Positions 1-34,838 of a DNA stretch of 34,838 bases are shown here, in pieces. A model generated the notes under the pieces. That model was not told where the DNA came from, made no database searches, and saw only the letters and a program-made list of their open reading frames with translations. How positions within the stretch are numbered: position 1 is the stretch's first letter; every line of letters begins with the position of its first letter. The position numbers and the translations under genes are program-made. The DNA is from a virus, in IMG/VR virus record IMGVR_UViG_3300047471_000921, positions 1-34,838 of that record; one strand, written 5' to 3'.

Positions 1-86
1 TAACACTAGTTCCATATATATATTATACAACTGTTACTTCTCATACAGAAGTAAACCTAGTTTCTTATTCATGTGGATTACTCTAA
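1..86 (+). CDS. Tail fibre protein, C-terminal fragment (same gene as 34027-34797)
   Basis: This is the end of the fibre gene that starts at 34027, repeated here because the window is a circular genome cut inside it. The reading frame enters at base 3 and stops with TAA at 84-86. It is not a separate or truncated gene: the full copy is at the other end of the window. Confidence 0.9.
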   Translation, partial: TLVPYIYYTTVTSHTEVNLVSYSCGLL

Positions 87-127
87 TAATTAGGTGGTTA
101 TATGGCATTTTCAAGCCCTGTTCGTGT
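1..127. repeat. Terminal direct repeat, left copy (circular overlap)
   Basis: These 127 bases are identical to positions 34712-34838. The copy holds the last 86 bases of the gene ending at 34797 and the start of the gene at 102. An exact odd-length overlap of this size is what short-read assemblers leave on a circular contig, so it most likely means a circular or circularly permuted genome rather than true terminal repeats of the virion DNA. Confidence 0.95.
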
Positions 128-470
128 TGATGTTTTAAGAGTCGTTGCTAATGGTTCAATATCTGCAAATTATGTAGCTTTTGGATCAGCATTTGGTCAT
201 AGAACTAGAATGATAAAAGTCACCAATAACACAAATGGTGATCTCTTTATCGGTTTTAATTCTTTGATAACTGCACCAGCAAGCGATGGAACTGGCGATA
301 ATGATTTTGTTCCGGCTGGTGGATTTGTTCTTTATGACTTTACTTCAAACAGCGAGGTTTCAAGTTCCCCATTTGTTTTTGAAAAAGGCACTCAAGTTTG
401 GGTAAGGCAATCAACTGCACCAACAACAGGATCGGTTTATTTGACCTGTGTTTATGGTAAGGGGGAATAA
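102..470 (+). CDS. Small structural or fibre-associated protein, 122 aa
   Basis: A 122-residue protein with no signal peptide or membrane segment. It is rich in Val, Thr, Ser and Gly with alternating hydrophobic residues, as expected for a compact all-beta domain. An AGGTGG ribosome site precedes the ATG. It sits 15 bases after the fibre gene that crosses the circular junction, and its stop overlaps the start of the next gene (TAATG), so it is part of the receptor-binding operon. The exact role is not recognised; a fibre cap, a connector between fibre subunits, or a small decoration protein are possible. Confidence 0.7.
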   Translation: MAFSSPVRVDVLRVVANGSISANYVAFGSAFGHRTRMIKVTNNTNGDLFIGFNSLITAPASDGTGDNDFVPAGGFVLYDFTSNSEVSSSPFVFEKGTQVWVRQSTAPTTGSVYLTCVYGKGE

Positions 471-1546
471 TGTCACAAGCCGGACAAGCAGGAAATGCAA
501 ATCAAGGCGGCCACAGTACAACTGTGGCTGTTTCTACTTTTCAACCTAATGTAGTTTTGCAAGAGTTTGATGATTTTCTTAGTACTTATGCGGGTGGAAC
601 GGGAATTGCCAGCAAATTAAATTGGCAATCTTTATCTGGAAATTTGATAGCGTCTGCAGGAACAATAACTAATCCAGGGATTATTTCTGCTCCTGCATCA
701 GCTGGAAATGTAGGTATTGTAACAAGTCAATTAAATTCTAGTGCAATACAAATTGGAGATATTGTTTTAGGCGGAGGAATAACGACAGTAACTTGGATAA
801 TTAAATTATCTGCTTTGTCTGCTGGAGGAAATACCTATCGATTTAGCGCTGGATTAGCCGATGGCCCAACGACATCAAGTGGTTTAGATTCATTTACCGA
901 TGGGGTTTATTTCCAATATACTAATGCTGTAAACGGTGGACAATGGACTATTAAATCTACTTCCGGAAGCGTTACAACAACAGTTAACACTGCTATAGCT
1001 GCATCCACTTCATTTGTCACTTTATCATTTGCAGTTAATGCAAATGCTTCATCCATAACATATTCTATAAATAATACCGTTGTTGGAACGGCTATTACAA
1101 CAAATATTCCAACAGTTTCTTTAGCTCCATTCTTTATTGCTAAAAATCTTTCTGGAACTACTCCAGAAATGCTAGCCGATCTTTTTTATATTGATATTGC
1201 TTTAACAACACCAAGACCTGGTCCAACATTTTCTCAAGCAGTAGTCGGAACCGGTCAACTTGTAGAGCAATATGTAGGAACTGCTATCAGTTATCAAGTT
1301 TTGAATACTGATGCCATCATTGGTGTAACATCAACAGCTGCCGTTAGAACGATTACTATGCCTGCCTCAAGCCTTGTAACAGGCCAAAGATGGACTGTAA
1401 AGGATGAAAGCGGTGGTGCTGCTGCAAATAATATCATTGTCAGCGGTAATGGTAAGAATATTGATGCAGCTGCAAGTTATTCGATAACCACAAATTATGG
1501 TGCAGTTGATCTATATTACAATGGGACTCAATTTTATTTAATCTAA
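470..1546 (+). CDS. Tail fibre / receptor-binding protein, 358 aa
   Basis: A Ser/Thr/Gly/Ala-rich beta protein without membrane segments, typical of phage fibres. The middle (about residues 30-250) looks like a carbohydrate-binding or jelly-roll domain. The last 90 residues form a separate domain that contains WTVKDESGG, a NNIIVSG strand and NIDAAASYSI, and ends in YYNGTQFYLI. The same C-terminal layout (VIKDRTGKAS, NITI, TIDGV, IYNGSNYEVY) closes the protein at 2621-3619. It starts by overlap with the upstream stop (TAATG) after a GGGGGA ribosome site. Family placement is from composition and this repeated domain, so receptor binding is inferred. Confidence 0.72.
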   Translation: MSQAGQAGNANQGGHSTTVAVSTFQPNVVLQEFDDFLSTYAGGTGIASKLNWQSLSGNLIASAGTITNPGIISAPASAGNVGIVTSQLNSSAIQIGDIVLGGGITTVTWIIKLSALSAGGNTYRFSAGLADGPTTSSGLDSFTDGVYFQYTNAVNGGQWTIKSTSGSVTTTVNTAIAASTSFVTLSFAVNANASSITYSINNTVVGTAITTNIPTVSLAPFFIAKNLSGTTPEMLADLFYIDIALTTPRPGPTFSQAVVGTGQLVEQYVGTAISYQVLNTDAIIGVTSTAAVRTITMPASSLVTGQRWTVKDESGGAAANNIIVSGNGKNIDAAASYSITTNYGAVDLYYNGTQFYLI

Positions 1547-1554
1547 GGTAATAT

Positions 1555-2103
1555 ATGTCTTATTCTCAAGGCGCTTCTTCAGGTAATTTGGTGTTGATTC
1601 AAAATCAATCAGCTGCCGGATTAACGGGCGTTCAATTTAAAACCAATGTGACTGGTTATGATGTTTACTTTTTGCAATTCTATAATATTGTCGCTTCTGC
1701 AAATCTAAATGATTATATGATCCTAAATTTTTCAACAAATGGTGGTTCTTCTTATGATACAACGGCTATTTATTCGTTTGGAGGACTTTTATGTATCCCT
1801 GGAACAGGTTTATCAGATCAATCAGTTTCAGGTTCAACATCTTATAGAATGGCCGGCTTAGGTGATAATTCAACAGCTGTTGCAACATTGAATGGTCAAT
1901 GTTATCTATATTCGCTAGGAACATCTTCCTATTCATCAATGTTTTCAACTTGTTCAGGTCATTCATCTGGTTTTGGATATGATTCAGGATTTTTCGGCGG
2001 CACATATGCAAATGCTGCCGTAGTTAATGCATTTAATATCTCTCTTTTGAGCGGAGGGGCCTTTACTTCAGGAACACTCAAACTTTACGGGATTCAAAAT
2101 TAA
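1555..2103 (+). CDS. Fibre-family protein, first of two tandem paralogues, 182 aa
   Basis: A Ser/Gly/Tyr-rich beta protein. The N-terminal GASSGNLVLIQ and the C-terminal GTLKLYGIQN are shared almost exactly with the next gene (GASSGNLVLIQ and GTFKLYGVQS). This protein type is common among phage tail-fibre genes and is thought to be a small trimeric binding module. The gene begins after a TAAGGTAAT ribosome site, and its stop overlaps the next start. The middle has diverged strongly from the paralogue, as expected if the ends are structural and the middle is exposed to selection by the receptor. Confidence 0.72.
   Translation: MSYSQGASSGNLVLIQNQSAAGLTGVQFKTNVTGYDVYFLQFYNIVASANLNDYMILNFSTNGGSSYDTTAIYSFGGLLCIPGTGLSDQSVSGSTSYRMAGLGDNSTAVATLNGQCYLYSLGTSSYSSMFSTCSGHSSGFGYDSGFFGGTYANAAVVNAFNISLLSGGAFTSGTLKLYGIQN
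1570..1601 (+). repeat. 32-base direct repeat, copy 1
   Basis: The 32 bases encoding the GASSGNLVLIQ segment are identical to positions 2118-2149 in the next gene. Identity at the DNA level, including third codon positions, points to a recent duplication or gene conversion limited to the N-terminal module. Confidence 0.9.
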
Positions 2104-2621
2104 TGGCATTTAATACAGGCGCTTCTTCAGGTAATTTGGTGTTGATTCAGTCGCAGACGGCTAATGCAAGTGCTAATTTAACCTTCAATACTGGGATAAC
2201 ATATAACGAATACATTTTGAGGATAAGCAATCTCGAAAGTTCAGTTGATGGGGCATCGTTATTTTGTACTCTTAGCACCGATGGAGGAGGAACATTCTTA
2301 GCCGCAAATTATATATCTAATGTTTTTAATTTTCGTATGGATGCCTCCGGAATTGGGTTAGCTACTGAAACAACTGATAAATGGTATTTATCCCAAGTTG
2401 TAAATTCAGCGACAACACAATCGGGGCAATATTATTTATCAAATATGTTAACAGGAAATCCGGGTATAAATGGACAAATCACACCTTTTACTTCTACTTT
2501 CGAGTATGGATCAATAACTTTCGGCAGACAATCAACAGGCGCGATTAATGCAATTAGAATTGCTCCTAGTTCTGGGAATATCTCTCAAGGAACATTCAAG
2601 CTTTACGGAGTGCAAAGCTAA
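2103..2621 (+). CDS. Fibre-family protein, second of two tandem paralogues, 172 aa
   Basis: A paralogue of the preceding gene with the same N-terminal (GASSGNLVLIQ) and C-terminal (GTFKLYGVQS) signatures and a different middle. It contains CTLSTDGGGTF, a pattern also matched in the first copy (NFSTNGGSSY). It overlaps its neighbours by one base on each side (TAATG), implying translational coupling. The role is likely a fibre or receptor-binding module; the receptor is unknown. Confidence 0.72.
   Translation: MAFNTGASSGNLVLIQSQTANASANLTFNTGITYNEYILRISNLESSVDGASLFCTLSTDGGGTFLAANYISNVFNFRMDASGIGLATETTDKWYLSQVVNSATTQSGQYYLSNMLTGNPGINGQITPFTSTFEYGSITFGRQSTGAINAIRIAPSSGNISQGTFKLYGVQS
2118..2149 (+). 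repeat. 32-base direct repeat, copy 2
   Basis: Exact second copy of 1570-1601, in the same reading frame and at the same place in the paralogous gene. Confidence 0.9.
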
Positions 2622-3619
2622 TGTCAGACCCTGCTTATTATGATAGTCCAAGAAATGCAATTCCAGGACCTTTAAGCGGTCAATACTATCGCTTTGCTCC
2701 TACATTCATTCGTGGAAGAAATCCAACGGGGCTTGATACTAAACCTAAGGAAAATCAAGGTTTTTATCCTATAGGGAGTTTTTGGATCAATTCCTCAACA
2801 GTAGCCGAAGTATGGGTTTTGGGAAGTATTACAAGCCAAAATAATGCGCCTTTTGCTAATTGGCTTCCTTTGGTAGCTAGCACCGCTACTGGCCCTGTTT
2901 TGACTTTGGCTGATAATGCCGGAACTGTTATTTCTCCTTCCATAGATACGACACTTCCTCCTTTAGGCCCTGGTAATATTCAGTTTATTGCAGGCGCAGG
3001 GATATCGATCATTGGTACAACAAGTACATCAAATCCTTTTTTGACTTTTACAAATACTGGAGCTGGTACCGAAACTCTAACCGGTGATGATGGATTAGTT
3101 GTAAGTCCAAATCTTGGTACGATTACTACAATAGGAACCGTTGTAGCAAATAGCACACATGCTAAAGCTCTATTCACCAATGGTTCGGTAGCAAATACAG
3201 AAAGTTGGGATATTCAATTAACAGCCGCCATTGCTTCTACAAATGTAGCAAAAGTCGGTCTTGCAGCATTTAATAGTGCACAATTCACTGTAGATGCTAA
3301 TGGATTTACTTCGATCACAAATTTCTCAACATTTAATTATGTTCAAACCAGCGCAGCGACCTATGTGGCTTTGTCAACAGATAATTATATTTCTTGCGAC
3401 CCTACAGCTAACGCAATCACTATTCAGCTCCCAAATGCTCCTACAAACAATCGTACATTTGTCATTAAAGACCGTACAGGTAAAGCCTCAACTCATAACA
3501 TTACCATTACGACGGTTGGAGGAGCTAAAACAATCGATGGTGTGACATCTTATTTGCTTACAGGAAATTTCGACTCCGCGCAGCTAATATATAACGGTTC
3601 CAACTATGAGGTTTATTAA
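2621..3619 (+). CDS. Tail fibre protein with N-terminal attachment-like region, 332 aa
   Basis: The N-terminal 90 residues carry PIGSFWINSS and a following Trp-rich strand. The gene at 33108 has the matching PIGSIWINTT, so this is probably a shared base or adaptor domain. Next comes a repeat-like segment with LTGDDGLVVSPN, matched in the 33108 protein by LTGDSGGALLPT. The last 90 residues share their layout with the C-terminus of the 470-1546 protein. The protein therefore looks assembled from modules that recur across the fibre cluster. No catalytic motif is visible. It starts by one-base overlap with the upstream gene. Confidence 0.75.
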   Translation: MSDPAYYDSPRNAIPGPLSGQYYRFAPTFIRGRNPTGLDTKPKENQGFYPIGSFWINSSTVAEVWVLGSITSQNNAPFANWLPLVASTATGPVLTLADNAGTVISPSIDTTLPPLGPGNIQFIAGAGISIIGTTSTSNPFLTFTNTGAGTETLTGDDGLVVSPNLGTITTIGTVVANSTHAKALFTNGSVANTESWDIQLTAAIASTNVAKVGLAAFNSAQFTVDANGFTSITNFSTFNYVQTSAATYVALSTDNYISCDPTANAITIQLPNAPTNNRTFVIKDRTGKASTHNITITTVGGAKTIDGVTSYLLTGNFDSAQLIYNGSNYEVY

Positions 3620-5055
3620 TGGCGCATAGGAATTATGGCCCTTGTAGTGGCTTTGTGGTCGCCAAAGATAATACAGGTGATTTTACAACGATTGCTACAG
3701 CTTTAACAGCTGCAACAACTAAGGGTTATCAAGGCACTATATTTATAAAACCTGGAACCTACACAGAAAATTTAACGTTAGTTGCTGGTGTTAATTTATC
3801 TGGGTTTCAATGCGATACCGATGATGTGATCATTTTAGGTAATAGTACTTTTTCGGGTTCAGGTACAGTCCAAATGGCTGGAATCACATTGCAAACAAAT
3901 GGAGCTGCTTTACTTACTGTTTCTGGTGCTTCTGCTTCACTTGTAACTTTATTTGGTTGCGAAATGATCATGGGAAATACTGGAATTTCTTTTTCTTCTT
4001 CGTCTAGTTCTTCACAAATACAAATTTTAAGATGTAAAGCAAACCTAACGACAACTGGAATAGCTTTTTTCACTCATTCAAGTGCTGGATCACTTATCAT
4101 TAAATATTCATCATTTAGCAATAGTGGAAACTCATCTACAACTTCAACAGCATCAAACGGACCTTTAAGTATAACCTACAGTTTAATAGTAGGCCCAATA
4201 ACAACATCCAATACATGTGGATTTTCTTCAGATTTCTGTATTTATGAAACAGCTGCAACAAATACCACATCAGTGACTCATAATGCGACAACGGGTTGTA
4301 CATTTTTACAAAATATCATTTCCAGTGGTACAGCTTCTGCTTTATCAGTTGGTGTAGGTGGTACTGTAGCTGTTAAGGACTGTAATTTCAATTCAAGCAA
4401 TGTAAATAATGTAACTGGTGCTGGTGTGTTGCAATATACTTGTATCGGACAAGGATTAACACCAGGTGCTATAAATGCCGGAACTAATACAGGTTTACAA
4501 GAAAATATTGGAATACTTGCTTTAGGAACTCCTTTGGGAGTTACTAGTGGTGGAACCGGAATTGCAACTGCAACGGCTTATTCAATTATTACTGCTGGAA
4601 CTACAGCTACAGGAAACTTCCAAAATGTTGCAGGTGTTGGATCGATTGGACAAGTTCTAGCTTCAAGTGGAGCGGCTGCATTGCCTGCTTGGCAAGTAGC
4701 TCCTGTTATTTTTTCAGTTTCGAATATAGATGGAAAAGTTGGAGCTGCAACATTAATATTCACTACAACATCTAATAGATTTACCCCTACAGACATCGTT
4801 TTTGAATTAACAACTATAGCAGGCTATGTATCTGTACCAAGCATCACTGTAGGAACAAACGGAGCATCTTATAACAATATTTTAGGAATATCACCATTAA
4901 CTGGTGTAACGACACAAAATCAATTACTCAGATTTTCATTGACTTCGGTTATTTCTTCTGTAGCGACTGCAACCGGAGTTTATGTTTTAGTTAGTGTTCC
5001 AGCCGGAGCGGGAACATACACTATTAAATGCTCCGTACAAGGATTTTACAATTAA
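3619..5055 (+). CDS. Tailspike-like protein with predicted right-handed beta-helix, 478 aa
   Basis: Residues about 12-60 (DNTGDFTTIATAL, then GTIFIKPGTYTENL) are the classic entry to a pectate-lyase-like right-handed beta-helix, the fold of many tailspikes. Short strands rich in Ser, Thr, Asn and Cys follow to about residue 290. A linker near 305-355 has GVTSGGTGIATATAY and GQVLASSGAAALPAW, a pattern seen often in phage fibres. The last 110 residues form a beta-rich C-terminal domain. The protein may bind or cut surface glycans; I cannot identify catalytic acids with confidence. It overlaps the upstream gene by one base. Confidence 0.75.
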   Translation: MAHRNYGPCSGFVVAKDNTGDFTTIATALTAATTKGYQGTIFIKPGTYTENLTLVAGVNLSGFQCDTDDVIILGNSTFSGSGTVQMAGITLQTNGAALLTVSGASASLVTLFGCEMIMGNTGISFSSSSSSSQIQILRCKANLTTTGIAFFTHSSAGSLIIKYSSFSNSGNSSTTSTASNGPLSITYSLIVGPITTSNTCGFSSDFCIYETAATNTTSVTHNATTGCTFLQNIISSGTASALSVGVGGTVAVKDCNFNSSNVNNVTGAGVLQYTCIGQGLTPGAINAGTNTGLQENIGILALGTPLGVTSGGTGIATATAYSIITAGTTATGNFQNVAGVGSIGQVLASSGAAALPAWQVAPVIFSVSNIDGKVGAATLIFTTTSNRFTPTDIVFELTTIAGYVSVPSITVGTNGASYNNILGISPLTGVTTQNQLLRFSLTSVISSVATATGVYVLVSVPAGAGTYTIKCSVQGFYN

Positions 5056-5064
5056 GGATTGATC

Positions 5065-5223
5065 ATGCCACTCATAAAGTCAAAAAGTAAAAAAGCTATT
5101 GGTGAAAACATTAAACGCGAAGAAGAAGCAGGAAAACCACCAAAACAAGCTATAGCAATTGCTTTAAATGTTGCTAGAAAGGCTGGAGCTCATATAAAAA
5201 AACCTAAAGGAAAGAAAAAATGA
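5065..5223 (+). CDS. Small basic protein, DUF6496-like, 52 aa
   Basis: A 52-residue, very Lys-rich protein. It contains GKPPKQAIAIALNVARKAG, which matches my memory of the small DUF6496 family found in phages and bacteria. No function is established for that family; the charge suggests nucleic-acid binding. The ATG follows AAGGATTGATC, a good ribosome site, and the stop overlaps the next start (ATGA). Confidence 0.7.
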   Translation: MPLIKSKSKKAIGENIKREEEAGKPPKQAIAIALNVARKAGAHIKKPKGKKK

Positions 5224-5504
5224 AAATATCAAAAAGCGATAAATCCCCAGATAGTAAGATTGAAAATAAAGATCATGCTCAATCTCAAGAGCCAAATATT
5301 CATAAAAGAGCAGTCGATAATGCTGTTTATGAAAGAAGAGCTAAAGAATTTCAAGCGATGAACAATCCTATGACACAAAATGAATTTGAGCTTTCATTGA
5401 CTAATAATGAAGCACTTAGAAGATGGGATAATAAAAAAGACTATATTGAAGGAATTCAAGGTGTTGACGGAGGCAAATTTCCTTCGTGTAGGAATAAATA
5501 TTGA
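5220..5504 (+). CDS. Hypothetical hydrophilic protein, 94 aa
   Basis: A charged, soluble 94-residue protein without membrane segments. It is coupled to the preceding gene by an ATGA overlap and has an AAAGGAAAG ribosome site. It is the last gene of the fibre operon before the convergent recombination operon. Not recognised. Confidence 0.6.
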   Translation: MKISKSDKSPDSKIENKDHAQSQEPNIHKRAVDNAVYERRAKEFQAMNNPMTQNEFELSLTNNEALRRWDNKKDYIEGIQGVDGGKFPSCRNKY

Positions 5505-5529
5505 TGTAAATCCGCTTTACATTGGCGGA
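5504..5529. terminator. Hairpins between convergent operons
   Basis: ATGTAAA (5504-5510) and TTTACAT (5516-5522) form a perfect 7-bp stem. The alternative TCCGC (5511-5515) and GCGGA (5525-5529) also pair. The structure lies across the two convergent stop codons (5504 plus, 5517 minus). There is no strong T-tract, so it may act as a bidirectional, possibly inefficient terminator. Confidence 0.4.
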
Positions 5530-6083
5530 ATCATCCATTCGAGACATTTCCAGAATTCAATCTCTTTTTCCATCATGGAAATAATGAATTCTGGATTCCT
5601 TTTTACTTCGATTGTTAAACCTTCTGATCCATCAAAAGAGTAGTAATAACCCAAATCTTTACCTGCCACGAAAAGTTGATGTTGTAATTGAGGCATATGA
5701 TGAGGTGGTACTTTACCTGTTTCGGTCACAGCGTGCCATTTAGGCCCATTGCATTTGATTTCTACAATAGTCCCATCTTCAGCTATTCCATCATATGATG
5801 CCATCATCCAATCATAATCATCATGAATACCAACTTTAGGAATATATTCTATTTTCATTTGCTCAGAGAATTTCTTTCTTGCAATTTCTTCGAGATCTTT
5901 TCCTCTTTGCATTTTTGGAGATATTATCTTTTCAGGTATCAATCCAATTTTTTCTCCCCAAAGAATTAGGGGAGTCGAGTAAGGATTCAATCCCATTATT
6001 GTCGCTGCTTCGGACGCTCCAATATGATCTTTTCGAAACATTAGCCATTCGGTCGATCCCTGAACTAGATTTATTTCTTTCAT
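5517..6083 (-). CDS. YqaJ / lambda-type viral exonuclease, 188 aa
   Basis: This is a 5'-3' exonuclease of the PD-(D/E)XK superfamily that trims double-stranded ends for single-strand annealing. It shows the family start STEWLMFRKDHIGASEAA (about residues 10-27), then YDG with Asp98, VEIKC with Glu108 and Lys110, and PQLQHQ (131-136), the usual catalytic order. At 188 aa it is a compact, full-length member. AGAGGAAATAGC precedes the start. It is the last gene of the minus-strand operon with the annealing protein at 6292-7071, forming the classic two-component phage recombination pair. Confidence 0.9.
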   Translation of the reverse strand: MKEINLVQGSTEWLMFRKDHIGASEAATIMGLNPYSTPLILWGEKIGLIPEKIISPKMQRGKDLEEIARKKFSEQMKIEYIPKVGIHDDYDWMMASYDGIAEDGTIVEIKCNGPKWHAVTETGKVPPHHMPQLQHQLFVAGKDLGYYYSFDGSEGLTIEVKRNPEFIISMMEKEIEFWKCLEWMIPPM

Positions 6084-6106
6084 ATTCTGCTATTTCCTCT
6101 AGAAAT

Positions 6107-6295
6107 TCAGTAAGCAATTTTAGTAATATTTGTTGATTCATCTAGCATTTCCTTAAACATTTTAGTGTTTTGTTTTTCGAAATACAGTTCACAAGCAAGC
6201 ACAGAAATTATATATTCAGACTTGCCAAGATCATCTTTGATTCTTGCAATTCTTGCTTTGTGCTTTTTTTTTATATCCATAATAATTTCATTCAT
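6107..6295 (-). CDS. Hypothetical protein between annealing protein and exonuclease, 62 aa
   Basis: A 62-residue, Lys- and Glu-rich, probably helical protein. Its ATG overlaps the stop of the annealing-protein gene (ATGA), so it is translated by coupling within the recombination operon. Possible roles are an accessory factor of the exonuclease-annealing pair or an inhibitor of host nuclease, but nothing in the sequence decides this. Confidence 0.6.
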   Translation of the reverse strand: MNEIIMDIKKKHKARIARIKDDLGKSEYIISVLACELYFEKQNTKMFKEMLDESTNITKIAY

Positions 6296-7071
6296 GTCTC
6301 AACCGATGTTTCAGAAGTTTTCTTGTGTAATTCTCTTTGGGCAAATAGAGCTTTCTTAGTCTTCTCAAAATTTTCTTTTTTTATTTGGGATATTGTAATA
6401 CCTAAAACTTCAAGACCTTTCAAGAACTTTTCTTTATATTTAGGGGAACATTCACTTAAAATATCAAAAATAAATTGAGACTGCTCATTAGTCACATATT
6501 CATCTTGATTTTCAGTAGGCCAAGATTCTTTTTGTGGTAAAACCTCTTCTTTTTGATCAGGAACGACAGTTATTAAATCACCATCTCTTATTTCACCTTC
6601 AACATATGCGGTCCCTATAACGTCCGGAAACAGCCTTCTTGCTAGTCTAGACATAGCTCTTGCATAAAGCATATCTTCTGTATATTTTTTCCAGACATCG
6701 CGATTAGCAAGACCAGCATTAGTGGCATCTTGAATAGAGAAAGAAGATTCGATCTCATCTCCGTTATCAGCCCTTTTGCCTTTAAGAGTGCAAATATTCT
6801 TATTGCATTCTTTAATCGAGATATTGTGCCCTGCTCGTCTGATCATGGATGTCATAAGTCTTGCGCTAATCTCAATCTTGCCTTGGATATTCCAAATACC
6901 ACCATTAAGAGCTATTGTGGGCTTGATTCCAAGATCATGAGCAGCTAATAGAATCATGAGAATCTTTTCTTTACCACCGACAGTATTGTATAAACCTGAA
7001 GCATGGGCTGTATTTGCGATTAACTGCAAATTTTGCATGTCATTTGTGTGAGGTACTAATTGATTATTCAT
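6292..7071 (-). CDS. recT: RecT-type single-strand annealing protein, 259 aa
   Basis: It anneals complementary single strands produced by the partner exonuclease. Diagnostic features are the N-terminal SSAP region with KILMILLAAHDLGIKPTIAL (about residues 36-55), GGIWNIQGKIEISARLM (57-73) and WKKYTEDMLYARAMSRLARR (127-146) followed by FPDVIG. The last stretch is the conserved signature of RecT-like proteins that many phages carry. A GGAGA ribosome site sits just before the ATG. The C-terminal 90 residues are charged and variable, as usual. The gene lies 8 bases after its upstream neighbour. Confidence 0.88.
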   Translation of the reverse strand: MNNQLVPHTNDMQNLQLIANTAHASGLYNTVGGKEKILMILLAAHDLGIKPTIALNGGIWNIQGKIEISARLMTSMIRRAGHNISIKECNKNICTLKGKRADNGDEIESSFSIQDATNAGLANRDVWKKYTEDMLYARAMSRLARRLFPDVIGTAYVEGEIRDGDLITVVPDQKEEVLPQKESWPTENQDEYVTNEQSQFIFDILSECSPKYKEKFLKGLEVLGITISQIKKENFEKTKKALFAQRELHKKTSETSVET

Positions 7072-7079
7072 GGAGTCTC

Positions 7080-7415
7080 CTAACCGAATTTTGCATGATA
7101 AGCATCATCTGCGTTTCTATCCAATTCATCTTCCCAATATTTTTCTTTCCAAGCTTTTTCAAACTCAAACAGAGCATAAATATCTAAATCAGACAAGTCT
7201 AATTTTTTCACAAAGCATTTCCAATTAAACGAATCGTCATCATATGCATCTCTTAGAAAGTCTCTGATAGTCCTGAAGCACTCATTTGTCCTGCAAGAAA
7301 AATATTGATAGACACGCATTTTTTGTTTATCGCATGCCCATTCATATTCTCTATCAAGATATTCATCGATTCCCTGCTGTTTGCAGTCATCATAATCATC
7401 TGGATCGCGTAACAT
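7080..7415 (-). CDS. Hypothetical acidic protein, first gene of the recombination operon, 111 aa
   Basis: A soluble protein unusually rich in Asp, Tyr and Cys, with paired aromatic residues (EYEWACDKQKMR) and the acidic DLSDLDIYALFEFEKAW. I chose ATG at 7415 because TGAGGT lies 5 bases before it. In-frame ATGs at 7427 and 7445 would give 115 or 121 aa but have poorer ribosome sites. The high acidity could suit a DNA mimic or inhibitor, but this is only a guess. Family not recognised. Confidence 0.6.
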   Translation of the reverse strand: MLRDPDDYDDCKQQGIDEYLDREYEWACDKQKMRVYQYFSCRTNECFRTIRDFLRDAYDDDSFNWKCFVKKLDLSDLDIYALFEFEKAWKEKYWEDELDRNADDAYHAKFG

Positions 7416-7459
7416 AACATACCTCATTTTATAGTTTAGACTCATCTCAGCCGCTCAAC

Positions 7460-7489
7460 CTGCTGCGTTTGGTGGCGCAGTCGACAGGG
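7460..7489 (-). promoter_or_regulatory. GC-rich leader hairpin of the recombination operon
   Basis: CTGCG (7464-7468) pairs with CGCAG (7477-7481), and the flanking CCTG (7460-7463) pairs with CAGG (7486-7489) across a 4-base bulge. It lies in the predicted 5' leader of the minus-strand operon and is strikingly GC-rich against its surroundings. It may stabilise the mRNA or regulate its translation. Confidence 0.4.
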
Positions 7490-7514
7490 AACTTTGCTTT
7501 GATAACCTAACTTT

Positions 7515-7543
7515 AGCATAAGTTCTAAATTTAACACAAGCAA
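7515..7543 (-). promoter_or_regulatory. Predicted sigma70 promoter of the recombination operon
   Basis: Read on the minus strand: TTGCTT (-35, 7543-7538), 17 bases, TATGCT (-10, 7520-7515). It is about 100 bases upstream of the first gene of the operon. Its -35 edge touches the palindrome at 7543-7558. Confidence 0.45.
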
Positions 7544-7590
7544 TATTTCTAAAAATATCAACTTTACTAAAATAGGTAGGTTCTGATATT
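7543..7590. promoter_or_regulatory. Palindromes in the divergent control region (operator candidates)
   Basis: ATATTT-CTAA-AAATAT (7543-7558) is a 16-base dyad that begins at the -35 edge of the minus promoter. AATATCA (7554-7560) is repeated inverted as TGATATT (7584-7590). The two dyads lie between the divergent operons and just upstream of a small Cro/C1-type regulator gene, the expected location of its operators. No binding data exist here. Confidence 0.45.
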
Positions 7591-7613
7591 TTGTTTCTGC
7601 AAAAGGAGGTCTT

Positions 7614-7805
7614 ATGAACTTAAAAGAATATATGTTTAGACATGAAATAACCTATAAAAAGCTAGCCGAACTCTCAGGATATAGTGTTTCTTTTCTTTGT
7701 GCAGTAAAAAACGGTGGTCTTAAACCTACATTAAGAGCTGCTAAAGCAATTTCAGAAGCTACAAATCAAATCGTTTCAATTGAGGAGTTGATTAATGGAA
7801 CCTGA
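7614..7805 (+). CDS. Small Cro/C1-type helix-turn-helix regulator, 63 aa
   Basis: A 63-residue protein consisting only of a lambda-repressor-like DNA-binding domain: YKKLAELSGYSVSFLCAVKN is the two-helix recognition core (about residues 14-33), followed by the stabilising helices with PTLRAAKAISEA. There is no C-terminal dimerisation or cleavage domain, so it resembles a Cro-like switch or antitoxin-like regulator rather than a full C1 repressor. It has the best ribosome site of the region (AAGGAGGT). It is the first gene of the rightward early operon and faces the recombination operon across a palindrome-rich region, so it probably controls both. Confidence 0.8.
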   Translation: MNLKEYMFRHEITYKKLAELSGYSVSFLCAVKNGGLKPTLRAAKAISEATNQIVSIEELINGT

Positions 7806-8073
7806 AGAAATTGAAAATAGATATAGAAAAATTATTAAAGAACTAGGACTTAGCACATTAGATGCATTTATTGTATTGGCATCTTGTTTTGAAGTTTTAA
7901 TGCCTTTATTGACAGAAGAATTTTACACAAATCTTAGTGACTCTAGGAAAATCGCAATAAATATAGGGGTATATTTTAATTCTGTTTTGGATGATGAAAT
8001 TTCTGAAGAGCAAAAAAAAAGAAATGAGCTTATTAAAGAACATATAATCAAAAGATTAAGACGCCGTACATGA
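7795..8073 (+). CDS. Hypothetical helical protein coupled to the regulator, 92 aa
   Basis: A 92-residue, mostly helical acidic protein with a moderately hydrophobic centre (AFIVLASCFEVLMPLL), too mixed for a confident membrane segment, and a basic C-terminus (IIKRLRRRT). It overlaps the regulator gene by 11 bases, so the two are expressed together; a protein partner or anti-regulator is possible. Not recognised. Confidence 0.6.
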   Translation: MEPEEIENRYRKIIKELGLSTLDAFIVLASCFEVLMPLLTEEFYTNLSDSRKIAINIGVYFNSVLDDEISEEQKKRNELIKEHIIKRLRRRT

Positions 8074-8172
8074 TTACATGAAGGCAAAAAAAAACACTAT
8101 AGACATCCCAATGAGTGTTACAATAAAATTTATGTGAGGATTACTGGGAATCAATGACCAATATTTCTTCAT
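8074..8172 (-). CDS. Candidate 32-residue single-span membrane protein
   Basis: A small minus-strand frame starting MKKYWSLIPSN and continuing with INFIVTLIGMSIVFFFAFM, a single predicted transmembrane helix reaching the C-terminus. AAGAGGTTGATA gives a well-placed ribosome site before the ATG. It lies antisense in the 220-base gap between two plus-strand genes. The ribosome site and clean membrane helix support it; length alone would not. The role is unknown; lysis or membrane-stress peptides have this shape. Confidence 0.4.
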   Translation of the reverse strand: MKKYWSLIPSNPHINFIVTLIGMSIVFFFAFM

Positions 8173-8293
8173 TATCAACCTCTTAAATATTTATAAAGAA
8201 AATATTTTAATTTTATGGCAGCATGATTTGTCTTGATTGAAAAGTCAATCTAGGAATAAAAAAAGCCATAAGATATCACAAAAAGGGGTTTTT

Positions 8294-8572
8294 ATGCCAG
8301 ATATATTTAACTTGGATCTTCCTCCATATATGTATTTAAAGCAAGTATTAGATCATTATCCCAAAAGTGCATCGACATACATTGAACTTTGGAGACATAA
8401 AGATAAAAATAATAAAGTTGTGATGAGTAATGAGGAATGTCGAAACATGTTTTTAATATCACCTACGAAATTTAGAAATGACCTTCTTTGCCTTGTTAGG
8501 GAAGGCTTAATTTCTGTCTTTGAAAAGGGTTTTAAGATGACTATTGAGATTGTGAACTTCGACGAAGAATGA
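8294..8572 (+). CDS. Winged-helix-like DNA-binding protein, 92 aa
   Basis: I start this at ATG 8294, preceded by AAAGGGG; a longer frame from TTG at 8237 adds 19 basic residues without a ribosome site. The sequence has short helices (AKSAS-like STYIELW, then MSNEECRNMFLISPTKFRND) followed by LLCLVREGLISVFEKG, the wing pattern of winged-helix proteins. It is probably a transcription or replication regulator. It ends 95 bases before a strong terminator. Confidence 0.6.
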   Translation: MPDIFNLDLPPYMYLKQVLDHYPKSASTYIELWRHKDKNNKVVMSNEECRNMFLISPTKFRNDLLCLVREGLISVFEKGFKMTIEIVNFDEE

Positions 8573-8664
8573 CAACAGTAAACTTTAATTTGCTTATCTC
8601 AAGTCCTTTGGAAAATTAAACCGAAAGATCTTGTGATCAAAAGAAAAAGGGACTAAATTCATTA

Positions 8665-8754
8665 AAATGAAAAGCCCGCTATAGGAGCGGGCTTTTCAAA
8701 CATCATTCAACTAGATCGTTAAAACCGATCATGCGCTAAGACTAGAAAGTAACT
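8665..8754 (-). ncRNA. Candidate antisense small RNA in the replication-initiator leader
   Basis: A minus-strand promoter (8761-8790) would start a transcript near 8754, and the strong terminator at 8668-8698 would end it, giving about 90 nt. The RNA would contain a hairpin from GATCG / CGATC (8714-8718 and 8726-8730, 7-base loop) and then the terminator hairpin. It is complementary to sequence just upstream of the initiator gene, the arrangement of plasmid copy-control antisense RNAs. No open frame of useful length lies in it. Ends are estimates. Confidence 0.5.
8668..8698. terminator. Strong bidirectional intrinsic terminator
   Basis: A perfect 12-bp stem, TGAAAAGCCCGC (8668-8679) with GCGGGCTTTTCA (8687-8698), and a 7-base loop. 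The arms give a T-run on either strand, and on the minus strand a second T-run follows (TTTTCATTTT). It would stop rightward transcription after the gene ending at 8572 and leftward transcription of the antisense RNA candidate. Confidence 0.88.
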
Positions 8755-8786
8755 GCTCTAATCTTAGCGCATGACGGTATTAATCG
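8714..8786. repeat. Large imperfect inverted repeat upstream of the initiator gene
   Basis: CATGCGCTAAGA (8730-8741) is repeated inverted as TCTTAGCGCATG (8762-8773), with a 20-base centre. Pairing continues outward with one bulged base through ACCG / CGGT. The minus promoter -10 lies inside the right arm. It may be an initiator-binding site, an operator or a leader hairpin. Confidence 0.75.
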
Positions 8787-8790
8787 TCAA
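8761..8790 (-). promoter_or_regulatory. Predicted minus-strand sigma70 promoter
   Basis: Read leftward: TTGACG (-35, 8790-8785), 18 bases, TAAGAT (-10, 8766-8761). It is one of the best -35/-10 matches in the window, and it points away from the initiator gene towards the terminator at 8668-8698. Confidence 0.5.
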
Positions 8791-8808
8791 CTCCTTAAAG
8801 AAGGCGCT

Positions 8809-9678
8809 ATGTCTCATTCTATTTCAGATACTTATACAATTCATAATATTAAACTCGATGATCATTTCACTACAATTCACAATTCAAACTGGGAAATTCC
8901 TGGTCTTTCTTGGGATGCAAAAGGTCTTCTTACCTATATTCTAACAAGGCCTAAAAATTGGAAAATCTATTCAGATCAATTGGCTTCGATTTATCAAGGA
9001 AAGAAAAAAGGAAATGGCAAAGACGCAATTCTTTCGATGTTAAATGAATTAAAAGAATTTGAGTTTATTATTCACACAAAGTCCAAAGACTCAAAGGGTA
9101 AATGGATTCATAGATATGACGTTTATCCTATGCCAATTAGGGATTTTCAAAAAATGTTTCCAGAACGGGATTATCCAGGCCTGGATCATCCAGCTACGGA
9201 TAATCCCGTTATACTAACAAGAAAGGACAAAGTCCTTTCTTCCACTGAATCTTTTAAAAACAAGAAAGAACAACAACAAACGAACGTCGTTTTTTATGAT
9301 TCTCTCAACGATGATCGTTTATCCCAAGACGACAAGCAATCTCTCATGCGTTACCCCGAGGAAAGAGTCCAAAAAGCCTTCGAATTTGCTAAATCCACCA
9401 AGATAAAAACCACTTTGGTTCAGGTTTTGGTTTGGCATTGTACTCAAGTAAATCCTCCTTTGCCCGGTAAGAAAAATACTCTGAAACTTGAATGTCAGAA
9501 AGCTGCAATTGGCTTAAAATCTGAAAATTGTGAATTTCATGTGTCTGATGAAGGAGTAACTTTCGTGGCTTTAGTTGGTCAAATGCAGCCAATTACGATA
9601 AAATATACTGATGAAGATGCAAAAAACAAGATTTTACAAAAACTTAAACATTTTAAATTTAAGGAAATAAAAAATTGA
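8809..9678 (+). CDS. Replication-initiator-like winged-helix protein, 289 aa
   Basis: The N-terminal 100 residues have LSWDAKGLLTYILTRPKNW (about 33-51), YSDQLASIYQGKKKG and ILSMLNELKEFEFI, the layout of phage and plasmid initiator domains that bind the origin (RepA_N / DnaD-like winged helices). A polar linker of about 60 residues follows, then a C-terminal domain (about 165-289) with a basic end. A moderate ribosome site (AAGG) lies before the ATG. The gene follows an inverted repeat and antisense-RNA candidate and heads an operon of overlapping genes. As no DNA polymerase is present, it probably recruits host replication proteins. Initiation is inferred from family and context. Confidence 0.65.
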   Translation: MSHSISDTYTIHNIKLDDHFTTIHNSNWEIPGLSWDAKGLLTYILTRPKNWKIYSDQLASIYQGKKKGNGKDAILSMLNELKEFEFIIHTKSKDSKGKWIHRYDVYPMPIRDFQKMFPERDYPGLDHPATDNPVILTRKDKVLSSTESFKNKKEQQQTNVVFYDSLNDDRLSQDDKQSLMRYPEERVQKAFEFAKSTKIKTTLVQVLVWHCTQVNPPLPGKKNTLKLECQKAAIGLKSENCEFHVSDEGVTFVALVGQMQPITIKYTDEDAKNKILQKLKHFKFKEIKN

Positions 9679-10025
9679 AAAAAGAAACTTATACGGTAAA
9701 TGAGGCGGCTAAATTCTTTTTGCAATCACCTCAATCTATTAGGATTGCAATAATTCGGGGATTGCTAATCGCTAGCAAGGAAAAAGGAAGGCTTTTCATC
9801 AAGCGAGAAGATTTGATTCAATATTTTCAAGATCGGTGGAAAAGAAAACCCTTCAAAGATCCTAACTTGATTTCGATTCAAAATGCTGCAATTCAATATG
9901 GAGTTACAGCTCAAAGGCTTTATTACCTTGTCAGAAAAGGAATTGTAAAAGGCGTAAAAAAGCGAGGGATCCCTACAGCTTTAAACAAGATTCAACTTAA
10001 TGAATTATTTAAGGTAAACATATGA
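9675..10025 (+). CDS. Protein with two tandem MerR/excisionase-like helix-turn-helix motifs, 116 aa
   Basis: Two similar DNA-binding units are visible: TVNEAAKFFLQSPQSIRIAI with GRLFIKREDL (residues about 7-50), and SIQNAAIQYGVTAQRLYYLV with a basic loop and ALNKIQL (about 66-110). Each matches the short winged helix of excisionases and MerR-like regulators. The start is TTG, overlapping the upstream TGA (TTGA), so translation is coupled. With no integrase in the genome an excision role is unlikely; transcriptional control or origin binding is more plausible. Confidence 0.65.
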   Translation: MKKETYTVNEAAKFFLQSPQSIRIAIIRGLLIASKEKGRLFIKREDLIQYFQDRWKRKPFKDPNLISIQNAAIQYGVTAQRLYYLVRKGIVKGVKKRGIPTALNKIQLNELFKVNI

Positions 10026-10345
10026 ACATAAATAACTTAATGGAAAAACTCACACCTGCTGAATTTAAAATGTGGGCATATATTCAACTTGAAATCCAAG
10101 AAAACGATTTCACTTTAGGAGACGTTATTTCGGGAACATATCAAACACCATCAACAGTTTACAAAGGAATTAGAACTTTGCTTTTGCTAAACTTGATAAA
10201 ACGAACCAATCCCCGGAATCAAAAGGAAAATAAAGATGGGATCTTTCGGGCGATGGGCGAATTAATGATTTTAAGCAACCTTCCTTTCTACAAAAACGAA
10301 AAGGAATGTAAAGACACAGGTCAACACAAAAAAGAGGTTTTATGA
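10022..10345 (+). CDS. Small winged-helix-like protein, 107 aa
   Basis: It begins with MEKLTPAEFKMWAYIQLE and has TYQTPSTVYKGIRTLLLLNL followed by IKRTNPRNQ, the helix-turn-helix and wing pattern of MarR/DnaD-like DNA-binding domains. The C-terminal 30 residues are polar. It overlaps both neighbours by ATGA. It is the third consecutive DNA-binding protein in the operon and probably acts in replication or early regulation. Confidence 0.6.
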   Translation: MNINNLMEKLTPAEFKMWAYIQLEIQENDFTLGDVISGTYQTPSTVYKGIRTLLLLNLIKRTNPRNQKENKDGIFRAMGELMILSNLPFYKNEKECKDTGQHKKEVL

Positions 10346-10608
10346 TAGAAATAACGAAGTTTGAACTTTGCGATAAAGGAGCTTTAAAAGCTAAGGTTTC
10401 ATTGAGAATTGAAAAATGGGGTGGGTTTTGCATTCACAACGTTGCGATTATGGAAAAAGATGGAAAGCGTTGGATAAATTTTCCACAGCATCCAGTTGAG
10501 GTAAATGGCGAAAAAAAGTGGCTACCAATTTGCACTTTTGATAAACCGGATATTTTAAGAAAATTTAGTGAATCTGTTTTAGAAGCTGTAGACGCTCAGC
10601 ATAAATAA
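10342..10608 (+). CDS. SpoVG-like protein, 88 aa
   Basis: The pattern IEITKFELCDKGALKAKVSL, then GFCIHNVAIMEKDGKRWINF, a loop with PVEVNGEKKW, and a final helix (ILRKFSESVLEAV) matches the SpoVG family. SpoVG is a small nucleic-acid-binding regulator in bacteria, with relatives in phages. Start by ATGA overlap. The gene is followed by a hairpin-rich segment, so it is likely the last of this transcription block. Family assignment is by sequence layout from memory. Confidence 0.6.
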   Translation: MIEITKFELCDKGALKAKVSLRIEKWGGFCIHNVAIMEKDGKRWINFPQHPVEVNGEKKWLPICTFDKPDILRKFSESVLEAVDAQHK

Positions 10609-10612
10609 AAAT

Positions 10613-10702
10613 GCCCCTCCGGGTGTTTCAAGTCTAGAGGGGCCACCTTAACAGGAGTGTTCTCGGATGAGAGAACAGCTTCCTTTTACCAAAGGCAAGG
10701 AA
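10613..10702 (+). other. Cluster of three hairpins between replication genes
   Basis: Three perfect stems follow one another: GCCCCTC/GAGGGGC (10613-10619, 10637-10643), TGTTCTC/GAGAACA (10658-10664, 10671-10677, 6-base loop) and TTCCTT/AAGGAA (10680-10685, 10697-10702). None has a T-run, so simple termination is unlikely. The block covers most of the 147-base gap before the resolvase gene and could be a structured leader, an RNA-processing site or a small RNA. Confidence 0.55.
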
Positions 10703-10755
10703 AATATGCAAGTTCATTATACTTTTTCTAATTTAATGAGCAAGAGGAATTATCA

Positions 10756-11127
10756 ATGAAAATAGAAATTCCAATACGCACAGTGAGTGAACTCAATGTT
10801 TCGGAACACTGGACGAAAAAACATAAACGAACGAAAGCTCAGAAAAATGCGGTCATCTTCGCTTTAAACGGAAAGCTTTCTGATATTTCGCTTCCATGTG
10901 ACATATTTTTTTCTCGAAAAGCACCCAGATTGTTTGATGACGACAATCTGGTGGCGTCTTTTAAACATATCCGTGATGGTGTTGTGAATATGTTGAAACC
11001 AGGGCTTGCACCCGGGAGGGGAGATGAAGGAAATGATATTAAATGGCATTATTCTCAGCAGCAAGCAAAGCATTATTCAATAACTATTGAGATAAGGATG
11101 CGAGACTTTTATGGACTACCAAAATAG
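10756..11127 (+). CDS. RusA-like Holliday-junction resolvase, 123 aa
   Basis: RusA-family enzymes cut four-way junctions as homodimers. The family core is present: RLFDDDNLVASFKHIRDGVV (about residues 58-77) gives the DxDN-K-xxDG pattern (Asp61-63, Asp74), and a further acidic residue lies in DEGNDIKW (Asp94). The length is typical of the family. AAGAGG precedes the ATG. In this phage it would resolve recombination intermediates made by the exonuclease-annealing pair, or trim branched DNA before packaging. Confidence 0.8.
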   Translation: MKIEIPIRTVSELNVSEHWTKKHKRTKAQKNAVIFALNGKLSDISLPCDIFFSRKAPRLFDDDNLVASFKHIRDGVVNMLKPGLAPGRGDEGNDIKWHYSQQQAKHYSITIEIRMRDFYGLPK

Positions 11128-11131
11128 AATT

Positions 11132-11160
11132 TTGATATACAAGCAATATACCGGTATTTC
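11132..11160 (+). promoter_or_regulatory. Predicted promoter of the outer-membrane protein gene
   Basis: TTGATA (-35, 11132-11137), 17 bases, TATTTC (-10, 11155-11160). The 10-base palindrome ATACCGGTAT overlaps the -10 region and could be an operator. It lies 27 bases before the start codon. Confidence 0.45.
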
Positions 11161-11186
11161 CGGATAACTTAAACTTAAGGAAATCT

Positions 11187-11765
11187 ATGAAGAAATTACT
11201 CGCAAATCTTTTATTATTAGCTCCTATCAGCCTATTTGGTGGGCAATATATTGGTCTCCATGGTGGGACTGCTTATCCTTATCAAACCGATAATAAAGTT
11301 CATGGACAAAAAGTTGGATATAAAGTTGGTGCCTTATATGGATACGATTTTTCTAACAATTTTCGTGTTGAAGGTGAGTTAACTTACCGGTCTAACGACC
11401 ACAAAGAAAAATATAATGTTGGTGCAGATGATGCTCTTATATCAAAAGAGCAACGATATGGCCATAGCTTCTCTTACATGATCAATGGATTTTACGACAT
11501 TGGCCAAATCTCTTTTGCTACAGTTACTCCATTTGTAGGCATTGGGATTGGACTTCATCAATCAACTGCAAAATTGAAAATGCGGACGGATTTAGATTCA
11601 CATGAGACCAAAGAAAAAGATTCAAGCTTTGCTTACCAAGGTATTGTAGGTATAAAATACCCTATTTCCGATAAGATTAGCTTAGCTATGCAATATCATT
11701 ATTTTTGTGGTCAGTCTCATGTAAAAGATCATAGTTTTGGTGTGATGGTTGCTCATCACTTCTAA
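11187..11765 (+). CDS. Outer-membrane beta-barrel protein with signal peptide, 192 aa
   Basis: MKKLLANLLLLAPISLFGG is a Sec signal peptide. The mature part alternates polar and hydrophobic residues in about eight strands (YIGLHGGTAYPYQ, VGALYGYDFSNNFRVEGEL, SFAYQGIVGIKYPISDKI), with polar loops between, and ends in Phe (MVAHHF), the usual BAM recognition end. It resembles small Opa/OmpA-like eight-stranded barrels. The gene has its own ribosome site (AAGG), a likely promoter and a strong terminator, so it looks like an independently expressed cargo gene. It may alter the host surface, for example blocking superinfection as phage Lom-type proteins are suspected to do, but that is inference. 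Confidence 0.82.
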   Translation: MKKLLANLLLLAPISLFGGQYIGLHGGTAYPYQTDNKVHGQKVGYKVGALYGYDFSNNFRVEGELTYRSNDHKEKYNVGADDALISKEQRYGHSFSYMINGFYDIGQISFATVTPFVGIGIGLHQSTAKLKMRTDLDSHETKEKDSSFAYQGIVGIKYPISDKISLAMQYHYFCGQSHVKDHSFGVMVAHHF

Positions 11766-11768
11766 ATT

Positions 11769-11866
11769 CCCCTTTAAAAAAGGGATGAAGCGAACTCTAG
11801 ACCCTTCGCTAGTAGTTTTATAGCCAAGAACCTCATAAAACAGGCTATTCCGGATGATTACTCGGG
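11769..11866 (+). other. Structured 3' region of the outer-membrane protein mRNA
   Basis: A series of stems precedes the terminator: CCCTTT/AAAGGG with a 3-base loop, AGCGAA/TTCGCT, and then two interleaved pairings, GTTTT/AAAAC and ATAGCC/GGCTAT, that together could make a pseudoknot. A short CCG/CGG pair follows. No coding frame is visible. It could be a stable 3' UTR or a small RNA processed from the mRNA. Confidence 0.45.
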
Positions 11867-11881
11867 TTAAACGAATCAGGT

Positions 11882-11917
11882 CCCCTTGCACCTTGTAGCT
11901 CTAAAGCAAGGGGTTTT
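11882..11917 (+). terminator. Intrinsic terminator after the outer-membrane protein gene
   Basis: CCCCTTGC (11882-11889) and GCAAGGGG (11906-11913) form an 8-bp GC-rich stem with a 16-base loop, followed by TTTT. It ends the rightward early transcription before the convergent minus-strand genes. The remaining stretch to 12003 shows only a weak ACTAAT/ATTAGT hairpin. Confidence 0.75.
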
Positions 11918-12003
11918 ACTGAAAATTACTAATGAATGTCAAATTAGTAGAAATAAAATATTTTACTCACTCGAGAAAATGAGCTTTTGAGGGGGGTAAA
12001 GTA

Positions 12004-12231
12004 TCAGGCATTACCTTTACAGATATTGCTTTCGAGAATATCCAATCTAGACTCCATTTCTCTAACCATTTTAGCTATTTCATTATGGCGAGCGAAGAGG
12101 GCTTTGCGGACTTTATCGGAACTAGCGCCTATTTTATTTACATCTAGCTCTAGGGAGCTCATCTTATTCTTAATGACTATTTCTCTATCATCACCAAAAA
12201 AATCAAGTTGGATCAATTTATTGGGGTTCAT
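12004..12231 (-). CDS. Hypothetical coiled-coil protein, 75 aa
   Basis: From residue 25 to the end the protein is a continuous charged helix (SLELDVNKIG, FARHNEIAKMVREMESRLDI) with heptad-like spacing, so a coiled-coil dimer is likely. I start at ATG 12231, which overlaps the upstream gene by 14 bases; an in-frame start at 12273 would lie deeper in that gene. Function not recognised. Confidence 0.55.
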   Translation of the reverse strand: MNPNKLIQLDFFGDDREIVIKNKMSSLELDVNKIGASSDKVRKALFARHNEIAKMVREMESRLDILESNICKGNA

Positions 12232-12415
12232 GTTCCACCCAATTTGCATCAATGCTTTCAAGTATATAAACACGATCGCCTACATACCATAGACATCCTG
12301 GATTATAATTATAATCTTCACCTGTAGGGCGTGACTCTGAAATAACTTTCGTAGCAACGCTGATTTTTTGTTCTGAGAGGGCTTCTCTAATAATGTTTTT
12401 TACCCATTTACGCAT
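12218..12415 (-). CDS. Hypothetical small protein, 65 aa
   Basis: It begins MRKWVKNIIREALSEQKISV (basic helix) and ends with a short beta-like part (CLWYVGDRVYILESID). AAGGAGATAAAA directly before ATG 12415 decides the start; an upstream in-frame start at 12454 has no such site. It is the first of two overlapping minus-strand genes driven by the promoter at 12438-12465. Not recognised. Confidence 0.6.
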   Translation of the reverse strand: MRKWVKNIIREALSEQKISVATKVISESRPTGEDYNYNPGCLWYVGDRVYILESIDANWVEHEPQ

Positions 12416-12437
12416 TTTTATCTCCTTTTTTCTAACA

Positions 12438-12465
12438 ATCATAAAGAGTTGCAAAAAAATTACAA
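12438..12465 (-). promoter_or_regulatory. Predicted promoter of the two minus-strand genes
   Basis: Read leftward: TTGTAA (-35, 12465-12460), 16 bases, TATGAT (-10, 12443-12438). It overlaps the opposing promoter at 12449-12476, so the two cannot be occupied at once. Confidence 0.5.
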
Positions 12466-12476
12466 GAAAATATAAC
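12449..12476 (+). promoter_or_regulatory. Predicted promoter of the packaging and structural operon
   Basis: TTGCAA (-35, 12449-12454), 16 bases, TATAAC (-10, 12471-12476), 38 bases before the terminase small-subunit gene. It overlaps the divergent minus promoter by 17 bases. Confidence 0.5.
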
Positions 12477-12514
12477 GTTGAGATAGGTTTAAAATTATAA
12501 CTTTATGGAAATTT

Positions 12515-12958
12515 ATGGCTCAATTTGAAAAGGGTAATCAAGCAGCTATCGGTAATGAAGGTGGTAGGCCAAGAAAGCATGATAGGGAAGCTTTGATGAT
12601 AGATATGATTAAATGGTCCAAATTTCAATATTCTACTAATCTAAACCGTTGGTGTGGGAATAATGGTTTAGCGCCTTCTTTTTTATTTACTTGGTCCAAA
12701 GAAGACCCCGAGTTTCGAGCAGGGTTAGAGGAAGTTAAGGCAAATTTAGCAGCAAATCGAGAAGAAATGGTTGCTTCAGGTGCTTTACATCAAGCATGTT
12801 ATACTAAAAGTCTTCATGTTTATGATAGAATAACTTATGAACAATGGAAAGAAGAAAAAGAGTTTGAAGCGAGTGTGAACGCGAAATCTGAAGCTGAATC
12901 CTCAAAAAGCATCACTATAAACGCCGTAAAAGAACCTTGGAAGCATGGCAACAATTGA
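12515..12958 (+). CDS. terS: Terminase small subunit, 147 aa
   Basis: The N-terminal FEKGNQAAIGNEGGRPRK is the Gly/Arg-rich start typical of many small terminases (KGN...GGRP). A helix-turn-helix-like part (WCGNNGLAPSFLFTWSKEDP) and a long helix for oligomerisation (FRAGLEEVKANLAANREEM) follow. The protein recognises packaging DNA and feeds it to the large subunit. The 3' end overlaps the large-subunit gene by 14 bases, as usual for this pair. Confidence 0.82.
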   Translation: MAQFEKGNQAAIGNEGGRPRKHDREALMIDMIKWSKFQYSTNLNRWCGNNGLAPSFLFTWSKEDPEFRAGLEEVKANLAANREEMVASGALHQACYTKSLHVYDRITYEQWKEEKEFEASVNAKSEAESSKSITINAVKEPWKHGNN

Positions 12959-14318
12959 AATACCTCATAAATTTCAATGTAGACCTTATCAAATAGATAC
13001 TTGGAAGGCTTTAGAAGATGGTAAGAAACGCATTGTTTGCGCATGGCATCGTGGAGCTGGTAAGGATTTATTTGCTTTGAATTATCTTATCTACAAAATG
13101 ATTCAAGAGCCTGGGGTCTATCTTCATTGCTTTCCAAAACATAATCAAGCCAAGAGGGCTATTTGGAAAGGAGTCCATGATACTCATGAAGGCGAACCGA
13201 TGGGATATCTAGATCATTTTCCAGAAGAAATAGTCAAATCAAAAAACGGTTCTGAGATGAGCGTAGAGCTTATAAATGGCTCTGTGTATCATTTACTTGG
13301 CGTAGACGGTAAAAATGCTTCTGCCGCGCGGGGAATGAATCCTAAGTTTGTGATATTTTCTGAATATGCTTTTATGGATAGAGAAGCTTGGGATACTATT
13401 GAACCTCGTTTATCCCAAAATAATGGGCAAGCCCTCTTCATATCGACCCCCAATGGTCAAAATCATTTTTACAAGTTATATGAATATGCTAAGATTGCTC
13501 ACAAAGACAGAATTAATCCTTTGTGCGATTCTTATCATGCATCTTTGCTCACGATTGATGATACTTCTGTATTTGGTGAAGGATTCATTGAAGGCAAAAG
13601 ATCTGAAGGAATGCCTGAAGACTTCATTCAACAGGAATATTATTGCAACTTCACTCGTGGAGCGGAGGGCTCGTATTATGGAAAACAAATTCAGTCGGCT
13701 AAGGATGAAGATAGAGTTACTTCTATTAACCCTACTCCTGATTTGCAATGCCATAGCGCTTGGGATATTGGTGTTGGTGATTCTTCAAGTATATGGATCT
13801 TTCAGCAATTAAACAATGGGAAGTTGAACTTCTTAGATTATTATGAGAATCAAGGTGTAGGTCTCGATCATTACATAAATTACTTAGATAAATTTCGTGA
13901 AAAACATAAAATAAGTTGGGGTATGCATTATGTTCCTCATGATATGCGAAATAGAGAATTTACTTCAGGTGTATCTCGTATGGAAGTAGCTGAGAAAATG
14001 GGATATAAAATGAGTCCTGTTATCAAAGATGGACAAGCTTATGGATTAGAAGTAGGAATTCAAGTTGTACGTTCAACACTTCCAAACTGTGTGTTTGATA
14101 GAAAAAATTGCGAATTAGGCATTCAATGCTTAGAATTCTATCGCAAAAAATACAATGAGGCCTTAAAAGTATATTATGACACTCCTTTACATGATAAATA
14201 TTCTCACGGCGCCGATGCTTTTAGAATGGCTTGTATAGGCATAAAAGAGATCGGACAAGCAAGCAAGCTTTCGCCTGATCAAATTTCATCTATGCGAAGA
14301 AAATATACGGGGTATTGA
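12945..14318 (+). CDS. terL: Terminase large subunit, 457 aa
   Basis: This is the ATP-driven packaging motor and nuclease. ATPase motifs are Walker A WHRGAGKD (residues 34-41), Walker B KFVIFSEYA (134-142, catalytic Glu140) and coupling motif STPNG (167-171). The RNase-H-like nuclease domain shows SAWDIGVGDS (Asp274), PHDM (Asp333) and HGADAFR (Asp424). The length is complete for a two-domain enzyme. Its start overlaps the small subunit, and its stop overlaps the next small gene (TGATG). The packaging mode (headful or site-specific) cannot be read from motifs alone. Confidence 0.95.
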   Translation: MATIEIPHKFQCRPYQIDTWKALEDGKKRIVCAWHRGAGKDLFALNYLIYKMIQEPGVYLHCFPKHNQAKRAIWKGVHDTHEGEPMGYLDHFPEEIVKSKNGSEMSVELINGSVYHLLGVDGKNASAARGMNPKFVIFSEYAFMDREAWDTIEPRLSQNNGQALFISTPNGQNHFYKLYEYAKIAHKDRINPLCDSYHASLLTIDDTSVFGEGFIEGKRSEGMPEDFIQQEYYCNFTRGAEGSYYGKQIQSAKDEDRVTSINPTPDLQCHSAWDIGVGDSSSIWIFQQLNNGKLNFLDYYENQGVGLDHYINYLDKFREKHKISWGMHYVPHDMRNREFTSGVSRMEVAEKMGYKMSPVIKDGQAYGLEVGIQVVRSTLPNCVFDRKNCELGIQCLEFYRKKYNEALKVYYDTPLHDKYSHGADAFRMACIGIKEIGQASKLSPDQISSMRRKYTGY

Positions 14319-14425
14319 TGACTTTACCAGTGGTTTTTATTATAATCGTTTGGGTTGTAGTTATATCTTCCGTTACATGGCTTTTAAGTAGCGTTTATGA
14401 GAAAGAAAATGATGGAGATTCATGA
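14318..14425 (+). CDS. 35-residue single-span membrane protein
   Basis: The frame begins MTLPVVFIIIVWVVVISSV and continues WLLSSVYEKENDGDS. It is one strong transmembrane helix with an acidic tail, too short for any enzyme. The start overlaps the terminase stop, implying coupled translation. A small holin-like or spanin-like role is possible since no classical lysis gene is found. It is shorter than most holins, and direct evidence is lacking. Confidence 0.6.
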   Translation: MTLPVVFIIIVWVVVISSVTWLLSSVYEKENDGDS

Positions 14426-14469
14426 CACATTATCGTGTCTTATTTAATTTGACATAGGTTTGTGTCATG
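14421..14469 (+). repeat. Inverted repeat after the small membrane-protein gene
   Basis: CATGACAC (14421-14428) pairs with GTGTCATG (14462-14469). GACAC can alternatively pair with the nearer GTGTC at about 14435. Competing pairings of this kind could modulate translation of the next gene; function unknown. Confidence 0.4.
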
Positions 14470-14524
14470 TGTGGAGATTATGGAATCAAAGAAGAATATG
14501 ATGCTTTTTACAATAAGGTAAGCA

Positions 14525-14662
14525 ATGGACAAGAAAATAAAGAAAATAATGAAAGAAGAAAAAAATGTTGTGAAGGACACAAAAGCTCTATTGAAAATGG
14601 ACAAGAAACACGACAAGAAAATAGAGAAATGCGACAAAATGATGATGAAAAAGAAAAAATGA
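14525..14662 (+). CDS. Lysine-rich small protein, 45 aa
   Basis: The frame reads MDKKIKKIMKEEKNVVKDTK and continues with alternating Lys and acidic residues to a poly-Lys end. Similar short Lys-rich proteins sit next to terminase or portal genes in many phages. AAGG lies 6 bases before the ATG, and its stop overlaps the start of the next gene (ATGA). A longer frame from 14467 in another phase covers the same bases but has a low-complexity N-terminal half and a weak start, so I take this frame as the real gene. Function unknown. Confidence 0.6.
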   Translation: MDKKIKKIMKEEKNVVKDTKALLKMDKKHDKKIEKCDKMMMKKKK

Positions 14663-14856
14663 TATGGATAGATTTATCTATCGAAATGCCTGTTGTTGAT
14701 GAAGAATATGTTCTTTACGATTCATTAACCAAAAAGTTTGAATTAGCAATTGTTTGGGATATTTCTGAAGGTGTAGTTGATTGGTTACCTTATTATAATA
14801 AGGATGCTTTATCTTTTACACCTACTCATGCTTTAAAACTTAAAATACCAGGATGA
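14659..14856 (+). CDS. DUF551-like small protein, 65 aa
   Basis: It starts MIWIDLSIEMPVVDEEYVL and ends with a WLPYYNK-type segment and a Thr/Pro-rich tail, the Trp-start and Trp-Leu/Met-Pro layout of DUF551, a family of small phage proteins of unknown function. The start overlaps the upstream stop. A second DUF551-like gene is at 18002-18229. The frame is open further upstream to 14467, but the family start is at this Met. Confidence 0.6.
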   Translation: MIWIDLSIEMPVVDEEYVLYDSLTKKFELAIVWDISEGVVDWLPYYNKDALSFTPTHALKLKIPG

Positions 14857-14857
14857 T

Positions 14858-14980
14858 ATGAGTAAATACCTAATTATATTTTGTCTTTTTTTTTGCTATT
14901 GGCATGCTTATTTCGATGAAACCGAAGAAGCCCGAATTATGAATGCTGATAAAGCACAAGACGAACTTAATCGCTGGTAA
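14858..14980 (+). CDS. Small protein with N-terminal membrane or signal segment, 40 aa
   Basis: It begins MSKYLIIFCLFFCYWHAYF, a hydrophobic stretch that is either a signal anchor or a signal peptide, followed by a 20-residue charged helix. CCAGGATGAT provides a ribosome site, and the ATG lies just after the upstream TGA. Two Cys occur in the hydrophobic part, but no clear lipobox. Possible accessory of lysis; unproven. Confidence 0.5.
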   Translation: MSKYLIIFCLFFCYWHAYFDETEEARIMNADKAQDELNRW

Positions 14981-15053
14981 TTCATAGTTTACTAGACAAA
15001 ACGGTTTTTTTTGCCTATAGTGTCAATTAAATATTTTAATCAAGGCAATCCAT

Positions 15054-17129
15054 ATGTCATGGCCCACCTCAAATCCAATTGCACGTGAATTAGAAGATTT
15101 CTGGCAACAAAGTCAAAGCTTATTTCAGCAATGGTGGTTTGAGGCGAACCTTGATCTGAATATGGTTGCGGGCAATCAAACCAATAATAACTATGCTTTT
15201 GGTTTGAATGCCCAAAACCGCAAAGACCTTACATTCAATAAAATTCTTCGTGTCATCAATATGATAGATGGCTTCCAGCGTGACCATAGACTAGCCAATA
15301 TCATTAAACCAGCTGACAATGATCCTGATATGGGTGAAACTGCTGATCAGCGTAGTACCGTTAATAATTGGGTGATGAATCAAACGGCGGGCTATGAGAA
15401 TATTTCTGAAAGTTTTAGAGGTTCTCTCATTTGTGGTCTTAATTTACAAAGTATTTGGATGGATTTTAGAGAAGATCCTGAGAATGGAAAAATTTGTATT
15501 GATCGTTTACCTTACAATAGTTTCTTAATGGATCCCTATTGGACAAAAAAAGATCTTTCTGATTGCAATCGTATTTGGACTCGTAAATATATAACACGCA
15601 TGCAGTTAGATGCTTTATTTCCTAATGCTGGAAATTCTGTTCCAGCTCTTCAAACTGGCTATGCTTCGATGGATGGCAAATTTCAATATCTTGCGCAAAA
15701 CTGGTATCAATATAACGTTCAAATGTATGCTTATGATGAATATTGGGTTAGAGACTGGAAAGATACTCGTAAACTTTTGGATACAAGAACAGGTGAAGTT
15801 GCCCCTTGGAATGGTACAAAAGAACAATTCCAATTATTAATGCGTATCAATCCAAATGTCAAACTTATCAAGGCTCGAATTCCAACCATTAAGCTTTGTG
15901 TTTTAGTTAATAACAACATTATGTACGAAGAGAAGTCACCTTATGGACTTGATCGCATGCCTTTCGTCCCGCACGTTTGTTATATGTTTCCCGAGGTCCA
16001 GAATTATAGTAGTCGATTTATGGGTATTCCGAGGAATATCCGTGATTCACAAATAGAGCTGAATCGTCGACGAAATCGTCTTTTAGATATGTTAGATGCT
16101 CAAATACAATCTGGTTTAATGGTGAAAGAAGATGCGCTTGTTAATCCTGAAGATGCATTCTTGGGAGGCCCAGGGAAAGCCTTATTCTTTAAAAATACTT
16201 CTAACTTGGCTACAGATGTCAAAGAATTCATGCCCCCGCCTGTTGGCCAAGGATGGCTCGAACTTATTCAGACAATCGAAAAAGAAATCATGGATATCGT
16301 GGGACCGGAAGAATTATTTGCTCAGAATCTCGGCGCAAAAGAGATGTCTGGCGTACTTATGAAAATGAAAATGGGTGCAGGTTTAACGGGTCTTCGAAGC
16401 GTTTTTGACAACTTAAATGAATCTCAAAAGAATTTAGGCGAGATCATAGATGATCTTGTAATAAATAACTTCGGTGAAGGAAAAGTCGCTCATATTATCG
16501 GTAAGAAGCCAACTGAACATTTCTTTGAAAAAGAATTCAGTAAGTTTTCATGCGTCGTCGAAGAAGGAGAACTTACTTCAACGCAACGACAATATAAATT
16601 TCTTGAAGCTATACAGCTTAAACAAATTATGCCTACTGCAATTCCAGATGATTACATTATTGAATTATCTACTCTTCAAGACAAAAAACGTCTTGTTGAA
16701 ACTCAACAGAAAGCAGCGCAAGAACAAGCACAACTTCAACAAGCTCAAACTCAGCAAGCAATGGAACAACAAGAGATTCTTACACGTAGCTTAGAGGCTA
16801 AAGCTCAATCTGATTTTGCATCTGCCAAAGAAAAAGAAGCTAAAACATTCTCCAATATTGCACTTGGTGAACATCATGAAGCTATGGCAGTACAAGATCG
16901 AGCAAATGCTGCACTAGCAAATGCAAAAGCTATGAAAGAAATTGAAGAAATGGATGAAAACCATTTAATGAAATTAGCAAAATTCATGATGGAATTACAA
17001 GAGCGTCAAAAATCGATGGATAAAAGCGATGCATTACATTTGGCTGAAATGGAAGGATCTAAAATCGAGCTTGCAAAAATCCAATCTGAATTATCTAAAT
17101 ATAAACAACCACAACCATCTATAAAATAA
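15054..17129 (+). CDS. Portal protein, P22-like, 691 aa
   Basis: The dodecameric ring through which DNA enters and leaves the head. The size is close to the 725 residues of P22 gp1. Typical features are an N-terminal segment with FNKILRVINMIDGFQRDHR (about residues 61-79), then DMGETADQRSTV, a long alpha/beta body with FVPHVCYMFPEVQNYSSRFM and RNIRDSQIELNRRRNRLLD, and a Gln/Ala/Lys-rich helical C-terminus (about 540-690), comparable to the P22 portal barrel. The AAGG ribosome site is modest. A hairpin and a tRNA-like structure follow the stop. Identity as portal is firm; the P22 subtype is by resemblance. Confidence 0.92.
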   Translation: MSWPTSNPIARELEDFWQQSQSLFQQWWFEANLDLNMVAGNQTNNNYAFGLNAQNRKDLTFNKILRVINMIDGFQRDHRLANIIKPADNDPDMGETADQRSTVNNWVMNQTAGYENISESFRGSLICGLNLQSIWMDFREDPENGKICIDRLPYNSFLMDPYWTKKDLSDCNRIWTRKYITRMQLDALFPNAGNSVPALQTGYASMDGKFQYLAQNWYQYNVQMYAYDEYWVRDWKDTRKLLDTRTGEVAPWNGTKEQFQLLMRINPNVKLIKARIPTIKLCVLVNNNIMYEEKSPYGLDRMPFVPHVCYMFPEVQNYSSRFMGIPRNIRDSQIELNRRRNRLLDMLDAQIQSGLMVKEDALVNPEDAFLGGPGKALFFKNTSNLATDVKEFMPPPVGQGWLELIQTIEKEIMDIVGPEELFAQNLGAKEMSGVLMKMKMGAGLTGLRSVFDNLNESQKNLGEIIDDLVINNFGEGKVAHIIGKKPTEHFFEKEFSKFSCVVEEGELTSTQRQYKFLEAIQLKQIMPTAIPDDYIIELSTLQDKKRLVETQQKAAQEQAQLQQAQTQQAMEQQEILTRSLEAKAQSDFASAKEKEAKTFSNIALGEHHEAMAVQDRANAALANAKAMKEIEEMDENHLMKLAKFMMELQERQKSMDKSDALHLAEMEGSKIELAKIQSELSKYKQPQPSIK

Positions 17130-17154
17130 TTTAAATATTTATTATTTTATAGAT
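17117..17154 (+). terminator. AT-rich 14-bp hairpin across the portal stop codon
   Basis: Bases 17117-17130 pair without mismatch with 17141-17154 around a 10-base AT loop; the left arm contains the portal stop codon. It lacks GC pairs and a clean T-tract, so mRNA 3'-end protection or processing is as likely as termination. Confidence 0.5.
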
Positions 17155-17173
17155 AATCGGTAAAATATCAATT

Positions 17174-17241
17174 TCCCAAGAAGCTCGTTGAGCACTATTC
17201 GATTAAAATATGGGGAGTAGGTTAAAATCCTACCTTGGGAT
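17174..17241 (+). tRNA. tRNA-like cloverleaf with minimal D loop (tRNA pseudogene or mimic)
   Basis: All arms of a cloverleaf fall in order: acceptor TCCCAAG/CTTGGGA (17174-17180, 17234-17240, 7 perfect pairs), two linker bases, D stem GCTC/GAGC with a loop of only GTT, one base, an anticodon stem of CTATT/AATAT (four pairs and a terminal mismatch) with a 7-base loop CGATTAA, a 5-base variable region, and T stem GTAGG/CCTAC with loop TTAAAAT, directly joined to the acceptor. Against a working tRNA are the tiny D loop, G instead of T at position 33, loss of the TTC of the T loop, and no CCA in place. The nominal anticodon would be ATT. Confidence 0.5.
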
Positions 17242-17252
17242 CAACCAAGGAG
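17233..17252 (+). promoter_or_regulatory. Hairpin that can mask the ribosome site of the next gene
   Basis: CCTTGG (17233-17238) and CCAAGG (17245-17250) form a perfect 6-bp stem with loop GATCAA. The right arm overlaps AAGGAG (17247-17252), the ribosome site of the gene at 17259. The left arm is the same sequence used by the acceptor stem of the tRNA-like fold, so the two folds exclude each other. Confidence 0.55.
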
Positions 17253-17258
17253 TGTTTT

Positions 17259-17687
17259 ATGTGGGATCCAAATATTCAAGTATCAATTGCTACTCAATGG
17301 GATAAAATCGACATACTCAATCAAAAAGAGGATGAAGGATTTGAGTTAGTCCATCAGGAAAAAATCACAGACAGAAAAATAGTTTTAGTCTTTCGAAGAG
17401 TGCAACCAATTTTACAGCCATCTTACGATTTTATTCGTAGAAGGCCTTTAAGTGTTAATTCAGAGCCTATAAATGTTTTTAATCATGAGCCATTATTTAC
17501 AGGATTAAATGCAAGACAATCACCTGAGCCAAGTCCAAAAGAATTTCAGATTGCTAATACTGCACAAGAAGAAGCTAAAGAAAAAATGGTTCAGTTTATA
17601 TTAGAAGATTATCATCCTGAAGAGCCCGAAGTTGATGATATAGAATTATTTGAAACACCTATGGCTGAAACGGATGAAGATACATGA
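17259..17687 (+). CDS. Hypothetical acidic protein, 142 aa
   Basis: Start at ATG 17259, set by AAGGAG six bases upstream; an in-frame TTG at 17235 lies inside the tRNA-like element. The N-terminal 65 residues (WDKIDILNQKEDEGFELVHQ then KIVLVFRRV) look like a small alpha/beta domain. The rest is Pro- and Glu-rich and probably unstructured, ending in an acidic tail. It opens the small-gene stretch between portal and scaffold. Not recognised. Confidence 0.65.
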   Translation: MWDPNIQVSIATQWDKIDILNQKEDEGFELVHQEKITDRKIVLVFRRVQPILQPSYDFIRRRPLSVNSEPINVFNHEPLFTGLNARQSPEPSPKEFQIANTAQEEAKEKMVQFILEDYHPEEPEVDDIELFETPMAETDEDT

Positions 17688-17839
17688 AAATGACAGAAAG
17701 ACAGCTGACAGAATATATGTGCGAACTTTTAGAAGATTGGATTGCGACCAATCAAATTATGGTTGAAACATTAGCAATTGATGATTACATATACGAATAT
17801 GTAACGACATGGATTGCTGATCAGGAGATATTCGATTGA
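17684..17839 (+). CDS. Small acidic helical protein, 51 aa
   Basis: The frame begins MKMTERQLTEYMCELLEDWI and stays helical and acidic to the end. Its ATG overlaps the upstream TGA, and its own stop overlaps a TTG start for the next gene, so the three are coupled. Not recognised. Confidence 0.55.
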   Translation: MKMTERQLTEYMCELLEDWIATNQIMVETLAIDDYIYEYVTTWIADQEIFD

Positions 17840-17994
17840 TAGATACATTTTCATTAATAACTGTAAAATATCAACGAGAAGCTGTTTCCAATGCGTTTTT
17901 GTTTTGGGGATGGAGAATTAAAAAGATCGAAGATGTCGATGATATGTATGTGAGAATTACCGCTGAGAGAGTCGCTAGGACAAGTAAACTTTAA
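17836..17994 (+). CDS. Small protein with TTG start, 52 aa
   Basis: The frame begins at TTG 17836 (overlapping TTGA) with CAGGAG upstream and reads MIDTFSLITVKYQREAVSNA, then FLFWGWRIKKIEDVDDMY. The mix of short strands and a basic end suggests a small folded domain. The overlap and ribosome site support it despite the rare start. Not recognised. Confidence 0.5.
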   Translation: MIDTFSLITVKYQREAVSNAFLFWGWRIKKIEDVDDMYVRITAERVARTSKL

Positions 17995-18001
17995 GGTAAA
18001 G

Positions 18002-18229
18002 ATGACTGAATGGATTGATGTTAAGAAAAGACTGCCTGAATTATATGTAGATGTGGTTTGTATGTGTAAAAATTTAGATGGGCTGCCATTTGCAGTAGGA
18101 GATAAATACTATTCAATTGATCGTTTGGCTATTTGCGAAAATGAAACAAAACCTGATTTTGTGTGCCATAGAATTAATAGCGAAGTTTTAGCATGGATGC
18201 CATTACCACCGATTCCAGAGGGATTATGA
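18002..18229 (+). CDS. DUF551-like protein, 75 aa
   Basis: EWIDVKKRLPELYVDVVCMC at the start and VLAWMPLPPIPEGL at the end are the two conserved edges of DUF551 proteins, which are common in phage genomes and have no established function. AAGG lies 5 bases before the ATG. The stop overlaps the next gene. A divergent relative is at 14659-14856. Confidence 0.75.
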   Translation: MTEWIDVKKRLPELYVDVVCMCKNLDGLPFAVGDKYYSIDRLAICENETKPDFVCHRINSEVLAWMPLPPIPEGL

Positions 18230-18303
18230 TGGATAAAGTCAAACTATGCCCATATTGTCGACAGCCTAAGCTTGATAAAGGGAAATGCCCATGTCAGAAA
18301 TGA
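18226..18303 (+). CDS. 25-residue zinc-ribbon mini-protein
   Basis: MMDKVKLCPYCRQPKLDKGK followed by CPCQK gives four Cys (CxxC and CxC), enough for one zinc knuckle. Its ATG overlaps the stop of the DUF551 gene and GAGGG precedes it. Translation of so short a frame is supported by the spaced cysteines and coupling, not by length. Confidence 0.45.
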   Translation: MMDKVKLCPYCRQPKLDKGKCPCQK

Positions 18304-18309
18304 AGACTG

Positions 18310-18471
18310 ATGAAATCATTATGTAAATCAAAAGTAATTTTAAATGATCAACATCATTTATATTTGATAGAGAAAAACGATCCCGATACCATTTGGGAAG
18401 ATATTCCGTGGTTTGTTAGACATGATGAAATTGAGAATGCAATTTGGATTCCCATTCCAAAAGAGAAATAA
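18310..18471 (+). CDS. Small acidic protein with Trp-rich end, 53 aa
   Basis: The frame begins MKSLCKSKVILNDQHHLYLI and ends NAIWIPIPKEK, echoing the Trp-Met/Ile-Pro end of the DUF551 genes nearby, so it may be a shortened relative. Its stop overlaps the next ATG (TAATG). No strong ribosome site is visible (GAAGAC). Confidence 0.5.
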   Translation: MKSLCKSKVILNDQHHLYLIEKNDPDTIWEDIPWFVRHDEIENAIWIPIPKEK

Positions 18472-18617
18472 TGAAACAAAAACCTATAATTTATCTTACA
18501 TGTCTAAAATGTGGATTCACTGATCCAGTTTTTCAAGCCAATAAAGACTTTTGGAAATGTCCTGGATGCAAAGAAAAGGAAGGTCTATGTCAAAAAGAGA
18601 ACGAATCGAAGACTTAG
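18471..18617 (+). CDS. Zinc-ribbon small protein, 48 aa
   Basis: It has CLKCG and CPGCK separated by 14 residues, a canonical zinc ribbon (CxxC-x15-CxxC), and an additional Cys later. The start overlaps the upstream stop; the last 31 bases overlap the next gene. Such ribbons bind nucleic acid or proteins; the partner is unknown. Confidence 0.55.
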   Translation: MKQKPIIYLTCLKCGFTDPVFQANKDFWKCPGCKEKEGLCQKENESKT

Positions 18618-18844
18618 GTCGAATATATCAAATCGTGAAAGATATATTGGTAAATGGAAATTCTTATAATCTTCATTGCAGGCCATTTGAAGAAACTGAA
18701 ACTAAGCATTCGTATGAGACATTTATAGAAAAATATCAAAAATCCGAAAATCTTGAGGATCTTTTTGACTGGATACGAGGTTTAAATTGGATTCTAGAAG
18801 AAGTCCAATCAATTGCAAGAGGAGATGATTCTCAAGATGAATGA
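18587..18844 (+). CDS. Hypothetical acidic helical protein, 85 aa
   Basis: Start at ATG 18587 after AAGGAAGG; the frame is open further upstream to TTG 18551, but that has no ribosome site. The protein is helical and charged (RIYQIVKDILVNG, LFDWIRGLNWILEEVQS) with an acidic end. It is the last gene of the small-gene stretch and meets the minus-strand gene at 18849 tail to tail. Not recognised. Confidence 0.6.
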   Translation: MSKRERIEDLGRIYQIVKDILVNGNSYNLHCRPFEETETKHSYETFIEKYQKSENLEDLFDWIRGLNWILEEVQSIARGDDSQDE

Positions 18845-18848
18845 TAAA

Positions 18849-19073
18849 TTATTTATCAAAATGAATCTCAGAGTGTGACTTGATGACCGTTATGTAAAGA
18901 TCATCTACAGATTTTTCTCTAGATAATCTTTTTCCTTCTTCTTTTGCATCATCAACTTTATCTTTTTTCTTTTTCTTTCCAATTCTTAAAGGTATGCAAC
19001 ATCTGCAATTGCAGCTGTCATTTAATTCTACTTGTGTATCTGATGGAACATTAACTGAGAGTGGAGCAGTCAT
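18849..19073 (-). CDS. Cys-cluster basic protein, 74 aa
   Basis: A lone minus-strand gene inside the rightward operon. AAGGAG lies 6 bases before ATG 19073; a GTG at 19103 would add ten residues but lacks support. Key features are SCNCRCC (four Cys in seven residues), followed by the basic GKKKKKDKVDD and a mixed C-terminus. The Cys cluster could bind metal. It is not recognised; its orientation suggests separate expression from the virion genes. Confidence 0.55.
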   Translation of the reverse strand: MTAPLSVNVPSDTQVELNDSCNCRCCIPLRIGKKKKKDKVDDAKEEGKRLSREKSVDDLYITVIKSHSEIHFDK

Positions 19074-19131
19074 AAAGATCTCCTTGATTTCTTCATAATC
19101 CACCCTATTTTCTAAAATAACAATAAAAATC

Positions 19132-19160
19132 TTGAATTACTCGTCTAAAAGAGCTATATC
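19132..19160 (+). promoter_or_regulatory. Predicted promoter before the scaffold-capsid block
   Basis: TTGAAT (-35, 19132-19137), 17 bases, TATATC (-10, 19155-19160), 43 bases before the gene at 19204. It could restart transcription of the head genes downstream of the minus-strand gene. Confidence 0.45.
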
Positions 19161-19203
19161 TTATCTTGCAGTTAAAATATTGATTTGACAGTAGGAGAAT
19201 ACT

Positions 19204-19479
19204 ATGTCACATGAAAACAATACACGCCCTGATAAGGCAGAAAGAGAAGGATCTCATGAAAAGAGATCTAATCCAGATCGTGGCCCAAAAATGATCGAAG
19301 GTGCTCATCATTTTGATAAAGGTTATGAATCTGATTCAGATGTGTTTTTGAGAAAAGAAACCTATCCTGGACATTCTGGACATGGTGAAAGAGGAAACGA
19401 ATACGTTAAACATAATCGTGAGATCATTTCTCGTGATTCTGCAAAACTGAAACGTTCACATTTTACCAAGATTGCATAA
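19204..19479 (+). CDS. Hypothetical hydrophilic protein, 91 aa
   Basis: A highly polar protein rich in His, Arg, Glu, Asp and Gly (REGSHEKRSNPDRGPKM, GHSGHGERGNEYVKHNREI), probably disordered. AGGAG precedes the ATG. It ends with TAA immediately followed by the next ATG. The composition and position before scaffold and capsid suggest a head-assembly accessory or minor virion protein, but it is not recognised. Confidence 0.6.
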   Translation: MSHENNTRPDKAEREGSHEKRSNPDRGPKMIEGAHHFDKGYESDSDVFLRKETYPGHSGHGERGNEYVKHNREIISRDSAKLKRSHFTKIA

Positions 19480-19884
19480 ATGGTTTGTGTTCCTTATATA
19501 TCTTCAGGTCAGCAATTAGGGGAAACTCGAATAGCAATGACTAAACGTCTGATGAAAGACGTTGAAGAAATTATCGAAATGGAAAATTGCAAAAAGCAAA
19601 CTGAAAAATATTATATTATTTTTCATGCTAAGCCTTTTCCAGGTAACCAACAAGTGATAAAGATGAAAAGAATGGTGGTTTTCAAACATAAACCTCCCAT
19701 GATGCTTTCTTGTCTTTGTTTTGGTGTCGATAATGATAAAGGAATTTTGACTTTAGAATGGAGTTTGCCAGGTGACTGGCCAACATGGGCTATGGAAGGA
19801 AAAAACGAACCTATCCCAGAGGTTGTTAGCAGCCTTAAAGAATTATCCAAGGTTACAAACCTTGATAATATTATTCGATATTAA
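19480..19884 (+). CDS. Hypothetical protein, 134 aa
   Basis: An alpha/beta protein with two clear strands (KYYIIFHAKPF, RMVVFKHKPPMMLSCL) and ILTLEWSLPGDWPTWAM. The start at 19480 directly follows the upstream stop, and its own stop overlaps the next start (TAATG). An internal ATG at 19537 is possible but has no better ribosome site. Not recognised. Confidence 0.6.
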   Translation: MVCVPYISSGQQLGETRIAMTKRLMKDVEEIIEMENCKKQTEKYYIIFHAKPFPGNQQVIKMKRMVVFKHKPPMMLSCLCFGVDNDKGILTLEWSLPGDWPTWAMEGKNEPIPEVVSSLKELSKVTNLDNIIRY

Positions 19885-20066
19885 TGGTTGATTGGTCAAA
19901 ACCTCGGTTTACCCGATGTTATAACTACCATGGTCTTATCTTCATAGAATGGATAAGATTACCAATAAAAAACAGCGTCGACGGCCCGCAATGCGCGGAA
20001 AAAATGGTCGGAGAATTAAACGGGCTTAAAGTATGGGAGCCGCATACATGTCAGAAGAAGAATTAG
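19884..20066 (+). CDS. Hypothetical protein overlapping the scaffold gene, 60 aa
   Basis: A small basic and aromatic protein (SKPRFTRCYNYHGLIFIEWI) with two Cys near the C-terminal half. It starts by TAATG overlap and runs 19 bases into the scaffold gene in another frame. The bases here are more GC-rich than around them (about 19975-20010). Not recognised. Confidence 0.5.
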   Translation: MVDWSKPRFTRCYNYHGLIFIEWIRLPIKNSVDGPQCAEKMVGELNGLKVWEPHTCQKKN

Positions 20067-20749
20067 AGGCGCAAGTAACGCCAAATGAAGAGCAAAACGA
20101 GCCGGAAGTAATTGAATCAAAACCGGAGCCGCAGGAAACAAAACCTGACCCTCAACAAATCAATTGGGAAAGAGCAAACGAAGTCCTCAAGTTTCAGAAA
20201 ATGCGAATCGAAGAACTTGAACAAAAGCTCAATACTGCCCCTGTGCAACACGTACAGGAGGAGCCGGACGAATTCGACTCTTTACCCGAAGATGATTATT
20301 TAACGGTTCAACAAGCGAGAAAACTCGCCTCCCGTATGGCTGAAAAAACAGCTAGAAAGGCGGTTCAAGAGTCGCTTGCTGAATATGATGGCAAAAAGCG
20401 CGTCGCTGATGACGAAACTCGTTGCCAGTCCAAATATGAGGACTACAATTATGTTATGGAAAACTTTGCTCTTCCAATGATTAAAAACGACCCAGCTCTA
20501 GCATATAAGATTCAGCAATCCAAAAATCCTGCTGAGACAGCTTATAGATTGGGTAAGCTAAGTGATAACTATGAGGAAACTATGACAAAAGGTGCCCCAA
20601 GTCCAAAGGCTGAGAAGATTCTCAAAAATACCCAAAGACCCACAAGCACAAATGCCGCAGGTTCTTTAAAATCACAGGCAGACCAGTATAGTAAGATGAC
20701 TAAAGAGCAGATTTGGGAAGAATCGCAAAAGTATGCTAGAAGGGCATAA
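20048..20749 (+). CDS. Scaffolding protein candidate, 233 aa
   Basis: It lies between portal and capsid genes and is acidic, Glu/Gln/Pro-rich and predicted mostly helical. The N-terminal 50 residues are disordered, then come helices with VLKFQKMRIEELEQKLN and a basic C-terminal segment (KMTKEQIWEESQKYARRA), the usual coat-binding end of scaffolds. I start at ATG 20048, with GGGAG 8 bases upstream; an earlier ATG at 20033 has none. It would guide capsid assembly and leave before packaging. Assignment rests on position and composition. Confidence 0.78.
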   Translation: MSEEELEAQVTPNEEQNEPEVIESKPEPQETKPDPQQINWERANEVLKFQKMRIEELEQKLNTAPVQHVQEEPDEFDSLPEDDYLTVQQARKLASRMAEKTARKAVQESLAEYDGKKRVADDETRCQSKYEDYNYVMENFALPMIKNDPALAYKIQQSKNPAETAYRLGKLSDNYEETMTKGAPSPKAEKILKNTQRPTSTNAAGSLKSQADQYSKMTKEQIWEESQKYARRA

Positions 20750-20764
20750 CTTTAGGAAGAACCC

Positions 20765-21715
20765 ATGACAATTACGACAAGTAATGCTCTTCCGCCACCA
20801 GTACAACAGTGGTTTGACAACGTTCTTTTATCAAGACCGATGCCAAAACTTGTTCATAAACAAATGGCGATGAAGAAAGAACTACCGCCTAATAGCGGTC
20901 GTATTGCGCGTTATAGACGCTATACAAACCTACAAACAGCTACAGTACCACTTCCCGATTCAGGTTTAACACCTCCTGGGCAAGTTTTAAACGCTGTAGA
21001 CATTGATGCAAGACTCGACTTTTATGGAACTTATGTCACTATTACTGATAGTGTTATGTTCATTAATCAGGATCCGGTTTTGAATCAAACTGTTTCTCTT
21101 TTAGCTCAGTCTATGAGAGAAACTGAAGATGAGTTAATTCGTAATATGTTGGCTTCTACTGCATCAGTTATTAACTGTACAGGTGGAGTTAACGGTGATA
21201 TGCCAACAGAACTTGCTCGTTCTGATATTGATGCTACTATTCTTGCATTGCTTGGTAACGATGCGATGATGATAAGCGATAATATCGAAGGAACTTTGAA
21301 ATTTGGTACTGCTCCTGTTCGTGAAGCGTTTTGGGGTATGATGAATACAGGTGTAATTGATGATTTGGAAGCTGTCACAGGCTTTATTTCTCAAGCACAA
21401 TATCCATCTAATCAAAACGTACTTAATGCAGAGTGGGGTTCAGTTTCAAATATCCGTTTCTTGTATAGTTCCAAAGGATCTATTACACAAAATGCATCTT
21501 TGAATGGTAACAACATTTTCAATATTTTCGTAACAGGTCAAGAAGCCTATGCGATTGTTGAACTCACAAACGCGACTGCGTCGTTTATTTACACTCCTCC
21601 AGGTGGTCCAACTGATCCTCTGCGAAGACTGCAACTTGGTGCATGGAAAATGGCACAAGTGCCTCGGCTCATGAACGATGCGTGGTTATTTAACCTACGC
21701 TGCACACACTCATAA
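20765..21715 (+). CDS. Major capsid protein, N4-gp56 family (HK97 fold), 316 aa
   Basis: The family layout is clear. There is an N-terminal helix, then GRIARYRRYTNLQTATVPLP (about residues 45-64), SGLTPPGQVLN, FYGTYVTITDSVMFINQDPV (about 87-106) and a long helix (SMRETEDELIRNML), followed by the central domain and AWKMAQVPRLMN near the C-terminus. N4-gp56 capsids occur in phages with short tails and in many uncultured phages. AGGAAG precedes the ATG. It is downstream of the scaffold, as usual. Confidence 0.88.
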   Translation: MTITTSNALPPPVQQWFDNVLLSRPMPKLVHKQMAMKKELPPNSGRIARYRRYTNLQTATVPLPDSGLTPPGQVLNAVDIDARLDFYGTYVTITDSVMFINQDPVLNQTVSLLAQSMRETEDELIRNMLASTASVINCTGGVNGDMPTELARSDIDATILALLGNDAMMISDNIEGTLKFGTAPVREAFWGMMNTGVIDDLEAVTGFISQAQYPSNQNVLNAEWGSVSNIRFLYSSKGSITQNASLNGNNIFNIFVTGQEAYAIVELTNATASFIYTPPGGPTDPLRRLQLGAWKMAQVPRLMNDAWLFNLRCTHS

Positions 21716-21727
21716 GGGAGGTAATTT

Positions 21728-22834
21728 ATGACATTTCCAGGACGCGATATGAGACAAGGTACTTTTACCGTTGGATCATCTTTACCAGATACAGAAAAAG
21801 TCAATTGTGGATTTCTTCCGACTAAAATCGAATTAATCAACATGACTCTTTTAAATACAACAATGGCGGGTGGACCTCCAGTTACTAACCCTGGTGCTAA
21901 CTACTTGACTTATCGAGCAATTTGGCAACAGGAGTTTGCTTCTTCTGTAACCCCTTTTACAATGTTAGAAGCTTTAACACCAAGTGCATTAACATCATCA
22001 ATTGGAAGAGTTACTAGCAATGGTATCAGTCTTTATGATGGACATGCAGCTTCTCCAACTCAGTTAGTTTTAGGACCTCAAATTTCAGGTACTAATACAG
22101 CAATTGCAACAGCCACTTTCACGATTTCATCAACAGCTACTTTATTTCCTGGAGCTACAATCTTGATGACTCGTAATAGTGTCAACAAGCAATTGGGTGG
22201 TATGATTTTCACTGTTAATACTGTTGTGAATACTACAACTTTCACAATTGCTAATGGTGGATGGCTGAATACTGCGAACTTTACTAACGGTGCTGAAACA
22301 TTTAAAGTGCAATTAGTGAATGTTCCTCCACTTTTTGTTCCTCAAGAAGCAACGATTGTTAATATCAGCGCGGCAAATCCTGCTGTTGTGACATTAAATC
22401 AATCCGCTTCAATTTTGGGATTGACTGTTGGTCAGCAAGTTAGACTTCGTGTTCCTTCTGCTTTTGGAATGACACAAATGAATAACTTGCAAGGTATTAT
22501 TTCAGCTGTAAGCGGAAACCAAGTTACTCTTGGTGGAACAACTGGAGCATTCTCGCTGAATAATGGTATAGATTCTAGTGCATTCACTGCTTTTGCATGG
22601 CCTGCTTCTAGTTCTGTTCCATTTACACCAGCAACATTGACTCCAATTGGTGCCGGCCCAACAATTGCAACACCTGCAAACTTCAATGATGACTTAATTG
22701 GCGATGCAACGATTAACACTGCATTTCAAGGTTTCATTGTTGGATCAAGTATTTTAAATACACCTTCAGCTACCGTATTTGGTGTGACTGCAGGCGATGT
22801 TTTTGCTTGGACTGCATGGCGAGCAGATCAGTAA
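21728..22834 (+). CDS. Head decoration or fibre-like protein with FCCH-like repeats, 368 aa
   Basis: It follows the capsid gene. The N-terminal 100 residues form a head-binding-type domain with FLPTKIELINMTLLNTT. Next are two similar beta-barrel units (about residues 120-200 and 210-295), the second with GQQVRLRVPSAFGMTQMNN. The same unit occurs in the next gene (VRLTVPQAYGMQQLNN) and in the 26308 protein. Such FCCH-like modules are often annotated in phage virion proteins. The final part (FVGSS-like FQGFIVGSSILNT, GDVFAWTAWRAD) is a small C-terminal strand domain. It likely decorates the head or tail; role inferred from position. Confidence 0.7.
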   Translation: MTFPGRDMRQGTFTVGSSLPDTEKVNCGFLPTKIELINMTLLNTTMAGGPPVTNPGANYLTYRAIWQQEFASSVTPFTMLEALTPSALTSSIGRVTSNGISLYDGHAASPTQLVLGPQISGTNTAIATATFTISSTATLFPGATILMTRNSVNKQLGGMIFTVNTVVNTTTFTIANGGWLNTANFTNGAETFKVQLVNVPPLFVPQEATIVNISAANPAVVTLNQSASILGLTVGQQVRLRVPSAFGMTQMNNLQGIISAVSGNQVTLGGTTGAFSLNNGIDSSAFTAFAWPASSSVPFTPATLTPIGAGPTIATPANFNDDLIGDATINTAFQGFIVGSSILNTPSATVFGVTAGDVFAWTAWRADQ

Positions 22835-22841
22835 TGATCAT

Positions 22842-22861
22842 AGGAGGGGGAAACCCCTCCT
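22842..22861 (+). terminator. GAAA-capped hairpin, probable terminator or attenuator
   Basis: AGGAGGGG (22842-22849), tetraloop GAAA, CCCCTCCT (22854-22861), then a short AT run (TAATTT). A GNRA loop on eight strong pairs is very stable. It lies just after the decoration gene and could reduce transcription into the tail genes or protect the upstream mRNA end. Confidence 0.65.
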
Positions 22862-22876
22862 TAATTTAAGGAAAAT

Positions 22877-23287
22877 ATGAGTTTTACTCCTATTTTGAGT
22901 TCTATTAGCAATATAACAAATGCTTGCCCAGCAGTTGTAACAACAACAATTGCTCATGGTTTATTTACGGGTGCAATTGTAAGGTTAACCGTACCTCAAG
23001 CATATGGAATGCAACAATTAAATAATAAACAAGTGAGTGTTACAGTTTTATCACCTACAACTTTTAGCTGCCAATATTCTCAAGTACCTCCTGGCATACA
23101 AGTTGATAGCACAAATTTTTATCCTTGGGTATCTGCAACCGATCAAAGATTTCAGGCGCAAGTGATACCTATGGGATCAGGACCCACGCCAATAACAATT
23201 TTGCAATGGCAAGCAAATAATAATTTTTGTGAGAGTACAATTTCAGATACTTTCCTTAACAATTCAACCGTTGAAATACCATTTTAG
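22877..23287 (+). CDS. FCCH-like single-domain virion protein, 136 aa
   Basis: The first 90 residues are one copy of the beta module seen in its neighbour (SSISNITNACPAVVTTTIAH, VRLTVPQAYGMQQLNNKQV), followed by a strand-rich end with FCESTISDTF. AAGGAAAAT is the ribosome site. It may be a head-completion or head-decoration protein; the shared module with the tail nozzle candidate at 26308 suggests contact at a common virion surface. Confidence 0.7.
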   Translation: MSFTPILSSISNITNACPAVVTTTIAHGLFTGAIVRLTVPQAYGMQQLNNKQVSVTVLSPTTFSCQYSQVPPGIQVDSTNFYPWVSATDQRFQAQVIPMGSGPTPITILQWQANNNFCESTISDTFLNNSTVEIPF

Positions 23288-23297
23288 GAGGCAAATC

Positions 23298-23681
23298 ATG
23301 GCAAAAGCAGTACATACAGAGACAAAAAGTTATCCACTAATCCATAAGAGAGCAAATAAAACGGCAGTACATAAGGATTCCATTGAGGCAATGACTCCTG
23401 AAACTGATTACAAAGTGCGTGGAACATTTGTAAATATTGAAGCCCCAGGCGTTGCACATCCTTTTTCAGGTCTTTATTACAAAGGTATGCAATATTTTCA
23501 TGAAGTAATGGAGGATAATAAAACTTATGTCATTCCTTTATCAGTTGCAAGGTGGATTAATGAAAGATTTGTCGTGCAAAAAGCTTCTTTTCTTCAAGAT
23601 GAAAGAGGCAATCCCATTAAAGATCATAACACCGTTGCGCGTGGAAAATTTGTTATTGAAGAGCATCTAAGAACAGCATAA
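23298..23681 (+). CDS. Hypothetical head-to-tail region protein, 127 aa
   Basis: Start at ATG 23298 after GGAGGCAAATC; a longer frame from 23229 only overlaps the upstream gene. The sequence has SIEAMTPETDYKVRGTFVNI, then HPFSGLYYKGMQYFHEVMED and VIPLSVARWINERF, an alpha/beta mix with no catalytic motif. Position between capsid-associated genes and the tail adaptor suggests a head-completion protein. Not recognised. Confidence 0.65.
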   Translation: MAKAVHTETKSYPLIHKRANKTAVHKDSIEAMTPETDYKVRGTFVNIEAPGVAHPFSGLYYKGMQYFHEVMEDNKTYVIPLSVARWINERFVVQKASFLQDERGNPIKDHNTVARGKFVIEEHLRTA

Positions 23682-23690
23682 GGCAATAAA

Positions 23691-25001
23691 ATGACGACCT
23701 GGGACTTAGCTAGATTAAGATATACAGTTAGAAAACTCACAGGGAAGTTTGATGTAAATCAACTTCCCGATACATCTCCAGGTCCTGGAGATGTTACAGT
23801 CGTTAATCCTCCTGGCGTAGATGATTATATCAATGATTTCTATCTTTATGATATGCCTGAGCATTTCAGAACATTGAAACTAAGAGACTTCTTCGTTTTT
23901 AATACAATTCCGAATTGCGGTACATATAATGTTCCAGAAAATATTATTGAGATCTACGACCCTATCTACATTGATAATTACCAATTCAAATGGTATCAAT
24001 ATCCAGCAGAATTTTATCAAGTTTGGCCTGAATTAAACTTCATTGATCAAAATGGTTTTTCTGGCGATGGTACAACTATAACGTTTGCATTTAATCTAAC
24101 TCAAACTCCTGTACAGCAAGGTACAGTAGTTATAGGGATGATTCCTAACCTTGATGGAACTCCTTCACCTCAATTAGAGACATTTACTGATACTGATCAA
24201 CCAATTCCTTTAGATGTTCCCATTCAAAAGAAATTCGTAAATCCAGGAACTCTTACAGGTAATCTTGGAAGTACAGGAACAATTGATTATCTAACAGGAG
24301 CTGTTAATTTAACGTTTTTGGCACCACCTCCAGCAGGTGTAAGATCAAGCGTACACTATCATCCTTATGTAGCTTCACGACCACGTGACATTCTTTTTTG
24401 GCAACAACAGCTTTTTATAAGACCTATTCCTAATGATACATATTCTGTAAAATGTATGGCCTATGTTCTTCCTACAACGGTCATGTCTGCAGCTACAAAT
24501 ACAGTTGTGAGGTCATCTTTGGTTGTCGATCCAGCTACAACATCAAATTCGCCTCCAACACCAACTACTGTCTCGATTAATGGATTTAATGGGACACCTA
24601 CGGGATTGAGTGATTTGCCACAATTTAATGAATGGTGGCAAATGATAGCTTATGGTGCAGCTATTAAAATATTAATCGAAGAAGGCGATTGGACAGAAGC
24701 GGCAGCAATAAAAGCAATATTCGAAGAGCAAAAAATGTTAGCTCAACGAAAAACTTTGAGGCAATTAGCTCACCAAAGAACACCTACAATTTACTCACAG
24801 AACTCAAGTAATAATGCTCAATGGCCAATTTTCCCGTTATATTCCCCTGTACTAGCTTTAAATCTTGTTTTCATGTACATTGTACAGAAAACAGGAGGCC
24901 TTTTATGCGAACATGTTCAAGATGTAAAAGAAATGAATTTGATGCAGATTTTTCAAATCGTGATAGATATTGTAGGGAATGCCGTCGTAAATCTGTTTTA
25001 G
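23691..25001 (+). CDS. Tail adaptor / tail accessory protein candidate, 436 aa
   Basis: Located where P22-like phages carry gp4-type adaptors. The first 100 residues (WDLARLRYTVRKLTGKFDV, then VDDYINDFYLYDMPEHFRTL) are helical; a beta-rich middle follows with FAFNLTQTPVQQG, and a helix near 350-390 has EWWQMIAYGAAIKILIEEGD, typical of adaptor proteins. The last 45 residues or so (after IFPLYSP) are read across the start of the HNH gene at 24905 and differ in composition, so the original end may have been altered by that gene. Adaptor role inferred from place and layout. Confidence 0.68.
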   Translation: MTTWDLARLRYTVRKLTGKFDVNQLPDTSPGPGDVTVVNPPGVDDYINDFYLYDMPEHFRTLKLRDFFVFNTIPNCGTYNVPENIIEIYDPIYIDNYQFKWYQYPAEFYQVWPELNFIDQNGFSGDGTTITFAFNLTQTPVQQGTVVIGMIPNLDGTPSPQLETFTDTDQPIPLDVPIQKKFVNPGTLTGNLGSTGTIDYLTGAVNLTFLAPPPAGVRSSVHYHPYVASRPRDILFWQQQLFIRPIPNDTYSVKCMAYVLPTTVMSAATNTVVRSSLVVDPATTSNSPPTPTTVSINGFNGTPTGLSDLPQFNEWWQMIAYGAAIKILIEEGDWTEAAAIKAIFEEQKMLAQRKTLRQLAHQRTPTIYSQNSSNNAQWPIFPLYSPVLALNLVFMYIVQKTGGLLCEHVQDVKEMNLMQIFQIVIDIVGNAVVNLF

Positions 25002-25525
25002 AGGCTCAAGAAAGAAAAAAGAATCCAAGAAAATGTAAAGTTTGCCAAAAGGAATTAAGAGATAAAGAATTATCAAGAAAATGGCTATGCAGCCCTTTGT
25101 GTGAGATACAATTTCATGTTAAAATTTCAGAAAACGGTTGTTGGGAATGGCAAGGACATAAAATGAATAATGGATATGGATATATCAGCATTAATCAAAA
25201 TAAACTGCTAGCTCATCGAATTTCGTACAAGATTTTTAAAGGTGATGTTCCGGATGATAAAGTTTTAAGGCATAAATGCAATAATCCTATTTGCATTTAT
25301 CCTGAACATCTTTTGATAGGCGATCAAAGAGATAATGTACATGATGCAATTCGATGTGGAAACATCAAAAGAAAATTGAATTGGTCGCAAGTTTGTGATA
25401 TGAGAATTAGACATGAAAAAGGTGAAGCGATAAAAGATCTTCGTAGAGAATTCAGCATAGATTATAAGACATGCCAAGACATCATAAAAATGAAAAAATG
25501 GAAAAAGAATCCTGATGAAACATAA
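24905..25525 (+). CDS. Free-standing HNH homing-type endonuclease, 206 aa
   Basis: Start at ATG 24905, after AGGAGGCC. Two zinc ribbons come first: Cys4, 7, 23, 26 and Cys44, 47, 62, 66. The HNH_3 domain follows with GCWEWQGHKMNNGYGYI (about 78-94), LLAHRISY (His104), LRHKCNNPIC (His123) and YPEHLLIGDQRDN (His135, Asn144). The C-terminus has a DNA-binding helix pair (QVCDMRIRHEKGEAIKDLRR). Such enzymes spread by cutting genomes lacking the gene. It overlaps the tail adaptor gene by 97 bases, as expected for an insertion at its 3' end. Confidence 0.9.
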   Translation: MRTCSRCKRNEFDADFSNRDRYCRECRRKSVLEAQERKKNPRKCKVCQKELRDKELSRKWLCSPLCEIQFHVKISENGCWEWQGHKMNNGYGYISINQNKLLAHRISYKIFKGDVPDDKVLRHKCNNPICIYPEHLLIGDQRDNVHDAIRCGNIKRKLNWSQVCDMRIRHEKGEAIKDLRREFSIDYKTCQDIIKMKKWKKNPDET

Positions 25526-25667
25526 ACGCGAAGTCATAACATATATTGAGAACCCCTATAATCAATCAAAGAAGATGCCTTCAAAGGGTAATTCATTAGA
25601 TAAGCAGGGAAGAATTTGGAAGAATGATTTATTTAGAAACGATACAACATCACAGAGGCCACGATGA
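25515..25667 (+). CDS. Small basic protein, 50 aa
   Basis: The frame begins MKHKREVITYIENPYNQSKK and is polar and basic throughout. It overlaps the HNH gene end by 11 bases and the next start by ATGA. It fills a gap of about 140 bases that otherwise has no gene. Not recognised; the coupling is the main support. Confidence 0.5.
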   Translation: MKHKREVITYIENPYNQSKKMPSKGNSLDKQGRIWKNDLFRNDTTSQRPR

Positions 25668-26308
25668 GCCAATATAAAGATATTCCACAGCCACAAGATC
25701 AGCGAAACGTTTCTCAAAATGATATTTTAACCAATTATCGTTATCTTTCTACTCCTATAAATCCTTCCGCTGGAATTCCTAATGGAATAATTCCTGTAGA
25801 TCATCAAGCTTCTGGAGATAACGTAGCTAATCCAAAAGATGGATTTCATAATCAAGCAAGTTTTATTAACCGATCTATCCCAGCTAATTTGACGAATGCT
25901 ATAAATAGCCAGTCATCCGATTCGATTTTATATGCAAATGCTGATGGTGCAGGAAATAGTCAATTAAGAATGTTAAATACTTTGATGGATCAACCTATTT
26001 CATTTTTGAAATGTGCTGTAAGTTTTGATGCAACAGGTGCAATAATTGGAAATTCTTTCAACGCTGTTGGTCCTGTGACGAAAAATGGTACAGGAGATTT
26101 CAAAGTGTTTTTTACAACAGCATTATCTTCTTCAAATTATATGGTTTTTGCTCTTTTAGGAAGTAATTCAAATCCTCCAACGCCTAGAATTATTCAGGTT
26201 TTTAATAAAACAGCTGGTGGTGTAAGAGTCTTATGCTCTAATACAAATACAGCTGCTTTAAGTGATCCGACAAATGGAATTGATTTAATGGTTATAGGAT
26301 TCTTCTAA
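25664..26308 (+). CDS. Hypothetical tail protein, 214 aa
   Basis: The N-terminal half is polar (NVSQNDILTNYRYLSTPINP, GFHNQASFINRSIPANL) and the C-terminal 80 residues are beta-rich (FKVFFTTALSSSNYMVFALL, ending GIDLMVIGFF), like a small fibre or collar domain. Its stop overlaps the start of the large tail gene (TAATG). A tail-associated role is inferred from position only. Confidence 0.6.
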   Translation: MSQYKDIPQPQDQRNVSQNDILTNYRYLSTPINPSAGIPNGIIPVDHQASGDNVANPKDGFHNQASFINRSIPANLTNAINSQSSDSILYANADGAGNSQLRMLNTLMDQPISFLKCAVSFDATGAIIGNSFNAVGPVTKNGTGDFKVFFTTALSSSNYMVFALLGSNSNPPTPRIIQVFNKTAGGVRVLCSNTNTAALSDPTNGIDLMVIGFF

Positions 26309-28515
26309 TGTCATATGATGCTTCTCTTATAGCACCTTTTAAAAGCGGTCTTTCCCAATATTACAAGCCATTCTTGATTGGAAATGACGCTTTCACTGAA
26401 TTGGATAATGTATATTCTTGGAGAGGAGTAATAAAAAAAAGAGAGGGAAGTTCGATTTTAGCACGAGTTCCTCGTTGGATAGTGTATACAAATATCACAA
26501 ATGCATCGCCTCCTGTTATAACAACTGCGACTCCTCATGGACTTATAACAGGAGATTCAGTTTGGCTAGAAAATGTCATAATGGATAATGGCATCATAAG
26601 CGCTATAACTACAGGCTTTCCAACAGTTGTAACCGTTGCTGGAGCACCAGGTATTAGTGTGGGTCAAACTGTTGTAATAACAGGAACTTCAGGAGTTTCA
26701 GTTCTTGGAGGATCAGAACCTTTTAATGGAACTCCTTGGTTTGTTTCTGCCGTTAATGCTAATACTATCTCTTTGAATGTTACAACCACAGGAAATTACA
26801 TAGCGGGTGGTACGGTATTTTTAGGTGGCTTAAATAATATGGCTTTCCAAATTACATTTTTAACTGCAGTAACTTTTTCTTTACAAGTTCTAAATTCATC
26901 TCCTCCAACAAATGTTTTAGCCTCAGGTTCTTCAAGTTCTGGTGATATTTATTTGCCAATAATGGGAACGAAAACATTTATAGATTCTGCAAATAATGAA
27001 AAACTTATTGTGTTTACCCCAAAACAGGCTTTTGAATTCAATGTAAGCACTCAAGCCTTTGATAATATAAGTTTTGATAGAGCATCTGCCCCAATTTTAT
27101 GGGGAGGGGCAAAAGATGACTTTTTTTATACTTCAAATTACGCTGGTTCTTTGTGGACTACAAATAATGTTTTTGGAGTTCCCAATCAAACTGTTGGTAT
27201 TAGAATATTTAATGGAAGCTTGACAGCTGGTTGGCAAGATTTTCAACCACCTTTGACTGTAAATGCTCCAGTTAATTTTTTAAATTCTGCTTTAATTATC
27301 ATGCCTTATAAGGGATTCCTGGTAACTTTGAATACTACTGAAGGTCCTGCAGTCACTACAGGTGGTCAAATTAATTTCTATAACCGCGCAAGATGGTCTC
27401 AGATAGGAACGCCTTATTATCAAGCAACACCCCCTAATCAATTTGGTGTTGATCCTAATGCATGGGTGACAGATATTATTGGAAAAGGTGGATTTACTGA
27501 TGCAGATACCAATGAAAAAATTGTAAGTGCTCAAATCATACAAGATACTTTGATAGTAGGTTTTCAATTTTCAACTTGGCGTCTACGTTTTACTGGTAAT
27601 TTTATCCAGCCATTTCAATGGGAAAGAATAAATACTCAATTCGGATCAGAGGCCACTTATTCAGCTATTTCTTTTGATGAAGCTGTATTGATGATTAGTC
27701 GAAGGGGTATTGTAGGAGCAACATTCAATGATGTAGAAAGAATCGATTTAGATATTCCAGATTTTTGCGATAAATTTGAAACAGGTGCAACAGTTGAGGG
27801 TCTTAACCGTATTCAAGGAGTAAGAGATTATCAAAAACGTTTGATTTATTGGACCTATGGAGATGAAAATGCAGACAATCAATCTCCAAATAAAATCCTA
27901 TGTTTTAACTATCAAGATAATACTTGGAGCACTTTCACTCAGTCTTTTACTAGTTTGGGAAGTTACAAACTGACGAATACAGATAATTCTTGGCAAACAT
28001 GGACTTCTCCTTGGGATGGTGATACATCAACATGGAATACAGCATTGGAGCAAAATAATACATTGATTATTGTTGCAGGCGATCTTCAAGGGAATGTTTG
28101 GAGAATAATGCAAGGAGATCGATCAGACGATAATGGTGTGCCATATAATTTTACTATAACAACTAATATTTTTAATCCATATTTTGAAAATGGAAGAAGA
28201 TGCAAGTTAGCATTTTATGATCTTTATATCACAAATACATCGAATGGACAAATTACTCTTGAAAATTATATTGACGATGATCCATCAGATCCTTGGCTTA
28301 TCAAAACAATAAATACTAACGATAGAGCATTAACAACAAATCCAGTAAAAACTGTAAAATATATTCGTGTTTTCTTAGGACAAGTTGCAAGAAATCATCA
28401 GGTCACTTTAACTTTGACTCAAGAACAAATGAATACCCCTTTGGTAGCTACAAGTCCTTTTGAACTTCAGGGAATAATTATGCATACACGAGAAGAGGGA
28501 AGGATTAAGCAATGA
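26308..28515 (+). CDS. Tail hub/nozzle protein with FCCH-like domain, 735 aa
   Basis: The start LIAPFKSGLSQYYKPFLIGN with VYSWRGVIKKREGSSIL is typical of large phage tail nozzle or tubular proteins (compare P22 gp10 and T7 gp12 roles). Residues about 57-210 hold the FCCH-like module (NITNASPPVITTATPHGLIT...FQITFLTAVTFSLQ) with an inserted segment. The rest is a long beta-propeller-like body with AFEFNVSTQAF, ISRRGIVGATFND and WSTFTQSFTS. It probably forms the distal tail through which DNA leaves. Family by layout and position; no exact homologue claimed. Confidence 0.72.
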   Translation: MSYDASLIAPFKSGLSQYYKPFLIGNDAFTELDNVYSWRGVIKKREGSSILARVPRWIVYTNITNASPPVITTATPHGLITGDSVWLENVIMDNGIISAITTGFPTVVTVAGAPGISVGQTVVITGTSGVSVLGGSEPFNGTPWFVSAVNANTISLNVTTTGNYIAGGTVFLGGLNNMAFQITFLTAVTFSLQVLNSSPPTNVLASGSSSSGDIYLPIMGTKTFIDSANNEKLIVFTPKQAFEFNVSTQAFDNISFDRASAPILWGGAKDDFFYTSNYAGSLWTTNNVFGVPNQTVGIRIFNGSLTAGWQDFQPPLTVNAPVNFLNSALIIMPYKGFLVTLNTTEGPAVTTGGQINFYNRARWSQIGTPYYQATPPNQFGVDPNAWVTDIIGKGGFTDADTNEKIVSAQIIQDTLIVGFQFSTWRLRFTGNFIQPFQWERINTQFGSEATYSAISFDEAVLMISRRGIVGATFNDVERIDLDIPDFCDKFETGATVEGLNRIQGVRDYQKRLIYWTYGDENADNQSPNKILCFNYQDNTWSTFTQSFTSLGSYKLTNTDNSWQTWTSPWDGDTSTWNTALEQNNTLIIVAGDLQGNVWRIMQGDRSDDNGVPYNFTITTNIFNPYFENGRRCKLAFYDLYITNTSNGQITLENYIDDDPSDPWLIKTINTNDRALTTNPVKTVKYIRVFLGQVARNHQVTLTLTQEQMNTPLVATSPFELQGIIMHTREEGRIKQ

Positions 28516-29033
28516 CGTTTGGTCCTCAAAATACTTATTTCGGATTTCTTTCTACTCAATTTGATCTTCCTGAAAAGTCTGATGAACAAAGAAAATTCAT
28601 TAATGAAAGAATGAGATTAACAGCATCTATCCTAAATTTAAAATCAAGCGGTCTTTATCAAAAACAAGAATTAGTAAATGGCGATCAATGGTTCACAAGT
28701 GTTGTGGATGGTCAATATATTCCCAAATATGGATTTAGAACAGTATTTGATTTAGTAGAATTGAATGGAGGATTACCAATTCCTGTAGGGGTGACAGTTT
28801 TTCCCGCTTTAACTCCGATAACTAATCCCCCTAATATTAATGGAATAACTAATCCTTTGCCATCTTATGGAAGCGCAACGATTGCGGGACCAATTTATGT
28901 GTTTACAGGCACAGATTTTAATGTTAGATTTGATAATACAGTACCTGCTTCACAAGTGATAACAATCACCAATAACGCAGGGTCCCCATTGACTCAATGT
29001 TACTGGGCGTTTAATTATTTAAAACAAGCATAG
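28512..29033 (+). CDS. Hypothetical tail protein, 173 aa
   Basis: The N-terminal 70 residues are helical and charged (EKSDEQRKFINERMRLTASI), followed by a beta-rich domain ending in NNAGSPLTQCYWAFNYLKQA. It overlaps the large tail gene by ATGA. It resembles small tail needle-support or fibre-attachment proteins in position, but no family is recognised. Confidence 0.6.
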   Translation: MTFGPQNTYFGFLSTQFDLPEKSDEQRKFINERMRLTASILNLKSSGLYQKQELVNGDQWFTSVVDGQYIPKYGFRTVFDLVELNGGLPIPVGVTVFPALTPITNPPNINGITNPLPSYGSATIAGPIYVFTGTDFNVRFDNTVPASQVITITNNAGSPLTQCYWAFNYLKQA

Positions 29034-29040
29034 GTTTATT

Positions 29041-29700
29041 ATGGCATGGATTCCAATCGTTAGCGCTGTCGGATCAACACTCTTGAGTAGTTTTCTAAAC
29101 AATAAAGATAAACAAGGGGGTCCAGGAGCTGGTACAAATGCAAGTTACGAAAAAGTTCGAGTTGGAAGTAAAAAAGCTGAAAAATTCCAGAACAGAATTT
29201 TCAATCAACAAGGAATTCCTCATAATAAATTATATAGAAAAGGATCTAAATTCCTTGAGAATTTATATTCAAATAATCCCGAACAGCAAGAAGTTGCTAA
29301 TGCTCCATATATTCAGAATTTTAATGAGCAAATTGTACCTGATATTGCCAATCGTTTTGCAGGCATGGGAACTGGTGCTAGTGGTTTAAGTTCAAGTGGA
29401 TTTCAACAAACATTGGCACAAGCGGGCCGTGGTCTTCAAACAGATCTAGCAGCAATGAGGCAAAATCAACAATCAAATAATTTGCAAACAGCCTTACAAT
29501 ATGCTCAAACGCCTTATGAAAATCAAAAAGGTGTTATGAATTGGAATCCTTATCAAACTGTAAGGGAAGAAGGTCAACCTGGTATGTATAATGCTTTGGC
29601 TCAACAGGCGCCAAATATTGTAAGTTCTATTGTGCAGGGTCTTGCAAATAAATATTCAAGCACCCCAAGCAATGTAACACCTACGGGTACAAATACATGA
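29041..29700 (+). CDS. Candidate DNA-ejection (internal virion) protein, 219 aa
   Basis: The N-terminal WIPIVSAVGSTLLSSFLNN is a short amphipathic or membrane-active helix. A Gly/Gln/Asn-rich region and a long helix (RGLQTDLAAMRQNQQSNNLQ) follow, as in the small ejection proteins of P22-like phages (gp7 type) that enter the cell first. It is the first of three consecutive genes with this character. Function inferred from composition and order. Confidence 0.68.
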   Translation: MAWIPIVSAVGSTLLSSFLNNKDKQGGPGAGTNASYEKVRVGSKKAEKFQNRIFNQQGIPHNKLYRKGSKFLENLYSNNPEQQEVANAPYIQNFNEQIVPDIANRFAGMGTGASGLSSSGFQQTLAQAGRGLQTDLAAMRQNQQSNNLQTALQYAQTPYENQKGVMNWNPYQTVREEGQPGMYNALAQQAPNIVSSIVQGLANKYSSTPSNVTPTGTNT

Positions 29701-29749
29701 AACAATTATTCAAATTCCATACAAAATGCAGCTTATAAATAGGTAAATT

Positions 29750-31036
29750 ATGATTCAATCGTTTTCTGCTAGGCCTTCCGTTACTGCATCAGGTGCTCAA
29801 GGTTTAAGTAATTATCTTGAAAATTATTACGGTCAAGAAAGAGAAGAGCAAAAAGAGCAAAAAAAACAAAGCCAATTACAAGGCGCTCTTATACAGGCTC
29901 AAAAAGTTCTTATGGACCCCAATGCTACAGAAGAAGAAAAGCATACTGGACTTTACCAAGCTTTAGCAAGTCGACCAGACATTGCGAAAACTCTTTATGA
30001 TCAATATTCAAATAAGCAAGAAAACAAACAAAAGGATGAAGGTCGAAAAACCGTAATTAGGGCATTAGAAAAAGAGCGTGGATTACCAGAAGGTTCTTTA
30101 GAAGGGTTTACGTCCGATCCACATCTTGCAGCATCATTAACAAAACCTGCAACAGCTCCTAAAGGTTCTACAACTTCTCAACCTGTACCTCCAGAAGTTA
30201 GCCAACAGGCTAATCAGGTTTTGAGAGAATTTCCTGAAGCAAATGCTGATGAATTAAAATCTTTGATGGATGAATCTGGAATTCCTCCAATTTATTCTAA
30301 TGCATACGTTGAAAATAGAAGACGTCAAGATGAAAGAAAAGCTGCTACTAAAGACAAAAGAATTGAAGCAGGAGAGAAGAGAGCTGCTAAGGTATTAGAT
30401 AAGGCTGATGAACTAGGTAAAGAACTTCCTGTTTTGGAAGCTAGCGTTAACGCAATGGAAGATGCAGTAAAAAATGAAGATCTTAGTTTCTTTTCACCAG
30501 ATAATATAGCTGAAGTTACGGGTATTGAGCTTTTCAGATCAGCTAAAGGTGCGCAATTCAAAACAGCTGCAAAAACATATTTCTTGAATGATTTAAGGTC
30601 TTCTGGGGCTAGACCTAACCAATTTATCGAAAAACAGCTTGTTGATGCGTTAACAAAAGTTGGAAGATCTCAAGAAGCAAATGAAACAGTTATTGAATCT
30701 TTTAAATTCTCAAATGATTTAAAAAAAGCATGGCATCAATCTGTAAGAGAAATGGAAAAGCAATATGAAGATAGCCTAGGTTATGTTCCAGGGAATCTTT
30801 CTAGAATTGTTGAAGAAACAATGAAGCCTTATATTGAAGAAAGACAAGCTCAATACGAATCTAAACTTAAAGAGATTGCCGAAAGAGAAAAGAATCCTAA
30901 TAAATCAAAATTAAAATCATCTTTAGGAAGAAAAACAAGTAATCCTATTCAAATGAGGACTCCTGATGGTTCAATGATAACTGTTCCTTTAGAAGATGTT
31001 GAAGAAGCAATGAATTTAGGAGCTACAAAAGCATGA
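29750..31036 (+). CDS. Candidate DNA-ejection / internal virion protein, 428 aa
   Basis: A charged, Lys/Glu/Gln-rich, largely helical protein (EQKEQKKQSQLQGALIQAQK, KRIEAGEKRAAKVLDKADEL) with a central folded part (FFSPDNIAEVTGIELFRSAK) and a basic C-terminus. TAGGTAAATT lies before the ATG, so its ribosome site is weak, and its stop overlaps the next start. Like gp20 of P22 it follows the small ejection gene. No enzyme motif is seen. Confidence 0.65.
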   Translation: MIQSFSARPSVTASGAQGLSNYLENYYGQEREEQKEQKKQSQLQGALIQAQKVLMDPNATEEEKHTGLYQALASRPDIAKTLYDQYSNKQENKQKDEGRKTVIRALEKERGLPEGSLEGFTSDPHLAASLTKPATAPKGSTTSQPVPPEVSQQANQVLREFPEANADELKSLMDESGIPPIYSNAYVENRRRQDERKAATKDKRIEAGEKRAAKVLDKADELGKELPVLEASVNAMEDAVKNEDLSFFSPDNIAEVTGIELFRSAKGAQFKTAAKTYFLNDLRSSGARPNQFIEKQLVDALTKVGRSQEANETVIESFKFSNDLKKAWHQSVREMEKQYEDSLGYVPGNLSRIVEETMKPYIEERQAQYESKLKEIAEREKNPNKSKLKSSLGRKTSNPIQMRTPDGSMITVPLEDVEEAMNLGATKA

Positions 31037-32469
31037 ACCAACAAAGCGATCCATTCTTTAGATGGAGAGAAACTAAGGCAAAGTTAGATACTATTCCTCC
31101 CGTTTCTTCTCCGCCTCCTCAACCCATACAATTAGGCATGCAAAATCAAATGCAACCTCAACAGCCCGGAATGGATCAGCTTCAACAACAACCACAAATG
31201 CAACAACTTCAGCAACCACCTCAACAAGAAACCCAACAACTGCAAACTCAAGAGCAAAAACCTGATCCGTTTGCAAAATGGAAAAAAGACTTTCCATTTG
31301 AGGGTGAAAATGACTTAGATCGTGAAATTGAAAGAAATATCGCTCAACAGACTTCTAGGATGGGTGAAACTATTTTAGGAATGCCTGGAGATTTATATTC
31401 ATTTGCAAAGACCATTACTGGTTTTAATCCTGAGACAAATTTACCCACATCTAAATCACTTCGAGAAAGGTCTGAAAAAGTTTCTTTAGGTTACACGACC
31501 CCTAAGAGCGAAGGAGAGGAAAAGGCTGGAGAAGTTATGCAAGACATTGCTTCTTTTATGATTCCTGGATCTGGTCAATACGGTTTAGTGCGTAATCTTG
31601 GCATTCCAATTGTCGCTAATATAGCTAAGGAAGGTATTAAACTTACCGGTCATGATAAAACAGCTGATGCAGCTAAAATTGGCACCATGATTGTGTTGGA
31701 TTTAGTTTCTCATAGGAAAGGAGGAGCAAAAAAATATGCTAGCGCCTTATTCAATGAAAGCGAAAAACTAATTCCTGAAGGAGCTACATTAAAGTCTCCT
31801 AAATTTCAAGATTCGATTTTAAAACTTGAAAAGTCTTTTGAGAGTGGAGGATCTGCCCCATCAAAAGAAAGAGCTTTAAAAAAACTTGGTGAAATCAAAG
31901 ATCGAATGCTTGGTGATGAAATCGAAGTAAAAGAGCTCATCGATTTCAGGAAAACCATAAATGAAATTAGATCAGAGCTTGGTGGATTTAACATCGAAAT
32001 GCCAAAACACATTAAGCAAAAAGCTATTCATAATCTTGATAAAGTAAAAGGTCAAATCATTGGTGCACTTGATGAATATGGGAAAAAAACCAATCCTAAA
32101 TTTGGTAAATTAAATTCATCAGCTAATGAAGCATATGCAGCCTATCAAAGTTCAGATAAAATGGCTGATTTTATCAAGAAAACATCAGAGAAATTTGTTA
32201 AGCACAATGGTTTGAAAGCAATCCTTGGATTAGGAGGGGCTTATGCATTCCCGGCAATAGCTGCTAAAACAGCTGGAGCGGCAATTCCCTTAAAAGTAGG
32301 ATATGAGGGATATAAAGTTCTTCATCAAGTCGTTAAAAGTCCTACATTGCGCAAATATTACGGAAACATATTAAAAGGCGCTGCCGCTGGCAACGCCTCT
32401 CAAGTTACACAGAACGTAAAGGCACTCCAGAAAAAAATGGAAGAAGAAGAAATTGGATATGAAGATTAA
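31033..32469 (+). CDS. Candidate DNA-ejection / internal virion protein, 478 aa
   Basis: It starts with a Gln/Pro-rich flexible region (residues about 20-90, many repeats of QQ and PQ). A helical part follows with ETILGMPGDLYSFAKTITGF (about 110-130) and possible membrane-interacting helices (GLKAILGLGGAYAFPAIAAK, about 392-411). It is the last gene of the virion operon, the position of gp16 of P22, which helps DNA cross the inner membrane. Its stop codon is shared, on opposite strands, with the gene at 32466. Confidence 0.65.
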   Translation: MNQQSDPFFRWRETKAKLDTIPPVSSPPPQPIQLGMQNQMQPQQPGMDQLQQQPQMQQLQQPPQQETQQLQTQEQKPDPFAKWKKDFPFEGENDLDREIERNIAQQTSRMGETILGMPGDLYSFAKTITGFNPETNLPTSKSLRERSEKVSLGYTTPKSEGEEKAGEVMQDIASFMIPGSGQYGLVRNLGIPIVANIAKEGIKLTGHDKTADAAKIGTMIVLDLVSHRKGGAKKYASALFNESEKLIPEGATLKSPKFQDSILKLEKSFESGGSAPSKERALKKLGEIKDRMLGDEIEVKELIDFRKTINEIRSELGGFNIEMPKHIKQKAIHNLDKVKGQIIGALDEYGKKTNPKFGKLNSSANEAYAAYQSSDKMADFIKKTSEKFVKHNGLKAILGLGGAYAFPAIAAKTAGAAIPLKVGYEGYKVLHQVVKSPTLRKYYGNILKGAAAGNASQVTQNVKALQKKMEEEEIGYED

Positions 32470-32672
32470 CCTTGATAGTCATCATATTTCAGAAAGTCTT
32501 CATGCCGTTTATTTTTTCTTTTTTTCTTGAGCTCTTCATCACCCATCCATATAGCTAGGGAAATGAATAATTCCTTTATAGAATTATAAATAGTTTTCAC
32601 GATTGCTACAACCATCAGAAAAATAGCAACTGCAATAATTGTGAAAAATACGAATCCAAAAAAAGCGCCCAT
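32466..32672 (-). CDS. Small membrane protein with basic tail, 68 aa
   Basis: FFGFVFFTIIAVAIFLMVVA (about residues 4-23) is one strong transmembrane helix, with a second weaker hydrophobic part (ELFISLAIWMG) and a very basic cytosolic-type tail (ELKKKRKNKRHEDFL). AAGGAGTAAAT precedes the ATG. It follows the secreted-protein gene by 9 bases, so the two form a small operon. Holin-like or other membrane role is possible; the charged tail and size fit but do not prove it. Confidence 0.62.
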   Translation of the reverse strand: MGAFFGFVFFTIIAVAIFLMVVAIVKTIYNSIKELFISLAIWMGDEELKKKRKNKRHEDFLKYDDYQG

Positions 32673-32681
32673 ATTTACTCC

Positions 32682-32921
32682 TTATCTTGAAAATGTTGAA
32701 AATGATCCATCACTATGATTGACATAACCTGTTCCATTCGTATTTTGATGAATGGTCGAATATGATCCATTGCTATCGGTAACATTTACTTGTCTTTGTG
32801 TACCTGTTAAACGATCTACATAAGATTCAGTACTTTCAGGACTAATGTTTCCATAATATGCGTGAGCATATGAAGTTGAAATTGAAATCGCTGTGATTAA
32901 AATTGTTTTTAACATATTCAT
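32682..32921 (-). CDS. Small secreted protein with signal peptide, 79 aa
   Basis: MNMLKTILITAISISTSYAH is a Sec signal with cleavage likely after AHA (AYAHA/YYGN region). The mature part of about 58 residues has a repeated motif, DSNGSYSTIHQ and HSDGSFSTFS, joined by a Gly/Thr linker, so a beta-hairpin repeat is likely. AGGAG lies 7 bases before the ATG. It would act in the periplasm or at the outer membrane; role unknown. It forms a minus-strand pair with the membrane protein downstream. Confidence 0.6.
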   Translation of the reverse strand: MNMLKTILITAISISTSYAHAYYGNISPESTESYVDRLTGTQRQVNVTDSNGSYSTIHQNTNGTGYVNHSDGSFSTFSR

Positions 32922-32991
32922 TTGAAACTCCTGTTTAAGGTTTATGATAATTCCAATAGTAGCAAATATGCTAATTTAATAAAAGCCCGAA

Positions 32992-33022
32992 ACTTTAATT
33001 TAATTTCACTAGTGATTAAAGT
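32992..33022. promoter_or_regulatory. Palindrome between divergent genes (operator candidate)
   Basis: ACTTTAAT (32992-32999) pairs with ATTAAAGT (33015-33022), and the centre is the perfect palindrome TCACTAGTGA (33006-33015). Both sit in the 186-base gap between the minus-strand secreted-protein gene and the plus-strand fibre operon. A control role is likely, but no protein is known to bind. I see no convincing -35/-10 pair in this gap. Confidence 0.5.
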
Positions 33023-33107
33023 ATTTCCTTGATAGAGTGGATTCATACTCTGGCAATGGCCAAAGTTAAATCGACAAAAACCTATCACAAACATGTGTGA
33101 GGTATCC

Positions 33108-34013
33108 ATGACAGGCAAGAATCCATTAGGATTAAGCAACGAACCACAAGCTTATGAAGGAGCAAATATAATCGTTCCCGTAGGTGGTTGGAGACTTGTT
33201 AAATCCGTTAGAGCTCCTACAACAAATGATAAAAAATATCCAATCGGATCGATCTGGATTAACACAACTACTTCTACATCTTATCAGCTTTGCACAAATC
33301 CAGGTATCTGGACAATTCTCGGTGCTGCTGCCGGTGGTGATATTCAAACTCTTACTGGCGATTCTGGTGGTGCGTTGCTTCCAACTACTGGAAACTTAAA
33401 TATCCTTGGAACTGCTAACCAAATCACTATTAGTGGAGCTGGTTCAACTTTAACAGCTAGTTTAACTGGTCCTTATACTCCTGCAACCTATACTGTGCAT
33501 GGTGTTCTACTTGGTGAAACTACAAGCTCAATTGTAGCTACTGCAGCAGGAACAAATGGACAGTTACTTTGTGGTTCCACAGGAGCAGATCCTGCATTTA
33601 CAACTGTTACAACTTCCACAGGTGTTGCATTTACTACGGGCGCTCATACATTAGCTCTAGATGTAAAAACAGGTGGTTTTGCTGTAATCGATCAAACTTC
33701 TTCAAGTGCAGCTGTTGCGGTACAAACAATGTATGTTATCGACAATGGTGGTACGCTTGTTACCTTGACATTACCTACTACAGCAATACAAGGAAGTGTT
33801 GTTAAAGTTATTGGTAATTCACTTGGTGGTTGGAGAATTGCTCAAAACGCTTCTCAACAAATACTAGGTGTTGGATTAAGCACAACAGCTGGAACTTCTG
33901 GTTCTCTTTCATCTTCAAGCAAAAATGATTGTGTAGAGTTGATTGCTTCAGTTGGAGGCGCTAGCACAATATGGACAGTTGCAAACTTTAACGGTGCTTT
34001 AACATTTGTTTAA
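33108..34013 (+). CDS. Tail fibre protein, first gene of the receptor-binding operon, 301 aa
   Basis: Start at ATG 33108, preceded by GAGGT; the frame opens at 33093 without a ribosome site. The N-terminus has GGWRLVKSVRAPTTNDKKYP and PIGSIWINTT, shared in layout with the 2621 protein. A linker region has LTGDSGGALLPT and NGQLLCGSTGADPAFTTV, frequent in phage fibres, and the end has LTLPTTAIQGSVVKVIGNS and ASTIWTVANF, a beta domain related to the C-terminal domains of other fibres here. It probably joins the fibre to the tail or carries a receptor-binding tip; inferred. Confidence 0.75.
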   Translation: MTGKNPLGLSNEPQAYEGANIIVPVGGWRLVKSVRAPTTNDKKYPIGSIWINTTTSTSYQLCTNPGIWTILGAAAGGDIQTLTGDSGGALLPTTGNLNILGTANQITISGAGSTLTASLTGPYTPATYTVHGVLLGETTSSIVATAAGTNGQLLCGSTGADPAFTTVTTSTGVAFTTGAHTLALDVKTGGFAVIDQTSSSAAVAVQTMYVIDNGGTLVTLTLPTTAIQGSVVKVIGNSLGGWRIAQNASQQILGVGLSTTAGTSGSLSSSSKNDCVELIASVGGASTIWTVANFNGALTFV

Positions 34014-34026
34014 TAGGAGATTTTAA

Positions 34027-34797
34027 ATGGCTTCAGGTTTTCCAGGCCCGTTTAAGGGTAATGATAGAAATACAAGTATAAACTTCGGATCTTGGATGCT
34101 CGGTGCTAATACCGCCGGTAATCCTGGAACTGCGGGAGCTGCAGTGCCAGCTACAACCATCAATACAGTTAATCAATGGATGATGTCTGATGGATATATG
34201 GAATGTTACAATACTACTGCTGCTACAGCTGCAATGCCTTTAATGGGTACAATTCTCAATAATGGTATCAACATTGATACAGTTACTGGAGCAGCTACAA
34301 AAACAATCGAGATCACAGAAGGTAATTCAATTTCGATTAAGAATGCTTTTACTTCCAGAACAGCCGGTATTTATGTTCGAGCGACATTCAACATTAATAC
34401 ATTAGCTAACGTTACTGAATTGAGAATAGGTTTTAGAAAACAGCAAACATACAATGCTACAGAAACATCTTATACTGATTATGCTTCTTTTGGTGTCGTA
34501 GGTGCGGCTGGTGCTTTACAAACAAGAACTCAATTAGCTTCAGGTGGTGTTGTCACCACAAACTCTACAAATACAGCAATCGTATTGACAAACTTTACTG
34601 TTCAAGTCCAATGCGATGCTTCTGGTAATGTAACTTACCTAAGAGATGTTACAGGTAATGGTCCTTTGATCGCTCCTACAACTGTCGCAGCTTATCAATT
34701 TGGTGCAGCTTTAACACTAGTTCCATATATATATTATACAACTGTTACTTCTCATACAGAAGTAAACCTAGTTTCTTATTCATGTGGATTACTCTAA
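34027..34797 (+). CDS. Tail fibre protein, 256 aa (crosses the circular junction)
   Basis: A Thr/Ala/Gly/Asn-rich beta protein with a start-region signature FGSWMLGANTAGNPG and a body of strands (SIKNAFTSRTAGIYVRATFN, VTELRIGFRKQ, FTVQVQCDASGNVTYLRDVT). No membrane segment or signal. It lies 13 bases after the upstream fibre gene with AGGAG before the ATG. The first 86 bases of the window repeat its end. It is likely a fibre or capsid-surface binding protein; the exact part is unknown. Confidence 0.72.
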   Translation: MASGFPGPFKGNDRNTSINFGSWMLGANTAGNPGTAGAAVPATTINTVNQWMMSDGYMECYNTTAATAAMPLMGTILNNGINIDTVTGAATKTIEITEGNSISIKNAFTSRTAGIYVRATFNINTLANVTELRIGFRKQQTYNATETSYTDYASFGVVGAAGALQTRTQLASGGVVTTNSTNTAIVLTNFTVQVQCDASGNVTYLRDVTGNGPLIAPTTVAAYQFGAALTLVPYIYYTTVTSHTEVNLVSYSCGLL

Positions 34798-34838
34798 TAA
34801 TTAGGTGGTTATATGGCATTTTCAAGCCCTGTTCGTGT
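34712..34838. repeat. Terminal direct repeat, right copy (circular overlap)
   Basis: Identical to positions 1-127; see the left copy. Removing one copy gives a unit of 34,711 bp. Confidence 0.95.
34813..34838 (+). CDS. Start of the 122-residue structural protein gene (same gene as 102-470)
   Basis: The ATG at 34813 and the next codons equal those at 102; the gene continues at the left end of the window after circularisation. Confidence 0.9.

Follow-up and report, generated by a model that had tools for sequence, protein, structure and literature searches.

A degenerate tRNA-Asn with largely intact stems upstream of a ribosome-binding site in an uncultured tailed phage

Introduction

What is a cloverleaf-shaped RNA that lacks many of the usual loop bases of a tRNA doing between two phage genes? 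The question arises in a 34,838-base IMG/VR virus record, analyzed whole (hereafter the window), which comes from an uncultured virus of bacteria and is a tailed-phage genome. The element (17174–17241, + strand) lies in the gap between a P22-like portal protein gene (15054–17129, +; Pfam P22_portal, E 1.8e-62; PHROG 156) and a small gene encoding 142 amino acids (17259–17687, +). Its 3′ end falls 5 nt before the Shine–Dalgarno (SD) sequence of the small gene, AAGGAG (17247–17252, +), which is itself followed after 6 nt by the ATG at 17259. A first-pass annotation had suggested a decayed tRNA kept as an mRNA element. Here, we consider where the element comes from, whether it could decode, whether its stems are kept by selection, and what it may do in the message.

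Results

Searches with the portal and terminase yielded about 80 related viral loci (given L-numbers). The small downstream gene has a weak homologue beside the portal gene in two of them, L012 and L013, and Pfam and PHROG searches with it returned no family match. Over the portal stop codon, folding and a self-match on the other strand reveal an A+U-rich hairpin of 14 pairs (17117–17154, +), almost all of them A-U; its counterpart in the L012/L013 gap is richer in G+C and terminator-like. The window also carries an outer-membrane beta-barrel gene (Pfam OMP_b-brl; 11187–11765), found as well in L009 (2268–2846) and L003 (3804–4385); it has a signal-peptide-like start and is an unusual cargo close to the terminase. 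Searches for a host in a bacterial genome collection with this outer-membrane protein, and likewise with the portal, found no relative.

The arms of the element follow one another in standard order and spacing, as the first-pass annotation had described (7-bp acceptor, 4-bp D stem, five-base variable region, 5-bp T stem). All lie on the + strand. The acceptor stem joins 17174–17180 to 17234–17240 (7/7 Watson–Crick pairs), and the D arm, GCTC-GTT-GAGC (17183–17193; stem 17183–17186/17190–17193), closes a loop of three with 4/4 pairs. The anticodon arm (17195–17211) has 4/5 pairs and the loop CGATTAA, with G33 and the anticodon AUU at 17202–17204, as called by ARAGORN in mitochondrial mode. After the variable region GGGGA (5 nt), the T arm, GTAGG-TTAAAAT-CCTAC (17217–17233; stem 17217–17221/17229–17233; 5/5 pairs), abuts the acceptor directly, and position 73 is T17241. 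Altogether 20 of 21 pairs are formed, all of them Watson–Crick with not one G-U, the sole mismatch being C27-U43 in the anticodon stem. The unusual features listed by that annotation are all in the sequence: the three-base D loop, the absent T-loop C (A56 replaces C56), G for T33, and the lack of an encoded CCA at 17242–17244. The geometry of RNase P and RNase Z substrates, a 12-bp acceptor-T helix with a 7-nt T loop, is present as 7+5 pairs and a loop of seven.

Could such a shape arise by chance? Of the tRNA-finder checks that the first-pass annotation had proposed, ARAGORN returned nothing in bacterial mode and Asn(att) at the same place in mitochondrial mode, and covariance models recovered the element. 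Rfam RF00005 scores it at 31.3 bits, over the cut-off of 29 (E between 1.3e-4 and 1.8e-6 in different searches). A tRNA-Asn model, R1, for which the tRNA-Asn genes of five related phages were combined with E. coli asnT, gives it 42.4 bits (E 9.5e-11 in 444 kb, a value that is rough owing to short calibration). An Rfam scan of the whole window at the gathering threshold missed the element, presumably because of its fast or default filters. Within 16900–17500 a tRNA is the only Rfam family to reach a cut-off, with no match to a T-box or other leader. Phage records searched by BLAST with the element matched at E of about 9 only. Its fold is moderately more stable than that of shuffled sequences (z −2.4). 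We also applied a sequence-blind cloverleaf descriptor that scores stems only, out of 21, using dinucleotide shuffles of the whole window as the null; the element’s score of 20/21 was matched in 1 of 3,554 shuffles. Across the related loci, the scores of at least 18.5 belonged to tRNAs, the element, and one minus-strand overlap of a tRNA-Gly. The sole point in favor of a chance fold is that the gap is not conserved in relatives; against it stand the shuffles on stems alone, the tRNA-Asn model at E of about 1e-10, and the fact that the top 4 of 35 tRNAs compared with the element are all tRNA-Asn of relatives. Since the element is homologous to tRNA-Asn, we reject a chance fold, whose probability we put close to nil, despite the lack of conservation, which the first-pass annotation had named among the signs of one.

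Several of the related loci carry normal tRNA genes, chiefly tRNA-Asn(GUU) (L017, L023, L027, L046, and L035). When 59 core positions were compared, guided by structure, with those of 35 distinct tRNAs from relatives and E. coli K-12, the element came closest to four tRNA-Asn(GUU) of relatives: L027 (41/59), L017 (36), L035 (35), and L046 (35). Other isotypes match at 15–34 positions. The D stem is that of the L027, L017, and L046 tRNA-Asn, and the T stem is that of L027. Because the top four matches are all tRNA-Asn and the tRNA-Asn model score is significant, these sequence comparisons identify the element as a degenerate tRNA-Asn(GUU) of this phage group. With the group’s tRNA-Asn(GUU) genes (L027, L017, L046, L023, and L035) it shares acceptor pairs U1-A72, C2-G71, and C3-G70 (in most), the D stem GCUC/GAGC, the T stem GUAGG/CCUAC (in L027), U35 U36 A37 A38, and the absence of CCA. 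It differs from them in a D loop of 3 rather than 7–8 bases, in G33, A34, A56, A8, and a discriminator U, and in being missed by ARAGORN in bacterial mode. Lack of a CCA does not in itself indicate decay, since none of the related phages’ tRNAs encodes one. We also dropped a reading as an attP or integration site: the element is a whole cloverleaf and not half of one, and no integrase was recognized in the subset of ORFs that was scanned.

Relative to tRNA-Asn the element has lost the D-loop G18 and G19, A14, A21, U8, U33, G34, C48, C56, and the discriminator G73. Of the elbow contacts, G18-G19 with U55-C56, U8-A14, and G15-C48 are all disrupted (loop GTT, A56, A8, A48), which bears out the earlier remark that the D-loop and T-loop losses match each other, as G18, G19, and C56 have gone together. 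Where a functional tRNA has U33 and an anticodon used in bacteria, the element has G33 and AUU. Asparaginyl-tRNA synthetase (AsnRS) recognizes the identity bases G34, U35, U36, and G73, and of these the element keeps U35 and U36 and has lost G34 and G73. With these losses, the contacts at the elbow and the U-turn of the anticodon loop are gone, as are two of the AsnRS identity bases, and the anticodon left is AUU. According to a review, bacterial tRNAs, and phage tRNAs likewise, largely lack anticodons of the ANN type, to which AUU belongs (PMC8007984). Judged from these bases, decoding by the element is very unlikely. A working but strongly reduced tRNA of mitochondrial kind, reading Asn AAU, would explain its acceptance by ARAGORN in mitochondrial mode, and mitochondrial-type reduced tRNAs do show the same short D loop and joint loss of the D-loop/T-loop contact. 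However, mitochondrial tRNAs retain U33 and decode, whereas a phage tRNA of bacterial type gave rise to the element; with G33 breaking the U-turn, an anticodon of the scarce ANN class, and the elbow and synthetase elements gone, we consider such a working tRNA exceedingly improbable.

The first-pass annotation had also called for alignment of the same gap in relatives. No tRNA-like element follows the portal gene in the nearest relatives, L012 and L013, or in the others among some 25 relatives examined, and the only other IMG/VR copy, L011, is the same virus at 99.96% identity. Conservation is thus absent, and the searches found no divergent homologue in which the stems could show compensating changes. 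In L012 and L013, the nearest relatives with a homologous small gene, the gap instead holds an intrinsic-terminator-like hairpin, a T run, and a TATAAT-like box, with no tRNA. In L017 the first base of a canonical tRNA-Asn directly follows a stop codon, and 6 nt separate the end of this tRNA from the next SD sequence; this same layout makes an operon-embedded tRNA-Asn upstream of a ribosome-binding site a natural ancestor of the element. An IMG/VR pattern search for tRNA-Asn with a D loop of 3–5 nt found nine sites, and only in this virus are the acceptor and T stem intact.

Other tRNA-like stretches came to light in these searches. A tRNA-looking stretch just after the portal gene in L003 (7084–7150) scored 5.3 bits with the unfiltered model (E 3.2) and is not supported as a decayed tRNA-Asn. 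L109, a phage contig with 27 tRNAs, has another decayed tRNA-Asn (8830–8899, −) with a short D loop and the T arm lost. In L009 a tRNA-Asp(gtc)-like sequence (2169–2260; 28.2 bits) has A33, a weak D stem, and an acceptor helix that can be lengthened to 12 pairs; it directly follows the terminase stop codon and closely precedes the gene for the outer-membrane protein. L035 has a nine-tRNA cluster that includes Asn (7762–8576), and L034 (10094–10184, −) and L039 (12306–12396, −) share a 91-nt tRNA-like match of 37 bits that ARAGORN does not report. In L013 (6312–7567) a 30-nt junction repeat (..CAACCCTAGGACTTTATG, six copies) sits between successive small genes, spanning stop codon, SD sequence, and start; several proteins thus end in PTPAQP, and the arrangement resembles a cassette-type gene junction. 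The window does not share this motif.

To what extent have the stems been kept by selection? Against the L027 tRNA-Asn, 14 of the 21 pairs are unchanged, six have changed on both sides and still pair, one is broken, and none has changed on one side alone. The double differences may predate the decay, as stems vary among working tRNA-Asn genes. Among invariant core positions, 5 of the 14 unpaired bases and 0 of the 12 paired positions are changed in the element. We simulated neutral decay by letting the stems mutate at a given rate and counting the cases with at least 20 intact pairs. At the loop rate (5/14) the probability of at least 20 pairs is 0.0001, or 0.0026 with the rate itself taken as uncertain; at lower substitution rates it reaches 3% (rate 0.15) and 13% (rate 0.10). 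Stem survival in this model favors selection on shape as moderate evidence, and moderate only, because the element was singled out for its stems.

The 3′ half of the element (17223–17238) is nearly complementary to the ribosome-binding site (17245–17259), and a predicted alternative hairpin, UAAAAUcCUaCCUUGG / CCAAGGAGuGUUUUA (17223–17259, +), exclusive with the tRNA fold, covers the SD sequence. When 17165–17285 is folded, this hairpin is the minimum free energy structure at −28.9 kcal/mol versus −23.9 kcal/mol for the tRNA fold, with an SD-unpaired value of 0.012; the difference narrows to about 3 kcal/mol when a longer transcript is folded. The tRNA fold is predicted to form first during transcription and to be preferred until the RNA end passes 17248. 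Predicted SD openness is about 0.015, or 1–2%, in the full ensemble of uncut RNA and 0.34–0.60 with the tRNA fold held or the RNA cut at 17241/17242. The T-loop AAAA and acceptor CUUGG, both departures from relatives’ tRNA-Asn, make the complementarity; with relatives’ real tRNA-Asn placed before the same ribosome-binding site, folding leaves the SD sequence open at 0.44–0.52. Closure as strong occurs with about 1.5% of shuffled downstream sequences and at 6 of 149 SD sites of the group (about 4%), two of which are this site counted twice, and the SD-hiding fold was not seen in L017, L009, or L013. With such a fold expected by chance at about 1–4% and not conserved, the modeled occlusion is suggestive only, a hypothesis worth testing and not a finding.

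Discussion

The idea of a decayed tRNA kept as an mRNA element can now be divided: the decayed tRNA is strongly supported, specifically as a tRNA-Asn, and its being kept as an element is possible and unproven. Our leading explanation, held tentatively, is a tRNA-shaped processing site of tRNA-Asn origin that acts in cis in the late mRNA. We infer the role in cis from stems that were kept while the loop bases for decoding and for the elbow were lost. In the late polycistronic RNA the cloverleaf would still mark a site for tRNA processing: RNase P would cut near 17174, and RNase Z, an enzyme that accepts tRNAs without CCA, near 17241. These cuts would punctuate the portal and small-gene messages, and a cut after 17241, or the tRNA fold alone, would free the ribosome-binding site from the competing hairpin, by folding prediction only. 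The 20 of 21 pairs that are intact despite the loop changes would suit such a site, as would the tRNA-Asn inside an operon in L017, an existing arrangement in the group, the CCA-less 3′ ends of relatives’ tRNAs, and a position between stop codon and SD sequence that fits. Against it, there is no divergent homologue, and the nearest relatives have a terminator instead. Bacterial RNase P recognizes the T-loop/D-loop elbow and pairs with the 3′ CCA; the element has lost the first and lacks the second. The stems were also noticed first, and their survival would be unremarkable at a rate of 0.10 (P 0.13 in the simulation); co-transcription of the portal and small gene is assumed.

Nearly as likely as this processing site is a pseudogene that is now functionless, a tRNA-Asn at an early stage of decay whose stems have not yet been lost. 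Few events would suffice, namely one D-loop deletion and about eight base changes; the gap is not conserved in relatives, the decayed tRNA-Asn of L109 is already without its T arm, and in the simulation 13% of cases keep their stems at a rate of 0.10. What speaks against a pseudogene is that the probability of intact stems is only 0.0001 to 0.003 if they changed as fast as the invariant unpaired bases, and that the 20 pairs are all Watson–Crick. The energetics of the competing hairpin raise a translational switch between the tRNA-like fold (SD open) and the hairpin (SD closed), set by kinetics, processing, or a tRNA-binding protein. It would draw on a hairpin 5 kcal/mol more stable than a tRNA fold that nonetheless forms first, until 17248, and on a complementarity that comes from the element’s own departures, where relatives’ tRNA-Asn leave the site open; yet equal closure in 1.5% of shuffles and 4% of group sites, noticed after the fact, its absence from L017, L009, and L013, and the smaller gap in the longer transcript make such a switch unlikely. 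A broader form, in which a phage tRNA gene was converted to a cis-acting leader whose fold or excision exposes the next ribosome-binding site while a competing fold of its 3′ half hides it, strikes us as doubtful. Among the published hypotheses for phage tRNAs is escape from nucleases (PMC12482277), and together with the anticodon loop altered at 33 and 34 it would fit an RNA acting in trans, released either as a decoy or as a tRNA mimic that resists nucleases, to counter tRNA-cutting toxins or synthetases of the host. With AsnRS identity bases G34 and G73 lost and no conservation, we regard action in trans as improbable.

Known systems resemble the arrangement in part. In tRNA-mRNA operons and tRNA punctuation, as in E. 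coli thrU-tyrU-glyT-thrT-tufB and mitochondrial transcripts, a cloverleaf likewise lies upstream of an mRNA on the same strand, where processing enzymes could cut it; those tRNAs are functional, whereas the element is degenerate and its processing a prediction. Like the E. coli thrS operator, it has a tRNA-like shape directly upstream of a ribosome-binding site (PMC9976931). That operator is a tRNA mimic in a 5′ UTR that imitates the anticodon arm for its own synthetase and has no real acceptor arm (PMC9976931), whereas the element derives from a tRNA gene and has lost synthetase identity bases. Among the papers searched, we found no description of a degenerate tRNA serving as a phage mRNA leader.

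The element, beside a ribosome-binding site, clearly exemplifies a phage tRNA that has lost decoding features and still has its cloverleaf stems. If the stems are not under selection, it is a tidy snapshot of tRNA decay and a reminder that such relics can escape both a tRNA finder in bacterial mode and a whole-genome Rfam scan run with filters; if they are, it would show how a tRNA gene within an operon can become an mRNA element for processing or control in a DNA phage.
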